Shown here: one piece after another, positions 1 to 64,000 of the stretch
Position numbering within the stretch: the first letter of the stretch is position 1
Layout of the letters: every line of letters begins with the position of its first letter
Assembly: GCF_900167535.1 (NCBI RefSeq)
Contig: NZ_FUYE01000003.1
Location: 416,414-480,413, forward strand
DNA from: Prosthecobacter debontii
GTDB lineage: Bacteria; Verrucomicrobiota; Verrucomicrobiia; Verrucomicrobiales; Verrucomicrobiaceae
Length of the DNA stretch: 64,000 nucleotides
Direction: 5' to 3'
Program-made: the position numbers and the translations under genes
The notes under the pieces: model-generated
The model's database searches: none
What the model was told of the DNA's origin: nothing
What the model saw: only the letters and a program-made list of their open reading frames with translations

Positions 1-594
1 GTCTTGGAATTCACTTTTCATGCTTTGCCGAGCTAGAGCACGCAATTTATGCCGGGCGCGCATGGCTCTCATTTTGACCATCGCGCGCGTCCATCCGGTC
101 AGTTCGGCGATCTCTTGGGTCGAACGCTCTTCCAGGTCCAGCAGCGTGATCACCAGTCGGTCGGGAGGGGATAGCCTGGCCAGTAATTCGTGGACGATCC
201 GATGCGCATCGGCCGCCGAAGAACGCGGTGGTGCTTCGGCCTCGCGGTTCGTCAAGTAATCCAGCCACTCGGTTTCTCCCGGCTGAAAATCCGCCCAGCG
301 CCACTCGGGCCGAGCTTTTTCTGCACGCAACGCATCCAGACAGGTCCGCACGACGAGCCTGCTCACCCAGTGCTCGAAAGGAATCCCCGAGCGCTCTTGA
401 TAGGCATCCAGCTTTTGAAACAACTTCACGAAACAGTCCTGCACCAGATCCTCCTCGCTCTCTCGCCGCGGCAAATGGTTGTGCACCCACCGCCAGACCC
501 AAGGATGCAGATGGGCAATCAAGGCCTCCGCCGCGATGGGATCGCCATCGCGCACACGCTGGAGACAGGCCTGCACATCGAAAGCTTCGGGCAT
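1..594 (-). CDS. ECF-type RNA polymerase sigma factor (3' end outside window)
   Basis: The reading frame is open from an ATG at 594 to the left edge, giving 198 codons without a stop, so the C-terminus is missing. Residues 20-90 look like sigma region 2, with an acidic EDLVQDCFVKLFQKL helix near 48-62. Residues 141-190 look like region 4: LSPPDRLVITLLDLEERS followed by a helix-turn-helix (TQEIAELTGWTRAMVKMR). An in-frame stop lies seven codons upstream, so the start is this ATG or the GTG just before it. There is no clear Shine-Dalgarno sequence. The downstream neighbour, where an anti-sigma factor or target membrane protein would normally sit, is outside the window. The regulon cannot be inferred. 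Confidence 0.9.
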   Translation of the reverse strand, partial: MPEAFDVQACLQRVRDGDPIAAEALIAHLHPWVWRWVHNHLPRRESEEDLVQDCFVKLFQKLDAYQERSGIPFEHWVSRLVVRTCLDALRAEKARPEWRWADFQPGETEWLDYLTNREAEAPPRSSAADAHRIVHELLARLSPPDRLVITLLDLEERSTQEIAELTGWTRAMVKMRAMRARHKLRALARQSMKSEFQD

Positions 595-674
595 CACGAG
601 GCGAGGAATTTATGAGGAAAAGCAGCCACACTGCGAGAACAACGTGAACGACCTCGCTGTGGTAACAGCTTATT

Positions 675-1736
675 TTAATCCGAGTCGGGCAAGCCCGTTA
701 TCTTCGGCAAAGGCGCGAGAACATTCACGGGCCAAGGGCGAAAACGCTCGATGATGCCGGGAGCTAATTCTTTGCTCGTTTCATACCCGCGCCGCAGCAT
801 CTCCATCTTCGCATCGATGTTGTCCACGTGATGCAAGATGACGGCCTCCGGGGTCTTCGGAAGCACCGGAGAGCCAAATTCATACTGTCCATGATGAGAA
901 GCGATCAAGTGCAGCAGATGCATGCGCACCAGATCACTCGCCGGCTCCAGCATAGTCCAGCTTGCCGCCTCAGAACGCTCCATCATGTCCCGCCAGAGCT
1001 TATTGACGAGTTCCAGGCCTAACGAAATGTGCCCCAGCATTTCACCATGCAGTTGATAAGGCTGGCTGAACCCCATTTCAGGGTAGGTGTTTTCCCAGAG
1101 CTTGCCACAGTCGTGAAACAAAACACCTGCGGTTAGCAGGTCGGTATTCAAGCTGGGATAAGTGCCTGCTACGGCTGCAGCACAGCGCATCATCTGGGCC
1201 ACGTGCTCCACGAGGCCTCCGCGGCGAGCGTGATGATTCTCCCGAGCGGCTGCGGTGCGGCGAAATCGCTCCCCATGTTTCTCCAAAAAGAGACTGCACA
1301 CCGTCTTCAAACGGGGATCCCGGATGGCTTCCACCTGCTCAACGATCTTGGCATAATCCACCCGCTGACGTTCAGCCAACTCTGCGTCTCCACTGAGCAG
1401 GGTCTGCTTTTCCTCCTCGGTCAAAAAGCGCAGGCGCGGCTGCCGTGGTTCGATGCCAAACTTGCCAGTATCCACCCACTGCGCAGCTAACTCCAAGAAA
1501 CAGCCACGCTGGAGCTGAGCGGCATCGTGAAACAGCGGGTTGTTATCAAACACCCGCCACACCAGGGAATCTCCCGCATCCAAGAGCCTCACCTCGAGAA
1601 AAGGAGCGCCCCCCGAGGTCTGTTTCTCCACCCGACTATCCACCTGCAAATGCACCCGATAAGGTTGCGGTGAAGGGGCAATAACCTGCCGCAGTTGCGT
1701 CAGCGTCACGAGATCAAGATCAGCGGCGTCATCCAT
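675..1736 (-). CDS. HD-domain protein, YhaM-like 3'-5' exoribonuclease family
   Basis: The protein has 353 residues. Residues about 25-105 look like an OB-fold nucleic-acid-binding part, and residues about 140-330 form an HD phosphohydrolase domain. The HD signature is visible: His178 in GLVEHV, His208-Asp209 in LFHDCGK, a later histidine pair in IASHHGQYE, and Asp in HHVDNIDAKME. The OB plus HD order is that of YhaM/CBF1-type 3'-5' exoribonucleases, so an RNA or ssDNA trimming role is inferred. The start is the ATG at 1736. It lies 54 bp from the M19-like gene on the same strand and about 80 bp upstream of the sigma gene, so the three may be co-transcribed. A signalling HD hydrolase is the alternative. 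Confidence 0.82.
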   Translation of the reverse strand: MDDAADLDLVTLTQLRQVIAPSPQPYRVHLQVDSRVEKQTSGGAPFLEVRLLDAGDSLVWRVFDNNPLFHDAAQLQRGCFLELAAQWVDTGKFGIEPRQPRLRFLTEEEKQTLLSGDAELAERQRVDYAKIVEQVEAIRDPRLKTVCSLFLEKHGERFRRTAAARENHHARRGGLVEHVAQMMRCAAAVAGTYPSLNTDLLTAGVLFHDCGKLWENTYPEMGFSQPYQLHGEMLGHISLGLELVNKLWRDMMERSEAASWTMLEPASDLVRMHLLHLIASHHGQYEFGSPVLPKTPEAVILHHVDNIDAKMEMLRRGYETSKELAPGIIERFRPWPVNVLAPLPKITGLPDSD

Positions 1737-1790
1737 GCGGCAGTGGAAGCCGACTCCATGCCTGGATGCAAGAGCGAAGTCCCCGGAAAC

Positions 1791-3125
1791 TTAAACCGCG
1801 TTCGCCTTCAGCACACGCAGCATGTTCCCACCCAGCACACCACGAATGGTCTCGTCACGGTGCCCCCGCAGGATCATGCCCAGGGTAAACAGCGGCCAAT
1901 TCGTCCACGCGATGCTCTGCTCGGCTTGCGGAGTCGCCCGATAGTCATCTTTGGGCCAAAGATGCTCCCAACGATCCCCTGCCCCTCCTAGAGGCGAGGA
2001 GCCATCGGGCCGTCGCAAGATCTTCGCACGTTCTTCTTTCTCAAAGCGCGATGTGTAAGAGATGTCACAGCCGATGGCCGCATGCTCAGGACCGAAGGTT
2101 TGGATGAGATGATCCAAATGATTCATCAGAGCGACGATATCGCCTGATCCACCCAAGAAACGCGGAATGCAGCACAGGCCCACGAGTCCGCCCGTCTCGC
2201 AAATGGCCTTGATGGTGGAGTCCGGCTTGCCTCGGAAATGCTCATACACCGCTGCACACGTGGTATGGCTGGCCACCATCGGTTTCGACGAGGCACGGGC
2301 CGCATCCTCGGCGGTCTTCCAGCCGCTATGCGCCACATCCACAATCACGCCGAGCTTATTCATCTCCGCCACGACACTGCGGCCGAAGTCACTCAGCCCG
2401 CCATCATGCGGTTCCCCGGCCCCATCGCCGATGGGATTCCGGCGGTTGTAAGTCAGGTGCATCATGCGGATGCCCAGTTCATGGAAGATGCGGATGAAGC
2501 GCCTTTCATCGCGCGTGCTTTCCCAACCTTGAGTTAAAGGCACGCCATTCCCTGTGAAGCATAAACCCACATGGCCAGCTTTTTTCAGCGCCTCAATTTC
2601 TTCCGCTGTCGTGACTTTCGAGAGGGCAGGTTTCAGGCCATCCGTAGCCCGCGTGAAATGCGCCAGACGTTTGATCAGCCGCATCGGATCATTGCCCTCT
2701 TCTCCGGCGTTCTGAAAGATGCAGGTCACTCCTGCCGCATGGAAGGCGTGGAAAAATTCCTCCCGTTCCCGTGCATTCTCCACCCCGCGGCTCATGGTCT
2801 GAGACTCCCGCAGATCACTGAGTTCATCGCGGCTAGCCCCTTCACGAATGGCCGCATTGATCGCCTCCGCATCCACGGCAAATCGGGGAGCGAAGCCATA
2901 AGACTCGAAAACCACAGACTGAAAGTGCAGTTCCCAGGCGTGCTCGATCTGGGCCTGAGTCGGCTTCAATATTCCCAAAGCGATCTCGCGCGGCCGATCC
3001 ATGCTGGGATTTCCCGTTCTCCACAGGTCCTTTTGTTCCTGTCCTTTCACAGAGATGTGGAATCCTGCAGCAAGAGCTGAGGCTAAGGGAAGCTGAGAGA
3101 GCAGTGAACGGCGGGAAAGAGGCAT
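1791..3125 (-). CDS. Peptidase M19 (membrane dipeptidase)-like protein, Tat-exported
   Basis: The protein has 444 residues and begins with a twin-arginine signal (SRRSLL, then a hydrophobic run to about residue 22). The C-terminal two thirds follow the renal dipeptidase TIM barrel: LGIRMMHLTYNRRN, VIVDVAHSGWKTAEDA, MVASHTTC and IGCDIS match the conserved strands with the two later zinc histidines. Two usual M19 metal sites are not evident: where DGHxD is expected I read ELHFQS, and the usual Glu-Gly pair is replaced around FTGNGVPL. Activity as a dipeptidase is therefore uncertain, although membership of the fold family is fairly clear. It is divergent from the lipoprotein gene, with a 121-bp gap. 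Confidence 0.82.
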   Translation of the reverse strand: MPLSRRSLLSQLPLASALAAGFHISVKGQEQKDLWRTGNPSMDRPREIALGILKPTQAQIEHAWELHFQSVVFESYGFAPRFAVDAEAINAAIREGASRDELSDLRESQTMSRGVENAREREEFFHAFHAAGVTCIFQNAGEEGNDPMRLIKRLAHFTRATDGLKPALSKVTTAEEIEALKKAGHVGLCFTGNGVPLTQGWESTRDERRFIRIFHELGIRMMHLTYNRRNPIGDGAGEPHDGGLSDFGRSVVAEMNKLGVIVDVAHSGWKTAEDAARASSKPMVASHTTCAAVYEHFRGKPDSTIKAICETGGLVGLCCIPRFLGGSGDIVALMNHLDHLIQTFGPEHAAIGCDISYTSRFEKEERAKILRRPDGSSPLGGAGDRWEHLWPKDDYRATPQAEQSIAWTNWPLFTLGMILRGHRDETIRGVLGGNMLRVLKANAV

Positions 3126-3246
3126 GGCAGACTTCTACGCCGACTAGCCTCGTAGGCTTTCTTCGCCCGTCTGACCCACAGATACCTTCCCTTTTCTCTC
3201 TCAAGGCGTTAATCTGGCTAAAGAATACCCAGTTCATCCGTTGCAC

Positions 3247-4305
3247 ATGAACACCCAGCACCGGCCTTTTGACTCCATGATCCGCCAGCCCTTTGCCCTT
3301 TTCGCCATCCCTGTGGCACTCACTTTGAGCGCCTGTGGCCCCAAACCAGAGGCTAAAACCTCGGCGACTCCCGCCCCCACTGCCGAAAGGAAGGCCGAAG
3401 AATCAACCCCTCAAGCTGCGGCTGCACCCACCCATCCAGCCCCTGCCGCAGCCGAGGCACCGGCTCCTGAGCCGAAATTCTCCGAGGCACCGGTGGATAT
3501 CGGTGGCTTTGGCAGTTCCGAACCTGCGGAGCGCAAGGACATGCCCTCTCGGGGAGTGATCACACTCGGGCCTGACTCTTGGCAGCATAGCAATGGTGCC
3601 CATTGGGAAACCTACACAGGCACCAGTTTCAAAGCCAAGCGCTGGGGCCGTTACAAGGTCCGCCTCACTTACATCCTCAACCGCAGTGCTCTGGGTATGC
3701 AATTTCGCATGGCGGATCTCGTGGTGAAAAAGTCCCTGCTCAATGCCACCTCTCCACGCAAAACCTACTTGGGCGATATTTACATTTCACAGCCCGGGGA
3801 TGTGCCCTTTGCCTTGCTGACCCCGCCCACTGAAAACGCGGGTTTTGAAATCGTCGAGATCGCTTTGATTCCCACATGTGAAGGCGAAGTCCCTCAGCAG
3901 GAGGCTGATGGCAGCATCGTGCTCAATGCCAAGGACGCCATCACGTGGTCTGAAAACATGCGGTATGAACCCAAGCCCGAGAAAAACTGCCTCGGCTTCT
4001 GGACCTCTGAAGATGACATGGCCGAGTGGGAATTCATCGTGAATAAGCCCGGCCGCTATAAAGTGACCGTCAGTCATGGTTGCGGCGGAGGTAATCACGG
4101 CAGCCAAGTGGAGCTCAAGCTCTCCGATCAAACACTCAAATTCACCACACAGGACACGGGCGGCTTCCAAAACTGGAAAGAAGTCTCCTTGGGCGAGATC
4201 GAAATCAAAGGCTCTGGCAAACAGCGCCTCATGATCGACCCCGTCAACAAGGTCAAATCCGCTGTGCTAGACGTCCAAAAGGTGGTTCTGACCCCGGTGA
4301 GCTAA
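3247..4305 (+). CDS. Predicted lipoprotein with carbohydrate-binding-like repeats
   Basis: A hydrophobic N-terminus ends in a lipobox (ALTLSAC), so the mature protein should be lipid-anchored at Cys. A low-complexity Ala/Pro/Glu linker follows to about residue 80. The rest holds two beta-rich halves, each with a pattern like GRYKVRLTY / GRYKVTVSHGCGGGNHGS and a closing strand, resembling CBM6/DUF5077-type ligand-binding modules. The second half carries SQVELKLSD and KQRLMIDPVN. The function is unknown; binding of a polysaccharide is an inference from fold resemblance. The start could be the ATG at 3247 or the one at 3277; neither has a good Shine-Dalgarno. The 3' end is 15 bp from the convergent tcdA gene. 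Confidence 0.78.
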   Translation: MNTQHRPFDSMIRQPFALFAIPVALTLSACGPKPEAKTSATPAPTAERKAEESTPQAAAAPTHPAPAAAEAPAPEPKFSEAPVDIGGFGSSEPAERKDMPSRGVITLGPDSWQHSNGAHWETYTGTSFKAKRWGRYKVRLTYILNRSALGMQFRMADLVVKKSLLNATSPRKTYLGDIYISQPGDVPFALLTPPTENAGFEIVEIALIPTCEGEVPQQEADGSIVLNAKDAITWSENMRYEPKPEKNCLGFWTSEDDMAEWEFIVNKPGRYKVTVSHGCGGGNHGSQVELKLSDQTLKFTTQDTGGFQNWKEVSLGEIEIKGSGKQRLMIDPVNKVKSAVLDVQKVVLTPVS

Positions 4306-4320
4306 AGCGGGTTCCCCACC

Positions 4321-5109
4321 CTAATCCACGAGGATCCTCACCACCTCAGCCGCCAGGGTGAATCCAAAGGTTCCGGTGACAAACGTCGCGGCACCGAATC
4401 CTGCTGAACAATCGAGCCGCAAGCCCGCCTCTGCGCCTGTTTCTCGTTGAGTCGAGCAGGTGCCGTCAGACTGCGGGTAAATGGCTTTTTCAGAAGAGAA
4501 TACACAGGGCACATCCCAATGCATCGGCCGTCCCTCGGGGCTTTTGGGAAAACCGTGCGCCTCACGCAAACGCCGCCGCACCTGTTGGAGCAGAGGATCG
4601 CTACCTGCCTGTCCCAGATCAGCCGCCTTCACCTGCGTCGCATCTCGCCGACCTCCGGCGCTTCCCGAGACTACCACCGGTAGGTTCAAAGCGCGTGCTT
4701 TGGCGATGATCAGAGCCTTCACATTCGTGCTATCGACGGCATCCACCAGGCAATCGAATCCGGGAGCCAAAAGACGGTCAGCCGTGCTCTCCAAGAAGAA
4801 CTCAGGGATGGCCTGCACCTGACACTCAGGATTGATCTCCTTCACCCGCCGAGCCAACACCTCCACCTTCGGGTGACCGATTGTCGGTGCCGTGGCGGGC
4901 AGTTGGCGATTGGTATTGGTGATGCAGACATCATCCATGTCCATCAGTGTCAGAGAGCCGATCCCGCTGCGGGCCAGGGCCTCGACGGTCCACGAGCCCA
5001 CTCCCCCGACCCCAATCACCGCCACCCGGGCCTGATGCAGACGTGGCAGTGCCTGCATGCCATACAGCCTGCCCATGCCGCCAAAACGCTGAAGATAACT
5101 CTCTGTCAT
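4321..5109 (-). CDS. tcdA: tRNA threonylcarbamoyladenosine dehydratase (TcdA/CsdL-like)
   Basis: A 262-residue ThiF/E1-like protein. It has the nucleotide-binding motif VAVIGVGGVGSW, the following DMDDVCITNTNRQ segment, the DAVDSTNVKALII helix and a late FGAATFVTGTFGF segment. This order matches TcdA, which cyclises the threonylcarbamoyl group on A37 of ANN-decoding tRNAs using ATP. The frame stays open well upstream, but the ATG at 5109 is preceded by a strong Shine-Dalgarno sequence and begins MTESYLQRFGGM, the usual TcdA start, so I place the start there. It is divergent from the metallo-hydrolase gene. Confidence 0.92.
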   Translation of the reverse strand: MTESYLQRFGGMGRLYGMQALPRLHQARVAVIGVGGVGSWTVEALARSGIGSLTLMDMDDVCITNTNRQLPATAPTIGHPKVEVLARRVKEINPECQVQAIPEFFLESTADRLLAPGFDCLVDAVDSTNVKALIIAKARALNLPVVVSGSAGGRRDATQVKAADLGQAGSDPLLQQVRRRLREAHGFPKSPEGRPMHWDVPCVFSSEKAIYPQSDGTCSTQRETGAEAGLRLDCSAGFGAATFVTGTFGFTLAAEVVRILVD

Positions 5110-5117
5110 GCTTGTGT

Positions 5118-5126
5118 CTCCTCCTC
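5118..5126 (-). promoter_or_regulatory. Strong Shine-Dalgarno sequence of tcdA
   Basis: The minus strand reads GAGGAGGAG eight bases before the ATG at 5109. It decides the start, because the frame is open for about 118 further codons upstream. Such a clear ribosome-binding site is uncommon among genes in this window. Confidence 0.85.
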
Positions 5127-5224
5127 TATAGCGCATACGCTGACCTCGGCAAAAAGAGACGAATGTCATGGTTTGAGTTTTCCCGGCACGGCCCTGGCTG
5201 TATCTTTCCCATTTCAAGACTGAC

Positions 5225-6007
5225 ATGGCGGATTTCACCCTCACCTTTCTCGGCACCGGCACCTCTGTAGGCATCCCGATGATCGGTTGTGATTGCGAAA
5301 CCTGCCGGAGCACGGATCCCCGTGACAAACGCCTCCGCTCCAGCCTCTGGATCCGCACGCCGGAAATGAGCTGGCTCGTCGATACCGGCCCGGATTTACG
5401 CACCCAATGTCTGCGTGCAGGTATCCGAGAGGTGGATGCGGCGATCTTCACCCACCCGCACATGGATCACCTGACCGGGTTTGATGAACTCCGCCGTTTC
5501 ACCATCCCTGCGGAGCAATTCATGCCCATCTACGCCATGCCCTCCTGCCTCGCCGTCTTAGAGCGCATGTTCGACTATGCCTTCAACGGAGAAAACCGTT
5601 ATCGGGGGTATTTGAAACCCTTCCCCAAACCCATTCACGGCCCCTTTCATCTGGGTGAAACCCTGGTCACTCCTCTCCCCGTTCAACACGGTAAAGTGGA
5701 AACCGTGGGCTACCTCTTCACCCGACACGAACGCAAACTCTGCGCTTACATCCCGGATGCCAAAACCATCCTCCCAGAGTCTCTGGCGCTGATGGAAGGC
5801 GTAGATACGCTCATTGTCGATGCCTTACGTTACACGGAACATCCCACCCACATGAACTTTCAGGAAGCCCTCGCCATTCAGGCCCATCTCCAGCCACGGC
5901 AGACCTGGTTCACCCATCTTCAATGCGAGATCATGCACAGCCGGGATGAACCGCTCCTCCCGCCGGGTGTCAATCTGGCGTATGACGGATTGGAATTGGA
6001 GTGGTAA
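5225..6007 (+). CDS. Metallo-beta-lactamase-fold hydrolase, PhnP-like
   Basis: A 260-residue MBL-fold protein. The dinuclear metal motif THPHMDHLTG is at residues 76-85 (His77, His79, Asp81, His82), with later ligands near VQHGK and at IVDALRY. GCDCETC at 21-27 matches the extra structural zinc site of PhnP-type phosphodiesterases, which act on cyclic phosphate intermediates. No phosphonate (phn) genes are nearby, so the substrate is probably another small phosphodiester; this is inference. The ATG start follows the divergent tcdA gene by 115 bp. The stop is only 3 bp before the next open frame, so co-transcription with the TIGR03790 gene is likely. Confidence 0.88.
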   Translation: MADFTLTFLGTGTSVGIPMIGCDCETCRSTDPRDKRLRSSLWIRTPEMSWLVDTGPDLRTQCLRAGIREVDAAIFTHPHMDHLTGFDELRRFTIPAEQFMPIYAMPSCLAVLERMFDYAFNGENRYRGYLKPFPKPIHGPFHLGETLVTPLPVQHGKVETVGYLFTRHERKLCAYIPDAKTILPESLALMEGVDTLIVDALRYTEHPTHMNFQEALAIQAHLQPRQTWFTHLQCEIMHSRDEPLLPPGVNLAYDGLELEW

Positions 6008-6010
6008 CTT

Positions 6011-7639
6011 GTGCTCTACCTGTGCCGGATGAGGAATGATTGTTCAGTGAAATGCGCCTCCTGCTTTAACCTCAGCGGGGTTGAGTGGTTTCGGCTTCTG
6101 GCTCTTCTCGTGGTGGGCATCTGGCATCCGCTCCTGGCCCAAGATCCCCCGCCAGCGCTCGACCTCAGCGGCGAAGTGGCCGTCGTTTACAATCCCGATT
6201 TCGCTCAATCTCGCGAACTTGCCGAATATTATGCTCACAAACGTGGCATCTCAGCGGACCGCTTGATCGCCCTGCCCTGCCCGCTCGAAGATGCCATGAC
6301 GCGGCAGCAGTATGATGAACTCATCCGCAAGCCTTTGTTCGAAGCCTTTGTCCGCAAAGGCTGGTGGAGACTCGGAGAGCAGGAGATTCACGATCCCGTC
6401 AGTGGCCGCACCCTGCCTGCCATGACCGTGGCAGAGTCTGCCGTCCGGGTCGTGGTCCTGATGCGTGGCATTCCCTTCCAGATCCAACGCAGCACCCAAA
6501 ACCCCAAAAACACCCAGGAAGATGAGGCCAGCGTCGATAGCGAGCTTAGTTTGTTAGGCCTACCCCGCCAACCGATCGCTGGGGCGCTTCGCAATCCTTA
6601 TTTCAAGCAAGACATGCGCTTCCAGATGTATCAGGGGACCCCGGGTTTACTGCTCGTCGGTCGGCTGGATGGCCCCGACGCCGATACGGTGAAACGGATG
6701 ATCGATGACTCTCTTCTGGCAGAAACCGAAGGGTTACGAGGACGTGCCGTCATCGACTTGGCTCAAAAGACCGGCGCTTATCAGGAAGGCGAAGACTGGC
6801 TCATCCGCAGCACTTTGCTTTTCCGAGAAAAAGGCATCCCCGTCTATGTGGATAAAAGCGAAGCCGTGATTCCCGAACACTGGCCCCTACCGGATACCGC
6901 CTTTTACTTTGGCTGGTACACCACGAATGCCAGCGGGGCTCTCGCCAGTCCTTCCTTCCGTTTTCAACCTGGGGCCATCGCCTGCCATCTGCATTCCTTC
7001 AGCGGAGCGGCTCTACGTTCACCCGACCGCCATTGGGTCGGTCCCTTGCTGAAACAAGGTGCCGCAGCCGCCCTGGGCAATGTGTTTGAGCCTTACCTCA
7101 GCCTCACCGTTCACTTCGATGTTCTCAATCAACGCCTGCTGGAAGGCTACACTCTCGCCGAAGCCGCCTGGAACGCCACCCCCGTGCTGTCTTGGATGAA
7201 TGTCGTTTGCGGGGATCCGCTCTACCGTCCTTATGCTCGCGGCCCTGGTGCTGTGATGGGGGAGGGAAGAGATCGCGACTACGCCCTCTATCAAGGCACC
7301 GCCCTGCGTTATCCCGGCAATGACAGCCGTGCTCTGAAGCAAGCTCTGACAGAACTCGCCGAAAGCCGTAACAAGCCTCATCTCCTGGAACTTACTGCGC
7401 TCCTCTCCGCCAGCGAAGGCAAAGAGGCCGAAGCCATCGAGCTGCTCGAGCATGCTCTCAGCCTCTACGTCATCGCTGGCGATAAAGCCCGGGCTCAGCT
7501 CTACCAAGCCATTCTCTATCAGGAAGAAAACCGGCCCGCCGATGCGAAAGCCGCGCTGAAAAAACTGCTCACCGATCCCGACCAAACCAAGCTGCCTGCC
7601 GCTCAAGCTGCCAGTGTGATCTATGACAAGATCCCTTGA
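6011..7639 (+). CDS. TIGR03790 family protein (exosortase-associated), secreted
   Basis: Up to 542 residues. An N-terminal hydrophobic segment (FRLLALLVVGIW, cleavage likely after LLAQ) precedes EVAVVYNPDFAQSRELAEYYAHKRGI, the hallmark opening of TIGR03790. VRVVVLMRGIPFQIQ and the late WNATPVLSWMNVVCGDPLYRPY segment also fit. Residues about 430-540 look like a TPR-type helical tail. The family's function is unknown, but it is reported only in genomes that encode exosortase. A PEP-CTERM protein at 53.5 kb agrees with that. The start may be the ATG at 6029 rather than the first codon given. The last 19 bases overlap the convergent nucleotidyltransferase gene. Confidence 0.87.
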   Translation: MLYLCRMRNDCSVKCASCFNLSGVEWFRLLALLVVGIWHPLLAQDPPPALDLSGEVAVVYNPDFAQSRELAEYYAHKRGISADRLIALPCPLEDAMTRQQYDELIRKPLFEAFVRKGWWRLGEQEIHDPVSGRTLPAMTVAESAVRVVVLMRGIPFQIQRSTQNPKNTQEDEASVDSELSLLGLPRQPIAGALRNPYFKQDMRFQMYQGTPGLLLVGRLDGPDADTVKRMIDDSLLAETEGLRGRAVIDLAQKTGAYQEGEDWLIRSTLLFREKGIPVYVDKSEAVIPEHWPLPDTAFYFGWYTTNASGALASPSFRFQPGAIACHLHSFSGAALRSPDRHWVGPLLKQGAAAALGNVFEPYLSLTVHFDVLNQRLLEGYTLAEAAWNATPVLSWMNVVCGDPLYRPYARGPGAVMGEGRDRDYALYQGTALRYPGNDSRALKQALTELAESRNKPHLLELTALLSASEGKEAEAIELLEHALSLYVIAGDKARAQLYQAILYQEENRPADAKAALKKLLTDPDQTKLPAAQAASVIYDKIP

Positions 7640-8442
7640 GTCTTGCGGACACGGATGAGCAGGTCGTTTAACGATTGCCGAGCACTTTCTTCGGGTGCTT
7701 CACGGAGTGAGCTGGCCTGATGGGCCGCCTCTAACTCTGCCCGCAAACGCTCAAACTCACTCCGGTAAAAAGCTAAATCTGTGTCGGTAAGAGTGGCCTG
7801 TTCTGGACCGTTTAGCTTGCGAGCAATTAAATCTGGGAGATACGACAGACGAAAGCTCTCATTCAAAGTCACGAGATTGGCTTCAACCTCACCCGTGCGC
7901 ATCATCCAGCTGCCTGTCAGCAGCACTCGATAGACATAAAGCAGCGGCTTCACGCGAGGCGGTTGCTCCTTCAAAAACAGTTCCCACTGCGTGTGCACAA
8001 AACCAAGATAATGATGCGAGTGGTGTCGGGTGATGCATCCCTTCGCGATGTCCTTAAGCTCTTGATGCTCGGGAGTCGTGTGAACGATTAAGGGTGAATA
8101 GAGCTGCTCCAACACATACCCATTCTTTTTGAGCAACAGGCTGAAGAACTTCTTCACATCGTGAGATACGATATCCATTTCCAGCCCCTCAATGATGCGA
8201 CTGTCCTCAACGGTTTCATCTTTCACCTCCAGCCCCAACACCCGCTCCAGAGGGAGAATGTGAGCTCCTCGAAGATCGAAATCCGAATCGGGTGAAGGAA
8301 AGCCATAGAGGTGCGCACCGCTAATTGTCGCAAACAAAAGTGGATAAGGCTGTGCCGATGTGATGCGCAGGAGACGTGGGTCGTCAGTCATGAGGGTAGG
8401 CTCCGAAAAAGGATCATTCCCGATCAGGGATTCGGAAATCAT
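7621..8442 (-). CDS. RlaP-like (DNA polymerase beta superfamily) nucleotidyltransferase
   Basis: A 273-residue protein of the RlaP/YcgL-type nucleotidyltransferase family (Pfam PF10127 by recognition). Visible signature: SGAHLYGFPSPDSDFDLRG at residues 41-59 (catalytic Asp54 and Asp56) and a third carboxylate, Asp90, in LEMDIVSHDVKKFF, followed by VLEQLYSP. All three carboxylates of the minimal fold are present, so it is probably active. RlaP proteins are known next to RNA ligases in RNA-repair loci; the substrate here is unknown, and no ligase is in view. It starts 7 bp after the stop of a paralogue. A later ATG at 8391 is an alternative start. Confidence 0.88.
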   Translation of the reverse strand: MISESLIGNDPFSEPTLMTDDPRLLRITSAQPYPLLFATISGAHLYGFPSPDSDFDLRGAHILPLERVLGLEVKDETVEDSRIIEGLEMDIVSHDVKKFFSLLLKKNGYVLEQLYSPLIVHTTPEHQELKDIAKGCITRHHSHHYLGFVHTQWELFLKEQPPRVKPLLYVYRVLLTGSWMMRTGEVEANLVTLNESFRLSYLPDLIARKLNGPEQATLTDTDLAFYRSEFERLRAELEAAHQASSLREAPEESARQSLNDLLIRVRKTQGILS

Positions 8443-8449
8443 CCATGAT

Positions 8450-9373
8450 CTATCTGGAAATTCCAGTCCACCTTGCCTGGATCAATAGCCGATTCGCGGC
8501 TTCGTAATCGGGCCTTTCGGGTAACTTTGTCTCGGCCAACGCCAATTCAAAATCTCGATGCAATTCTTGCCGCCAGGCGTCAATTTCTTCCCAGGTGAAC
8601 TCACCCCGTTTGACGGCTAAAAGTTGATCTCGACGATCCCCAACGTGCACGGGGACATAGCCCTCTCGCAAAGTCGCCGCGCCGGTCATTAACAAGCGCA
8701 GAAGGTGCATGGCATGCTTCCAACGAACCTGCCCTTGGTTACGTCGATCCTGTTCGATCTTTTTGAACTGGCTTAAGGCATATCCGTTGAACGTCTGAAA
8801 GATCATCTGCGACAGAAAATGGTCACGCACAGATAACAGGGCCTCGGCCACCTGACTGCATTTTTCGACCAGTGGCGAATACAGGCACTCCAAGATGTTG
8901 GGATTAGCCTTCAGTGCCATGGTGAGAAACTTCTGAAATTCCCAATAACAACTTTGGGTAGCATTGTCCTCGAATTGCTCAGGCGCGCCATAGAGGGACC
9001 AATGCAATTCCGCAGGAGCCAAGTAAATGCCGCGAAGGTCTGTATCTGAGGACTCGGTTTCCAAACCATAGGCACGTGACCCCACCACACAGCGGTAGAT
9101 GATATGCTGCTCCAATGAGAAGTCAGCGAGGGCCGGATCCGCGCCATCGAGGCGATCTTTGAAGTGCTTCAAAACTTCCAGGTCCTCCATCGACAAGGCC
9201 GCCTCAAATCCATCGGGGAAACGGATCAGATAGGCTTCACCAACCACACAAGGCGTGCGAGTCACAATCCCAACCGCCCCACGCGGATGCACCAGCGCAT
9301 GATTGCTTCCATGCACAGCCACCTTGGTGATCACCTGAGTGCCAGCATGAATGTTATGGGTTTGGTGGGACAT
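8450..9373 (-). CDS. RlaP-like nucleotidyltransferase paralogue with N-terminal beta-barrel-like extension
   Basis: A 307-residue paralogue of the next gene. Residues 10-68 form an extra domain (GTQVITKVAVHGS...GIVTRT...YLIRFPDGFEAALSMEDLEVL) resembling a small SH3/KOW-like barrel. The nucleotidyltransferase core follows: GSRAYGLETESSDTDLRG at 98-115 gives Asp110 and Asp112. Aligned with the paralogue through KF...LK.N..LE.LYSP, the third carboxylate position is Gln140, so catalysis is doubtful or uses another residue. It may regulate or position its neighbour, with which it forms a two-gene operon (7-bp gap). The 3' half is helical, with WKHAMHLLRLLMTG as in the family. Confidence 0.87.
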   Translation of the reverse strand: MSHQTHNIHAGTQVITKVAVHGSNHALVHPRGAVGIVTRTPCVVGEAYLIRFPDGFEAALSMEDLEVLKHFKDRLDGADPALADFSLEQHIIYRCVVGSRAYGLETESSDTDLRGIYLAPAELHWSLYGAPEQFEDNATQSCYWEFQKFLTMALKANPNILECLYSPLVEKCSQVAEALLSVRDHFLSQMIFQTFNGYALSQFKKIEQDRRNQGQVRWKHAMHLLRLLMTGAATLREGYVPVHVGDRRDQLLAVKRGEFTWEEIDAWRQELHRDFELALAETKLPERPDYEAANRLLIQARWTGISR

Positions 9374-9423
9374 GATCGAAGAGCTTTGTTTATAAGCTCC
9401 TCGATAAGATTAAACAACTCTGC

Positions 9424-11394
9424 TCACTTCACTCTGATCGGCTGCCGAGCGATGACTTGGCTCTCTTGGGTAACATAGCGCAGTTCATACTCTCCAGGTT
9501 CTTCGGGTGCCGTGATATCGACGGTCGCACCCGCCCCTGGAACTTCGTGATAGCTCAAGTAAGCACTGTCTTCAGCTCCCGGTTTGGTGATCGTGACATA
9601 GTCCCCCTCTCCTTGTGGCCCCGTCCATTCGATCGGAATCGCTGCATTCGCGGCGACTTCGGACGGCCCTTTGACCGTGGCTTTCATGTCCGTGAGCTTG
9701 ATTGGACGACGGAAGAGAACCTTGCCTTGTTGCTCGTCGTTGATGCGGATTTCCATATCGCCCGCTTTGCGCGGAGCCTGGAGCTGCATGGGATTCCCTC
9801 CATCGAGCCTGATGTATCGGTTATAAGCTCCTTCTCCCTCTCTTTTATCCACAATGGTGATGTAAAGGTGCGCTAAAGCCGGAGCCTTCCAGATGATTTT
9901 CACGAGGGTGCCTGCCATGGCGGATTCGGGTGCCTCCAAAGCCAGGGAAGCGGCTTCCACCTTGAAGGCCTTGCGCGCAAAGGGACGGTGGGAGGCATCG
10001 TTGGCATAACGCATTTCATACTCTCCTGGCTCTGCCGGAGCGTTGATCTGAACCCTTTCGGCATCGACCGAGGGACGAACGTAAGACTCATAAGCACCAT
10101 CCGCAGCACCTGCCTTAACCCATCCGATCCAATCGTTGTTCTGAACGGGGGCTTTGTATTTGACAGTGATCGGGCTGCTAGCCGACACCGTGGCTGGTAA
10201 TTCGAGACCCACCACCGGTGCTTTGACTTCAAAGGGCTTTGATCGACCACAAATGACTTGGCGATAATCCTTACCCCTGACGGTAAAACGCGCTTCATAC
10301 ATTCCAGGATTCTCTGGCGCGATGACAGACATGGTGTTTTCCTTGCCGATCGCGTCTCTCAGATTTGGCTCTGCCGAATCAGGGGCTCCCACCGGGGCGA
10401 TGATGATGTACTGTTCTCCCACACCATTGGCACCAGAGAAAATAACGGTGAATTCCTGCACCAAAGAAATCTCTTCATTCGGCACTTCAACCGTCACCTT
10501 CGGCATCTCGGTCACATCCAAAACAAAGGTGTTATCGGCTCCCACGGCCACGCCTAGATCTGTGAACACGCGTCCTGAAGGTGAAACAGTGGCTGAATAA
10601 AGGCCCGGTGCTAATTCACCCACCCAAGTTCCAGGTTCTTCACTTTTGGTTAGCTGAAAAACCGCTTTGTCGGTCCGCAAAAGAGAGAGATCTCCTTCCG
10701 ACCAAGGCTCCCCATTTTTTGTCACCCGCACGGTCACTTTTTCCTTCTTCACCACAGGTGCGGCAGGCGCTGCCATCGTGGCAGAAGTGGCGTTTTTCAA
10801 AGCTTCCGCCAGCTTCACCACACTGTCGGCGTTTTCAATCGGAGCCAGTACGGCAAATCGCTCCGCCACCACTTTAGGCAATCCGATGCCGATGATCCTG
10901 ACGTCCGCATCAATGCCATCTGCTTTGAGGCGGGCTAAGGCGGCAGTGACATCGCCTCCGCACGATTCCTCGCCATCGGTAAAAACGATCACCTGTTTTT
11001 TACCCGGCTTGGTAAAATCGTCTGCCGCCGCATTCAGGGAGATCGCCAGAGGAGTCGCACCAATGGCACGCGCATCCTTCACCAAGCGCAGCATCTCCGC
11101 CCGTTGAAAGCCCTCCATAGGCACCACAAGAACGGTGTCTTCGCAAGCTCCGGGCTCACGATGCGAAACCTTGGAACCGTAAAGCCGCAGGCCAATGTGA
11201 AGATCTTCCTTCTCCGGTGCGGTGGCAATGAACTCGCTCAGCACCTGTTTAGCCGCATCGATGCGGTAACGACCATCGGAGAGCTTATTCCACATGGAGC
11301 CTGAGCAATCCAAAATCAGCTCCACCGACGTCGGTTCGGCGTTGAGTGTCAATGAGGTCAAGCAAAAGCAAGCGGTAAGAAAAGCAGTGCGCAT
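9424..11394 (-). CDS. Secreted von Willebrand factor A domain protein with Ig-like repeats
   Basis: A 656-residue protein with a signal peptide (cleavage near LTLNAE). A VWA domain covers about residues 22-195, with the metal-ion-dependent adhesion site DCSGSM (Asp29, Ser31, Ser33), the Thr in IGATPLA and Asp in FTDGEES. An Ala/Pro/Lys linker follows, then about four repeated beta-sandwich units of roughly 85 residues, each ending in a variant of APxxPGxYExRY: APENPGMYEARF, APAEPGEYEMRY, APRKAGDMEIRI and APEEPGEYELRY. This is an extracytoplasmic adhesion or scaffolding protein of unknown partner. It is divergent from the autotransporter gene across a 153-bp AT-rich gap that must contain both promoters. 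Confidence 0.88.
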   Translation of the reverse strand: MRTAFLTACFCLTSLTLNAEPTSVELILDCSGSMWNKLSDGRYRIDAAKQVLSEFIATAPEKEDLHIGLRLYGSKVSHREPGACEDTVLVVPMEGFQRAEMLRLVKDARAIGATPLAISLNAAADDFTKPGKKQVIVFTDGEESCGGDVTAALARLKADGIDADVRIIGIGLPKVVAERFAVLAPIENADSVVKLAEALKNATSATMAAPAAPVVKKEKVTVRVTKNGEPWSEGDLSLLRTDKAVFQLTKSEEPGTWVGELAPGLYSATVSPSGRVFTDLGVAVGADNTFVLDVTEMPKVTVEVPNEEISLVQEFTVIFSGANGVGEQYIIIAPVGAPDSAEPNLRDAIGKENTMSVIAPENPGMYEARFTVRGKDYRQVICGRSKPFEVKAPVVGLELPATVSASSPITVKYKAPVQNNDWIGWVKAGAADGAYESYVRPSVDAERVQINAPAEPGEYEMRYANDASHRPFARKAFKVEAASLALEAPESAMAGTLVKIIWKAPALAHLYITIVDKREGEGAYNRYIRLDGGNPMQLQAPRKAGDMEIRINDEQQGKVLFRRPIKLTDMKATVKGPSEVAANAAIPIEWTGPQGEGDYVTITKPGAEDSAYLSYHEVPGAGATVDITAPEEPGEYELRYVTQESQVIARQPIRVK

Positions 11395-11547
11395 AAGAGG
11401 TTCTCAAAAATGATTCCCTCCATGGTCAAAAAAGTTTCACCCTAGATTCATAAAACATTGGTTATCAATGAATTAAAATTTTGTGACCTCATCATTTATT
11501 TTCCGTAATGAAGGTGATGCAATTTGCATCGCTTCACCTCGTCTCCC

Positions 11548-13620
11548 ATGAAACATTACCTCCCTGCTATCCTCTGCGCTGCCGTCATCGGTGGTGCACT
11601 CGGCGTGCCTCTGCCCGGTCACGCTCAAACCACGCAACCCCCGATTGTCGGTTTCCTCTTCGATGCGCAGGCCATCAGCGGCAATGGCCAAGTCGTATTG
11701 GGACAGGAGAAAGGCGGCTCTTTACTTTGGACCTGGAGTGAGGGAACCAACTGGTTGGAAGTCGATACGCCCCTGGAAGAGGCTTATCTTTACGCCAATG
11801 GCCTCAGCAAGACAGGGCGATTCATCGTGGGCGACGTTTATGATTATGACAACAGCATCGGTTTAGGTTTTTGGATGGACTCTACCACTGGGGAAGCCGT
11901 GCTTTTGCAGGCGACAGGAGCTTATTGGACTGGGGCGACGGACGTGAATGATGCTGGCGATACCGTCGTGGGTTACGCCGACTTTAACGGCGTCGATTCA
12001 GGGCCTTGGTTTAGCCAGGCGCTGTGGTGGCATGGCGATTTTGAAGATCCCACAGTGCTGATGCCCTTGGATGAAGAGTTATCTTCCGCACGTGCCTTAG
12101 CTGTGGATGGCGCGGGCGAGCGGGCAGTGGGCTATGCATTCGACAACGGCATTGTTAGCACTCAGCAAGCGGTTTATTGGGAACTCACTGGAGACGAACC
12201 CACCGCAGTGGCCATTGGCGATGTGGGTGAAGGAGGTTACAGCGTTGCCAACGACATCAGCCGAAATGGAAAATACATCGTCGGTAGCGTGCGCACCGAA
12301 GACGGAATGCGTGGCTTCACTTTCACGGATGAAGGTGGAATGATCGAAATTCCTCTCATCAGCGATGCCATCTTTTACAATGGCACCGCCAATGCGGTGA
12401 GCAACAATGGCTTCGTTGTCGGCAGTAACGCCCCAGAACGTGACGATACCTCCGCTCCCGCCACAGACACAGCTTATATTTACGACGAAGTGCATGGCAC
12501 ACGTAGCTTGAGAACATGGCTGCAGGACAGCGGTGTAGAAGTCGGTGAATGGAATTTTGCTTCGGCGACAGGCATCAGCGAAGATGGCAAAGTGGTGGTT
12601 GGCAATACGGGGCTGCGCTACCGAGGCCCCTCGGCCAGCGATGCTGACCCTGAAGAATATGTCGGTTTCATTGCCCGAGTGGGTAGTGGTGCGATCATCC
12701 CAGAAGATTTCGTCAGCACCCTGGGTGCTGGCCAAGCTCCAACGGGCGCGGCTTTTAACCTGCTGAATCTGACGATGCATGGGGCTCACCACATTCCTCT
12801 TCAAATGATGGGGGCAAATCGCCATGCCTGGATGACAGGTGACTTTGCCCGCTATGACGACAGTGACGTCAACTCCGGCCTCGCCGAAGTGGGTGGTGCT
12901 GTGGATTTCTTTAATCAGCAACTTGTGGCTGGCCTTGGCATCGGTCAGAGCTGGATCGCTCAAGATCTCGCCCAGAATGGCGATGTGGATATGGATGGCA
13001 CGTATGTGCTGGGCGAGCTCAGCTTTAAACCCACGAAGCTGCCTGTGGTCTTCACCATCACCGGTGCCATCGGTAACTGGGAGGCCGACATCGACCGTCA
13101 TTACACCAATGCCGGCCTCGAAGACAGCTCTGAGGGCAGCACCGATGTACTCTCCAGCACCCTGCGCTTCCGCGTGGATTGGCTGGACATCGTGAAAGTG
13201 GGCGGCTTTGGCATCACGCCAAAGATCGAATACACCGTCAACCACACCAATGCCGATGCCTACACCGAGTCCGGTGGTGGTTTCCCGGTGTCTTATGACG
13301 AACAGAGCCACACCGCTCAGGAAGTGCGTTACGGTCTCACTGCGGCTCGCCAGTTGCTGCAAAACAAAGCCCTCCTGCGTCTGCGCGTGGAAGGCGTGCA
13401 TCGTTTTGATCAAACCGGCCCCAGCACCGGGGGCCAGGTCATCGGCCTGTTTGATTTCAATCTTCCTGGCCAACAGATCCAGCAAGATTGGGCGCTCTTC
13501 GGCATCGACTTCGCCTATGCGATCAATGAGAAAGTCACTCTCAATACCAGCGTCTCCACCTCCACCAGTGGTGAAGATCCAGTGTTTGGCGGCAGTGTTG
13601 GTATCCAAGTGAAGTTCTAG
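11548..13620 (+). CDS. Autotransporter with HAF-like repeats and C-terminal beta-barrel
   Basis: A 690-residue protein starting at the ATG before KHYLPAILCAAV, with a signal peptide cleaved near GHAQT. Residues about 35-390 contain at least six copies of a pattern (A)ISxxGxxVVGxxxxxxxxxxxxxW, for example AISGNGQVVLG, DVNDAGDTVVGYA, DISRNGKYIVGS, AVSNNGFVVGS and GISEDGKVVVGN, typical of extracellular HAF repeats that form a beta-propeller-like passenger. From about residue 420 the alternating strands and the terminal GGSVGIQVKF with C-terminal Phe indicate an outer-membrane autotransporter barrel. The upstream frame opens at a TTG, but the ATG is the better start. A strong terminator follows. 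Confidence 0.9.
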   Translation: MKHYLPAILCAAVIGGALGVPLPGHAQTTQPPIVGFLFDAQAISGNGQVVLGQEKGGSLLWTWSEGTNWLEVDTPLEEAYLYANGLSKTGRFIVGDVYDYDNSIGLGFWMDSTTGEAVLLQATGAYWTGATDVNDAGDTVVGYADFNGVDSGPWFSQALWWHGDFEDPTVLMPLDEELSSARALAVDGAGERAVGYAFDNGIVSTQQAVYWELTGDEPTAVAIGDVGEGGYSVANDISRNGKYIVGSVRTEDGMRGFTFTDEGGMIEIPLISDAIFYNGTANAVSNNGFVVGSNAPERDDTSAPATDTAYIYDEVHGTRSLRTWLQDSGVEVGEWNFASATGISEDGKVVVGNTGLRYRGPSASDADPEEYVGFIARVGSGAIIPEDFVSTLGAGQAPTGAAFNLLNLTMHGAHHIPLQMMGANRHAWMTGDFARYDDSDVNSGLAEVGGAVDFFNQQLVAGLGIGQSWIAQDLAQNGDVDMDGTYVLGELSFKPTKLPVVFTITGAIGNWEADIDRHYTNAGLEDSSEGSTDVLSSTLRFRVDWLDIVKVGGFGITPKIEYTVNHTNADAYTESGGGFPVSYDEQSHTAQEVRYGLTAARQLLQNKALLRLRVEGVHRFDQTGPSTGGQVIGLFDFNLPGQQIQQDWALFGIDFAYAINEKVTLNTSVSTSTSGEDPVFGGSVGIQVKF

Positions 13621-13643
13621 ACCGGATCAGACACGCTTCGAGA

Positions 13644-13675
13644 GGGCCAGGGATGTGCATCCTTGGCCCTTTTTT
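13644..13675 (+). terminator. Rho-independent terminator of the autotransporter gene
   Basis: An 11-bp stem (13644-13654 with 13659-13669, one G-U pair) closes a four-base GTGC loop and runs straight into six T. It starts 24 bp after the stop codon. Confidence 0.93.
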
Positions 13676-13680
13676 GCCGA

Positions 13681-13736
13681 CTTATTTAAATTTCGAAAAA
13701 ATAAGATGACTCTTTATGTTCGCATAAATAAAGAGT
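13681..13736. repeat. Two adjacent inverted repeats upstream of the sigma factor gene
   Basis: CTTATTT (13681-13687) pairs with AAATAAG (13699-13705), and ACTCTTTAT (13709-13717) pairs perfectly with ATAAAGAGT (13728-13736). The region is far more AT-rich than its surroundings and lies just before the sigma factor gene. It could hold promoter and operator sites; no regulator can be named. Confidence 0.5.
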
Positions 13737-13791
13737 GATTTACAAGACCGCTCTCTCCACTCCCTCGGAGTTCGGTTTTTTGAAGTCTGTC

Positions 13792-14529
13792 ATGGATTCT
13801 TCCTCCCCTCTCCCCCCTAAGTCGGGGTTTCCTGAGACGCAGTGGGCGACGATCTGTCTCGCCGCCCACGGCAGCGAGGAACAAAGGCGAGAAGCGCTAC
13901 AAGCACTCTGCCTCACCTACCGGTTACCGCTTTACACCTTCCTGCGCAGCCTTGGCCGCGGCCACGAGGTGGCGGAGGATACGGTGCAGGAGTTTTACCT
14001 GCGGCTGACCAATGGACGCCTGCTCAGCCTCGCGACCCCTGAAAAAGGACGGTTCAGGACCCTCCTCCTGAAGGCCATCAAAAACCTCGACCAAGATCTA
14101 CAGCGGGGAGATCAGGCTCAGAAGCGCGGTGGAGACATGGAAATGATGTCGCTGGATCATCCTGCTGTTTTAGAACGGCTCCAGGATGAACTCATTCAGC
14201 ATCTCTCTCCCGAAAAAGTCTTTGATCGGGCGTGGGCCAATGTCTTGATCGACCGCACACGAGTCCGACTCCAGCAGCACTACACGACCTTGGGCAAAGT
14301 AGCTCTGTTTGCGGAACTTTTTCCGCGCATTGCAGGGGACAAATCTGCCACAGACTTTCTAGCTGACACCGCCACTCGGCTGGAGATGTCAGAAGCCGCC
14401 GTGAAAACAGCCTTTTGGCGAATGCGCCAACTTTACGGCGAAATCTTCCGGGATGAAGTGCGGCAGACGGTGGTCAGCCAAGAAGACATTGAAGATGAAG
14501 TGCGGCGATTGATGGCCAGTTTCAGTTAA
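13792..14529 (+). CDS. RNA polymerase sigma factor, FPETQWATI type
   Basis: A 245-residue protein. [13 protein letters not shown] near the N-terminus followed by [30 protein letters not shown] is characteristic of a sigma-70-like group common in Verrucomicrobia and Planctomycetes, with region 2 at about 35-80. A weaker region 4 ([34 protein letters not shown]) lies at the C-terminus. In these phyla such factors are often encoded next to Ser/Thr kinases; here the following gene is a CobW GTPase. The ATG at 13792 is preferred over an upstream in-frame GTG at 13735. The stop is 47 bp from the next start, but a separate promoter probably lies in that gap. Confidence 0.85.
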
Positions 14530-14555
14530 TTTTGTTGCAAATCGTTTGCGTTATA

Positions 14556-14578
14556 ATAATGCAATATAATTGCATTAT
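14556..14578. promoter_or_regulatory. Perfect 23-bp palindrome overlapping promoter and start codon; Zur-like operator candidate
   Basis: ATAATGCAAT (14556-14565) and ATTGCATTAT (14569-14578) are exact inverted repeats around the spacer ATA. TATAAT occurs twice here, at 14552-14557 and 14565-14570; with the second as -10 box, transcription would begin at about the start codon. The right arm includes the A and T of the ATG at 14577. Length, AT-rich core and position before a COG0523 gene resemble Zur boxes, but the regulator is inferred. A protein bound here would block RNA polymerase. Confidence 0.68.
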
Positions 14579-15809
14579 GAAACTAAGCGTACCCGCTCCT
14601 CCGCTCCCCGTCACCGTCCTATCTGGCTTTCTAGGTGCAGGCAAAACGACCCTCCTCAACCACATCCTCCGCAATCGCGATGGCCGTAAAGTCGCCGTCA
14701 TCGTCAATGACATGAGCGAGGTGAATGTGGACGCTCAACTGGTGAAAGCGGGCGATGCCAAGCTCAGCCGGACTGAAGAAAAAATGGTCGAGATGAGCAA
14801 TGGCTGCATCTGCTGCACCCTGCGCGAAGACCTGATGCTCGAAGTGACCAAACTCGCGCAAGAAGGTCACTTTGACGCCCTCATCATCGAATCCACAGGC
14901 GTCTCCGAACCCATGCCTGTCGCCGAGACATTCACGTTCCAAGATGAAAACGGGCGTTCTCTCTCCGACATCGCACAACTCGATACGATGGTCACGGTGG
15001 TGGATGCCCGAAACTTCCTCAACGACTACCATAGCACCGACGATCTTCAGGATCGTGGCCAAGCTCTGGGTGAAGAAGATGGCCGCGCCCTTGCCCATCT
15101 TCTGACCGATCAAATCGAGTTCGCCAATGTGATCCTCATCAACAAAACGGACTGCGTAAAGACTGAGGAAGTGACGGAAGTGCAAGGGATCATCCGCGCA
15201 TTGAATCCCCGCGCAAAAGTTTACTGCACGAATCAATCTCAGATTGAGCTGAACAAGGTTCTCCAAACAGGCCTCTTCCAGATGAGTGAGGCGGAGCAAG
15301 CCGAGGGCTGGCTGGATTCTCTCCAAGGTCATACTCCTGAAACGGAAGAATACGGCATCAGCAGCTTCGTTTACCGTTCCCACCGCCCCTTCCATCCCCA
15401 GCGATTTCAAGAGTACCTCAAGGCCTCTTGGGAAGGTGTAGTCAGGGCAAAGGGCCTCTTCTGGCTCGCCACGCGCATGGAGTTGGCCGGATTCATCTCC
15501 CTAGCAGGTGTCCTGCGAGATACACGGGCCTTAGGCTACTTCTGGTCCGCCGTGGATAAGCGCGAGTGGCCCACGGACAAGGCGAGCCTCCAGGAGATCC
15601 AAGCCTATTGGCAAGAACCCTATGGAGACCGTCGCCAGGAGATCGTCATCATTGGCCGCCAGATGGATCAAGCCACCTTGAGGGCTCAATTCGATGCCTG
15701 CCTACTGACCGATGAGGAGTTCTCGAAAGGTCCCAATGCGTGGCAAAAAATGGCCGATCCGTTTCCCTCCTGGCAGTCCCAGCAAGACATCGAAGAAGCG
15801 CAAGCCTAA
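14577..15809 (+). CDS. COG0523/CobW GTPase, YciC/ZigA-like zinc metallochaperone candidate
   Basis: A 410-residue G3E-family GTPase. Walker A is GFLGAGKTT near residue 18, the metal-binding [10 protein letters not shown] motif follows near 80-90, ESTGVSEP is the Walker B region, and NKTD provides the guanine-specificity motif. The C-terminal CobW_C domain begins near [16 protein letters not shown] and the protein ends with an ADPFPSW tail, as in the YciC/ZigA subgroup, which is induced on zinc starvation. The ATG at 14577 is chosen because it matches the family start ([17 protein letters not shown]). The palindrome over this start suggests metalloregulation. The next gene, also CobW-like, begins 2 bp after the stop. 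Confidence 0.92.
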
Positions 15810-15811
15810 CC

Positions 15812-16810
15812 ATGAATCGCATTCCTTTGGTTTTGATCGCCGGTTTCCTCGGTGCGGGTAAGACGACCTTTCTACGACAGCTGATGGCTGCCCTCCAAGA
15901 GCGTGGCGTCGGCTATAGTATCGTGGTCAATGATTTCGCCAACGCCGAAGTGGACGCTTCACGATTACGCACGCCAGGCATTGAAGTACGTGCTCTGGAT
16001 GGCTCCTGCGTGTGTTGCAGTTCCCTCAATGAGTTTTTACAGACACTGGGCAGCATCGAAGTTCCATCCCGTGGCGTCTTGCTGGTGGAGGCGAATGGAG
16101 CATCGGATCTGATGTCGCTCATCGCCGCATTGACGGTGCGTCATGAGACGCAGCGCTTCACCTCGCCCATCCAGATCACCTTGGTGGATGCACAGCGTTG
16201 GCAGCAGCGCGGAGCACACAATGAGCTGGAGCGAGAACAGGTGCAGACCGCCACACATTGGCGGCTCACTCATGCCGAAGAGCTCCATCCAGAAAAGCGA
16301 GAATCCATCACCACTCAGGTCCAGACCCTGAGTCCGCGCGTGCTGTCCGCTGACGCCCAATCCTTGGCCGACTACCTCCAACTGGTCTCTGCCACCTGCC
16401 GGTTCACATCCAACAAGCCACCCGCTCCAACACTCGCAGGCCCAGTCCATCTCCACACCCATCATCACGAAAATGAGCGTGCCTTTACCGCTGTCAAAGT
16501 GGATGTTCCCTTCATCGTCAAACGCCGGGATCTGGAGGCCACTTTGAGAAGCCTCCCCGATGAGGTGATCCGAGTGAAAGGACTCTGCCGTTTGGCCGAG
16601 TTACCAAGCATCCCGATGTCATTTCAACATGTCCGTCCCCAAGCCGAAACATGGTTTCTACCCATGCTCGGGGCCTTGAGCATCATCCCCACCGGAGTCG
16701 TCATTGGCGTGCAGACTCCAGTCGCAGCAGTTCATGCCTGCTTTGAGGCCCTGCCCTCTGCGGAATTGCTGCCGGACTTCAATCCAGATGAGGGCTGGGC
16801 GGCAGCGTGA
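15812..16810 (+). CDS. Second COG0523/CobW-type protein, divergent, His-rich
   Basis: A 332-residue protein that begins [20 protein letters not shown], with an intact Walker A. The CxCC metal motif is present as DGSCVCCSS, and LVEANGASD replaces the usual ESTG/EtsG region. The NKxD guanine-specificity motif is not seen; the aligned place reads RLTHAEEL. A histidine-rich stretch (HLHTHHHENE) near residue 215 could bind metal. A CobW_C-like part follows (VPFIVKRRDLEATL...VIRVKGLC). It starts 2 bp after the first CobW gene and is almost certainly co-transcribed, so a shared role in metal delivery is likely. Nucleotide preference is uncertain. Confidence 0.87.
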   Translation: MNRIPLVLIAGFLGAGKTTFLRQLMAALQERGVGYSIVVNDFANAEVDASRLRTPGIEVRALDGSCVCCSSLNEFLQTLGSIEVPSRGVLLVEANGASDLMSLIAALTVRHETQRFTSPIQITLVDAQRWQQRGAHNELEREQVQTATHWRLTHAEELHPEKRESITTQVQTLSPRVLSADAQSLADYLQLVSATCRFTSNKPPAPTLAGPVHLHTHHHENERAFTAVKVDVPFIVKRRDLEATLRSLPDEVIRVKGLCRLAELPSIPMSFQHVRPQAETWFLPMLGALSIIPTGVVIGVQTPVAAVHACFEALPSAELLPDFNPDEGWAAA

Positions 16811-16837
16811 TCGCGTTCCTTGGAGAATGTCTCAGTG

Positions 16838-18946
16838 TTACAGGCTCATTCCATCCTTGGAACTCCAAGGATGTGAGGAAACCAAGCCCTTCGACTTCAG
16901 CTCTTGATAACACTCTGGTACATCCCAGCGTCCTAACACCCCTGGAAGCATCACCGCATACGGCCACTGATATTCCGCATCCACAGCGATCTCTTGGAAT
17001 GACGAGAGCGCGTTCTTGAGGGTCACCTGTTTGACATCGGTTGCAAATAAAGCTGCCAAAGCCGCCGTCAAAGCCCCCCATCCACGACCCGCCAAATGAA
17101 CCTCCTGATGCCCTGCTGCGCGCAAGGCTTGAATGACGCGAAGAACATCGAAGACTCGCTGGCCTAACAAAGGACGATCCAACATGAGGCCATGAGCTGC
17201 GTAGAAATAATGGCTTCCGTAGGGCTTAAGGAATTGGTCGGCTCCGCACGTGTTGGGTTGAGACTCTCCAATACCGCGAACATCGCAGGCATAGAAGGCG
17301 GCATCCGGTTCCTTTTGGATCAACTCTTGCACTAGAGGTTCCTGGCGGATCTCGATGTCGGCCGAATGATGAGAGATGTACAAAATGGCGCGTTTGGCAG
17401 ACCCCGGCATGCGCGAAGTGAGTGCCTCCTCTTGAAGTCGTGTGACCAAGGCGCGAATTCCGGACTCCGTTTCGACCGTGTAAGTGCAGTAGGCTTGAGA
17501 CGGATACTTGCGGCTCCCCACACTGCGCAGGATGCCATAATCGGGAGCACTCTCGGGTAAATCAGGCAGGCGTAGTATCTCACGCACGGCTTGTTTCAAA
17601 GCCTGACCGGATAAGGGTTTGCGTTTCGCTGCTAGTGCCTCGGCTTTCTCCTTGGTGAAATCCATCAAGGTGCGAGATCCCAGCTTGGCCACTTGGCCAT
17701 CAGGAGTGCATTGCAGCACCTCGTCTTTCTCAATCATCAGAGCAGGTTCCGCTGCGACTTCGGGATAGCCCACCGCAGCATTGAAAAAGCGATACATCGC
17801 TTCGCGATTTGACTGTGAATAGCCATGCGGATCTGGCCCCACATGCAATCGAATGTTCTCCAGTTTGCCTAACAAAGTGTAAAGTTTCTTCAGCCGCTCA
17901 TAGGCTTCAGCAGATCCACGAGCATCAAAGAAATCCTTTTCCTGGGCCATGATGATCACTGGTTTCGGAGCCATGGCCGCGAGGAAGTCGCAATGGTCCA
18001 AACCCAGTGCAAGCACCTGTGACGGGCATTGCTCGGTATCTGCAGGAAGCTCATTTTCTACATTCCGCCGGAAGGTGGTGATGAAGCACGAAGGCGCGCC
18101 CATGGTGAACCGAGGCTCCAAACCGCAAAGCCAGGTGGTTTGGGTGCCTCCACCGGAGTTGCCCGTCACACCAAGATGCCGAGTGTCCACTTCCTCGCGC
18201 GTCAGCAAGTAATCCAGCGCCCGGATCCCATCCCAAGCAAACCACGTGCCGAGAAATTCGCCCACGAGAGTCTGGGCATTGCCCATCTGAATATGCTCCG
18301 AAACGCCTCCGCCCAAACGTGATTTCAGGCTTCCGTCCTTGAGGTATTGAAATCGCTCTCCCTGACCGACGGGATCAATGATGAAACAGATGTGGCCCAG
18401 TCTCGCCAAGCCTTGCGCAAAGCTCTGGTAAGCCTCGGCGGCCTTTCCATTGATCGAGTGTCCACAGACGCCCACCGTCGCAGGTACCTTGCCCGCGCGA
18501 CCTGTCGGTAGATAAAGATTGCCTGTGACCAAATAGCCGGGGCGGCTTTCAAAGAGGATGTTTTCAATGCGATATCCCTCGCGCTCTACAGTACCCGTAA
18601 CCCGTGCATTCAACGGGGTCTTTTCCGGCAGGGGGCCAAAGGCCTGTCGAATGCGTTCCTGGACCGACTTCACATAAGCTTCGGCATCAGCCTTCGTCTT
18701 GAGGGCGTCACGCCGGGCGTTGCCGAGGTCTTCAGCCGCCTCCACTTGATCCAGCAACCATTCCTGCATCATGCGCGGAAAGCGATTCAGCGGCTCCAAG
18801 TCGGGGATAGGTGCCGCCGATGGTTTCGTAGCCGTAGCGGTCTTGGACCCTGCTTGCTGTCCCATCACCGGGAGGCTGAGCAAGCTCAGACCTGTGGTTT
18901 GCATAAACTGACGCCGGGCGGTGATGACAGGAGCAGGATGAGACAT
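16838..18946 (-). CDS. Two-domain alpha/beta hydrolase, acetyl xylan esterase-like, Tat-exported
   Basis: A 702-residue protein with a twin-arginine signal (ARRQFMQTTGLSLLSLP). The first half is an acetyl-xylan-esterase-like alpha/beta hydrolase: GVCGHSINGKA for the oxyanion region, GVTGNSGGGTQT with the nucleophile Ser, and a later Asp/His pair around GPDPHGYSQ. A second, more degenerate hydrolase half spans about residues 470-690 (RAILYISHHSADIE, DVRGIGESQP, HLAGRGWGALTAA), in which the nucleophile elbow reads GRGWG, so it is probably not catalytic. Removal of acetyl or other ester groups from plant or algal polysaccharide is inferred. The 3' end holds a 10-bp hairpin (16852-16873) facing the convergent CobW gene. 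Confidence 0.83.
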   Translation of the reverse strand: MSHPAPVITARRQFMQTTGLSLLSLPVMGQQAGSKTATATKPSAAPIPDLEPLNRFPRMMQEWLLDQVEAAEDLGNARRDALKTKADAEAYVKSVQERIRQAFGPLPEKTPLNARVTGTVEREGYRIENILFESRPGYLVTGNLYLPTGRAGKVPATVGVCGHSINGKAAEAYQSFAQGLARLGHICFIIDPVGQGERFQYLKDGSLKSRLGGGVSEHIQMGNAQTLVGEFLGTWFAWDGIRALDYLLTREEVDTRHLGVTGNSGGGTQTTWLCGLEPRFTMGAPSCFITTFRRNVENELPADTEQCPSQVLALGLDHCDFLAAMAPKPVIIMAQEKDFFDARGSAEAYERLKKLYTLLGKLENIRLHVGPDPHGYSQSNREAMYRFFNAAVGYPEVAAEPALMIEKDEVLQCTPDGQVAKLGSRTLMDFTKEKAEALAAKRKPLSGQALKQAVREILRLPDLPESAPDYGILRSVGSRKYPSQAYCTYTVETESGIRALVTRLQEEALTSRMPGSAKRAILYISHHSADIEIRQEPLVQELIQKEPDAAFYACDVRGIGESQPNTCGADQFLKPYGSHYFYAAHGLMLDRPLLGQRVFDVLRVIQALRAAGHQEVHLAGRGWGALTAALAALFATDVKQVTLKNALSSFQEIAVDAEYQWPYAVMLPGVLGRWDVPECYQELKSKGLVSSHPWSSKDGMSL

Positions 18947-18997
18947 AGGAAGAAAAAATACCCCTCCATGAACCTGCTTCTTTCCTGGCTTTGAGCC

Positions 18998-19031
18998 AAA
19001 GAAAACGGGGTTCCAAGAACATTGGAACCCC
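18998..19031 (-). terminator. Rho-independent terminator of leuC
   Basis: TTGGAACCCC and GGGGTTCCAA (19022-19031 and 19007-19016) form a perfect 10-bp stem with a five-base loop, 25 bp after the leuC stop. On the minus strand it is followed by GTTTTCTTT. Confidence 0.85.
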
Positions 19032-19056
19032 GCGAACTAAAAGCTGTATTTATGTG

Positions 19057-20472
19057 TTATCCAGCGATGGAGAACACCTCGCGAGCGTCCGCAATGCTAC
19101 CGGTCAAAGCCGCTGCAGCGACCATCACCGGAGACATCAACACGGTGCGCCCCGTGGTAGAACCCTGACGGCCTTTGAAGTTACGGTTGCTGGAGGAAGC
19201 GCAAAGCTGATCACCCACGAGTTTGTCGGGGTTCATGGCCAAGCACATGGAGCAACCCGCACCGCGCCATTCGAAACCGGCTTCGGAGAAGATTTTGTCC
19301 AGACCTTCCTGACGAGCCATGGCATCGACAATCTGGGAACCTGGAACAGCGATCGCCTTGACGCTGGGGTTCACCTTCTTGCCCTTGATGAATTTGGCCA
19401 CTTCACGGAAGTCACTCAGACGACCGTTGGTGCAGGAGCCGATGAAGGCCACATCCACCTTAGTGCCTTTGATCGGCTGACCCGCAGGCAGTTTCATGTA
19501 ATCCAGAGCTTCCTGAATGGACACGCGACCTGGCTCCGTTGCCGCGCTTTCGGGTGTAGGAACGGTTTCCGTCACGGCGATGGCTTGGTCAGGGCTGACA
19601 CCCCAGGTCACTGTCGGAGGCACGTCCTCAGCGCGGATGTTCACGACATCATCATAGACGACATCTTTATCCGAAGCCACCGCGCGCCACTTGGCCACAG
19701 TCGCATCCCATTCTTCACCCTTCGGTGAGTAAGGACGGCCTTTCAGGTATTCAAAAGTGGTATCATCTGGGTTCACGTAACCGCAGCGCGCACCGCCTTC
19801 GATGGCCATGTTGCAGACGGTCATGCGCTCTTCCATGGTGAACTCGTCAAAGACATTGCCACCGTATTCGTAGGCAAAACCGACACCACCACCGGCACCC
19901 AGCAGGCGGATGATGTGCAGCGCCACGTCCTTGGCATAGACGCCTGGGCGGAGCTTACCTTCGACGTTGATGCGGCGGACTTTCATCTTGCTCAGCGCCA
20001 TGGTCTGCGTGGCCAAGATATCGCGCACCTGGGTGGTGCCGATGCCGAAAGCGATGGCACCGAAGGCGCCGTGAGTAGCGGTATGGGAGTCACCACAGGC
20101 GATGGTGGTGCCTGGCTGGGTGATGCCCTGCTCGGGGCCCACCACGTGGACGATGCCCTGCTTACCACTGGCGAGGCTGAAGTAGGTCACGCCAAACTCC
20201 TTGGCGTTCTTGTTCAGCTCCTGGATCATGGCCTCAGCGAGAGGGTCGGCGAAAGGAGACACCTGGCTGTCGGTCGGCACGATGTGGTCCACCGTTGCAA
20301 AGGTGCGGTGCGGATAAGCCACCTTCAGCCCCAGATCACGCAGCATGCCGAAGGCCTGGGGGCTCGTTACTTCATGCACCAAATGGGTATCAATGAGAAG
20401 CTGCGTCTGTCCGTTCGCAAGAGTTCCGACGGCGTGAGATTCCCAGACTTTTTCGAAGAGTGTTTTGCCCAT
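19057..20472 (-). CDS. leuC: 3-isopropylmalate dehydratase large subunit
   Basis: A 471-residue aconitase-family protein. It isomerises 2-isopropylmalate to 3-isopropylmalate in leucine synthesis, together with the small subunit LeuD. The 4Fe-4S cysteines are visible in FIGSCTNGR and in [35 protein letters not shown] and the early [14 protein letters not shown] are family signatures, and [13 protein letters not shown] marks the C-terminal part. The frame extends to 20514, but [13 protein letters not shown] at 20472 is the conserved LeuC start. leuD and leuB are not adjacent in this window, so they must be encoded elsewhere. It has its own terminator and about 200 bp of upstream leader before the divergent gene at 20679. 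Confidence 0.96.
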
Positions 20473-20678
20473 GGTGGTTTGAAGGATACGTTCCGGGCTG
20501 CCGGGTGGTGGCAAACCGGGGGCAGACAGACTAACACGATTTTTTCACTGTGCAATTCGGGGCCGAAAAAACTGCCCTCCCTGGAGCTCAGAATCCCCAA
20601 AAACCGGGATTTTGTCGCAAATTGCCCGGGACCAACTCAGGGCCAGGGGTCGAATTTCACTGAACCCCCAAAGTTCTT

Positions 20679-21143
20679 ATGAAACTCAAATCTCTTGTTC
20701 TATCCGCCCTTTCGGCCGCTCTGCTGACTCCTGCCCTTGCGGAGGATATCTCCATGGCTGCCGTTCCACCCATCGTTCAAGCGACCATCCAGCAATACCA
20801 GCGCGGTGGTAAAGTCGATGAGATCGAATCTCGCACCGCCGAAGGTCAGACCTGGTATGAAGCCACCGTCGAACTGCAAAACGACCGCGAATTGCAGATT
20901 CACGTTCGCGCCGACGGATCGCTGATCAAAACCAGCGAGGAAATCACCTCCGAAGAAATCCCGGTAACGGTGCGTGCTGCCGTCATTCAGTCTGCTCCGC
21001 AGGGTAAGATCGACGAAGTGCATCGCGTGCTCGTCGATGGACAGGCCCTAATCTACAAGGTCAAAGTGGACCGTGCCGAAGGCGATGATCTCAATCTGAC
21101 CATCGCTGAAAACGGAGCCGTGCTCAAACTGGTGGAAGATTAA
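20679..21143 (+). CDS. Small secreted PepSY-like protein
   Basis: A 154-residue protein with a signal peptide ending at ALAED. The mature part consists of two PepSY-like units of about 60 residues: VPPIVQATIQQYQRGGKVDEIESRTAEGQTWYEATVEL and the similar IPVTVRAAVIQSAPQGKIDEVHRVLVDGQALIYKVKV, each followed by a strand ending in an Asp/Asn-Gly turn. Such PF11396-type domains are found in periplasmic proteins of unknown role. It is a single-gene unit between the divergent leuC and a double hairpin after the stop. Confidence 0.78.
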   Translation: MKLKSLVLSALSAALLTPALAEDISMAAVPPIVQATIQQYQRGGKVDEIESRTAEGQTWYEATVELQNDRELQIHVRADGSLIKTSEEITSEEIPVTVRAAVIQSAPQGKIDEVHRVLVDGQALIYKVKVDRAEGDDLNLTIAENGAVLKLVED

Positions 21144-21166
21144 TTTCTCCTTCCGCCGCTTGCCGA

Positions 21167-21220
21167 GGTCCAGTGCTGGTGACCACTCCAGCCTGGACCA
21201 AGGCCGGTCACGATCCGGCC
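21167..21220. terminator. Two stem-loops between convergent genes
   Basis: GGTCCAG (21167-21173) pairs with CTGGACC (21193-21199), and GCTGG (21175-21179) continues with CCAGC (21188-21192), giving a 12-bp stem with one bulge. A second hairpin, GGCCGG/CCGGCC (21202-21207 with 21215-21220), is followed by AAAATTTCT and overlaps the last codons of the minus-strand gene. They probably terminate transcription from one or both sides. Confidence 0.6.
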
Positions 21221-21747
21221 AAAATTTCTCGAGGAGTCTGCTCTGGGAGAACCTTTGAGCTTTCCACTTCGATCAAGCTCTGCCGACCAAGGAACTCCAT
21301 CAGGATTTTCACCCGATCCTGACCGTCATGGATACTGTTGACGATACCTTTCAGCCCACGCATGGGCCCTTCTGTGAGTTCGACGGTGTCCCCTACGTGG
21401 AGGCCCGCTTTCACCTCCTTTACCTCCAGGTGATCCATCTCGCTACGGACGCTTTCAATGACGCTGTCCGGCACAGAGACCATCTGGCCGCCAAAATCGA
21501 CAATGCGAATGACGTTCTGCGAATGCTTGACAGCGCGTTGAGAGTTGAGGGGAATGAACCGAGCGAAGAAGTAACTGGGGAACAAAGCTTCGACGAACCA
21601 CACCTTCCCACGACGTGTGCTACGCTGGAAGCGAATGCGCGGACAAAAAGTCTCTACACCCGGCAGCCCCCGCATAAGGGCAGCAGCTAAATGTTCGCAT
21701 TTAGGCTTGGTGTGGATGACATACCAAGCGGGTTCGTCAGGACGCAT
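21208..21747 (-). CDS. NusG-family transcription antiterminator, RfaH/UpxY-like paralogue
   Basis: A 179-residue protein. The N-terminal NGN domain opens with PAWYVIHTKPKCEHLAAALM and contains EALFPSYFFARF, and the C-terminal KOW part is VGDTVELTEGPMRGLKGIVNSIHDGQDRVKILMEFLGR. NusG-type proteins bind the RNA polymerase clamp to promote or block pausing. The absence of secE or ribosomal protein genes nearby indicates a specialised paralogue rather than housekeeping NusG. No polysaccharide operon is adjacent. The ATG at 21747 is preferred over a TTG at 21771. Its strand matches ank and katA, but the 45-bp gap from ank does not by itself show co-transcription. Confidence 0.86.
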   Translation of the reverse strand: MRPDEPAWYVIHTKPKCEHLAAALMRGLPGVETFCPRIRFQRSTRRGKVWFVEALFPSYFFARFIPLNSQRAVKHSQNVIRIVDFGGQMVSVPDSVIESVRSEMDHLEVKEVKAGLHVGDTVELTEGPMRGLKGIVNSIHDGQDRVKILMEFLGRQSLIEVESSKVLPEQTPREILAGS

Positions 21748-21792
21748 GAAAAAGGATGAGTCAGGGTGCAACGGCTGCCCCGCCGAGGCAAC

Positions 21793-22341
21793 CTAAACAT
21801 GGGCGGGCTTCGGAGAGCGAAACCTGGACCGTAGCCAGACGATGGGACTCACGAGGACTCGTAAAATCCGCATCGCGACAGCGATCTGGCCCAGGGAAAA
21901 ACCACGCACTCGAGCCTGACGATCGGCACCAGATTGCTCCAATACTTGGGCGACGGCTTCCCGACCAAACATGCGAGCGAACATCAGGGGTGTCATGCCG
22001 TTACCATTGTCAGCATCCACATCCGCACCTGCTCCGATGAGCATCTTCGCGATTTCCGCATGTCCTTTGAAAGCCACACCGCCCAGAGGGGTCTGCTGGC
22101 GATCATTCCGTTGATCCACCCGTGCCCCGTTTTCCAAAAGCAGATGCACGGTTTGTTCATGCCCATGATAGGCCGCCAGCATGAGAAGGGTGTTCTGTTT
22201 ATGATCCGCCAAATTGACCGGCATCCCAGCTTGCAGCATGGGTTCCAGAGCCGCCGCATCTCCATGGCGGGCGAAGTCCAAGGCCATCGCCTGGAGTTCA
22301 GCGTAGCGCTGTTCTTCTTCAGGGGTGATATCGGTTTTCAT
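21793..22341 (-). CDS. Ankyrin-repeat protein downstream of catalase (AnkB-like)
   Basis: A 182-residue protein with about four ankyrin repeats: DFARHGDAAALEPMLQAGMPVNLADHKQNTLLMLAAYHGHEQTV, LLLENGARVDQRNDRQQTPLGGVAFKGHAEI, and one reading MLIGAGADVDADNGNGMTPLMFARMFGREA. A basic, hydrophobic C-terminal tail (IAVAMRILRVLVSPIVWLRSRFRS) could anchor it to the membrane. Ankyrin proteins directly after catalase genes are known from Pseudomonas (katB-ankB) and Campylobacter, where they support catalase activity or haem loading, so the same role is inferred. The ATG at 22341 is chosen; a frame start at 22455 would read through the hairpin and overlap katA. Confidence 0.85.
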   Translation of the reverse strand: MKTDITPEEEQRYAELQAMALDFARHGDAAALEPMLQAGMPVNLADHKQNTLLMLAAYHGHEQTVHLLLENGARVDQRNDRQQTPLGGVAFKGHAEIAKMLIGAGADVDADNGNGMTPLMFARMFGREAVAQVLEQSGADRQARVRGFSLGQIAVAMRILRVLVSPIVWLRSRFRSPKPAHV

Positions 22342-22367
22342 AAACAAACTGATCGCTAGAGAAACAC

Positions 22368-22400
22368 TGGGTGGATGCACCCGCGTGGCGCATCCACCCA
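22368..22400 (-). terminator. Hairpin between katA and the ankyrin gene (attenuator or processing site)
   Basis: TGGGTGGATGC (22368-22378) pairs perfectly with GCATCCACCCA (22390-22400) around an 11-base loop. On the minus strand it is followed by GTGTTTCTC, a weak T tract. It lies 42 bp after the katA stop and 27 bp before the ankyrin start, so it may partly terminate or stabilise the katA message. Confidence 0.6.
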
Positions 22401-22442
22401 GCTGATGCATCTTCTGCATCACTCCGGGGGGGTTGGAGAAAC

Positions 22443-23888
22443 TTAGGAGACCCAATCGATGCCAACGGCCTTGGCCACACCTGCCGCATAGGCGGGATCG
22501 GCTTTGTGGAAATGCCCCAGCTGGCGACGGATGATCTCGTCAGGCACGCCTGCCATGGCTTCGGCAATATTGCTGAAAAGTTGCTGCTTCTGGTCATCGC
22601 TCATCAGGCGGAAAAGATTGCCTGGCTGCGTGTAATCATCGTTGCCCTCACGATGGTTGTAGCGATCTGCATCGCCTGAAACCTTCAGCGGCGGCTCAGC
22701 AAATCGCGAGTCCTCCTTCGATCCCCCCATCGTGTTAGGCTCATAGTAAGCGTTGCTGCTGCTCGGCGTCATGAAGTTCATGGCACCATCCATGTGATAG
22801 GTATTCACGGCGGAGCGTGGTCGGTTTACGGGTAGAGCCTCATACCAGGTGCCTACGCGATAGCGATGGGCATCCGCATACGAGAAGATACGGGCCTGAA
22901 GCATCTTGTCCGGAGAGAAGCCGATACCTGGAACAATGTTGGAAGGGCTGAACGCCGATTGTTCGATCTCCTGGAAGTAGTTCTCGGGATTGCGGTTCAG
23001 CTCCAACACACCGACATCAATGAGCGGATAGTCCTTGTAAGGCCAGACCTTTGTCAGATCGAAAGGATTGATGTGATAAGTCTCGGCCTCCACTTCAGGC
23101 ATGACCTGGATTTTGAAATCCCATTGTGGGAAGTCACCGCGCTCGATGGCTTCAAACAGATCCTTCTGAGATGATTCGCGATCTTTAGCGATCACCGATT
23201 CCGCTTCGCGATTGGTCATGTTCTTGATGCCTTGGCGTGTCTTGAAATGGAACTTCACCCAGAAACGCTCATTGTTAGCGTTGATGAAACTGTAGGTATG
23301 GGAGCCGAACCCATGCGTATGACGATAGCTCAGAGGCAGACCGCGATCCGACATCAGGATGGTCACTTGATGCAGACTCTCCGGCGACAGTGACCAGAAA
23401 TCCCACATGGCGGTGGCGCTGCGCATGTTCGTCTTGGGATGGCGCTTTTGGGTGTGGATGAAGTCTGGGAACTTCAACGGATCACGGACGAAGAAGACGG
23501 GGGTGTTGTTGCCCACCATGTCCCAATTGCCTTCTTCCGTGTAAAACTTCAGCGCCCAGCCACGCACATCCCGCTCAGCATCAGCGGCTCCCCGCTCACC
23601 GGCCACGGTGGAGAACCGGAGCAGGCAGTCCGTCTTCTTGTCGATCTCGGAAAAGACCTTGGCCTTGCTGTATTTCGTGATGTCATGCGTGATGGTCAGG
23701 GTGCCATAGGCTCCCGAGCCTTTCGCATGCACGACACGTTCTGGGATACGCTCACGGTTCTGGTGGGCCAGCTTTTCGATGAGCTGATAGTCCTGCAACA
23801 GAACGGGACCACGGGTACCTGCGGTCATGGAGTTTTGGTTATCGGCAATCGGGTTGCCGCCAGTGGTGGTCATCAGTGGAGTGCTCAT
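22443..23888 (-). CDS. katA: Monofunctional haem catalase, clade 3 size
   Basis: A 481-residue catalase that dismutates hydrogen peroxide. Visible residues: distal His54 in [12 protein letters not shown], distal Asn in [15 protein letters not shown], and the proximal Tyr in [45 protein letters not shown] is the conserved beta-barrel core. The length near 480 and the lack of a C-terminal flavodoxin-like domain indicate the small-subunit type. It is divergent from an OxyR gene with dyad sequences between them, and is followed by the ankyrin gene. Peroxide-inducible transcription is inferred. Confidence 0.96.
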
Positions 23889-23929
23889 GGAGGGGGTGGT
23901 GACGGCCAGAGTTTGCGGGCACCCGATCC

Positions 23930-23975
23930 ATAGAACAAATATATTGTTCGAATGCTATACATAGTTTATGGCTAT
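23930..23975. promoter_or_regulatory. Candidate OxyR operator region between katA and oxyR
   Basis: Within the 92-bp divergent gap there is a perfect dyad GAACAA-ATATA-TTGTTC (23933-23949), preceded by ATAG at 23930. A 15-mer of form ATAG-N7-CTAT lies at 23961-23975, matching an OxyR half-site pair, and a further CTAT is at 23955-23958. Spacing between these blocks does not fit the E. coli 37-bp consensus exactly. The second 15-mer ends 5 bp before the oxyR start codon, which suits autorepression. Confidence 0.6.
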
Positions 23976-23980
23976 GACTC

Positions 23981-24898
23981 ATGGAACTCCGCCAGCTTCG
24001 TTATCTCTGCTCTGTCGTGGATGAGGGCACCTTTACGGCAGCAGCGGCAGCGTGTTCCATTGCGCAACCTTCTCTGAGTCAGCAGATCCTCAATCTTGAG
24101 CAAGAGCTCGGTCAGACCTTGCTGATTCGCCATTCCCGCCGCGTTGAATTAACGGAAGCCGGGCAAGCTGTCGTCAAACGAGCACGCCTCATCCTTGCGG
24201 AGTCGGACTCCCTTCGCTCTGATATGGAGCGGCGCGCCGGCTTGGTTGAAGGCACTGTGACCGTCGGCGCCATTCCCACCGTCGCTCCCTACCTTTTGCC
24301 CGAACCCATCCGGCGTTTTCATCAAAAACATCCTGGCGTGAAAATCCAGGTGCGAGAAGGACGCACCAGCCGAGTGCTTCAAGAACTTGCCAGTGGTCGG
24401 ATCGACTTCGCCATCGTCAGCGATGTCACGGCCCTGGATCAAGACCGGTTATCGCTCCATATCGAAGAGCTCTTCCATGAGCGCCTCATGCTTGCAGCGC
24501 CGGAAAACCATCCACTCACAGCCCACGAGGCTGCAGTGGCCATCAAGGATGTGCCCAAGCATCAATTCATCTTGCTCAGTGAAGGTCACTGCCTAGCTGA
24601 CCAAACGCTGAGTGTATGCAGGCTGCGCCGCACGGAGGACCATTTGGAATGCGAGCAGCTTGAAACGCTCCTCGCCATGGTCCGCACCGGTCTTGGCATC
24701 GCAGTTGTGCCTGAGATGGCCGTCCTCCACAGCACGGGACAAGGCATCGTCCTACGCCCGTTCAAGAATCCCGAACCCAAGCGGACCATCGGCATTGCCA
24801 AACGCCGCGCGGGGTCACTCAGCCCCGCCGCCAGCGCCTTCCTAACCGAATTCACCGCACCTGCTCACCCAAAGACAGGGCGGAAGACCGGGTCATGA
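23981..24898 (+). CDS. oxyR: Hydrogen-peroxide sensor, LysR-family regulator OxyR
   Basis: A 305-residue LysR-type regulator. The winged helix-turn-helix is at residues 1-60 (MELRQLRYLCSVVDEGTFTAAA, SLSQQILNLEQELG). Redox cysteines are present as Cys204 and Cys213 in LLSEGHCLADQTLSVC, the same spacing (eight residues between) as Cys199/Cys208 of E. coli OxyR. Peroxide oxidises this pair to a disulfide and switches DNA binding. It is divergent from katA, the expected target. The last 6 bp overlap the convergent rnr gene. Confidence 0.95.
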   Translation: MELRQLRYLCSVVDEGTFTAAAAACSIAQPSLSQQILNLEQELGQTLLIRHSRRVELTEAGQAVVKRARLILAESDSLRSDMERRAGLVEGTVTVGAIPTVAPYLLPEPIRRFHQKHPGVKIQVREGRTSRVLQELASGRIDFAIVSDVTALDQDRLSLHIEELFHERLMLAAPENHPLTAHEAAVAIKDVPKHQFILLSEGHCLADQTLSVCRLRRTEDHLECEQLETLLAMVRTGLGIAVVPEMAVLHSTGQGIVLRPFKNPEPKRTIGIAKRRAGSLSPAASAFLTEFTAPAHPKTGRKTGS

Positions 24899-27340
24899 AC
24901 GTTTGGCTTTTTTCTTCTTCGCACCCTCAGGGCGTGCATTGGGAATCGCTTTCGTTTTGCCCTTCGATTTCGGACGATGGTCATACCATTTCTTTTTGCC
25001 CTCTCCGGCATCTACCCGGGCAGAATCCGTCTTGTTAGGCTGCGGTGGGCGCTGCGCACCTTTACTTTTGTGACGCGGCTTCTCATCTTCAACTCGGGCG
25101 GAGTCCTGGGAGGCTAAAACTTTGACGTCTTTCTTCCCCGGTTTGCCCGAACGTGATTCACCTTTGGCTCCATCACGTGGATCAAATTTCTTCTTGTTAG
25201 GTCGATCTTCTCGCTCACCTCTAACGGGCCGCTCGCGGGTGAGCTCAAAGTCCACCTGCTTCTTGAACCGATCGATTCGATAGATCTGCACCGTCACACG
25301 GTCCCCTAGCTTGATGACTCGGCGAGTGTGCCTTCCGACGAGGTGATTCCGCACCGGCTCCAGGATGTAAAAATCATCCTGGATGGAAGAGAGCGGCACG
25401 ACTCCGCTGAGGCCCAAGTCCTGGACATCCACAAAGAAACCAAAGTTACGCGTGTCTGTCACCAGAGCCGGATAGGCCACCTTGTCACCGGACTCGAGTT
25501 GCGCTTCGAGATAGGCATAGAGTTTCACCTCCTTGCTATCCCGTTCTGCATCCGCCGAGTTCTTTTCCGTATCGGTGATGTGTTCTGCGATCTGCTTCAT
25601 GGCCGGAATCGGCATGTCCGCGTGATCGAAGAGCACCCGATGGACAACAAGGTCCGCATAACGACGAATCGGCGAGGTAAAATGCGTGTAGCGTGTCTTG
25701 GCCAACCCGTAATGCCCCAAGGGCTCCACGGCATAGCGAGCGCGCATCAGTGAACGCAGGAAGCCAATCTTCAAGGCCGCGCCAATCGGCAAGCTTGAAA
25801 GGCGTGCCAGCAGCTTTTGAACCTCTTTGCGATTCGTCAGATCCCCACACTGAATGCGGTGACTCAAAACATCATCCCGATATTCCTCCAGCTTCTTTTC
25901 TTTGGGTGCTTCATGAACACGATACACGGCGGGGCGATTCCGTTTCATCAGGTTGGACGCCACGGCCTCATTGGCGAGCAGCATGTATTCCTCGATGAGC
26001 TGGTGAGATACATCGTTTTCCATGCGCTCGATCCGCAATACTTTTCCATGGTCGTCCAAGCGGATCTTGTTCTCGGGGAAGTCGAGATCCAAAGAGCCGT
26101 TGTCAAAACGCGCCTTGCGGATCAGTTGAGCCACATGATGAGCATCATGCAGCATGGACTCGATTTCATTTTTCGCTTTCCCTTCGATGACCCGCAGCGC
26201 CTCTTGATAGGTGAACCGGCGTTTGGAATGGATCACGGCCGAGTAAAACTTGGCGTTCATCACCGAGCCATCCTTGGCCAAAAGAAACTCCACACATTTG
26301 GTTAAGCGATCCAACCCCGGCTTGAGAGAACACAACTCATTGCTCAGAGCCTCGGGTAGCATGGGGATCACCCGATCCACCAGGTAGGTCGAATTGCCCC
26401 GCTTTTTAGCTTCGACATCCAGAGGGCTTCCAGGGCGCACATAATGGGAGACATCGGCAATGTGAACCCATAACTTCCACTTGCCTCCGCCAGCGGGTTG
26501 AATGCAAATGGCGTCATCGAAATCGCGGGCATCATCGGGGTCGATGGTGATGACGTTGTGGCTTCGGCAGTCCACCCGGTCAGTGCATTCTTCCGCACTG
26601 GGTTGGTTATCAGGCCGGGATTTCGCAATCGTCTGGGCTTGGGCCAAGACTTCCTTGGGGAAATGCAGAGGCAGAGCGTAATGTCGCAGCACGGAGAGCA
26701 TATCCACGCCCTCCGCATCCGGCGCGCCGAGCACCTCGATCACCTCACCTTCCGGCGGTGTGTGGCGGTTTTCCCAAGAGGTCAGTTCGACGACCACCTT
26801 GTCCCCAGGATAAGCTTCCCGGCCCACATCGCGCGGTGGAGGCACCATGATGTTTTGGGAGATACGCGGATCATCGGGAATGACATAGAGAAACTGCCGC
26901 GAGCGTTGGAGCGTGCCGACGAACTGCTGGCGCTTGCGCTGGAGGATACGGACCACCGTGCCTGAGTTTGTCTCAGGGGAAGCATTTCGCAGTCCTGTCG
27001 GGCGGATGTTGCGCCGGACCAGCACTCGATCTCCGTGCATGGCGGTGGAGGTGCCACTTTCACTGATGCTGATTTCGCCAATGCCCGCCTCATCCGGCTG
27101 CACAAAACCGCGCCCACCGCGGGTGATCTGGATCACGCCAGGGATGAGATCGGCCTCACGGGCCTGAATGTAGCGGTTGCCCTTCGTCCGGACGATGAGT
27201 CCTTGCTCAACGAGGTCGGCCAACACGGCTTGGAGTTCTTGCTGACGAGAAGGCTTGAGTTTCAGCAGGTCGATCAGCTCAGGTACATTCGAAGGCGTGT
27301 AATCCGCCTGCCCGAGCAATTTCAGAATTTTCGATTCCAT
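24893..27340 (-). CDS. rnr: Ribonuclease R
   Basis: An 815-residue 3'-5' exoribonuclease of the RNB family that degrades structured RNA. Order: N-terminal winged helix (1-65), cold-shock domains (GVIQITRGGRGFVQPDE and onward), an RNB catalytic domain with the metal-binding aspartates in TIDPDDARDFDDAI, the RRYADLVVHR segment, then an S1 domain (YPALVTDTRNFGFFVDVQDLGLSGVVPLSSI). A Lys/Arg/Pro-rich low-complexity tail of about 90 residues follows, ending in KKKAKRS, as in many RNase R proteins. The start ATG at 27340 reads MESKILKLLG. Its promoter lies in the AT-rich gap shared with the membrane protein at 27460. Confidence 0.95.
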   Translation of the reverse strand: MESKILKLLGQADYTPSNVPELIDLLKLKPSRQQELQAVLADLVEQGLIVRTKGNRYIQAREADLIPGVIQITRGGRGFVQPDEAGIGEISISESGTSTAMHGDRVLVRRNIRPTGLRNASPETNSGTVVRILQRKRQQFVGTLQRSRQFLYVIPDDPRISQNIMVPPPRDVGREAYPGDKVVVELTSWENRHTPPEGEVIEVLGAPDAEGVDMLSVLRHYALPLHFPKEVLAQAQTIAKSRPDNQPSAEECTDRVDCRSHNVITIDPDDARDFDDAICIQPAGGGKWKLWVHIADVSHYVRPGSPLDVEAKKRGNSTYLVDRVIPMLPEALSNELCSLKPGLDRLTKCVEFLLAKDGSVMNAKFYSAVIHSKRRFTYQEALRVIEGKAKNEIESMLHDAHHVAQLIRKARFDNGSLDLDFPENKIRLDDHGKVLRIERMENDVSHQLIEEYMLLANEAVASNLMKRNRPAVYRVHEAPKEKKLEEYRDDVLSHRIQCGDLTNRKEVQKLLARLSSLPIGAALKIGFLRSLMRARYAVEPLGHYGLAKTRYTHFTSPIRRYADLVVHRVLFDHADMPIPAMKQIAEHITDTEKNSADAERDSKEVKLYAYLEAQLESGDKVAYPALVTDTRNFGFFVDVQDLGLSGVVPLSSIQDDFYILEPVRNHLVGRHTRRVIKLGDRVTVQIYRIDRFKKQVDFELTRERPVRGEREDRPNKKKFDPRDGAKGESRSGKPGKKDVKVLASQDSARVEDEKPRHKSKGAQRPPQPNKTDSARVDAGEGKKKWYDHRPKSKGKTKAIPNARPEGAKKKKAKRS

Positions 27341-27437
27341 AAAAAGGAGACTGCACAGAAATCACCTCCTACGTCATCCCATTTATTTGATTGGGCACTG
27401 CGTCTGGAGAGTTCAATTCTGCGTTTATTATTTGAGG

Positions 27438-27443
27438 TATAGT
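27438..27443 (+). promoter_or_regulatory. Possible -10 box upstream of the small membrane protein
   Basis: TATAGT lies 16 bp before the ATG at 27460 in an AT-rich stretch. No convincing -35 box is found at the usual distance, so this is tentative. Confidence 0.3.
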
Positions 27444-27459
27444 ACGTTTTATCATTCGC

Positions 27460-27768
27460 ATGAACCCGAGGAGCATTCACATCCAGTTTCAGGGTAGGCG
27501 CGGTCTCCCAGCCGTTCTGCCGCTGATTCTCATGGCCGTCCTCGCCATTGGGCTCATTGCTTTAGTCATTTTCGTCGGCCTAACTTTCGCTGTAGTCGGC
27601 GTCGGAGTTTACGCCTGCGCAGCTCTGTATTATGCAGTGCGCCGCAAGCTCGGTGGAAGTCATCGTCCATCTGGACTGAATGATCAAGTGCAACCTACAG
27701 AATCTCCGGTAGGAGCCAAGGTGATCGAGATCGATGCTGTCCGAGTGGATCGTGATGACCCCCGTTAG
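27460..27768 (+). CDS. Small membrane protein of unknown function
   Basis: A 102-residue protein. A basic N-terminus (IHIQFQGRRG) precedes one long or two short transmembrane segments, about residues 17-62 (LPAVLPLILMAVLAIGLIALVIF then a second run ending VYACAALYYAVRR), and a polar tail with many acidic residues. I do not recognise the family. Codon use and the ATG fit a real gene. It is divergent from rnr and upstream, on the same strand, of the SulP gene, but a 218-bp gap with a promoter-like element separates them. Confidence 0.68.
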   Translation: MNPRSIHIQFQGRRGLPAVLPLILMAVLAIGLIALVIFVGLTFAVVGVGVYACAALYYAVRRKLGGSHRPSGLNDQVQPTESPVGAKVIEIDAVRVDRDDPR

Positions 27769-27871
27769 CCCTTGGGCCGTCTTCACAGGATCTGCACGAG
27801 CCGGTCGCTAAAAAACCGAACAAAAACCACGGTTCCTGCGTCAGTGAGGACCGTTAAGCTCTTCCACTCGC

Positions 27872-27922
27872 TGCACAAAAAGTGCATTTAGACGAACGAG
27901 AAGAGCGGGAGGTGCGTATAAT
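27872..27922 (+). promoter_or_regulatory. Promoter region of the SulP-carbonic anhydrase gene with a small dyad
   Basis: TGCAC-AAAAA-GTGCA (27872-27886) is a perfect dyad. A consensus TATAAT stands at 27917-27922, 65 bp before the ATG at 27987. The -35 side is weak (GAACGA at 17 bp). The dyad could be an operator; nothing identifies the regulator. Confidence 0.42.
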
Positions 27923-27986
27923 GCTGGCTAAACGCCTAATTTGGCTGTATAGGTCCATACCATTAACAAAACGCGTAAGAAAAACA

Positions 27987-30263
27987 ATGACAGTTAATCC
28001 CCTCTCTCCCAAAACGGTGCCTCGCGACCTCACGGCTGGCTTGGTTGTTTTCTTGGTGGCCTTGCCTCTGTGCCTCGGTGTGGCTTTAGCGTCGAACGCT
28101 CCTCTCTTTTCAGGCATCGTCACGGGCATTGTCGGCGGTATCTTGGTGGGCATTCTGAGCGGGTCTCAGACCAGCGTGAGTGGCCCTGCCGCAGGTCTGA
28201 CCGCAGTCGTGGCGGCACAAATTGCCTCTCTGGGCAGCTTTGAAGCTTTTCTGGCGGCGGTCGTGATTGCGGGTGTTTTCCAGATCATCTTGGGCGTCTG
28301 CCGCGCCGGCTTTATTGCCGCCTTCTTCCCCTCCAGCGTGATCAAGGGCCTACTGGCCGCGATCGGGGTGATCCTGATTTTGAAACAAATCCCCCACGTG
28401 GTGGGGCATGATGCCGACCCGATGGGCAACAAGGCCTTCATGCAGGCCGATAACGAGAACACCTTCAGCGAACTGGCCGAAGCATGGTTCGACATTCAGC
28501 CTGGAGCAGCCCTCATCGGTCTGTTTTCCCTGATCCTTCTGGTGGGCTGGGATAAGATCAAATTCCTCAAAAAATCCCCCGTGCCAGCGCCTCTGGTCGT
28601 GGTCGTCGCGGGTGTCGCGATTAGCCTTTTCCTCCGCAAACTAGGCGGCAATTGGGCCATCGAGCCGAGCCACTTGGTCCAAGTGCCTGTGGCAGGTTCT
28701 CCCAATGAATTCCTCGGTCTGGTGCTGTTTCCCGATTTCAGTGTGCTGAGTAACCCGGCGGTTTACATGGCTGCCGTCACCATCGCCATCGTGGCTTCCC
28801 TGGAAACGCTTCTGAACTTGGAAGCCGTGGATAAACTCGACCCGGAACAACGCAGCAGCCCACCGAATCGCGAACTCTTGGCACAGGGTGTGGGTAACGT
28901 GGTGGCCGGGATGATCGGTGGTCTGCCCATGACAAGCGTGATCGTGCGTAGCTCGGTGAACATCAACGCAGGTGTGAAAACCAAGCTCAGCGCCATCTGG
29001 CACGGGGTGCTTCTGCTCGGCTGCGTGATGCTGGTTCCGACCTGGCTGAATGAGATCCCGCTGTCTGCCCTGGCAGCGATCCTTCTGATCACCGGTTTGA
29101 AACTCGCCAGCCCTAAGCTGGTCAAGCAGATGTGGAAAGAAGGCAAAAACCAGTTTCTGCCTTTCGCCATTACCGTCGTGGCCATCGTGCTCACGGACTT
29201 GCTGATCGGTATCCTGATCGGATTGGCTGTCTCCATCGGCTTCATTCTGCACAGCAACATGCGTCGTCCTCTGCGCAAGGTGATGGAAAAACACGCCACC
29301 GGAGATGTCCTGCGCATCGAGTTGGCCAATCAGGTGAGTTTCTTCAGCCGCGCTTCTTTGGATGAAACGCTCCGCTCCCTCCCGGCAGGAGGTCATGTAC
29401 TGATTGATGCTAGCAACACCGATTATATCGATCCCGATATCCTGGACTTGATCACGGACTTCAAAAACACCACAGCCTCCGTTCATGGTGTGGAAGTCAG
29501 CCTTATGGGTTTCAAAGACCGTTACCCGCAGCTCGAAGATCGCATCCAATACGTGGACTTCAGCAGTCGAGACGTACAAAGCGCTCTCACCCCACAGCGG
29601 GTGCTGGAAATCTTCCAAGAGGGCAATCAACGCTTCCTCAATGGCACGCGTCTCTCACGCGATCTCGGTCGCCAAGTGGATGCCACTTCGACAGGTCAGT
29701 TTCCGATGGCTGTGGTGCTGAGTTGCATTGACTCCCGCACCCCTGCGGAGTTGGTCTTCGACCTCGGTCTGGGGGACATTTTCAGCGTTCGGATCGCTGG
29801 CAACATCGCTCGTGACAAGGTGCTCGGCAGCATGGAATACAGTTGCGCCGTCGCGGGTGCCAAGCTCATCCTCGTCATGGGCCACACCTCCTGCGGAGCC
29901 GTCAACGCCGCGGTGGACCTCATTTGCAGTCACAAGACCGCCGCTGAAGCCACCGGTTGCGTGAACTTGGATTCCCTCATCTCCGAGATCCAACAATCGG
30001 TGGATATGGGCACCTGCAAGCAAGCAGACCAATGGCTGCCTGGGGAAAAAGCCGCTTATGCCAACGAGGTCTCACGCCGTAACGTCCTGCGCACCATGCG
30101 CATGATCCGCGAGCGTAGCTCCACCCTGGATGGTCTCGTCCGTGAGGGTAAGATCGCCATCGTGGGTGCCATGTATGACATCACCACGGGTAAAGTCTCC
30201 TTCTTCCAGACGGAGAACTCAAACAAGGACCCTCTGCCTATCGCCGTCGTCTCAATGGTTTAA
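27987..30263 (+). CDS. SulP-family anion transporter fused to beta-carbonic anhydrase
   Basis: A 758-residue fusion. Residues about 10-425 form the SulP membrane domain (DLTAGLVVFLVALPLCLGVALASNAP, GILVGILSGSQTSVSGPAAGLT, MIGGLPMTSVIVRSSVNINAG). A STAS-like segment of about 100 residues follows (DVLRIELANQVSFFSRASLDETL, HVLIDASNTDYIDPDIL). The C-terminal beta-carbonic anhydrase has its zinc ligands: Cys580 and Asp582-Arg584 in SCIDSRTP, His633 and Cys636 in GHTSCG. Such fusions are thought to move bicarbonate and interconvert it with CO2; sulfate is the other possible substrate. MTVNPLSPKTVPRDLTAG gives the family start, so the upstream in-frame extension is not used. Confidence 0.94.
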   Translation: MTVNPLSPKTVPRDLTAGLVVFLVALPLCLGVALASNAPLFSGIVTGIVGGILVGILSGSQTSVSGPAAGLTAVVAAQIASLGSFEAFLAAVVIAGVFQIILGVCRAGFIAAFFPSSVIKGLLAAIGVILILKQIPHVVGHDADPMGNKAFMQADNENTFSELAEAWFDIQPGAALIGLFSLILLVGWDKIKFLKKSPVPAPLVVVVAGVAISLFLRKLGGNWAIEPSHLVQVPVAGSPNEFLGLVLFPDFSVLSNPAVYMAAVTIAIVASLETLLNLEAVDKLDPEQRSSPPNRELLAQGVGNVVAGMIGGLPMTSVIVRSSVNINAGVKTKLSAIWHGVLLLGCVMLVPTWLNEIPLSALAAILLITGLKLASPKLVKQMWKEGKNQFLPFAITVVAIVLTDLLIGILIGLAVSIGFILHSNMRRPLRKVMEKHATGDVLRIELANQVSFFSRASLDETLRSLPAGGHVLIDASNTDYIDPDILDLITDFKNTTASVHGVEVSLMGFKDRYPQLEDRIQYVDFSSRDVQSALTPQRVLEIFQEGNQRFLNGTRLSRDLGRQVDATSTGQFPMAVVLSCIDSRTPAELVFDLGLGDIFSVRIAGNIARDKVLGSMEYSCAVAGAKLILVMGHTSCGAVNAAVDLICSHKTAAEATGCVNLDSLISEIQQSVDMGTCKQADQWLPGEKAAYANEVSRRNVLRTMRMIRERSSTLDGLVREGKIAIVGAMYDITTGKVSFFQTENSNKDPLPIAVVSMV

Positions 30264-30273
30264 CGGCCTGAGT

Positions 30274-31728
30274 TTAGATCCAGGAGCCTGCCCGGAGGAA
30301 CCCGATGGGCAGGCTACTTGACTGAACATTGTAAAAGTTGCCGATGTTAGGCAGCACCTGGGCCATGTCTGAAGCAGGCACGCCGAACCAGCGAAGCATT
30401 TCGGCAAACAAGGAATCGACCGAGGTCGTCGGGATGGTGCGGCCCCCATATCCCGTATCATCTGAGCTCTCCAACGTGAGATCGGGGAAGGTGCCATAAA
30501 TACGCCCGCCCTGCACCGGGCCACCCATTACCAAGGCATTAGCTCCCCAAGCGTGATCCGTACCGCGTCCATTGCTGCGAAGCGTCCGGCCGAAGTCTGA
30601 AGCGCTGTAGGTGATGACGCTATCCTGAAGCGCCAAGTGGTCCAAGGCCCTTTGGAATCCTGCCAGGGCTCCATCCAGCAGAACGAGCATTTCAGCCTGC
30701 GTCTCCAGAAGCTCTCCATGGTGATCCCAGCCACCAAAACTGAGGAACAACGTCTGACGCTTGAGGCCCAGGGCTTGGCGAAGCGCAATCATCTTCGCCG
30801 CCGCGAGAAATTGCTGTCCTACCCAATTGCCTGCGGGAAAAAACCCACGTATCGAGCTGTCATCATAGTCATTGAATTGCTGGAGAAAGAACTCCTGCAG
30901 CTCGATGCTTTCTTTCGTCAGTTGCGCAAAGGATTGCTGAATCAGATTGGCATAACTCTGCTCAATGATACTGCGATGAGCCGCGTTCTTGAGGCGCATA
31001 GGATGCTGAGCCTCACTGATATCACTCCCCGTGAAAGTCAGTGCCCCACGATCCGTCACCACAAACTGAGTGGTGCTATTGCCCACCTGCCAGAGATTGT
31101 TGCCCGCGAGGGAGATATTCATCGAAATGCTGTTCGCATTGGCGACACCGTGCAAGACATCCGCAGCGCGGCCTGCCCAGCCGCTGAGTTGAGTCATGCC
31201 CTGTGGCACCGAGGTCTGCCATTGATCGATCTGGTCACTGTGAGAATACAACGCCCTCGGAAGCGGCACCGTCTCCGCCAGATACTCGGCTTTCGTCACA
31301 GGCTGGATCAATGTCCCCACATTGGAGATGAAAGCTGCCCGTCGTAGAGCGCCATCCCCCCCGAGACCATTGAAGAGCTCCTGCAAACCCGAACAACTGG
31401 GATGAATGCCATAAAGCTGACCGTCACCTCCATCTTGATTCAGCGCTCGGAGATCGTTCACTCCTAATGCCAGATTTCCCCGCGTGGTCGAGTAGATCGC
31501 ATGGCGACCGCTATCACGCGGGACTAACCAATTGTAAGAATCATTCCCCCCATGAAGAAAAATGCACACCAGTGTCCGATAGTCCGTCGGCGCGTCTTGG
31601 GCTGCCGCATTGCCGGCCAATTTGAGGTTTAACAAAGTATTCATCATCGACACTCCGCTGAGCGCGGCACAGCCGGATTGACCGATGAAACGACGGCGTG
31701 AAACAAGTGAAGTATTCATAGACATCAT
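30274..31728 (-). CDS. DUF1501 family protein, Tat-exported
   Basis: A 484-residue protein with a twin-arginine signal (SRRRFIGQSGCAALSG). LVCIFLHGGNDSYNWLVPRD near residue 55 and VITYSASDFGRTLRSNGRGTDHAWGANALVMGGPVQGGRIYG near the C-terminus are the DUF1501 signatures; the fold is related to alkaline phosphatase/sulfatases. These proteins are nearly always encoded beside a DUF1800 protein, as here: its start overlaps the DUF1800 stop by four bases (ATGA), indicating translational coupling. The function of the pair is unknown. A 9-bp inverted repeat (30285-30293 with 30307-30315) lies in the last codons, facing the convergent SulP gene. Confidence 0.94.
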   Translation of the reverse strand: MMSMNTSLVSRRRFIGQSGCAALSGVSMMNTLLNLKLAGNAAAQDAPTDYRTLVCIFLHGGNDSYNWLVPRDSGRHAIYSTTRGNLALGVNDLRALNQDGGDGQLYGIHPSCSGLQELFNGLGGDGALRRAAFISNVGTLIQPVTKAEYLAETVPLPRALYSHSDQIDQWQTSVPQGMTQLSGWAGRAADVLHGVANANSISMNISLAGNNLWQVGNSTTQFVVTDRGALTFTGSDISEAQHPMRLKNAAHRSIIEQSYANLIQQSFAQLTKESIELQEFFLQQFNDYDDSSIRGFFPAGNWVGQQFLAAAKMIALRQALGLKRQTLFLSFGGWDHHGELLETQAEMLVLLDGALAGFQRALDHLALQDSVITYSASDFGRTLRSNGRGTDHAWGANALVMGGPVQGGRIYGTFPDLTLESSDDTGYGGRTIPTTSVDSLFAEMLRWFGVPASDMAQVLPNIGNFYNVQSSSLPIGFLRAGSWI

Positions 31729-34700
31729 TTCATCACAGCACCTTCAGGACAAACGAGCGCGAGGTAAGCCGCCACTTGAGCCCGAGCAGCCGTCTGTTCG
31801 GCGGGTATCTCACTCACTTTTTCCAAAATCAAAGCGCGAGTGCCAGGGCGCATGCGGCCTGCACAAAACAGGAGATTCAAATGATCCACCAAGGCTTCAG
31901 GACGTCCCGCCAAAGCCTCCTCACGCGATAAATCTAGCGGGAACCGATAAGTCTCCCAAAGCGAAAATCCCTCCATCAAAATCTGCCACAGCCGATTGGG
32001 AAAAGCGATGGAACTGAAGCTATCGGTAATCTGAAAAACGGGTGCCGAAAGCTGCTTTTGCGTCAGCAGACCCGGCGCTTTGTAATCAGGTCGATAAAAG
32101 TTAAAGACGCTCGGAGAGTAGGTCGGCTCCTGACGACTGGCATTGAAGAAATCTCCCCAGTCCCACCAAAGTAAATCAGGCACGTCCTTCATGCCAAAAG
32201 CCCGAGCTAAAGCCATGGCGCGAATCACTGGCTCTTTCAGGCGCCCATAGGAAGCTGCTTCGGTAAAACGTGGATCACGCGCCTCGTCATCGAGCAGGAT
32301 GGCCTTCAGCACCGCCTTCAGATCACCACGCACGCCATTTCCGTTGTCGGCAAAAACGGCCGAAACTCGCGCCACGTAAGCGGGTGATGGGTTGTCCGTC
32401 ACCATAAACTGAATGAGCTGCCGACTGATGAACACAGGAGTATTTGCGTGCTCGAAGAGATGACGCACTGCATCCCTCACGTCACGCAAAGCATTGTCAT
32501 CTGTAGCCGCCCGCGCGGGGAGCACGCAGCCGCCTAACAACACCTTTTTACCAAAATCGTGATACTCACCGCGCACAGTCATGGGAGTGGTGAAATCCGG
32601 TTCCGTCCAGCCACCGCCACCCCAATTGTGTCCACCAAACCAAAAGCCTGTCATGACTCGGGCTAACTGAGTGATCTCAGCATTCGAATACGTGGGAATC
32701 GGATGACCTTCGACATCGAGTTTGCGCGTGCCATTCGGATTCAATTCCCAAAGTCCGATGCTGAAGAGCTGCATCAGCTCCCGAGCGAAGTTTTCGTCGG
32801 GATACCGGTTGATGGCAGGATCCGCCTTTTGATTGCCAACATGGCTCAAATAGCGCCCCATCACAGGATGTAGCGTCACCTCCATGAGCACGTCGTAGTA
32901 ATTACCAAGAGCGTTGCGGACAAAGATGTCATAATAATCCGCCATGCCCAGGCAGCGGTTTTCCAAGTTGGCATCGCGTCGTGAGGTCACCAGGATCTGA
33001 CTGAGCGCAAAGGCCATCCTTTGACGAAGCTGGTCCTCACCCTGGATGGATGCTCGAGCGAAGGTCGTCATCATGTTGTTTCCAAATAAAAAGGGTGATG
33101 CCTCTTCACCTCCACGATTAAAATCCGTCCGTGAGCGCTGGCCGAGCATATCATCATAGATTGCACGGATGTAGGTTGAGTGAAGAGTTGGTGCTTTCAC
33201 CGCCTGCTCCTCGACCCATGCCTCATAACCCAACGACTGCACGCGCCGAATATCGTCCAGCGTTGGGCCAAAGGAGGCTTGCATGAGGAATCGGGCCGCC
33301 TGAGATCGAGTTACGGTATGCGCAGGGGCTGCGCCCTGGTAACCACCGCTGAACTGCTCCAGCAACGTCGCGAGTTCTCCACTCAATGAACCCTCAGGAT
33401 TTCCATCTTCATCCTCATCGGTGACGATCGTCGTCCCCAGACTGTTGGCGACATGGGGATCAGACCCCAGCACATGAACTTCGGTCCAATCACTGACACC
33501 ATCGGCATCGCTGTCCCTATCCTCAATCGCGAGACGGTAAAAGGTGCTCACCGGATTTTGCAGTGCCCCCGCAAAGGTCTGCTCGAACTCTTGTTCCGAC
33601 AGCGTTGGCTCACCGCCCGACGCCTGCCACTGAGTCAAGTTCGCTGATTGCCAGACGGCTGTGCCTTTCAGAGGCAACACGCTCCAACGCAGTCGAAGGT
33701 CCTGGCCATCCTGGGCTACCTTAAATGATAACTTCGATGCCGCATCGAAAGGATCCGTACCTGCCGCTGCTTCATCTTGATTGGTTAGGCCATCGTGGTC
33801 AGAGTCGAGTGAAGCCTCCAACACGCCTCCCCCGGACCATTGCTCCCACGCATCAGGCATGCCATTGCCGTTGAAATCCTCGTTGGCGATTGCCGAGGGC
33901 ACACCATGATAAAAGGGTGGTAAGCTTGAAGCCAACAGAGGATTACTTCCCGACTCCACTTCCAGCCCGTCAGGAGCTCCGTCGTCATCGCTATCACGAT
34001 CATTTGGCGAGGTTCCAGACAGATACTCCCGCAGATTGCTCAGCCCATCCAGATCATCATCCACAGAGGCATCCGCAGCGCTGTTTTTGTTCAGTGCATG
34101 GAAGTCCTCCCAGACATCTGGCATGCCGTCTTCATCGGTGTCTTTAAATGCAGCAAAAGCCGGTGTCTCTTCCAAAGGAGAAGACTGAAAATACACCTGC
34201 ACTCCCGGATGCTCCCAAAGGTCCAACCGATGAGGTAGGGGTGGATCACTCAAGTCCTGCCACGAGACGGTGTTGTGATGCACATTCGTCGCCAAGCGAC
34301 AGCCATTGAAATCTCGGCTCACCACCGTCTCTCCCGTATCCTGATTAACGATATTGAACGTGAAGTTCCACGCTGTCTGAGAACCGGTGCTGCTGCCGAT
34401 GATCTGAAAACTCAGACGGTCAGAAATATCTGCCCTTCCATACCCACTGAACCCCATCTCAGGCTTGAGATCCGTGGGCGAGTCCACCCAGTCCGCCGCC
34501 CAGATATCATCGTTATCTGAATCGGGATGACTGAAGCCAAAATCATGACTGGAATAAAAGAAGTAGGACAAACGACCACCGCGGACGCGCAAGGCCACAT
34601 CAAAAGCATTCACTCCAGTTCCGGCGGAATTCGCCAACTGAAAGCTCATCAGTCGATTGTCCCCCCAACTCTGATCGATCACATGACCGCGCATGTGATC

Positions 34701-36737
34701 CCAAACGATCTGCACATTATCCACGATCCAGATAAACTGCCGAGGCGATGTGGTCACAACAGGCATCTGTGCCAACGGCCCATCCACACTCCGTGGATCC
34801 GTGCGCCGTTGAATCTCCTCCGCATCACTCCGACCATCGCCATCGGAATCCGCCTGGTTAGGATTCGTCGGCTGCGGTTTGAGATTGACCTCGAACCCAT
34901 CGGTTAGGCCATCTCCATCCGTATCCGCCAGCAGAGGATGGCTGCCGGTATCCGTGACATTCACCCAGATTCCCGTCTGAGATTCCACACCGTCCTTTAG
35001 ACCATCTCCATCCGTGTCGGCACAAAGTGGATCCGTTTGCCGTTGCCATTCGCCAAAGTTACTCAAGTCATCGAGATCCGCATCTCCTGCTGCGTCATTG
35101 ACGCTGGGGTTTAAATGGTATTTCAGCTCCCACCAGGTGGGTATTCCATCTTCGTCAGCATCGTCATCGGCATTGACGATCTGTAGCCCGTGAATACCCA
35201 CCTCATGCCATGAACTGCGAAACAGTTTTAGATTGAAGCTGCTGCCCGTGACGTTGCGAAAGCGAATGGTATTCCCAGTCCAGGGAACCGCTTCACTCGA
35301 TACCAGAGGCTCGACAAATCGGTTGGCTGGGGCCGTGGTCGCCGTGGCGAACCAGCGATCATCTCCGGCATTGTCATTGAGCCGCAGAGAACCGATCCCC
35401 CCGTCATACACGCCACCGACATACACGATCACATCATACAGCGGGTAAGGAATATTGCTCAAACTCAGCGTGCCCCCCGCCTCGTTATTCACGCTGAAAA
35501 ATCCGCTGAAGAGCTTTCCGATCGAGCTCCCTCCATTGTTGCTGGCCCAGAAACCAGAATTGGTTGACCAATTCAATGTCACATCCGTGGCGTCTCCTGC
35601 GCTGTTTACCAGCAGTCCCGCCTGTGGCGATACGATCGCAGCCTGAGTGCCCATGGGGGTGCCCCAGCTGGTTAGCGGTTTAGTATGATTCCAATAGGGT
35701 TGCGGTGCAAATCCGCTGACCGCCTCGGGAGCCAGTCCATGGCGGGTCGCAAGATCCGAGACAAAATGCAAAGCGATGGCACCATCCCAAGCAGGAGGAT
35801 GGCTGGCACTGTCTGCTGGATTGAATCCCGCACTCAACTCCCAGGGATCTGAATAACCGTCTCCATCAGTGTCTTTCAGCGTGGGGTTAGAAACGGTTTC
35901 TTCCCCATCGAGTAGTTCGTCTCCATCGGTGTCTGCAAGCAAGGGATTCGTTCCTCTAGCAACTTCACCCCCATCACTCAGCCCATCTTGATCCGTATCC
36001 GCCACCCATGGGTCTGTCCGGTGCTGAAATTCGGCCTGTGTGGTGAGGCCATCTCCATCGGGATCTGCTTGAGCGTCTTCGGCTTGCGTGTCGTCGAGGT
36101 TGTGATCTTCCTCCCACCAGCGAAGCAGGCCATCCTCGTCGGCGTCCAACATCCCTGTCGGATGCACTTCAAATGTCAGCGCATCCCACTGAACCATGGC
36201 ATCCGCATCTCCTCCTGTCCGAGTGATCTGAAGAATGTTTTCGCCAATGTGAGCCGTAAAATCCGCCGCCGTCGCCTCCACCACGAGGCTGCCGCGCTCA
36301 CTCACCGTTTCCGTGAGCAAAACCGTGCCATTGAGTCTGATCTCGAGCTCATGCCGACCATAGTCTGACGGAGCCATGTATCCCCACACGTGATGGAGAA
36401 CGAAACGCACCCTCAGCGTCGCCGTCACATCCTCTGCGGTCAAATTGAAATGGAGCCGTGTCAACGGGTTGCCGGGGCTCACGGCACGCTCCAAGTGAGT
36501 CCACGGTTCCTCAGCAGCGACCCCTCCGATGGGAGGAGGGTAAGCACCGGCGAAGTAAAAGTCATTATCTCGGGCAGAAGCACTGCCGGGCGGCGCATTC
36601 GTTCCCCAACTCTCATCGCCAAACTCCTCTGGCCTGCCATCTTGAGCCCCCAAAGACCATACCATACGAAACTCCGCCTGCGCCTCTGGCAGAATCCCTA
36701 GTAGGGTGATGGCGAACAACAGAGAGCGGCAGTTCAT
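31725..36737 (-). CDS. Very large secreted DUF1800 protein with thrombospondin type 3-like calcium repeats
   Basis: A 1670-residue protein with a signal peptide (NCRSLLFAITLLGILPEAQA). Residues about 25-195 are a beta-sandwich, ligand-binding-like module. From there to about 1130, clusters of acidic TSP3-type repeats (variants of DxDxDGLxDGxE, e.g. DTDGDELLDGEE and DSDGDGRSDAEE) alternate with further beta domains. DUF1800 fills the C-terminal part from about residue 1140 (RFLMQASFGPTLDDIRRVQSLGYEAWVEEQ, FARELMQLFSIGLWELNPNG, FISRQLIQFMVTDNPS). It is probably an extracellular calcium-stabilised protein. The upstream frame is open to 36791, but MNCRSLLF gives the signal peptide. It is the first gene of an operon with DUF1501. 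Confidence 0.92.
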   Translation of the reverse strand: MNCRSLLFAITLLGILPEAQAEFRMVWSLGAQDGRPEEFGDESWGTNAPPGSASARDNDFYFAGAYPPPIGGVAAEEPWTHLERAVSPGNPLTRLHFNLTAEDVTATLRVRFVLHHVWGYMAPSDYGRHELEIRLNGTVLLTETVSERGSLVVEATAADFTAHIGENILQITRTGGDADAMVQWDALTFEVHPTGMLDADEDGLLRWWEEDHNLDDTQAEDAQADPDGDGLTTQAEFQHRTDPWVADTDQDGLSDGGEVARGTNPLLADTDGDELLDGEETVSNPTLKDTDGDGYSDPWELSAGFNPADSASHPPAWDGAIALHFVSDLATRHGLAPEAVSGFAPQPYWNHTKPLTSWGTPMGTQAAIVSPQAGLLVNSAGDATDVTLNWSTNSGFWASNNGGSSIGKLFSGFFSVNNEAGGTLSLSNIPYPLYDVIVYVGGVYDGGIGSLRLNDNAGDDRWFATATTAPANRFVEPLVSSEAVPWTGNTIRFRNVTGSSFNLKLFRSSWHEVGIHGLQIVNADDDADEDGIPTWWELKYHLNPSVNDAAGDADLDDLSNFGEWQRQTDPLCADTDGDGLKDGVESQTGIWVNVTDTGSHPLLADTDGDGLTDGFEVNLKPQPTNPNQADSDGDGRSDAEEIQRRTDPRSVDGPLAQMPVVTTSPRQFIWIVDNVQIVWDHMRGHVIDQSWGDNRLMSFQLANSAGTGVNAFDVALRVRGGRLSYFFYSSHDFGFSHPDSDNDDIWAADWVDSPTDLKPEMGFSGYGRADISDRLSFQIIGSSTGSQTAWNFTFNIVNQDTGETVVSRDFNGCRLATNVHHNTVSWQDLSDPPLPHRLDLWEHPGVQVYFQSSPLEETPAFAAFKDTDEDGMPDVWEDFHALNKNSAADASVDDDLDGLSNLREYLSGTSPNDRDSDDDGAPDGLEVESGSNPLLASSLPPFYHGVPSAIANEDFNGNGMPDAWEQWSGGGVLEASLDSDHDGLTNQDEAAAGTDPFDAASKLSFKVAQDGQDLRLRWSVLPLKGTAVWQSANLTQWQASGGEPTLSEQEFEQTFAGALQNPVSTFYRLAIEDRDSDADGVSDWTEVHVLGSDPHVANSLGTTIVTDEDEDGNPEGSLSGELATLLEQFSGGYQGAAPAHTVTRSQAARFLMQASFGPTLDDIRRVQSLGYEAWVEEQAVKAPTLHSTYIRAIYDDMLGQRSRTDFNRGGEEASPFLFGNNMMTTFARASIQGEDQLRQRMAFALSQILVTSRRDANLENRCLGMADYYDIFVRNALGNYYDVLMEVTLHPVMGRYLSHVGNQKADPAINRYPDENFARELMQLFSIGLWELNPNGTRKLDVEGHPIPTYSNAEITQLARVMTGFWFGGHNWGGGGWTEPDFTTPMTVRGEYHDFGKKVLLGGCVLPARAATDDNALRDVRDAVRHLFEHANTPVFISRQLIQFMVTDNPSPAYVARVSAVFADNGNGVRGDLKAVLKAILLDDEARDPRFTEAASYGRLKEPVIRAMALARAFGMKDVPDLLWWDWGDFFNASRQEPTYSPSVFNFYRPDYKAPGLLTQKQLSAPVFQITDSFSSIAFPNRLWQILMEGFSLWETYRFPLDLSREEALAGRPEALVDHLNLLFCAGRMRPGTRALILEKVSEIPAEQTAARAQVAAYLALVCPEGAVMK

Positions 36738-36933
36738 GAGCCCATGGCGATGTGATCTAAATACCATAAACAATTTCACCTCGGCTGCCAACCATACTCT
36801 CGACAGACTTCGTCATTTCGCAGAGTTGAGAACCAACGATTTGCACGATCCACGCCCCGCTTCTGGCATCAGTATTGCTACTTGACTCAGATAAACCGGC
36901 AGTGATTGGTTCGTCCCGACATCCGGGCTCCCT

Positions 36934-38466
36934 ATGATTCAGTGGGAAAAGCTTCTCTGGTTCACCAGCTACATCATTGTTTCCGCCGGATTGTCCGCCT
37001 TTGGCGCGCACAAGGTCAAAGTCCTGTACACCTATTGGAAGCACCGTAAAAACCGCCCGCAACCGCTAAGCCGCTTCACCGAACTGCCCCTGATCACCAT
37101 CCAACTCCCCATCTTTAACGAGGCGGATGTCTTGGGTCAATTGGTGAACTCCATCAGTGCGCTCGACTACCCGAAGGACCGTCTTCAGATCCAATTTCTG
37201 GATGACTCCACAGACGAAACGACCGTCGCCTGCCAGCGCTATGTGGAAAGGATGCAGCAGCAGGGATTCGAGGTGGAGTATCGCCACCGCACCAATCGGC
37301 AAGGTTTTAAAGCCGGTGCTCTGGATGCCGCCATGCCGACGGTGAAGGGGGAGTTCATCTGCATTTTCGACGCAGACTTCCAGCCAGAGTCCGACTACCT
37401 CAACAAGACGATCCACCATTTCACCGACCCACAGGTGGGCATCGTTCAGGCCCGCTGGGGACATAACAACCGCAGCTTTTCCCTCCTCACCCGCCTGCAA
37501 GCCATTCTCCTGGATGGGCACCTCATGCTGGAGCAGACTTCCCGCAGTCGTCAGGGCGAGTTCTGCAACTTCAACGGCACTGCAGGTCTCTGGCGCCGAC
37601 GGGTCATTGATGAAGCGGGCGGGTGGAAGCATGACACCCTGACGGAGGACTTGGACCTCAGCTATCGAGCCCAACTTCTTGGGTGGCGCTTTATTTACCT
37701 CAATGACGTCCTTGTGCCTGCGGAGCTTCCCCCTGACATGGACGGTTTCAAATCTCAGCAGCACCGCTGGACCAAAGGCTCTGTGCAGGTCTGCAAAAAA
37801 GTGCTCGGGCGAGTCTGGCGCAGTGATGAGCCTTTCATGAAAAAAGTAGAGGCCACAGCTCATCTGACCTCCAACTTTGCCAACCTCCTCACCCTCTGCA
37901 CCCTGGTGCTGCTCTACCCGGTCGATTTCCTTCCCGTGAACTCCTGGCAGAAGGCCGTCTTCATCGATCTTCCCGTCTTCCTGTTCGCCACGGTGGCCGT
38001 GATCGCTTTTTATCTCACAGCCCAAGGCACCCAAAGCCGCTGGGGCTGGCTGAAAACCATTCCCTACATCCCCCTCTTTATGGGGTTGGGGATTGGTATG
38101 TCCATCAACAATGGCAAGGCTGTCATTGAAGCCCTGCTCGGCAAGGAATCGGAATTTGTGCGCACTCCGAAATACGGAGTTAACAGCAAGGCGCAGGCCT
38201 CCAAAAAATCCTTCCGCTACAAGGCGGGAAAATCACTCTGCCTGTGGATCGAGCTCGCTTTGGTCGGTTACTTCGGACATCTGCTCTGGCTGGCGATTGA
38301 AAAAGAACAATGGGGATCTCTCCCCTTCCTGGCCCTCTTTCTCTTCGGCTTCCTCTATGTTTCTCTGGGCTCTCTCTTGAAGCGCTTCTCCATGGACTTT
38401 TTCTCCACACCTCCGCCTCCAGAGCAGGGCCCCGAAGAAGACACGCCTGAGGTCGTGACGGCCTAG
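36934..38466 (+). CDS. Membrane family 2 glycosyltransferase, cellulose synthase/glucomannan synthase-like
   Basis: A 510-residue processive GT2. One N-terminal transmembrane segment (residues 8-26) precedes the catalytic domain, in which the nucleotide-binding and catalytic motifs are clear: FLDDST (Asp90-91), FDADF (Asp146, Asp148), TED (237-239) and QQHRW (275-279). Three to five C-terminal membrane spans follow from about residue 310 and would form the export channel. The sequence is closest in feel to CslA-type mannan/glucan synthases. No BcsB or PilZ protein is adjacent, so the product is undetermined. It is divergent from the DUF1800 gene and convergent with the PSD1 gene, with a small hairpin after the stop. 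Confidence 0.92.
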   Translation: MIQWEKLLWFTSYIIVSAGLSAFGAHKVKVLYTYWKHRKNRPQPLSRFTELPLITIQLPIFNEADVLGQLVNSISALDYPKDRLQIQFLDDSTDETTVACQRYVERMQQQGFEVEYRHRTNRQGFKAGALDAAMPTVKGEFICIFDADFQPESDYLNKTIHHFTDPQVGIVQARWGHNNRSFSLLTRLQAILLDGHLMLEQTSRSRQGEFCNFNGTAGLWRRRVIDEAGGWKHDTLTEDLDLSYRAQLLGWRFIYLNDVLVPAELPPDMDGFKSQQHRWTKGSVQVCKKVLGRVWRSDEPFMKKVEATAHLTSNFANLLTLCTLVLLYPVDFLPVNSWQKAVFIDLPVFLFATVAVIAFYLTAQGTQSRWGWLKTIPYIPLFMGLGIGMSINNGKAVIEALLGKESEFVRTPKYGVNSKAQASKKSFRYKAGKSLCLWIELALVGYFGHLLWLAIEKEQWGSLPFLALFLFGFLYVSLGSLLKRFSMDFFSTPPPPEQGPEEDTPEVVTA

Positions 38467-38476
38467 CCGAGGAACT

Positions 38477-38499
38477 CCATCACTCTTTGGTGATGGTTT
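38477..38499 (+). terminator. Probable terminator after the GT2 gene
   Basis: CCATCAC (38477-38483) pairs with GTGATGG (38490-38496) around TCTTTG and is followed by TTTC. The T tract is short and the hairpin covers the stop codon of the convergent gene, so it may serve both sides weakly. Confidence 0.45.
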
Positions 38500-41400
38500 C
38501 ATCCAAGTTCAGCAGCACGCGTGCGACCACGACCAAGGGAGGTGCGTCTTCAGCTGCCGTGGATTGGCCTTGGCGTTTGAAGAGATCAAGTAGGAGGGCC
38601 GCCTCCTTTGCCGTCGGTTGACGGGCTGTGCACAGCTCAAAACCATGGACAATCGCTTGTGCGGGGTCGCCCTTGCCTGCCTGCTCCATGCGAGAGGCGA
38701 GGCTCCGTGCGGCCTCCATGCTCAGAGTCTCATTCAGCGTCATCAGAGCCTGCAGCGGGGTATTGCTGCGAGCACGTCGCACACAGGCCGTTTCACCGTT
38801 TGGTACATCGAACGTGGTAAGGAACGGATACGGTGTGCTACGACGACGGAAGACATAAACACTGCGGCGATATTTTTGACCGTCATCCTCCACTTTCCAC
38901 GGGAAGGGAGCGTAGCTGGCAGGTTTTTCAAACATGTACGCAGGTGCCGGTGGCATGACGCTGCGCCCACCTAACTGATCGTTCAACAATCCACTTACGG
39001 ACAGTTGAATGTCGCGCACGACTTCACCCTCCACACGGAAGCGAGGGCCTCGAGCGAGCAAACGGTTGTAGGGATCCTTTTCCAGCAATGCAGGGGTTAT
39101 CTTACTGTCCTGCTGATAAGTGGCGCTGGTGACGATGAGACGGTGCAACTCTTTGACTGACCAGCCTTGATCCATGAATTCACGAGCTAACCAATCCAAC
39201 AGTTCAGGATGGCTCGGTTTGCTGCCTTGAATGCCAAAATCTTCAGGCGTATCCACCAGGCCCGTGCCGAAGTAGGCCTGCCAAACGCGGTTCACAAACG
39301 CTCGTGCGGTGGTGGGCGCTTGTTTGGAAACCAGCCACTTGGCAAAAGTCAGACGCGATCCGTCAGCGCCCTTGGGCAAGGGGTTATTAAGCATGGCGGG
39401 CACGCCCGCATTCACCCGATCTCCCGGCTTGAGGAAATCTCCACGTTTGAGCAAATGCGTCATTCGCGGTTCCGCACGGGCGTCCAGAGTCAATGTCGTC
39501 GTGCCCTCTGGATGTTGTTTCCACAGCGCTTCGATCTGATCATTGATGGGTTTCCATTCAGGAATCGTAGTGCGGAAATAGCTGAAGGCTTGGCGCTGTC
39601 TTGCATCCGCTTGGGTCATCGCTAAGCCATCGCGCTTCTCCACCCACTGACGCACAGCGGCAGGCAGTGGATCCGCTTCAACATCCGCTCGCTCGCTCAC
39701 GCTGATGCGATAACGCCCCAAGTTCATGGTCTGGAGGTCATCGCTGTTCCAGCCACCATGCTTCATGCTCAAACCGACGGTCAGTTGCGAGTCGGCCCCG
39801 ACTTCAATGGGCTTCTCCAGCACAAACACCGCCTTGCGTGGCACATTTCGCAAACCAGGCCCCGCATCGATCCCCCAAGCCGTCTTCTCATTGCCATCAA
39901 TGGCGTAGCTCACAGGCCCGGTCACCCTCTGGTCCTTGGCCCCCTCCTTTTCACGAGCATAGGCCGCGAGTGGTGTGTTCTCTGGTTCACCGAAATCCGC
40001 ACTGGCACGCACAAACTTCAGCGGTGTGAGTTTACCATTCACCATCATCTCGGCGGTGAACTCCGTCAGTGCCGCCAAGCCTTTCTGCGAACGACCTGGA
40101 CCATACGCGGGGAGATTGGGATCATTCATCAACTCCAGCCTGAAAGCCGCAACTTTGAAAGGCTCCACCCGTTCCTGCTTAACGACGAACTTCACATGCG
40201 ACTTGGTGGGGGCATAACCCTGGGCAAGGATACTGCCATCCTTCTGACGCAGGGCTTTCTCGCCACCGGCTGGATCATCTTCAAATTTCAGCGTGGTCCA
40301 TTTCCGCTGATTCCCCTTCATCTGCGCCACCCATGCGTCCATACGCTGGGGCCAATCCGGGTTCTCGTGCTGGAGTTGGTTTTCCAGTTCTTGAATGCCC
40401 TGCAAGACACGGCTCCGCTGCATCTGCTCCGCCGCGGTGTAAACCACCCGCCAAGGCTCATTGTCATTGTTCAGGAAAGCGAACATCTGATAGTACTCCT
40501 CCTGACTGATCGGGTCATACTTATGGTTATGGCATTGGGTGCAGCCGATGGTGAGTCCCAGGATGCTTTTGCCAATGGTGTCCATACGATCAAACATGGC
40601 CTCCATGCGAAACTGCTCGGGATCCACGCCACCTTCCTCATTGATCATCGAGTTGCGCAAAAAACCTGTCGCCACGATTTGATCTTGTGTGGCTTTGGGA
40701 AGTTGATCACCGGCGATTTGGTCGATGATGAATTGATCGTAAGGCAGGTCGCGATTGAAGGCGGAGATGACCCAATCACGGTAAAACCAGATGAAGCGCA
40801 TCGGGTCTTTTTCATACCCATTGCTATCGGCGTAACGTGCTGCGTCTAACCAATGGCGACCCCAGCGCTCGCCGTAATGCGGGCTGGCCAGGAGTTTATC
40901 CACCCGGCGTTTGTAGGCGGCCTGCTTGTCCGAGGAAACCTGCATCTCCTTCACAAAGGCGCTGACCTCTTCGGGCGAAGGCGGTAAGCCCAGCAAGTCC
41001 AGATACAAACGTCGGATCAAAGTCTCCGGGGCCGCTTGAGAAGCAGGTTTCAGCCCTTCGCGACTCAAGCGCTGATGAATGAACGCATCAATGGGATGCT
41101 CCGAGGATGGAAGTGCCGCTTTGACGGGACTTTTGAAAGCCCAATGATCCACCTTCGTCTCCAGGCTCACGCTGGCAGAGTCAGGCCATTCAGCTCCGCC
41201 ATCGATCCAAGCCTTGATGGTCGCCACCTGTTGAGCCGTCAACGGATCACCCCGACGAGGCATTCGCATCTTCGGGTTCTTGCCTTCGATAGCATGAACG
41301 AGCACGGAATCGGCACTGTGCCCGGGTTTGATGGCCAAGCCAAAGTCGCCCCCCTTCAGGGCGCTGGGTTTATGATCCAGGCGGAAGGCCGCCTCTTGTT

Positions 41401-41530
41401 TGTTGCTGCCATGGCAGGAGTAGCAGTGCTCTGCAAAGATGGGCTGCACCTCTTTCACAAAGTCCACCGACGCTGCCGACAACAGCATCGGCGACGAGAA
41501 GGCAAGCATGGAGAAAAAAGGCGTCCGCAT
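38480..41530 (-). CDS. PSCyt1-DUF1549-DUF1553 (PSD1) secreted protein
   Basis: A 1016-residue protein with a signal peptide (FFSMLAFSSPMLLSAA). The planctomycete cytochrome c domain with one haem site (EHCYSCHG) lies near residue 40. DUF1549 follows (HWAFKSPVKAALPSSEHPIDAFIHQRL, YGERWGRHWLDAARYADSNGYEKD, CTQCHNHKYDPISQEEYYQMFAFLNN), and a middle beta-rich insert spans about 370-700. DUF1553 is last (PTTARAFVNRVWQAYFGTGLVDTPEDFG, RRSVYVFRRRSTPYPFLTTFDVPNGETACVRR, NTPLQALMTLN). These proteins are abundant in Planctomycetes and Verrucomicrobia and are often paired with DUF1501; here the DUF1501 gene is 7 kb away. The role is unknown, with a link to polysaccharide breakdown often proposed. MRTPFF at 41530 is the chosen start. 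Confidence 0.93.
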   Translation of the reverse strand: MRTPFFSMLAFSSPMLLSAASVDFVKEVQPIFAEHCYSCHGSNKQEAAFRLDHKPSALKGGDFGLAIKPGHSADSVLVHAIEGKNPKMRMPRRGDPLTAQQVATIKAWIDGGAEWPDSASVSLETKVDHWAFKSPVKAALPSSEHPIDAFIHQRLSREGLKPASQAAPETLIRRLYLDLLGLPPSPEEVSAFVKEMQVSSDKQAAYKRRVDKLLASPHYGERWGRHWLDAARYADSNGYEKDPMRFIWFYRDWVISAFNRDLPYDQFIIDQIAGDQLPKATQDQIVATGFLRNSMINEEGGVDPEQFRMEAMFDRMDTIGKSILGLTIGCTQCHNHKYDPISQEEYYQMFAFLNNDNEPWRVVYTAAEQMQRSRVLQGIQELENQLQHENPDWPQRMDAWVAQMKGNQRKWTTLKFEDDPAGGEKALRQKDGSILAQGYAPTKSHVKFVVKQERVEPFKVAAFRLELMNDPNLPAYGPGRSQKGLAALTEFTAEMMVNGKLTPLKFVRASADFGEPENTPLAAYAREKEGAKDQRVTGPVSYAIDGNEKTAWGIDAGPGLRNVPRKAVFVLEKPIEVGADSQLTVGLSMKHGGWNSDDLQTMNLGRYRISVSERADVEADPLPAAVRQWVEKRDGLAMTQADARQRQAFSYFRTTIPEWKPINDQIEALWKQHPEGTTTLTLDARAEPRMTHLLKRGDFLKPGDRVNAGVPAMLNNPLPKGADGSRLTFAKWLVSKQAPTTARAFVNRVWQAYFGTGLVDTPEDFGIQGSKPSHPELLDWLAREFMDQGWSVKELHRLIVTSATYQQDSKITPALLEKDPYNRLLARGPRFRVEGEVVRDIQLSVSGLLNDQLGGRSVMPPAPAYMFEKPASYAPFPWKVEDDGQKYRRSVYVFRRRSTPYPFLTTFDVPNGETACVRRARSNTPLQALMTLNETLSMEAARSLASRMEQAGKGDPAQAIVHGFELCTARQPTAKEAALLLDLFKRQGQSTAAEDAPPLVVVARVLLNLDETITKE

Positions 41531-41704
41531 GGGCAAGTCGTGAGAAGGCTGAAAACGTCTTAACTTATACGAAGGTGTCTCCGCAATCCCAACGCTCACG
41601 GCATGGAGTATTCAGGAGCCTCCCGTCCACGTTTTCCGTGAAAAGCCATCGTCAAAAAGCATATCAAATTTGCCCGACGGGGGCTCCCCAGAGTAGGCTA
41701 GGGC

Positions 41705-43876
41705 ATGTCACGCTCCGCTACCCCTGATCTCGAAACCTTGACCGGCCTGGTGGAGCGGGTGGTCTATCACACCGAGGACACCGGCTATTGCATCCTCAAA
41801 GTCATTCCGCAAGGACGCCGGGAAAGTGTCAGTCTGCTGGGCAAAGCACCGCGCGTCGTGGCAGGTGAGCAATTTGAAGCCACCGGACGCTGGGAAACCA
41901 CCCGCGACTACGGCAGTCAGTTTAAGGCCGAAAACCTCAAGCTCACCCGGCCCGACTCCAGTGAAGGCATTGAGAAATACCTGGGCAGTGGCCTCATCGA
42001 GGGGATCGGTCCCGCTTACGCCAAGCGGCTCGTGAAGAAGTTTGGCCGATCCATCTTTGAGATCATCGAAAATGAATCCGCCAAGCTGGAGGATGTGGAG
42101 GGCATTGGGCGCAAACGCCGCCAGGAGATTCGGGATTCCTGGATCAAGCAGAAGTCCGTGCACAACATCATGCTCTTCCTGCACCAGCACGGCATCAGCT
42201 CATCGCGTGCGTTGCGCATTCACAAGACCTATGGGGATGAAGCCTTGTCGGTGCTGACTTCCAATCCCTATCGTCTGGCTCAGGACATCCATGGCATCGG
42301 CTTTAAAACAGCCGACAGCATCGCTCATCAGATGGGGGTGGCCCATGATGCCCCGACACGCATTCGGGCCGGCATTCGACATGTTCTGGAAACGGCCGCC
42401 TCCAGCGGTCACTGCTGCTTACCCGAGCCTCAAACCATCGAACAAACTCTGCAACTCTTGGGCTGCGCCGACACCTTGGTTCACGCGCAGATTGAGGCCT
42501 TGATCGAATCCGATGAGGTGGAGCGCCACACACTTCAAGGCCACCACGTCCTGTATTTGTCCTACCTACGAGCAGCCGAGCAAAGCATCGCCACCAGCAT
42601 CCATCACCTCTGCGCCTTCCCTGCTTCCTATCCGCCCATGGATCCAGACGCCATGGTCACGTGGGCCGCACAGGAAACGGGTAAACCGCTCGCCGAAAGC
42701 CAGCAGCGAGCTGTGAAGGAAGCTCTCAAAAGCCGCTGCCTCATCATCACCGGCGGTCCCGGGGTGGGGAAAACCACCATCCTACGCACCATCCTCGCGA
42801 TTCTGGGCAAGCTGGATGTGAAGCGTGTGCTCGCAGCCCCGACAGGACGAGCCGCCAAGCGGCTCAACGAGAGCACTGGGCTGGATGCCAAAACCCTGCA
42901 TCGGCTGCTGGAATACCAAGGCCAGGGCCAATGGGGCAGGCATCGCGGCAAACCGCTGACTGGCGATCTCTTTGTTGTGGATGAGTGCTCCATGCTGGAT
43001 GCCCCGCTCATGGCACAGTTCTTATCAGCTCTGCCCGAAGGTGCCCATTTGCTCCTCGTCGGGGATGCCGATCAGCTTCCCTCCGTCGGTCCTGGCATGG
43101 TCCTCTATGATCTCATCCGTAGTGGCAAGGTGCCGTGTGTGAAGCTGACAGAAATCTTCCGCCAAGCGGCCACCAGCCGCATCATCACCAGCGCTCATGA
43201 GATCAATCGCGGGCGGGTTCCGGATCTCAAACCCCAGCGTGATGGCGACTTCTTTTTCCTGGAAACTCGATCCCCCGAGGAGACGCGTGACTTGATCGTC
43301 CAACTCGCTCAGCAGCGACTCCCCACTCGCTACGGCTTCAATCCGATTCTGGACATTCAGGTGCTTACCGCCATGAACCGTCACTTGTTAGGCACCAAGA
43401 GTCTCAACGAAGCCCTACAATCGGCGCTCAACCCGGCTCATGAGATGAAATATGAACTGGAGCGATTTCAGAACAAGTTCCGGGTGGGTGATAAGGTCAT
43501 TCAGACGAACAACAACTATGACAAGGAAGTCTTTAACGGCGACATTGGGCACATCGTCACGATCGAGACTGAGCCACTGAAGGTGAGTGTTCGTTTTGAA
43601 GGAGATCGCTTGGTCGAATACGAACCGGGGGAACTCGATGAATTGCAGTTAGCTTATGCTCTGACGATCCACAAAAGCCAGGGCAGTGAATTTCCCTGCG
43701 TCATCATCCCCGTCAGCACCCAGCACTATGTCCTGCTGGAGCGTAGCCTGATCTACACTGCTGTGACGCGAGCTAAAAAGCTGGTGGTGCTCGTCGGTGA
43801 TCCGCGCGCCCTCAGCCTCGCCATCAGCAAGCAGGAGAGCCGTAAACGGTGGACGGGTTTGTGTGAGCTTTTGTGA
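41705..43876 (+). CDS. recD2: RecD2-type ATP-dependent DNA helicase
   Basis: A 723-residue SF1B helicase without RecB/RecC partners nearby. The N-terminal OB-like region (ETLTGLVERVVYHTEDTGYCILKV) is followed by helix-hairpin-helix segments near 95-205 (GSGLIEGIGPAYAKRLVKKFG, EGIGRKRRQEI, DIHGIGFKTADSIA). The motor has Walker A GGPGVGKTT near residue 350, VVDECSMLD (motif II), GDADQLPSVGPG (motif III) and the C-terminal LAYALTIHKSQGSEFP and YTAVTRAKKLV motifs. RecD2 unwinds 5'-3' and assists DNA repair. It is divergent from the PSD1 gene and convergent with the gene at 43885. Confidence 0.96.
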   Translation: MSRSATPDLETLTGLVERVVYHTEDTGYCILKVIPQGRRESVSLLGKAPRVVAGEQFEATGRWETTRDYGSQFKAENLKLTRPDSSEGIEKYLGSGLIEGIGPAYAKRLVKKFGRSIFEIIENESAKLEDVEGIGRKRRQEIRDSWIKQKSVHNIMLFLHQHGISSSRALRIHKTYGDEALSVLTSNPYRLAQDIHGIGFKTADSIAHQMGVAHDAPTRIRAGIRHVLETAASSGHCCLPEPQTIEQTLQLLGCADTLVHAQIEALIESDEVERHTLQGHHVLYLSYLRAAEQSIATSIHHLCAFPASYPPMDPDAMVTWAAQETGKPLAESQQRAVKEALKSRCLIITGGPGVGKTTILRTILAILGKLDVKRVLAAPTGRAAKRLNESTGLDAKTLHRLLEYQGQGQWGRHRGKPLTGDLFVVDECSMLDAPLMAQFLSALPEGAHLLLVGDADQLPSVGPGMVLYDLIRSGKVPCVKLTEIFRQAATSRIITSAHEINRGRVPDLKPQRDGDFFFLETRSPEETRDLIVQLAQQRLPTRYGFNPILDIQVLTAMNRHLLGTKSLNEALQSALNPAHEMKYELERFQNKFRVGDKVIQTNNNYDKEVFNGDIGHIVTIETEPLKVSVRFEGDRLVEYEPGELDELQLAYALTIHKSQGSEFPCVIIPVSTQHYVLLERSLIYTAVTRAKKLVVLVGDPRALSLAISKQESRKRWTGLCELL

Positions 43877-43884
43877 GGTGGTGG

Positions 43885-45810
43885 TCAAGGCTGTGCCACC
43901 TCACCGGCGTCTCCAGCCTTCAGACCCTCCACAAGCCGCTGAATGCCGCTGCGGGCAAACTCACTCGGCGGATAAAGACGACGGGCTTTGAGATACCAGG
44001 CGATGGCGGAACCCGATTGCTTCCGCTGCTCATGTTGCTTGGCCTTTTCGATGGCGCTGACAAACTCGCTGGCTTTCACACTCAGCTCCGAGCGCATCTT
44101 GGTGATCTCGGGATCTTCCGGAAACTGCTGATACTCACGCTCGATGGCTTCCCAGGCTCCGAAGCTGTTACCGTTTCGAGCGGACTCACCCGCAGCATGC
44201 ACCACCATGTTCACGCGGCCAATATCGGTAAGCACCTGATTCAGTTGCTCTTGTCGGGCGGGATCATTGATCGATGCGGCAAGAAAACGTCCCTTATCAT
44301 TGAACACCTGACGGAAATTTCTCTGGCTCAGAAGGCGATCCAGATCGAGCAAAGCCTGAGCTTGGATATCGCTGTTCTGACCGATCATGTTGGAGACCTC
44401 GCGGAGCTTGGGATTGGTGGGCCAGATTTCTGCCGCGCCTTTGAGTTCCGCAGCGACTGCCGTTTGATCCCCTTTCACCGCCGCAGCACGGGCTGCAGTC
44501 AGACGCATGTCACTGAGTGTGCGGGCGGTTTCAATGGCGGCCAGAGGCTTGGAGAAATCAAAGTCGCTGGAGGATTGGCGGAGCTTTTTCACCAACTCTT
44601 CCGCCAAGCCGAAATCCCGCATCTCCAGGGCATTGATGAGCTGATTGCCGTCTCGCACATAATCGAGAACTTTCAGCTTCGTCACCATGGGCAACCGCCG
44701 AACCCGCGGCAGATACTCACCGACCGCATACGCCTCCATGAGGCGCTTGCTCGCACTGTCGTAGTCCTGACGCAGCACGAGCTGCTCAAAGGCCACGACC
44801 GCTTCATCCACTCCTCGGATTGCCTCGGCGGAGAATCCGTCGATCAAGCTCACCGTCGGCGGCATGCCCGTGGTGGCGGAGAACATCTTTTTCAGGTCCG
44901 AGTTGTCGTCCAATTGCAGCACACTGTCGCCGTCCCGGAACATGTGCGGATAGAGGCGGCAAGCGATGATGGCATGCTCAAACCGACGCTGCATGAAGAG
45001 TTGCACCATCAGGGCCTGGAACTGGGTCTTACTGGTGACCTCGGAGAGGCCAATCGCTGTCTCATTCAGCTTCATTCTCGCCTCGATTTCAGCGATGCTT
45101 TTGATGTAACCTGAGACGCGGCCAAAGCTCATGTTGTTGCTCTGCTGCCGCTGCGCCGCCTGCTGGCGATTATTGGCATTCGCGCCACCTTTGGTGCTAC
45201 CGCCGGAGGTGTTCGGGCTCAAGGGGGCACTGTTCATCCCCTGCTCCGTATTCCACTCCAGGTCCTTGCGCCGCTTCAGCATGGCGTCATTGGCCGAGCG
45301 CAGATTGTTCACCTTTCGCTGGGCCAGCCAGACATCCCACACGCCATTGGCAATGGTGTTGCAAATGCCCCCATCAATTGGGAACGCTCCTGCCTCGGGC
45401 AGCAGAGCAAAGGCCTTCGAGACATCTGGCCCACCGCTGCGTGTCGGGGCCAGCAGTTGGGTGATCTGCGCGATCAAATCACGATAGGCTTGATCGTCAG
45501 TGCTGTTCGCCTCCGGTGTCGCCAGATAGATCTCGAACTTCGACCGAGCCAGCCGGTTGTTGTTGAGATTCCACATTTTACCATCCCAGGTCACGGTTTC
45601 GCTACCGCTATCCACATGCGGAACGAGACCGCCAAAGATGGAATCCTGGCCCCCTTGCTGCCCGCCCCCACCTCCACCCGATGATGACGAAGAAGCAGAA
45701 CTGCTCGGTGCAGAAGATGCGGGCGCGGGGCTGCTTGGTGATGGCAGCACTTGAGCTCCCAACCAAGCCGGAGAAAGGCACACAGCGGAAAACAGGACGA
45801 GTCTTTTCAT
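43885..45810 (-). CDS. Secreted protein with helical (TPR-like) repeats, unknown function
   Basis: A 641-residue protein with a signal peptide cleaved after WLGAQ. A Pro/Ser/Gly low-complexity segment (about 22-53) precedes a strand-rich part and then long alpha-helical repeats from about residue 230 to the end, e.g. QLFMQRRFEHAIIACRLYPHMF, ALEMRDFGLAEELVKKLRQ and SGSAIAWYLKARRLYPPSEFARSGIQRLVEGL, reminiscent of degenerate TPRs. The family is not one I can name; related proteins appear common in Verrucomicrobia. It is in line with the small membrane protein at 45823 (12-bp gap), so the two are probably co-transcribed. Confidence 0.8.
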   Translation of the reverse strand: MKRLVLFSAVCLSPAWLGAQVLPSPSSPAPASSAPSSSASSSSSGGGGGGQQGGQDSIFGGLVPHVDSGSETVTWDGKMWNLNNNRLARSKFEIYLATPEANSTDDQAYRDLIAQITQLLAPTRSGGPDVSKAFALLPEAGAFPIDGGICNTIANGVWDVWLAQRKVNNLRSANDAMLKRRKDLEWNTEQGMNSAPLSPNTSGGSTKGGANANNRQQAAQRQQSNNMSFGRVSGYIKSIAEIEARMKLNETAIGLSEVTSKTQFQALMVQLFMQRRFEHAIIACRLYPHMFRDGDSVLQLDDNSDLKKMFSATTGMPPTVSLIDGFSAEAIRGVDEAVVAFEQLVLRQDYDSASKRLMEAYAVGEYLPRVRRLPMVTKLKVLDYVRDGNQLINALEMRDFGLAEELVKKLRQSSSDFDFSKPLAAIETARTLSDMRLTAARAAAVKGDQTAVAAELKGAAEIWPTNPKLREVSNMIGQNSDIQAQALLDLDRLLSQRNFRQVFNDKGRFLAASINDPARQEQLNQVLTDIGRVNMVVHAAGESARNGNSFGAWEAIEREYQQFPEDPEITKMRSELSVKASEFVSAIEKAKQHEQRKQSGSAIAWYLKARRLYPPSEFARSGIQRLVEGLKAGDAGEVAQP

Positions 45811-45822
45811 GGGCTTCAGACT

Positions 45823-46221
45823 TCAGGCTTTGATCAGTTCCAGCACTTCCAGCACTCCTGTCTCCATGACACGGACTTTAAAAACGTAACGCTGGCCTCT
45901 TTGAATGTTGGTTTCCAGTTTAGAAGGCACCCAGACGGGCACAAAGGAACCTGCCTCAGACACCTGCACGCTGAAAAGTCGGCCATCGACGGCACGCCAG
46001 TTATCCAGTCGGTCATCCACCGTTCCCTCCACCTTGTAGGTGTTGCCACTCAATGCGGTGGAGCTTTCCAGATACTCCTCCGTGCTCAAGGCCGTGACTC
46101 CCGTCATCGGGTCCGTGGTTCGATTCAGCAGCGCGTAGCCGCCTCCAATGCCCAGGCCCACCAGGGCGAGCAGTCCGATGAGATGGCTGGGTTTCAGTCC
46201 TGATTGCGCACGTCGAGCCAT
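45823..46221 (-). CDS. Small membrane-anchored protein, OB-like periplasmic domain
   Basis: A 132-residue protein. A short basic N-terminus (MARRAQSGLKPS) is followed by one transmembrane segment (about 13-32) and a beta-rich periplasmic domain: NTYKVEGTVDDRLDNWRAVDGRLFSVQV, FVPVWVPSKLETNIQRGQRYVFKVRV. The arrangement resembles small OB-fold periplasmic proteins such as CcmE in outline, but the haem-binding His motif is not seen, so I do not call it CcmE. Its neighbours are an eight-haem cytochrome gene upstream and the helical-repeat protein downstream, all on the minus strand. Start: the ATG at 46221 rather than the longer frame. Confidence 0.72.
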   Translation of the reverse strand: MARRAQSGLKPSHLIGLLALVGLGIGGGYALLNRTTDPMTGVTALSTEEYLESSTALSGNTYKVEGTVDDRLDNWRAVDGRLFSVQVSEAGSFVPVWVPSKLETNIQRGQRYVFKVRVMETGVLEVLELIKA

Positions 46222-46306
46222 GAAAAGGGAGGAATTTAAACCGAGTCTAACGGAGCACGCGACAGGCGGCAACATTGACCGTGCATATTTACCGTAAAAG
46301 CGCCGG

Positions 46307-48646
46307 TTAGTTGCGCGTCAACATCATCAAAAGCTGCTGCGCAGGCTGAAATCCAGGATTGATCTGCAGGGCACGTTGCGCCGCTGAGATCGCCTGATCC
46401 CGCTGCCCAAGCTGAGCCAGGATCGTCGCCCGGGCATAAGGTATCCCGGCGTCGGCCGGATCGGCCCCTTCACCTTTCCGCAGAGCGTCCATGGCTTCCG
46501 CCGTGCGGCCCTGGCCATTGAGAGCCAACCCAAGATTGTACCAAGCCCGAGCAAATTGGGGGGCCTGCTTCACACACTCGCGCAGCGCTGCAATCGTCGC
46601 CTCCATATCGCCCGTTTCACTCAGAGCCAGCCCGAGTTCATAGTGAAATTGCGCTTCTTGGGGAGCCAAGCGGATGGCATCGCGAAGTTTCTCGATCAAC
46701 TTCGCCGTGTTCCCCGCAGCACTGTAAAGCATGGCCAAATCATGATGGAACGGAGGTGAATTGGGATCCCAGCGGATCGCCGTTTCCATGTGTTGGATCG
46801 CCGTCGGCACATCCCGCAGAGCATAGTAGAACTGGCCGAGCTGCATCTGACCACTTGGTTGATCCGCATTCAGTCTCAACATGTGCTGGAGTTCTTTTCC
46901 AGCAACGCTGTCCAGATTCAGCGATTCCCGCAGTGACCATGCTGCCGTGACACGCACGCTGCGCACGGGGTCCTCCAACAGCTTCTCCGCCGCACTGCGC
47001 AAGCTACTGCTTTGCAAAGCAGGCTCAATGACGCGTGCCGCAGACTGCCTGACGAGGGGGTGCTCATGCTCAAGCTGGCGGGCCACGGCTTGCTGCACTT
47101 GGGGTTCGGTCATCCAGCGATCCAGCAAAAGGGTTGCACTGGCTTTCCAGTGCGGCGTGTCATCGCTCTCCAGCAGTGCCAGCAAGCCATCACGCCCCTC
47201 GGGATTGCCCTGCCGTGCTTTCGCAATCGTCATCGCCCGTGACCGGGTGCGACGATTCATCTTCTCGCCATACCATTTGTCCGTCGCGGCAAGAGCCCAG
47301 TCCACGGTTTGATCCTGATGGCATTTATTGCAGGCATTCGGCACTCCGTATTCCTTGGTCAAGAGCGGGTCTGGGATGGTGAAACCGTGATCGTGACGTG
47401 GATGCCTCTGCATGTAGGTCGTCTGCGGCATATGGCAGTTGATGCATTCATTCCCCGTGCTGGTGGGTTGGTGAAAGCTGTGCATCTCCGGCAAGATCGC
47501 CGGCGCATTCGGGAACCCGCCCGCGGTGTGGCAGCGCATGCAGAGTTGGTTACCCGGCAGGATGGTCTTCATGCTATGCATGTCATGACAGTCCATGCAG
47601 CGCACCCCGGCATGATACATGCGACTGCTGATGAAACTCGCAAACTCGTAGTTCTCATCGCGGATCTGACCATCGGGATAATAGACATCCGTGTGATCCG
47701 TGATCGTCAGCAGGTAGTGATCCCAAAAGGATTCCCCAGGCACAAAGTCCCCCGTGATTTCACCCCGCCGGGCATGGCATCCCGCACAGTTATCCACCTG
47801 CTGATCCCGGCTCCATTTCACCAAAGTCGGGTCTTTTTGACCGCTACCCTTGTATTGCCGCTGCCAGTCATCATGCGCCTTCATGGGCCCGTGGCAGGAT
47901 TCACAGCTCACCGTCAGTTGAGCCATGGAGGTATGGTAGGTATCGGTGTCGGGATCGTAGTTTTTCCGCACCCGCGTGTTGTGGCAGCTCGCGCACATCT
48001 GATTCCACACCATGCCACGCCCGGTCCAGTGGCCCCACTCACCAGGTTGGCGATCTTCATCGCCATAGACATTGAACCAATCGCCTTTTTTGGGATCGAA
48101 GCAGGCCTCCATCGCATGCAGGCGGCCCTTTTGCCCTTTCACGAGGAATTGCCGCAAAGGCGCATGCCCAATGACTCGCTCCACCGGATAGGCCTCACGT
48201 TTGTTATCAAAGCCCAAGGAGATGATCTCATACACATCCCCTTCTTTCTTGGCCTCAGTGGTCTGACTGCCGTGATGGAAAACCTGCGGGGGTTGAAAAC
48301 CCGCGAGATCAAGTTTGTCCTCGGGCAGCCTCTCCGCCAGACCGTGATGAGAGGTCTTCCACTTGTCGTATTCAGTGCTGTGGCATTCCTTGCAAGACTC
48401 GGCCCCCGCATAAGTCGCGAAGGTGGCCTTCTCATCAGGCATAATAAAGGGTTGCAGCTTCCCTTTCGGACCCGCCACCGATAAGGCCGTCACCGGCACT
48501 TCCTTGTAACTTTTCTTCGGCCACATCGCCCAGCCGATCAATCCCATCACGGCCACCAGCCCACCCGCCACCAGTAGCATCCCCCCGGATGAACCTGCAT
48601 CAGCGGGAGGTGGGGAGGGTTGGGGATCCTGGCGGCGTTTTTTCAT
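46307..48646 (-). CDS. Membrane-anchored eight-haem c-type cytochrome with HEAT and TPR repeats
   Basis: A 779-residue protein. A signal anchor spans about residues 22-42. Eight CxxCH motifs lie between 85 and 442: CKECH, CASCH, CESCH, CAGCH, CMDCH, CMRCH, CINCH and CNKCH, with many extra His for axial ligation, as in cytochrome c554/octahaem families. From about 480 to 590 there are HEAT-like units (LLDRWMTEPQVQQAVARQLEHEHPLVRQSAARVIEPAL, VRSVRVTAAWSL), and from 600 to the end about five TPRs (PTAIQHMETAIRWDPNSPPFHHDLAMLYSAAG and similar). It is presumably a periplasmic electron carrier or oxidoreductase assembled with protein partners. MKKRRQD at 48646 is the chosen start. No partner enzyme is encoded alongside. 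Confidence 0.93.
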   Translation of the reverse strand: MKKRRQDPQPSPPPADAGSSGGMLLVAGGLVAVMGLIGWAMWPKKSYKEVPVTALSVAGPKGKLQPFIMPDEKATFATYAGAESCKECHSTEYDKWKTSHHGLAERLPEDKLDLAGFQPPQVFHHGSQTTEAKKEGDVYEIISLGFDNKREAYPVERVIGHAPLRQFLVKGQKGRLHAMEACFDPKKGDWFNVYGDEDRQPGEWGHWTGRGMVWNQMCASCHNTRVRKNYDPDTDTYHTSMAQLTVSCESCHGPMKAHDDWQRQYKGSGQKDPTLVKWSRDQQVDNCAGCHARRGEITGDFVPGESFWDHYLLTITDHTDVYYPDGQIRDENYEFASFISSRMYHAGVRCMDCHDMHSMKTILPGNQLCMRCHTAGGFPNAPAILPEMHSFHQPTSTGNECINCHMPQTTYMQRHPRHDHGFTIPDPLLTKEYGVPNACNKCHQDQTVDWALAATDKWYGEKMNRRTRSRAMTIAKARQGNPEGRDGLLALLESDDTPHWKASATLLLDRWMTEPQVQQAVARQLEHEHPLVRQSAARVIEPALQSSSLRSAAEKLLEDPVRSVRVTAAWSLRESLNLDSVAGKELQHMLRLNADQPSGQMQLGQFYYALRDVPTAIQHMETAIRWDPNSPPFHHDLAMLYSAAGNTAKLIEKLRDAIRLAPQEAQFHYELGLALSETGDMEATIAALRECVKQAPQFARAWYNLGLALNGQGRTAEAMDALRKGEGADPADAGIPYARATILAQLGQRDQAISAAQRALQINPGFQPAQQLLMMLTRN

Positions 48647-48730
48647 GTCTCTTGAATACGTGGCAAAGCGGAGCCCCGTCAACGCAGGGGAGGCCTGAAC
48701 CTGTCAAAAGAGTGGGCGAAAACGCGTTCG

Positions 48731-49900
48731 TCACTTCGCTCTCGCGGCAATCGGGCTGGCGAATTGGAAGACCCGAGTATCCGGCTTCACATCCGCCAGG
48801 ATATCCTTCCACGGCAGCACAAACTCCACGTATCCCATGGCATAAGGCCCGATTTCATACGGATCATAGCTGAAGCCGATCCCTCCAGGCGTGAGATACC
48901 AGGTCTCGTTCAGTTCCAAGCGATCCTCAAAGAGGCCAGCCTCCGTCAACGGATCCTTGGCTTTGAGCCCCCGCTGCTCACGCAAGAGATTCGCCGCCGC
49001 TCCGGCCCAGTGTTTATCATACCCAGGCTTAATCAGGTCCAGCAGCATCACTTCCTCACCTGTCTCCAGGTCAAAGCAGCGGTAACTTTTGCTGGAGTTG
49101 CCATGCGCACCGCCCTCATAGGCCCAGGTCAGATACTCAATCGTCAGGTAACCATGATCGTTCATCACCACCTTCTGCTCATCCATCGCTGAAAAGACAT
49201 ACGTGAACTCGTCATCATCACTGACCTCGGCGGTGTTTTGCGCGGCTTGAGTCAGCGCTTTGAGAATGTCATTTTCTGAGGGATTCTCCGGCACTTTTTC
49301 TCCCTGAGCATCGCCCTCACCCCCGGTCGGCACATTATGGGCATCTTGCCGAAGAACCCGATTGATGGCTTTGGCCGCTTTGGACTCGGAGGCCAGTTGC
49401 ACATATCTCACCTCGATCTCTCGACCTTGGTTCCGCGTGTTCTTCCGCAGAGTATTCACCGCCTTAAGAGCCGTCGTCACGACTTTGACGGATCCGGCCG
49501 GATAACTCTCTTTCAGCTCGATGGGCAGCTGCTTTTTCCCATCCGGCGATGACCACGTGCCCGCGATGACCTGACCTTTGAGTTTCACCTTCCACTCACC
49601 CGTGAAAGTTTCGCTGCCATTGAAAGCCTCATTTTCACGGAGCCTCACCGCGCCTTCATCATCCGATGACACCTGAGAAAGGCTGATGGGCACGCCTGTC
49701 TTGTGGTAGTAATAACTGCCGTCATACGTGCTCACGCCATCCTCCTGAACAGAGGCGCTCAGCAACAGGGTGATGCCCAGCCCGTTGCCGATTTGTCCCT
49801 CGAATCGCCGCTGCCAATCGCTCTCCTGAGATTCTTGAGCCCGCAGGCCGCCAAGAGAGCCAACCAACAATGCAGCAAAGAGGAAAATCTTCATAGACAT
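48731..49900 (-). CDS. Secreted DUF3298/RsiV-like domain protein
   Basis: A 389-residue protein with a signal peptide (MKIFLFAALLVGSLGGLRAQ). An N-terminal part (about 25-125) has features of small beta-barrels (YDGSYYYHKTG, GEWKVKLKGQVIAGTWSSPDGKKQLPIEL). The C-terminal part contains LTIEYLTWAYEGGAHGNSSKSYRCFDLETGEEVMLLDLI and PGGIGFSYDPYEIGPYAMGYVEFVLPW, the typical DUF3298 pattern also found in the RsiV anti-sigma factor/lysozyme-binding proteins. No sigma factor is adjacent, so I do not infer an anti-sigma role. Two possible ATG codons (49900 and 49894) differ by two residues. Confidence 0.83.
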   Translation of the reverse strand: MSMKIFLFAALLVGSLGGLRAQESQESDWQRRFEGQIGNGLGITLLLSASVQEDGVSTYDGSYYYHKTGVPISLSQVSSDDEGAVRLRENEAFNGSETFTGEWKVKLKGQVIAGTWSSPDGKKQLPIELKESYPAGSVKVVTTALKAVNTLRKNTRNQGREIEVRYVQLASESKAAKAINRVLRQDAHNVPTGGEGDAQGEKVPENPSENDILKALTQAAQNTAEVSDDDEFTYVFSAMDEQKVVMNDHGYLTIEYLTWAYEGGAHGNSSKSYRCFDLETGEEVMLLDLIKPGYDKHWAGAAANLLREQRGLKAKDPLTEAGLFEDRLELNETWYLTPGGIGFSYDPYEIGPYAMGYVEFVLPWKDILADVKPDTRVFQFASPIAARAK

Positions 49901-50057
49901 GGGAAATCCGCGCCAGAATGCCCCTGCATCCTCGGCTGACAACCTCTTTCACCGCGAACAAAAAAGACCCAAAGACCAAGCTCGACTCTTTTTCACAAAC
50001 GGATTTCAAGCGAATCGCTTGTCCCGAGAGTCTGATTCCCTAGTGTGAGGCACCCCC

Positions 50058-50615
50058 ATGGCGCTTAAAGCCACCATTCTTAAAGCTCGAATCGACGTCT
50101 CGGACCTCGACCGAAATCACTACACCGATCACCAGCTCACCCTGGCCCAACATCCTTCTGAAACCAACGAAAGGTTGATGGTCCGGCTCCTGGCCTACGT
50201 GCTGAATGCACCTGCCGACAATGACCGTGGCACCTTGGAGTTCGGTAAAGACATGTGGGACCCCGACGAAGCCTGCCTTTGGCAGAAGGACCTGACCGGC
50301 TTAGTCGTCCACTGGATCGAGGTGGGGCAACCTGATGAAAAACGCCTGCAACGGCTCTGCAGCCGCTCCGAATGCGTCACCGTGTATGCCTACGGCAGCA
50401 GCACCGACGCGTGGTGGACAGACATCTCTGGGAAACTGACTCGTCTGCAAAACCTCAAGATCTGGCAGATCCCTGCCGAGCAAAGTGAGCAACTGGCCAC
50501 CCTGACAAAGCGCTCCATGGACCTGCACATCACGATTCAGGATGGAGCGCTGTGGGTGGGTAATGACGAGGAATCGGTCGAGATCACTCTCCGCCAGCTT
50601 CACGGCGAGGCTTAA
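50058..50615 (+). CDS. yaeQ: YaeQ family protein
   Basis: A 185-residue protein matching YaeQ along its length: MALKATILKARIDVSDLDRNHYTDHQLTLAQHPSETNERLMVRLLAY, EACLWQKDLTGLVVHWIEVGQPDEKRL and ESVEITLRQLHG. The fold is a variant of the PD-(D/E)xK nuclease type in known structures, but the biological role is unsettled. It stands alone on the plus strand between secreted-protein genes. Its last four bases overlap the end of the convergent sulfatase gene. Confidence 0.95.
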   Translation: MALKATILKARIDVSDLDRNHYTDHQLTLAQHPSETNERLMVRLLAYVLNAPADNDRGTLEFGKDMWDPDEACLWQKDLTGLVVHWIEVGQPDEKRLQRLCSRSECVTVYAYGSSTDAWWTDISGKLTRLQNLKIWQIPAEQSEQLATLTKRSMDLHITIQDGALWVGNDEESVEITLRQLHGEA

Positions 50616-52024
50616 GCCCCGGGCTTGATAATGGCGGGCACCATCTCCAACGGATCGTCCATTTTCCGCTGGAGCGCTTGGAGCTGAATGAACAGGGTGT
50701 TCACGCGCTCTTGCTGAGCCGGCGCATCCGCGAGATCGTGCAACTCCTCGGGATCTTCTGCCACATGATACAAGCGCAGCGTCATCGCCTCCGGATAGGC
50801 GATGAGCTTCCAGCCATCCACAATGATGGCCCGCTGGAAATTCAGGTAGGCCCCATACACAGGTGCCGCAGTCGCCTGCGTGGACTTGCCCTCGATCAAA
50901 GGCAGCAAGCTATGAAAATCCACATCGTCAGCTTGAGCGTCGGCGATGTCCAGGCTCGTGGCCATGACATCCTGAAGATAAATGCTGGCGTCGATTTTCC
51001 CCGGCTGAACCCCAGGTCCTTTCACGAGGAACGGCACGCGCAGGCTGTGCTCATGCATATTCTGTTTGCCTAACAAACCATGCTTACCCACAGCCAACCC
51101 ATGGTCAGCCGTGAAAAAGATCCACGTCTTGTCAGCCTGACCACTGGCATCCAAAGCCGCCAGCACACGCCCAATCTGGGCATCCAGGTGGGTGATCAGT
51201 GCATAGTACTCCGCCCGATGCGTCTTGATGGCAAACTCCGTGCGCGGAAACGGAGCCAGCTTCTCATCCCGCAGCGTCGGGCCGCAGCCGATCTTGTCCT
51301 TGTAAGGATACTCGGGTAAAAAGCTCTCCGGCACCTGGATACGATCCAGCGGATACTTAGCCACATACTCCGCAGGAGACTGGCGTGGGTCATGCGGTGC
51401 GTTGAAGGCCACATACATGAAGAAGGGCTTTTCCTTGCCTGCGCCCTTTTGCAGATAAGCCACCGCATCATCAGCGGTCACTTCGCTCCAGTGTTTACCG
51501 CCCTGCCAATAGCCACCCAGATCCGGGTCAGATGGGCTCCACGGATCAGGCTGCCCCATGAGCGGGCGATTGTAACTGCTGGGCGTATCTTTCGGCATGC
51601 CGGAGCGCACATTCGAGGTTTGGTCAAAGCAGCGTGCGGCATCCACCGCCACATGCCATTTGCCGGTCATCAGCGTCTCATACCCATGCGCGGCCATGCG
51701 CTGCGACCACATCTTCCCTTGGGTCATCGCCTGTTTCAGATCCGTCTTCTGCGCCCGCCACACGTATTTCCCCGTGTTCAGCATGGTGCGGCTGGCGATG
51801 CAGACCGCTCCGCTCCACGAGCCCATGTTATAGGCATGGGTGAAAACCTTTCCGCTGTTGGCTAAGCGATCCAAATGCGGGGTTTCAATGTCAGTGTGCT
51901 CGAAGGCACGGATGGCATCATACGTGAAATCATCTGCAAAGAGGAACAGCACATTCGGTTTCTCAGCCGCCCACAGGCTGGCGTGGAGAAGACAAGCGCA
52001 AAGGATCAGAAACTTCGAATACAT
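50612..52024 (-). CDS. Secreted sulfatase, iduronate-2-sulfatase-like
   Basis: A 470-residue type I sulfatase with a signal peptide (cleavage after SLWA). Metal ligands are in NVLFLFADDFTYDA, and the formylglycine motif is CIASRT near residue 75 (Cys type, modified by an FGE enzyme encoded elsewhere), followed by GKYVWRAQK. GKWHVAVD, FMYVAFNAPHDPRQSPAEY and FFTADHGLAVGKHGLLGKQNMHEHSLRVPFLVKGPG complete the pattern. Iduronate/glucosamine sulfatases of this group desulfate polysaccharides, which fits the polymer-degrading lifestyle suggested by other genes. It is divergent from the NADH dehydrogenase gene. Confidence 0.94.
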   Translation of the reverse strand: MYSKFLILCACLLHASLWAAEKPNVLFLFADDFTYDAIRAFEHTDIETPHLDRLANSGKVFTHAYNMGSWSGAVCIASRTMLNTGKYVWRAQKTDLKQAMTQGKMWSQRMAAHGYETLMTGKWHVAVDAARCFDQTSNVRSGMPKDTPSSYNRPLMGQPDPWSPSDPDLGGYWQGGKHWSEVTADDAVAYLQKGAGKEKPFFMYVAFNAPHDPRQSPAEYVAKYPLDRIQVPESFLPEYPYKDKIGCGPTLRDEKLAPFPRTEFAIKTHRAEYYALITHLDAQIGRVLAALDASGQADKTWIFFTADHGLAVGKHGLLGKQNMHEHSLRVPFLVKGPGVQPGKIDASIYLQDVMATSLDIADAQADDVDFHSLLPLIEGKSTQATAAPVYGAYLNFQRAIIVDGWKLIAYPEAMTLRLYHVAEDPEELHDLADAPAQQERVNTLFIQLQALQRKMDDPLEMVPAIIKPGA

Positions 52025-52122
52025 GGGATGAAAGCAAACGAACGAAAAACATCGTCATTTCAGCGCATTCCCCTGGCGTGTTGTATGCTTGTCTGTGGCC
52101 TTGATCTCGTCTATTAACTGCC

Positions 52123-53385
52123 ATGAATTCGACTGCTTTGCCTGCTGGTGGACGTCCTGAGGAAGTCCTGATCCTAGGCGGTGGTTTTGCTGGGCTGACT
52201 TGCGCGAAAGAATTGAGTGACCCGCGCTTTCACGTCACCCTCGTTGACCGCTGGAACCACCACCTTTTTCAACCCCTGCTCTATCAGGTCGCGACCGCAG
52301 GTCTCTCCACCACAGAGATCGCCCAGCCGCTGCGCTCCATCCTCGCTGATCATAAGAATGTGACCACCCTCATGGATGAGGTCACCCAGATCGACCTGGA
52401 GAAGAAAACCGTCCTCACCAAGGAGCGCACCCTGGTTTACGATCACCTCGTCATCGCCCTGGGGGCCAAGACCGGTTTCTTTGGCCGCAATGAATGGGAG
52501 CCCTTCACCTTCGGCCTGAAAAGCCTGGAAGATGCCATGCATATCCGCCGAGAGGTGCTGCTGGCCTTTGAAAAAGCTGAGGCCGCCAATGACCCTGCGG
52601 AAACCGCCCGTCTGCTGACCATGGTCGTGGTCGGTGGCGGCCCGACCGGGGTGGAAATGTCCGGCTCTTTAGCCGAGTTGGCCAAGGTGGTGTTGCGAGA
52701 TGACTTCCGCCGCATCGACCCCACCCAGGCTCACGTTCACCTCATCGAGGCGGGACCCAAACTGCTGCCTATGTTCTCCGAAGGCCTCACGCGCTACACT
52801 CGTGAGCACCTGGAGGACATTGGCGTCAGCGTGCACCTCAACTGCCCGGTCAAGGAAGTGGGCAAGGGATACGTCATCGCCGGAGAGCAACGCATCGAAG
52901 CTGACATCATCATCTGGGCCGCTGGTGTCGAGGCCAGCCCCGTCACCCGCACCCTCGCGGGCGTGCCGCTGGATCGCGGAGGCCGCATCCAGGTGCAGCC
53001 GGATCTCAGCCTCCCCGGCTATCCCCAAGTCTATGCGGCGGGGGATCTCGTCAGCCTCACGGATGTCAAAGGCGTGCGTGTCCCCGGCGTCTGCCCAGCA
53101 GCCATTCAGATGGGCCAGCACATCGCCAAAGTGATCACCAAAGGTGACCGCATCCCCTACGCCTATTGGGACAAAGGCAGCATGGCCACCATCGGTCGCA
53201 AAGCCGCTGTCGCCATGTTCAAGGGCATGAACTTCCGTGGCTTCTTCGCCTGGCTCATGTGGCTCTTCGTTCACCTGCTCTTCCTCGTCGGCATGCGCAA
53301 CCGTGCCGCTGTCTTCCTGCACTGGGTGTGGAGCTACTTCACTTGGCAACGCGGTGCCCGGATCATCATGCCCCGGCAACAGTAA
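52123..53385 (+). CDS. ndh: Type II NADH dehydrogenase (NDH-2)
   Basis: A 420-residue flavoprotein. The FAD-binding motif LILGGGFAGLTCAKEL opens the protein, the NADH-binding motif VVVGGGPTGVEMSGSLAEL lies near residue 170, and YAAGDLVSL near residue 305 is the second FAD site. The LFQPLLYQVATAGLS segment is typical of NDH-2. The C-terminal helical region (FRGFFAWLMWLFVHLLFLVGMRNRAAVFLHWVWSYFTW) is hydrophobic and would attach the enzyme to the inner membrane, where it passes electrons from NADH to quinone without pumping protons. It stands alone, divergent from the sulfatase gene. Confidence 0.94.
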   Translation: MNSTALPAGGRPEEVLILGGGFAGLTCAKELSDPRFHVTLVDRWNHHLFQPLLYQVATAGLSTTEIAQPLRSILADHKNVTTLMDEVTQIDLEKKTVLTKERTLVYDHLVIALGAKTGFFGRNEWEPFTFGLKSLEDAMHIRREVLLAFEKAEAANDPAETARLLTMVVVGGGPTGVEMSGSLAELAKVVLRDDFRRIDPTQAHVHLIEAGPKLLPMFSEGLTRYTREHLEDIGVSVHLNCPVKEVGKGYVIAGEQRIEADIIIWAAGVEASPVTRTLAGVPLDRGGRIQVQPDLSLPGYPQVYAAGDLVSLTDVKGVRVPGVCPAAIQMGQHIAKVITKGDRIPYAYWDKGSMATIGRKAAVAMFKGMNFRGFFAWLMWLFVHLLFLVGMRNRAAVFLHWVWSYFTWQRGARIIMPRQQ

Positions 53386-53483
53386 AGCTCCTGCTGCACA
53401 TCGACCTGAGATAAAACTTTAGACCACCCACTCCCCTGGTGCGGAGGGTTGATTTACAACCCGTCACAGTGTACGAGAAAGGG

Positions 53484-54332
53484 ATGCATTGTCGTTTCGT
53501 CCCAACCTTGCTGGCGACCTTGCTCCTCCTCGCCAGCTCGTCCCCAGCCGCCAGCGTGCTCGTCTATTATGATGGCAGCGCCTCCGGCACCACCTTGCTG
53601 GATCAGAGCGGCAACGGCTACAACTCCGCCTTCGATGCCAATGGCACAACAGGAACTGGTTCAACCATCCTCACCACCACCCCCGCCTATTCTGGCAGCG
53701 GGGCCTACGTCTCCCTCACCGCCAATGGCACCAACCAGAGCGGTCGTTACGGTGTCACCACCAGCGGCCTCAGCTACGACTTCAACAACAGCAGTTGGTC
53801 CGTGGCCATGTTTTACAATCGGCAATCCACGGCCACCAACGATACGCTCTTCCACATCGGTGTGGGTGATGGCTTCGGGGGTGAAAACGAACTGTATGCC
53901 TGGGCCACAGCCAGCAGCACTACCCTGTCCCTCCAGCACTATCCGGATGCCGATGTGAATCTGGGGGCTTCCAATAAGATGAACCTGAACGCTTGGCATC
54001 ACCTCGCGGTCACCTTCACGGCCTCGGGCCTCAATGACGGCACCGGCGTGCTCAACTATTACGTGGATGGCACCCTCATCGGCACCGACAGCACCTTCAC
54101 CCTGGCCACGAACAACAGCTTCTTCTTTGGCGGCCAAGGGTCCGGCACTTCGGATCGTAACTTCATCGGCTTCATGGATGAGATGGCCCTTTATCAAGGT
54201 GTCTTGGACGCCAGCCAGATCACCGATCTCGCCAGCGGCGTGAAAACCCCGCTCAGCGTTATCCCCGAACCCAGCCGCATGGCTTTTCTCATGCTCGGCT
54301 TGCTCGGATGGGGGATGAGGCGGCGGCGGTAA
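53484..54332 (+). CDS. LamG-like PEP-CTERM exported protein
   Basis: A 282-residue protein with a signal peptide (FVPTLLATLLLLASSSPAASV). A concanavalin/LamG-like domain fills residues about 20-250: VYYDGSASGTTLLDQSGNGYN, SVAMFYNRQSTATNDTLFHIG, NLNAWHHLAVTFTASGLNDGTGVLNYYVDGTLIG and GFMDEMALYQGVLDASQI are its landmarks. The C-terminus VIPEPSRMAFLMLGLLGWGMRRRR is a textbook PEP-CTERM sorting signal (PEP, membrane span, Arg cluster), handled by exosortase. The ATG at 53484 is used; an upstream GTG at 53439 is in frame. A fragment resembling its 3' end recurs at 58.26 kb. Confidence 0.92.
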   Translation: MHCRFVPTLLATLLLLASSSPAASVLVYYDGSASGTTLLDQSGNGYNSAFDANGTTGTGSTILTTTPAYSGSGAYVSLTANGTNQSGRYGVTTSGLSYDFNNSSWSVAMFYNRQSTATNDTLFHIGVGDGFGGENELYAWATASSTTLSLQHYPDADVNLGASNKMNLNAWHHLAVTFTASGLNDGTGVLNYYVDGTLIGTDSTFTLATNNSFFFGGQGSGTSDRNFIGFMDEMALYQGVLDASQITDLASGVKTPLSVIPEPSRMAFLMLGLLGWGMRRRR

Positions 54333-54363
54333 CTCCTTTGCTGCCATCATCTTGATTCAAAGT

Positions 54364-55836
54364 TCAAAGGGTCGGATCCTTTTCGATAAGGGCCGCCAGC
54401 AGTTCCTTCACGGACAGAGTCGCAATCGCCGTGGCATAATCACTCATGGCATAGGGGAGGATCAACTCGCCCGCATGCAGCAGTGATCCACAGCTATAAA
54501 CCACATTCGGCACATAGCCTTCACGCTCATTGCCTTCAGGTGACAAGAGCGGGTGCCGCAGACGACCGATGACCCGGGTCGGGTCATCGAGATCCAAGAG
54601 GACTGCGGAGATGCAATATTTACGCATGGGGCCGACGCCATGCGTCATCACCAGCCACCCCGCCGGGGTCTCAATGGGTGAGCCGCAGTTTCCCACTTTG
54701 ACAGACTCCCAGACCTCCGCAGGCCGGAGCAAGATCTGAGGCGAACTCCAATGATGAAGATTGTCCGAAAACATCACGAACAAATTTTCATCATCCTGCC
54801 TGGAAAGCATGGCGTAGCGGCCATGAATCCGGCGCGGAAACAGAGCCATCCCTTTGTTTTCCAATGCGCTTCCATTCAACGTGAGCATCCGGAAATGCAG
54901 AAAATCCTCCGTCTCAATGAACTGGGGAAGGATCGCCCGGCCATTGTAGGCCGTGTAGGTCGCGTAATACATGACTGAGCCGTCATCCTCCACAAAGCGG
55001 ACGAACCTAGCGTCTTCAATGCCATTGCTTTCGTTTGGGGAAACTGGGAAAATAATGCGTTCGCTCAAAGCCAGCTTAGGGGAAAAGCACAATTCATAAT
55101 TGGAATCGGCCAGCCACTGGATGCAGTCGAGCGTGCGCCGAATGTCCTGCGTGACAGGCAAGGTCTCACGGCGGAATCTGTCCATACTTTCCCCCAACTC
55201 CCCACGTGTAAACTGCCCCCCTAATCGGGACATCACCGCCCCGGCGCTATCGTTGTCAAAGCCCATCTCATGGAGTTTGAGGACGAAAGTTTTCTTCCGG
55301 TAACTTGGGTTTGGCAGCACTTCAGGGGCACTGACGTAGCGAGACACCGGAGCGAACGAGAGGGCTCCTTGGGCCGTGAGAATGCCATCCCTAAATTCGA
55401 TGGAAGAAATGTGCCCCTCGCCTGTCGCTCGCAAGCTCATGATGAAACGCAGCCCGCCTTCAGGAATCCCAGACTGGTCAGGATGCGGGACAATGGACGG
55501 ATTGAACAAAGCAGCGGACTCCAGAGCATACTCCCCTGAAAACAGCGCGCCAATAAGCTGCTTCCTTTCCTCGGAAAGCGGACGCTGGGTGAAGATATGG
55601 GCTTCCACCTTCGCATAATGAGCCCTGAAAATAGCCGTAATGTCGAGGTGTCTGGAGTCGAACTCCTCACGCACATGAACGAGTTCGTCACGAGCTTCGG
55701 ACTCACTCAGAGACAGCGCCCTGCCAATGATGGCGGCAATGCGCTGGGGGTTGGCCGGAATGTAGGGACGAATGATGACCCTGGCACTTTCCGGCCGCAG
55801 CAGCATTTCATGGCGATGGATGGAGATCGGGTTCAT
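54364..55836 (-). CDS. Glycoside hydrolase family 130 protein (mannoside phosphorylase-like)
   Basis: A 490-residue protein with a GH130 five-bladed propeller. Landmarks: ALFNPSIVPHPDQ, EFRDG, SNYELCFSPKLALSERIIFPVSPNESNGIEDARFVRF with the Glu-Asp-Ala-Arg signature, YNGRAILPQFIETEDFLHF, and the late CGSPIETPAGWLVMTHGVGPMRKY and HPLLSPEGNEREGYVPNVVYSCGSL. GH130 enzymes phosphorolyse or hydrolyse beta-mannosides; the mature subtype is not decidable by eye. An N-terminal extension of about 100 residues precedes the propeller. The start overlaps the stop of the upstream GT4 gene by four bases (ATGA), so the two are translationally coupled. Confidence 0.92.
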   Translation of the reverse strand: MNPISIHRHEMLLRPESARVIIRPYIPANPQRIAAIIGRALSLSESEARDELVHVREEFDSRHLDITAIFRAHYAKVEAHIFTQRPLSEERKQLIGALFSGEYALESAALFNPSIVPHPDQSGIPEGGLRFIMSLRATGEGHISSIEFRDGILTAQGALSFAPVSRYVSAPEVLPNPSYRKKTFVLKLHEMGFDNDSAGAVMSRLGGQFTRGELGESMDRFRRETLPVTQDIRRTLDCIQWLADSNYELCFSPKLALSERIIFPVSPNESNGIEDARFVRFVEDDGSVMYYATYTAYNGRAILPQFIETEDFLHFRMLTLNGSALENKGMALFPRRIHGRYAMLSRQDDENLFVMFSDNLHHWSSPQILLRPAEVWESVKVGNCGSPIETPAGWLVMTHGVGPMRKYCISAVLLDLDDPTRVIGRLRHPLLSPEGNEREGYVPNVVYSCGSLLHAGELILPYAMSDYATAIATLSVKELLAALIEKDPTL

Positions 55837-58112
55837 GTAGCGGGTAATGGCTGGGCCAGGGGATGCTCGGCCGCGCTCATTTCCGCGCGGGCGATGTGGA
55901 AGGCGAGCGTGGACTCCGCCCCCTGGTTTTCATTGGCCCGATCCCTGTGGAGGCCATCCCGGCATCCCCCGGTGGCTGCATCATACAATGAAATGCCCAA
56001 ATCATTGCGTCCCAGAAACCATTCAAACGCCCGTTTAGCCTCATCCCGCCAAGTCTTATCCCCAGTGAGGCGAAAAGCTTCCAGACATGCCGACACCATG
56101 GCCTGCGCCTCCACCGGTTGCTGATCAAAATCAGCCCGGGCTCCGCCCTTCACGTAAAAGCCATTGCTGCCGATCGGGCGGAAGTGATTGGCCTGCGTGC
56201 GCTGTAGGGACGCCAGCCATCGCAGAGACATCAAACCCACCTCAAGCCCCTCTTTGTGAGGCATCACGGCTGAGCTGACCAGAAGCGACTGACAGAGGCG
56301 TGCATTGTCGTAAGTCACCGATGGCTCAAACCACAGCCAGTCATCCGAAGCGGACTCCAGCCATAGTTTGACCAGCCGAAAAACCAGCCTTCGCTGCACC
56401 TCCCTGGCTTTTTGATCCCATGGGGCAAATCTCAGATATTCATCCAGCCCCAGCATGGTGAAGGCCCATGCCCGGGGGGATGTGAAAGATTCGACGGCGT
56501 GCAACCCCTCTTCGAATAAATAGGCGCATAGCTGCGCCTTGCTTTTGTTCGACGCTTTGGCCGCACCCGTGCCCAATGCCCACAGCGCACGGCCATGGCT
56601 GTCTTCACTGCCCGCCTCTTCCAGCCACTGACGGCCATGACTCATGAAGTTCCGGAAACGACCGGTATCCCGGTTCAGCGCTGCGGTCAGAAATGCCAAG
56701 TAGCGGGAGGCCAGAGCCTCGAGTTTCTGCCCCGAGGTACTGCCATGCTCCTCCATCAAAAGAGTGCAGAGGATGAGTGCCCTCGCATTGTCATCCGTGC
56801 AGTAACCATGATGAAAATCCGGCACACTGAACACCGCATGCTGGAACAGCCCAGTTCCATCAGTCATGTGATCCAGGTGGTCCAGCCGCAAGGCCGGCAG
56901 CTCATAGGCCCGTGAAGAACGTATCCAGTCGGCATAACTCGGCCGAGAAGTTCTCTTCCAATCTGAGCAGGCGTGCTGAAATGAATGCCAATACCGTTGC
57001 GCCACGGCAGGCCAGATCATTTCACGCCCCCATTGATAAGCTGCCTTTCGCGTCCTTTCCATCTCTGCTGGCGAGTCAAGGTACTGGCAGACCGCCCGGG
57101 CGATGCCTGCAGGGTCGCAGAACGGCGTCAGCAGGCCACGCCCCTCCGCCAGAAGCTCCGTGGCATGCCAATACGGCGTCGAGACCACGGCTTTACCCGC
57201 GCCAAAGACATAAGCCAGCGTCCCGGAAGTAATTTGCTCTTCATTCAAGTAAGGGGTCACATAAATGTCCGTGGCCTTGATGAACTCCGTCAGATCTTCC
57301 AAGGTCACGAACCGGTTGTAGAAAATCACGTTTCCCCTCACCCCCAGCTCCTCGGCCAAGCGTTCCAGGCTGAGGCGGTAGCGCTCGCCTTCTTTGGCAA
57401 TCAAATGCGGATGTGTCGCACCTAACACCAAGTACACCACTTGAGGATGGCGCTTCACGATTTCCGGCAGCGCTGCGATGACATGCTCAATCCCCTTCCC
57501 CGGGCCTAACAAACCAAACGTCAAGAGAACATGGTGGTCCTGCACACCGAATTGTCTTTTCCAAAGACCCGAATCCGTAAACGGAATATCCGGAATGCCG
57601 TGAGGAATCACGTCAATTTTTGTGAGGTGCACACCATAGACTTCATTCAGGATCTCAGCCCCCTTGTTCGCCATCACGACAAGCCTGTCGCTACGCTGAA
57701 CCAGCTCATCCATCACCTTTCTTTGGGGAGGAGAAGGATTTTGTAGAATGGTGTGCAGCGTCGTCACCACAGGCATCCGCACCTCCTTCAACAGCGCAAG
57801 GAGATGACTACCCGCCACGCCGCCGTATATACCGAATTCATGCTGAACGCTCAGCATGTCCATGTTTTGATAATTCAGAAAATCCGCAGCACGCCGGTAG
57901 GAATCCAAGTCCTTTTCCTGCAATTCATAACAAACTCTGGAGGGATACTTATACCCTTCAGGACGGTCGTTGACCGCCACGACCGAACAAGGCACCGAAG
58001 CGCTTTCATAAATCGCTTCACAAAGGTCATGCGTGAATGTCGCAATTCCACATCTCCTGGGCTCATAACCACCAACGAAAGCGATGTGCCTCAGGTTGGG
58101 AGACTTTCTCAA
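55833..58112 (-). CDS. GT4 glycosyltransferase fused to a helical (alpha/alpha barrel-like) domain
   Basis: A 759-residue fusion. Residues about 1-390 are a GT-B family 4 glycosyltransferase: IAFVGGYEPRRCGIATFTHDL, SVQHEFGIYGG, VIPHGIPD, LLTFGLLGPGKGIEHVIAALPEI, and the donor-site segment NEEQITSGTLAYVFGAGKAVVSTPYWHATELLAEGRG. From about 430 on, a helical domain with FHHGYCTDDNARALIL, EEAGSEDSHGRALWALG and FDQQPVEAQAMVSACLEAF resembles (alpha/alpha)6 glycosidase folds. I prefer the TTG at 58112, because GGGAG precedes it by eight bases and it gives RKSPNLRHIAFVGG; a longer frame starts at a TTG at 58163. It is coupled to GH130, so the pair probably makes and turns over a mannose-containing glycan. 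Confidence 0.88.
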   Translation of the reverse strand: MRKSPNLRHIAFVGGYEPRRCGIATFTHDLCEAIYESASVPCSVVAVNDRPEGYKYPSRVCYELQEKDLDSYRRAADFLNYQNMDMLSVQHEFGIYGGVAGSHLLALLKEVRMPVVTTLHTILQNPSPPQRKVMDELVQRSDRLVVMANKGAEILNEVYGVHLTKIDVIPHGIPDIPFTDSGLWKRQFGVQDHHVLLTFGLLGPGKGIEHVIAALPEIVKRHPQVVYLVLGATHPHLIAKEGERYRLSLERLAEELGVRGNVIFYNRFVTLEDLTEFIKATDIYVTPYLNEEQITSGTLAYVFGAGKAVVSTPYWHATELLAEGRGLLTPFCDPAGIARAVCQYLDSPAEMERTRKAAYQWGREMIWPAVAQRYWHSFQHACSDWKRTSRPSYADWIRSSRAYELPALRLDHLDHMTDGTGLFQHAVFSVPDFHHGYCTDDNARALILCTLLMEEHGSTSGQKLEALASRYLAFLTAALNRDTGRFRNFMSHGRQWLEEAGSEDSHGRALWALGTGAAKASNKSKAQLCAYLFEEGLHAVESFTSPRAWAFTMLGLDEYLRFAPWDQKAREVQRRLVFRLVKLWLESASDDWLWFEPSVTYDNARLCQSLLVSSAVMPHKEGLEVGLMSLRWLASLQRTQANHFRPIGSNGFYVKGGARADFDQQPVEAQAMVSACLEAFRLTGDKTWRDEAKRAFEWFLGRNDLGISLYDAATGGCRDGLHRDRANENQGAESTLAFHIARAEMSAAEHPLAQPLPAT

Positions 58113-58257
58113 AGCAGTGACTCCCAAAGGTAATTCATGCCACAACAGACACCCGTTAACCAATTAAGCAACAGCTGACACCGTTTGTTTGGCCTTCCTC
58201 TCTGGCTTTGTCCTAGAAACCGAGCGACGATCCCCACCATCGAATGCGCCTGCCCTG

Positions 58258-58308
58258 GAACCCAGCCGCATGGCTTTCCTGACGGTTGGCCTGCCTGGGT
58301 TCAGAGCA
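58258..58308 (+). pseudogene. Decayed PEP-CTERM gene tail
   Basis: In one frame the DNA reads EPSRMAFLTVGLPGFRAR, against EPSRMAFLMLGLLGWGMRRRR at the end of the LamG gene at 54.3 kb. The first 20 bases are identical to that gene and the next 20 are partly so. No stop, start or upstream domain is intact, so it appears to be a remnant of a related gene. Chance cannot be excluded for the part beyond the identical 20 bases. Confidence 0.45.
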
Positions 58309-58576
58309 AGGAGCCTCCGATATCAATGTGGACGATCAGCCCTGACCTCAGCCGCTGTCTCAGGGTGATCCGCCGTGTGCGGAAAAGCCGAGGCCCCGAC
58401 CCAAGACGGTGATACGAGAATTGGAGGTGGTGCTTTAGTGATTGAGGATCTTTCTAAAATCCCCTCGCCTTCTTCGCCGGGAATCATCCCAATCAAGGGC
58501 ATGAAGGAGAACCTTCTGAAAGATTGGATGTGTCCCGACACTGGCTCTCGGCAAGCTGTGCCAAATGTGGCGGAGT

Positions 58577-58632
58577 GGAACGGAGGGCAGCGCATAGGAA
58601 ATATGCCGTTCCCCCGATGCCTCTGAGGGGGG
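58577..58632. repeat. Tandem stem-loops in the intergenic region
   Basis: GGAACGG (58577-58583) pairs with CCGTTCC (58606-58612), enclosing GCATA/TATGC (58592-58596 with 58602-58606). A second stem pairs CCCCC (58611-58615) with the following GGGGG run (58627-58632). The two stems share the bases around 58611, so they are alternatives or stack. No T tract follows. This looks like an interspersed intergenic element or an RNA structure of unknown role. Confidence 0.42.
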
Positions 58633-58885
58633 ATGGAATACCACGGAGAATCTTTTGTGCAGTTTTGGGCGCTTTTTGCACAGGAGCAATTCCTTGCTGT
58701 TCAACCCCTTAGCACCCCAGAACGCCGTCGTTGACGACAAAATGAAAACTGTTTACACCGTGGAAAATCGGGTCTGGAAATGGGCCTCCTGCCCTCTGGG
58801 GGAAATTTTTCACGCGCAGCCTGCACGCTCTGTGCTAAACATCTCGCCCCGTCAGACTGGACGGTAACTTTTACCCCTCAATACC

Positions 58886-60100
58886 ATGCCGAAAAAGACC
58901 ATCCGCGACATCGACCTGAGCAACAAGCGCGTCCTCGTGCGCGTGGACTTCAACGTGCCTCTCGAAGAGAAGGACGGACAAATGGTCATCACCGACTCCA
59001 CCCGCATCCAGGAGACCCTGCCGACCCTGAAGTATCTGATCGAAAAAGGTGCCAAGGTGATCCTGTGCAGCCACCTGGGCCGTCCGAAGGGTCAGCGTGA
59101 TCCGAAGCAGTCCCTGGCTCCTGTGGCCCCTGCCCTGGCAGAGTTGCTGGGCACCGCCGTGGAGTTCTCCGAAGAGACCACCGGTGAATCCGCCAAAGCC
59201 AAGGCCCTGGCCCTGCCTGCCGGTGGCGTGCTGCTGCTGGAAAACACCCGCTACCATGCCGGTGAAGAAAAAAATGACGCCGAACTGGCCAAGGGCCTCG
59301 CTGATCTGGCCGAAGTGTTTGTGAACGACGCCTTTGGCTCTGCTCACCGCGCCCACAGCTCCACCGCCGGTGTGGCCGATTACCTCCCTGCCGTGTCCGG
59401 TTTGCTCATGGAAAAAGAGCTGACCTACCTGCACGACGAACTGGAAAACCCTGAGCGCCCGTTCGTGGTGATCCTCGGCGGTGCCAAGGTGAACGACAAG
59501 ATCGAGGTCATCAATCGCCTCTTGGAAAAGGCCGACACCATCATCATCGGCGGTGGCATGGCCTACACCTTCCGCAAGATCGTGCAGGGCATCAGCATCG
59601 GCAAAAGCCTCTACAAACCCGAGTGGGAGCCGATCGCCCAGGCCGCCATCGATAAGGCTAAGGAGCGCGGCGTGAAGCTGCTCATCCCCGTGGACGCGAT
59701 GATCACCGACGCGTTTGATTTTGACGCCAAGAAGCTGGGCAACACCAAGTACACCGGCGTGAACGAGAACATCCCCGAAGGCTGGGAAGGTGTGGACATC
59801 GGCCCTGAGTCCGTGAAGCTCTTCTCCGAAGAGATCGCCAAGGCCAAGACGGTGATCTGGAACGGCCCGATGGGTGTGTTCGAAATCAAAGAGTCCGCCA
59901 AAGGCTCCTTCGACGTGGCTGAAGCCGTGGCCGCCAACTCCGCCGCCAAGACCATCATCGGTGGCGGCGACAGCGTGAAGGCCGTGAAGAAAGCCAAGCT
60001 GGCCGACAAAATGACCTTCATCTCCACCGGCGGCGGTGCCTCCCTAGAACTCCTCGAAGGTAAAATCCTCCCCGGCGTGGCCTGCCTGCAGGAGAAGTAA
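58886..60100 (+). CDS. pgk: Phosphoglycerate kinase
   Basis: A 404-residue enzyme that transfers phosphate from 1,3-bisphosphoglycerate to ADP in glycolysis. Signature segments: RVLVRVDFNVPLEEKDGQ, LCSHLGRPKG, LLLENTRYHAGEEKND, VFVNDAFGSAHRAHSSTAGVADYLP, FVVILGGAKVNDKIEVINRLLEKADTIIIGGGMAYTF, and the C-terminal GGGDSVKAVKKAKLADKMTFISTGGGASLELLEGKILPGV. Codon use is strongly biased to GC-ending, efficient codons, fitting high expression. It is followed 151 bp later by tpiA, and the pair is likely one operon. Confidence 0.98.
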   Translation: MPKKTIRDIDLSNKRVLVRVDFNVPLEEKDGQMVITDSTRIQETLPTLKYLIEKGAKVILCSHLGRPKGQRDPKQSLAPVAPALAELLGTAVEFSEETTGESAKAKALALPAGGVLLLENTRYHAGEEKNDAELAKGLADLAEVFVNDAFGSAHRAHSSTAGVADYLPAVSGLLMEKELTYLHDELENPERPFVVILGGAKVNDKIEVINRLLEKADTIIIGGGMAYTFRKIVQGISIGKSLYKPEWEPIAQAAIDKAKERGVKLLIPVDAMITDAFDFDAKKLGNTKYTGVNENIPEGWEGVDIGPESVKLFSEEIAKAKTVIWNGPMGVFEIKESAKGSFDVAEAVAANSAAKTIIGGGDSVKAVKKAKLADKMTFISTGGGASLELLEGKILPGVACLQEK

Positions 60101-60118
60101 GACTGATGACTCTTTGCA

Positions 60119-60245
60119 GTAGCTGGCGGTTGTCGGCGATGGTTTGCCTGGATTGAAAAACAAACCCAAAACCTCCCACAGCAACCAGCTCCTGCCCCCT
60201 GCAACCACTGCAAACCACGGCCAACAATCGTAAACCACCGCTAAC
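60119..60245. other. Imperfect long inverted repeat between pgk and tpiA
   Basis: TGGTTTGC (60140-60147) pairs with GCAAACCA (60210-60217), and outward the arms 60119-60147 and 60210-60245 remain roughly complementary with several mismatches. This could fold into a large stem in the mRNA and act in processing or stability. It is not a terminator. Confidence 0.35.
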
Positions 60246-60251
60246 TCCCAC

Positions 60252-61043
60252 ATGACCTACGTTCGCAAACCCATCATTGCCGCCAACTGGAAGATGCACA
60301 TGACACCCCAGGAGACGGACGATTTCCTCCGTGCTTTCTCCCGCTTGGTGCCTGAGAAGTGCCCCATCCAAATCGTGGTGGCTCCACCCGCCGTCAGCCT
60401 GAGCAAGGCCCACGAAGTGCTGCTGAACGCTCGTGAAGAGGTGGTGGAGCTAGCCGCACAGAACATGAGCCAATTCCCCGGCGGTGCTTACACGGGTGAG
60501 ATCAGTGCCCGCATGGTGAAGGAGTGCGGCTGCCGCCACGTGATCCTCGGTCACAGCGAGCGCCGCAGCCTGTATGGCGAAACCAACGCGATTGTGAACG
60601 CCAAGGTCCTGGCCGCGCTGGAAGCCCGCCTGCACCCCATCCTTTGCATCGGTGAAACCCTCGAAGAACGCGATGGCGGTCTGATCGAGAAAGTCCTGGA
60701 AAGCCAACTCCGCGAATCCCTCGCTGAAGTGGGTGCCCGCCGCGTGTTGGATGTTGTCATCGCTTATGAGCCCGTCTGGGCCATTGGCACCGGCCGCACC
60801 GCCAGCCCTCAACAGGCTCAGGATGCCCATGCCTTCACCCGCAGCGTGCTCACCGAGATGTTCGGTGAAGACACTGCCCAAAAGATCCGCATCCAATACG
60901 GTGGCAGCGTGAAGCCGAACAACATGGCCGAGTTGATCAGCCAGAAAGACGTGGACGGCGCGCTCGTCGGCGGTGCGAGCCTGGAAAGCGGTAGCTTCTG
61001 GGAAATCTGCCGTGCAGCCATCGACTGGGCCAACGCTCAGTAA
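60252..61043 (+). CDS. tpiA: Triosephosphate isomerase
   Basis: A 263-residue TIM-barrel enzyme that interconverts dihydroxyacetone phosphate and glyceraldehyde 3-phosphate. Conserved elements: PIIAANWKMHMTPQET with Asn and Lys at the active site, VILGHSERRSLYGETN with the electrophilic His, VIAYEPVWAIGTGRTASPQQAQDAH with catalytic Glu, IQYGGSVKPNNMAELISQKDVDGALVGGASLE at the phosphate loop. It lies downstream of pgk and is closed by a strong terminator. Confidence 0.98.
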   Translation: MTYVRKPIIAANWKMHMTPQETDDFLRAFSRLVPEKCPIQIVVAPPAVSLSKAHEVLLNAREEVVELAAQNMSQFPGGAYTGEISARMVKECGCRHVILGHSERRSLYGETNAIVNAKVLAALEARLHPILCIGETLEERDGGLIEKVLESQLRESLAEVGARRVLDVVIAYEPVWAIGTGRTASPQQAQDAHAFTRSVLTEMFGEDTAQKIRIQYGGSVKPNNMAELISQKDVDGALVGGASLESGSFWEICRAAIDWANAQ

Positions 61044-61065
61044 TCCAACTCTCCCTTTTGAATGA

Positions 61066-61101
61066 GGCGGCATCGGTTCCCGATGCCGCCTTTTCTTTTT
61101 T
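61066..61101 (+). terminator. Rho-independent terminator after tpiA
   Basis: GGCGGCATCG (61066-61075) pairs with CGATGCCGCC (61081-61090) around GTTCC, followed by TTTTCTTTTTT. It ends the pgk-tpiA unit. Confidence 0.95.
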
Positions 61102-61207
61102 CATTTCAGTTGCATTCCGCAACCCCGATCCTCCTTACTCCGTCACGGGGGCGATCGAGCCACCCGTGTGAACTTGAACCGCAAATTTTTCTGACGACAT
61201 AAATCGA

Positions 61208-61705
61208 ATGACACCTCGCCTCATCGCCATTGTCGCCATGGCCGGCAATCGAGTTATCGGCCGCGATGGCACTCTGCCCTGGCACTTTCCCGAAGACCTC
61301 AAATTCTTCAAACGCACCACGCTGGGACACCCTATCCTGATGGGCCGAACCACCTTCGAGTCCATCGGCAAACCCCTCCCGGGTCGTCAAAACATCGTGC
61401 TCAGTCGCACCCTGGAACCTCGCGAAGGGCTGACCGTCATTCGCCATGTCTCCGAACTGGCCTCCGTTACCGCTGGAGCCGAAACGGTTTTTGTCATCGG
61501 CGGTGCCCAAGTCTATGCCGAGCTCTTGCCTCAGTGCGATGCCCTGTATCTAACTTTGGTCAAAGGGGACTACGAGGGCGATACCCACCTCCCCGCTTTT
61601 GAGCATCAGTTTGAGTTGAAGCAGGTGCTGGAGGAAACCGAGGCCTTGGAGTTTCGCTATTACGAGCGCAGGTCGTCCGACCAACCGACGGTGGAAAAAG
61701 TGTAA
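61208..61705 (+). CDS. folA: Dihydrofolate reductase
   Basis: A 165-residue enzyme that reduces dihydrofolate to tetrahydrofolate with NADPH. The opening LIAIVAMAGNRVIGRDGTLPWHFPEDLKFFKRTTLGHPILMGRTTFESIGKPLPGRQNIVLSR contains the Met20-type loop, the substrate-binding acid (Glu in FPEDLKFF) and the NADPH site. VFVIGGAQVYAELLP and DALYLTLVKGDYEGDTHLPAFE are further signatures. thyA is not adjacent. The gene is separated from tpiA by the terminator; the kinase gene follows by 39 bp, so folA may share a transcript with it. Confidence 0.97.
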   Translation: MTPRLIAIVAMAGNRVIGRDGTLPWHFPEDLKFFKRTTLGHPILMGRTTFESIGKPLPGRQNIVLSRTLEPREGLTVIRHVSELASVTAGAETVFVIGGAQVYAELLPQCDALYLTLVKGDYEGDTHLPAFEHQFELKQVLEETEALEFRYYERRSSDQPTVEKV

Positions 61706-61730
61706 CATTCCTTCCGCATTCTCACAGGAC

Positions 61731-61736
61731 AGGAGG
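61731..61736 (+). promoter_or_regulatory. Strong Shine-Dalgarno sequence of the kinase gene
   Basis: AGGAGG stands eight bases before the ATG at 61745 and supports that start codon. The spacing is near optimal. Confidence 0.85.
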
Positions 61737-61744
61737 AAGACATC

Positions 61745-64000
61745 ATGAAAAGCGATTCTCCTCTCTCTGCCACCTGTCCCTCCTGCGGACAGGCACTTCC
61801 AGACAATGCGCCTCAAGGTTTCTGCCCGCACTGCCTCATGGCCGGTGCGTTACAAACCGCCCCACTACCTGCTCAAGCTGCCACCGAGGATATGGCGGAA
61901 GACATCCGAACGGCTTTTCCTCAACTAGAAATTCATGAATGGTTAGGCGCTGGTGGCATGGGCCGTGTCTTCAAAGCACGACAACCCACCTTGGACCGAT
62001 GGGTAGCGCTGAAGCTGCTGTCTCCCGAGCAAGCACGGGACCCAGAATGGACCGAACGGTTCACTCGCGAAGCCCGAGCCCTAGCGCGCCTGAATCACCC
62101 GCACATCGTCCAGGTCCATGACTTCGGGTCAGCTAACCTAGGCGCTCAGGAGCAGCCCTATCTTATGATGGAGTATGTGGACGGAGTGAATCTCCGCCAA
62201 GCCCTGCAAAATGGAGGTCTTACAGCCCAAGAGGCTCTCAGCATCGTGCCCAAACTCTGCGATGCTCTCCAATATGCTCACGAGCATGATGTACTGCACC
62301 GTGACATCAAACCCGAGAACATCCTCATCGACACGGAAGGCCGAGTCAAAATCGCCGATTTCGGACTGGCTAAATTGAGGGATGAAATTCAACCCGATTT
62401 CACGCTCACCCAAAGCGGAGCCAAGCTAGGCACCCTAGCCTATATGGCTCCAGAACAGGTAGAACGTCCACAGGATGTAGATCATCGTGCAGATATCTAC
62501 AGCTTAGGCGTGGTATTTTATGAGATGCTCACCGGCGAGCTCCCTTTGGGCCGCTTTCCCAACCCGAGCGAGTGCAATGGCACTGATCCTCGCTTGGATG
62601 CAGTGGTGCTGAGAACCTTGGAAAAGCAGCGAGAGAAGCGGTTTCAAAATGCGGCCGAGATGAAGTCTGGTCTCGAAAACGCCAGAACTGCCCCCATGCC
62701 AGTTGGGCCGACACCTTCCTGGAATGAGTTGAACTATGAGTATCGCAGCGAGAGCGGCATTGGCAGCTGGCCGTGGTTACACATTGTGTTCGGCAAGGAC
62801 CCATTGACCGGTAAAATGAAACGTGCCCGAGGCATTGTGGCCATCGGCGTACATGCCACAGGAGTCCTGGCTTTGGGAGTGATCTCTTTTGGGCTGATCA
62901 GTTGGGGTGTCTTCTCGGTGGGATTGCTAGCCTCTGGGGTGCTGGCCGCAGGTATCGGTTCGTTAGGCGTCCTTAGCCTCGGTTTGGTCGGTAGCTATGG
63001 TGTTTTCGCCGTGGCTCCCGTAGCGTTAGGAGTGACGCCTATCGGCTACCTCAGCGCCGGAGTGACGGCGATAGGTCGAGATGTAGCTAGCACGACAGGG
63101 ACCGTGGAGCCACAGGCGGCGGCTTGGGGCGACTATTGGATGCCGATCCTCGGTCGCATCCACACCTATTGGAATGCCGTCGGCTTAACGACCATCATGC
63201 TCGCCGGCACGTGGGCCGCTTGGCGCAGCCGCAAACCTAGGTCTCATATCGCTCTTTTTTTCGTCCTCTCGCTCCTGGGCCCGTTTAACCTCCTTTTGAG
63301 CCGAGCCACCTTAACTGCCCCCCGCTTTGGAGAACAACTTAGACGCGAAGAAAACACCCGGCGTCAGGAAAAGCGACGAGCCGAGTGGGCGAGCTTGGAT
63401 AAGCTAAGAAAGCTGAGTCAAAGTTGGGTCACCGAAGCCTGCCGCACAGACTCTCCATCCGCTCGAGGCAAAGCGCTCCTGGCCATTCAGGAAGCTCTGG
63501 CCTCCTCCCAGATGGATCTTGTTCGCGCTGGTCTGCTCTCCATTCCAAAGATCAGTCAAACCAGCGCTGACAAAAAGACGTTTCGTGAACTGGCACGAGC
63601 ACATTTGAACTTCGCCGATGTGGACATTTCCAATTTGGCTATCTCAGCCGTCGTCTCAATGGAGCCGGAATCCACAGATGTGGATCGCATCTTGGCCATG
63701 GTCGACAACGCCAAAGAATCTCAGTTGATCCCAATGGCACATGCTTTAGGCACACTTAGCCATCGCGATTTTACCGGGCGCTATGCGGATCCCATGTTAT
63801 CGCTTCTTGAACGCGGAATGGTCATCGCAAAGGCGAAGACCCGAGGAGATAGCTATGCTTTCGATGAACGCATGCTGTTAGGCCCTTTGTGGGGAGCGCG
63901 AATCTCCCCCGAAATCGAAGCCAAAATCCTCGAGTGGAGTCATTTGGATGAGCTTGATGATGGGACCATGACCACCGCAGGCGTTGGCTACAATGTTTTC
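61745..64000 (+). CDS. Membrane-associated Ser/Thr protein kinase with N-terminal zinc ribbon (3' end outside window)
   Basis: Open for 752 codons to the right edge, so incomplete. A zinc ribbon uses Cys11, Cys14, Cys27 and Cys30 (CPSCGQ...CPHC). The Hanks-type kinase spans about 62-310: LGAGGMGRVFKA P-loop, catalytic Lys90, HRDIKPEN (185-192), DFG (205-207), APE (235-237), so it should be active. Residues 363-444 are a glycine-pentad repeat with Gly every fifth residue. One or two hydrophobic membrane segments follow (about 480-530), then an Arg/Glu-rich coil and a helical HEAT-like part. Proteins of this type are plentiful in Verrucomicrobia and are thought to act with FPETQWATI-type sigma factors; the one here is 47 kb away. 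Confidence 0.93.
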   Translation, partial: MKSDSPLSATCPSCGQALPDNAPQGFCPHCLMAGALQTAPLPAQAATEDMAEDIRTAFPQLEIHEWLGAGGMGRVFKARQPTLDRWVALKLLSPEQARDPEWTERFTREARALARLNHPHIVQVHDFGSANLGAQEQPYLMMEYVDGVNLRQALQNGGLTAQEALSIVPKLCDALQYAHEHDVLHRDIKPENILIDTEGRVKIADFGLAKLRDEIQPDFTLTQSGAKLGTLAYMAPEQVERPQDVDHRADIYSLGVVFYEMLTGELPLGRFPNPSECNGTDPRLDAVVLRTLEKQREKRFQNAAEMKSGLENARTAPMPVGPTPSWNELNYEYRSESGIGSWPWLHIVFGKDPLTGKMKRARGIVAIGVHATGVLALGVISFGLISWGVFSVGLLASGVLAAGIGSLGVLSLGLVGSYGVFAVAPVALGVTPIGYLSAGVTAIGRDVASTTGTVEPQAAAWGDYWMPILGRIHTYWNAVGLTTIMLAGTWAAWRSRKPRSHIALFFVLSLLGPFNLLLSRATLTAPRFGEQLRREENTRRQEKRRAEWASLDKLRKLSQSWVTEACRTDSPSARGKALLAIQEALASSQMDLVRAGLLSIPKISQTSADKKTFRELARAHLNFADVDISNLAISAVVSMEPESTDVDRILAMVDNAKESQLIPMAHALGTLSHRDFTGRYADPMLSLLERGMVIAKAKTRGDSYAFDERMLLGPLWGARISPEIEAKILEWSHLDELDDGTMTTAGVGYNVF

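What the first reader, a model, noticed from the sequence alone, without database searches (positions are those of the whole stretch)
62831..63076. Glycine-pentad repeat next to the kinase domain
From residue 363 Gly recurs at exactly every fifth position eleven times (363 to 413), then, after a shift, at 419, 429, 434, 439 and 444. The unit is roughly V/L-x-A/S-x-G. This strict period of five is not a normal transmembrane helix and resembles a solenoid or a tightly packed beta structure, perhaps embedded in or lying on the membrane. It may be the sensing or oligomerising part of the kinase.
Basis: seen in the sequence. Interest (0 to 1): 0.5.

Follow-up and report, generated by a model that had tools for sequence, protein, structure and literature searches.

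The report
Glycine-pentad solenoid in a bacterial kinase
A bacterial signalling kinase carries, where its sister kinases have an ordinary membrane helix, an unusual glycine-every-fifth-residue rod that is predicted to fold as a tight beta-solenoid and probably sits in the membrane; the same unnamed module is shared by other kinds of gene regulators in distant bacteria.

Summary
No shuffle of the region reached 11 (maximum 8 in 100,000). It belongs to a conserved, unnamed domain: a short N-terminal cap ([FY]EY[RK]S...P..H) plus Gly-pentads. I found it fused to Hanks kinases, ECF sigma factors, HAAS domains (with PadR next door) and Xre-type HTH domains, and alone, in Verrucomicrobiota (44 of 387 genomes) and Bacillota_A (18 of 398, some of them spurious). 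AlphaFold2 predicts a beta-solenoid with pLDDT 86-97 for the window protein and 89-97 for an HTH relative. Homologues pair the pentads into ten-residue units. The array has no charges over 82 residues here (median 73 over 63 relatives). Three of four close kinase paralogues have one ordinary transmembrane helix at this position, and K/R patterns in sigma- and HAAS-linked relatives place the array's far end outside. Best reading: a membrane-embedded, probably membrane-crossing, beta-solenoid that links the kinase, and the ECF sigma factor encoded by an overlapping gene, to the envelope. The fold is well supported by prediction; the membrane placement is inferred; the sensing role is untested.

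The parts
61745..64000 (+). Hanks-type Ser/Thr kinase gene (866 aa; the stop lies 345 bases beyond the window's end)
   Evidence: PF00069 E 3.3e-50
61775..61834 (+). zinc-ribbon-like CxxC...CxxC segment, aa 11-30
   Evidence: sequence; DZR and Zn_Ribbon_1 matches are below cut-off
61928..62551 (+). protein kinase domain, aa 62-269 in the Pfam match, with HRDIKPEN and DFG motifs
   Evidence: motifs read
62735..62830 (+). N-cap of the solenoid domain, aa 331-362 (YEYRS...P..H...DPLTGKMKRARG), K/R-rich
   Evidence: E, S, P and H invariant and Y nearly so in the 29 rows of A4
62831..63076 (+). Gly-pentad array aa 363-444: 82 residues without D, E, K or R, predicted beta-solenoid
62984..62998 (+). 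register slip of one residue between G413 and G419 (aa 414-418)
   Evidence: comparable slips in relatives
63167..63313 (+). two predicted helices, aa 475-494 and 500-523, low confidence (pLDDT about 50-67); possible membrane helices separated by RSRKPRS

Best explanation
The array is the core of a conserved accessory domain: a cap followed by a thin, tightly wound beta-solenoid with about ten residues per coil, Gly at the corners and Ala/Ser packed small inside. Its outward positions are almost all aliphatic or aromatic, so it is buried in the cytoplasmic membrane. In this kinase it takes the place of the single transmembrane helix of the sister receptor kinases. With the cap on the cytosolic side, the solenoid links the cytosolic kinase to whatever lies beyond. 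A membrane or envelope change would alter or cluster the solenoid, switch the kinase, and so the ECF sigma factor encoded by the overlapping downstream gene. SHOWN here: the pattern, its conservation, domain shuffling, predicted fold, ten-residue pairing, charge-free length, paralogue replacement, sigma-gene overlap. INFERRED: membrane burial and crossing, coil geometry, kinase acting on sigma. NOT TESTED: the signal.
For: Fold: AF2 on the window segment gives beta structure with pLDDT 86-97 for model residues 11-120, DSSP gaps ten residues apart at 46-47/56-57 and at 102-103/112-113; full-length HTH relative: strands 113-223, mostly 89-97. Ten-residue unit: GG pairs at lag 10 228, lag 20 160, against lag 5 59 and lag 15 48 (66 regions pooled, 3 of them spurious). 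Composition of 772 strict pentads: G+3 is A/S in 91%, G+2 V/L/I/F in 78%, G+4 L/I/V/F in 72%. Charge: pentads 4-10 nearly free of charge; charge-free stretch median 73 residues, 59 of 63 at least 50, window 82; at 4.8 A per ten-residue coil (textbook rise, recalled) that is about 35-39 A, near a bilayer. Replacement: 3 of 4 close kinase paralogues in the same genome have one ordinary transmembrane helix at aa 319-348 and the fourth none; none has the array there. Parity: sigma-fused relatives have one helix after the array in 16 of 18 counted, with more K/R after than before it in 16 of 16; HAAS-fused 7 of 8 with a helix, one equal. Regulation: domain on kinase, ECF sigma, HTH and HAAS beside PadR; kinase stop overlaps the sigma start in 10 of 11 named-genome kinase loci and in the window's genome.
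Against: No solved structure resembles it by Foldseek, so the fold is a prediction; I could not read coordinates, handedness or coil length from the models. A first, cruder test on kinase-fused relatives was weak: K/R after > before in 11 of 19, equal in 2, less in 6. The window protein itself is ambiguous: only one helix passes the threshold, with RSRKPRS before it and an Arg-rich stretch after it. HTH-fused and stand-alone members, and HAAS members L103, L104, L111 and L114, have no clear membrane helix, so a non-membrane solenoid is possible. The sequences in the topology counts are related, not independent. I recall no proven cytoplasmic-membrane protein that crosses the bilayer as a beta-solenoid. 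The 29-row alignment is shallow.
Confidence: 0.45

Rival explanations
1. A cytosolic or sub-membrane solenoid that works as an oligomerisation or docking platform. Its hydrophobic faces pack against each other or partners, as in the trimeric YadA-type head; a separate helix, where present, holds the protein to the membrane.
For: VIA-align ranks a YadA-like head (3s6l) first, Z 8.0, rmsd 5.9, 94 aligned. HTH-fused and stand-alone members lack a clear membrane helix. The beta-helical Toastrack domain, also coupled to HAAS, is proposed as a sub-membrane assembly platform, and HAAS-pentapeptide-repeat fusions are called intracellular there (PMC11237479, passages read).
Against: Both outward positions stay hydrophobic over some 70 charge-free residues; in helix-bearing relatives K/R parity puts the far end outside; the nearest paralogues use a transmembrane helix at this point.
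Confidence: 0.35
2. The known quadrilateral pentapeptide-repeat fold (four pentads, 20 residues per coil), with Gly in place of the usual small residue; too short to cross a membrane.
For: Period five; D/N occur at G+1, as in A(D/N)Lxx (motif recalled). One HAAS-linked relative, L115, weakly matches Pentapeptide_2 (E 0.0022, below cut-off). A 20-residue coil is also compatible with a ten-residue sequence period.
Against: No match to PF00805 in the window domain or in the 18 A1 members. DSSP gaps repeat every ten residues. Foldseek lists no pentapeptide-repeat protein among its nine PDB matches, though repeats can be missed by such searches.
Confidence: 0.12
3. Ordinary transmembrane helices with a chance or small-residue Gly pattern.
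For: Very hydrophobic and charge-free; Gly/Ala/Ser-rich membrane helices are common (recalled).
Against: Period 5 kept over more than 60 diverged sequences; two models give beta structure at high confidence and no helix in the array; shuffles.
Confidence: 0.04

Closest known systems
HAAS-PadR membrane-stress regulators with pentapeptide repeats or Toastrack (PMC11237479)
   Same: HAAS domain fused to a repeat solenoid, PadR gene directly upstream; [quoted passage not shown]
   Different: Their example (AOH56696.1) could not be fetched, so identity with this domain is unknown; they describe no Gly-pentad family, kinase or fused-sigma version in the passages I read
STPK-activated ECF sigma factors (PknT-EcfP, PknS-EcfK; PMC8999054, passages)
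   Same: Kinase gene next to an ECF sigma gene, here overlapping by four bases in the window's genome
   Different: Those passages mention no Gly-pentad domain; phosphorylation not tested here
GLTT repeat PF01744 and Pentapeptide_2 PF01469
   Same: Gly-bearing five-residue repeats; L115 passes the GLTT cut-off (E 6.8e-11, 42.1 vs 21 bits)
   Different: The window scores only 13.4 bits for GLTT; no cap motif is part of those models (recalled)
YadA-like trimeric autotransporter head (3s6l)
   Same: Beta roll with A-x-G steps (recalled); VIA Z 8.0 over 94 residues
   Different: Extracellular, trimeric, roughly 14-residue turns (recalled); no sequence match
Midge antifreeze protein (recalled, from no call)
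   Same: Ten-residue solenoid coils xxCxGxYCxG, Gly every five, small core residue at the same step
   Different: Disulfide-stapled, soluble, eukaryotic; no structure compared here

Membership tests
Hanks-type Ser/Thr kinase | kinase fold with HRD and DFG motifs | tested here: met
   PF00069 E 3.3e-50; motifs in the translation
Pentapeptide repeat PF00805 | match to the Pfam model | tested here: not met
   not listed at E up to 10 for the window segment nor at E up to 1 for 18 members
Pentapeptide repeat PF00805 | right-handed quadrilateral solenoid, 20 residues per coil | tested here: inconclusive
   no such chain among Foldseek or VIA rows, which does not exclude it; DSSP gaps every ten residues
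GLTT repeat PF01744 | score above the curated cut-off of 21 bits | tested here: not met
   window 13.4 bits; relative L115 does pass with 42.1
Pentapeptide_2 PF01469 | score above the curated cut-off of 26.4 bits | tested here: not met
   not listed for the window; L115 18.3 bits
YadA-like head | left-handed trimeric beta roll | tested here: inconclusive
   VIA Z 8.0, rmsd 5.9, 94 aligned; handedness and oligomer not readable
Toastrack | match to its Pfam models (DUF2154, DUF4097, DUF2807) | tested here: not met
   none listed
STPK-regulated ECF sigma pair | kinase and ECF sigma genes adjacent, in one direction | tested here: met
   overlap in the window's genome and in 10 of 11 kinase loci; PF04542 E 6.8e-07, PF07638 E 1e-05 and TIGR02937 E 7.7e-13 for the window's sigma
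STPK-regulated ECF sigma pair | kinase phosphorylates the sigma factor | not testable with these tools
   needs a kinase assay
Receptor Ser/Thr kinase | single transmembrane helix between kinase and outer domain | tested here: not met
   the Gly-pentad array stands there instead; paralogues L125, L127 and L128 have the helix, L126 has none

The most novel reading that the evidence does not exclude
The Gly-pentad array is a genuinely membrane-spanning beta-solenoid: a filled, single-chain beta rod that crosses the cytoplasmic membrane in place of a transmembrane helix and carries signals to kinases, sigma factors and DNA-binding regulators in at least two phyla. That would be a third way, besides helix bundles and beta barrels, for a chain to cross a bilayer.
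Probability: 0.3. Interest if true: 0.9.

Novelty: new variant of a known kind. Interest (0 to 1): 0.62.

Why it matters
A domain shared by kinases, sigma factors, HTH regulators and HAAS proteins, yet absent from the Pfam, NCBIfam and PHROGs libraries searched (one relative, L115, passes GLTT), points to an overlooked membrane-linked signalling module. If it crosses the bilayer as a beta-solenoid it breaks the rule that cytoplasmic-membrane spans are helices, and the question is directly testable with a small stand-alone member of 130-160 residues.

Tried and rejected
Transmembrane helices: rejected by period, conservation and models. DNA-level tandem repeat: none. A second copy in the own genome: only a hit at E 0.21 with a stop inside. 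Phage origin: no relative in viral contigs, no PHROGs match, no BFVD structure match at E <= 0.001. Plasmids: one partial hit. PDB by sequence: one hit, a GliT chain at E 0.032, its segments weak, judged chance. Foldseek and VIA list no pentapeptide-repeat chain for the window model. VIA on the HTH model only covered the HTH part, so it says nothing on the solenoid. Searches for print on a membrane beta-solenoid, midge antifreeze protein decads, Gly every fifth residue, PPE-MPTR solenoids or Verrucomicrobia ECF extensions returned nothing useful; the library lacks most subscription papers. Low-complexity or wrong-frame rows dropped: L116, L118 and L119; L035 and L036 (weak hits, no domain). 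L122 (same place as L118) and fragment L121 were left in the crude count; 19 sigma proteins given, L091 not recognised, L033 wrongly capped, L044 below the helix threshold; L033 shows equal K/R before and after.

Errors mended: one search read minus-strand loci in the wrong direction; one search crashed on one protein; one search took parts of some arrays for helices and is kept only as a result against; one search was a report in the wrong format.

Full report
WHAT WAS CLAIMED AND WHETHER IT IS THERE. The gene starting at 61745 encodes a Hanks-type kinase (PF00069 E 3.3e-50). Gly stands at exactly every fifth residue from 363 to 413, then at 419, 429, 434, 439 and 444; codons 363-444 are bases 62831-63076. 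No shuffle reached the run of 11: the maximum was 8 in 100,000 for the region and 5 in 5,000 for the whole protein. There is no DNA tandem repeat. The gene runs on beyond the window to an 866-residue protein.

A CONSERVED DOMAIN WITH NO NAME. The array alone has no match above cut-off in Pfam (only GLTT, 13.4 bits against 21) or NCBIfam, nor have 18 relatives; PHROGs has none. Searching relatives of the genome found it in 27 of 56 genomes at E <= 0.01, counting two hits without the domain (L035, L036: one search left both unclassified). Read in the right direction, these show a cap of the form [FY]EY[RK]SK....G.P.[LV]H in front of the array. In the 29 rows of A4 the cap's E, S, P and H are invariant. 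A scan of named genomes gave 28 loci: 11 kinases, 6 sigma factors, 11 Xre-type HTH proteins of Clostridia. A phylum sample found it in 44 of 387 Verrucomicrobiota genomes at 1e-5; of the 30 loci, 5 are kinases (one is the window), 13 sigma, 12 neither, and of these 12, 11 look like stand-alone proteins and one (L097) has a HAAS-like start beside a PadR gene. In Bacillota_A it was in 18 of 398; some of these rows are low-complexity or wrong-frame (L116, L118, L119, L122), so 18 is an upper figure. Most of the rest carry a HAAS-like N-terminus; PF22564 was checked for L103 (24.2 bits, below cut-off 27), L107 (36.7) and L115 (35.0), and four upstream PadR genes were confirmed (PF03551, E 1e-22 to 1e-25). 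L115 itself passes the GLTT cut-off. One-residue slips in the register also occur in relatives.

ORGANISM. One search places the genomes G001-G034 in the window's genus. G030 contig 68 (62300 bases) has the length of NZ_JAQSEA010000068.1, titled Prosthecobacter; I infer that the window is from that genus or one near it.

FOLD. AlphaFold2 with 29 sequences gave, for window residues about 333-442, beta structure at pLDDT 86-97 (overall mean 75.8, pTM 0.57; the following helices are at about 50-67). For the full-length HTH relative L057 with 15 sequences the array is at 89-97 (mean 88.5). Homologues point to the same unit: GG pairs are spaced 10 (228) or 20 (160) rather than 5 (59) or 15 (48), and in strict pentads a G at G+1 is followed by another in 57 of 255 steps but follows a non-G in 199 of 424. 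G+3 is A/S in 91% of 772 pentads, G+2 and G+4 mostly aliphatic or Phe. Foldseek found nothing similar in the PDB (best E 4.4) or BFVD (no E <= 0.001). VIA ranks a YadA-like head first (Z 8.0, rmsd 5.9, 94 aligned). A missing match is no proof of a new fold, and repeats are easily missed.

WHERE IT SITS. (a) The longest stretch without D, E, K or R has a median of 73 residues in 63 non-redundant relatives (quartiles 62.5 and 81; 59 of 63 at least 50), and is 82 in the window, residues 363-444, which is the Gly array itself. At 4.8 A per coil (recalled) that is 35-39 A. Charges and W/Y/H lie towards the ends. (b) Among four close kinase paralogues in the same genome, three (L125, L127, L128) have one ordinary transmembrane helix at aa 319-348, just after the kinase, and one (L126) none above threshold; none carries the array there. 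The array fills that slot in the window protein. (c) Parity: a kinase, sigma factor or HAAS domain must be cytosolic. Sigma-fused relatives have exactly one helix after the array in 16 of 18 counted, with more K/R behind it in 16 of 16. HAAS-fused relatives with one helix after the array have more K/R behind it in 7 of 8, equal in one. The kinase L072 has three helices with K/R-rich inner ends. By the positive-inside rule (established knowledge) these tails are inside, so the far end of the array is outside. Against: the first crude count on kinase relatives was 11 of 19; the window protein itself is ambiguous; HTH-fused and stand-alone members show no clear helix; the sequences are related; the sigma proteins have two to four candidate helices before the cap, so their cap side rests on charge as well.

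OUTPUT. The kinase stop codon overlaps the start of an ECF sigma gene in the window's genome (L124 2856-3548) and in 10 of 11 named kinase loci, by four bases in nine and one base in one. In other lineages the sigma factor is fused to the domain itself. STPK-activated ECFs are known: PknT-EcfP, PknS-EcfK (PMC8999054, passages; PMC13147305, listing with start of abstract only). So the likely path is envelope, solenoid, kinase, sigma; the links are inferred from gene and domain arrangement.

COMPARISON. [quoted passage not shown] It may concern this domain; I could not fetch their example. Midge antifreeze protein (recalled) has the same Gly spacing with ten-residue coils.

VERDICT.

Noticed in passing
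just beyond the window: L124:2856-3548 (window genome): ECF sigma gene overlapping the kinase stop by four bases, followed by a 318-aa protein without Pfam or NCBIfam match
   Followed up: partly
L125, L126, L128 (own genome): Kinase paralogues next to sigma-like genes whose outer domains differ; by eye one ends in a thioredoxin-like part and two in repeat or hydrolase-like parts
   Followed up: no
L064 and similar kinases: C-terminal membrane part with SdpI (PF13630 E 1e-09) and a sub-threshold signal-peptidase-like end (PF10502 E 0.0026)
   Followed up: partly
L120 (unnamed Bacillota_A genome): Stand-alone 196-aa protein with repeated GAIAIG-type decads that lacks the cap motif; no Pfam match
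   Followed up: no
L053, L065: A second sigma-like start about 820 bases after the first, behind the kinase: duplicated or broken sigma gene
   Followed up: no
window 60252-61705: Upstream genes look like triosephosphate isomerase and dihydrofolate reductase (recognised by eye)
   Followed up: no
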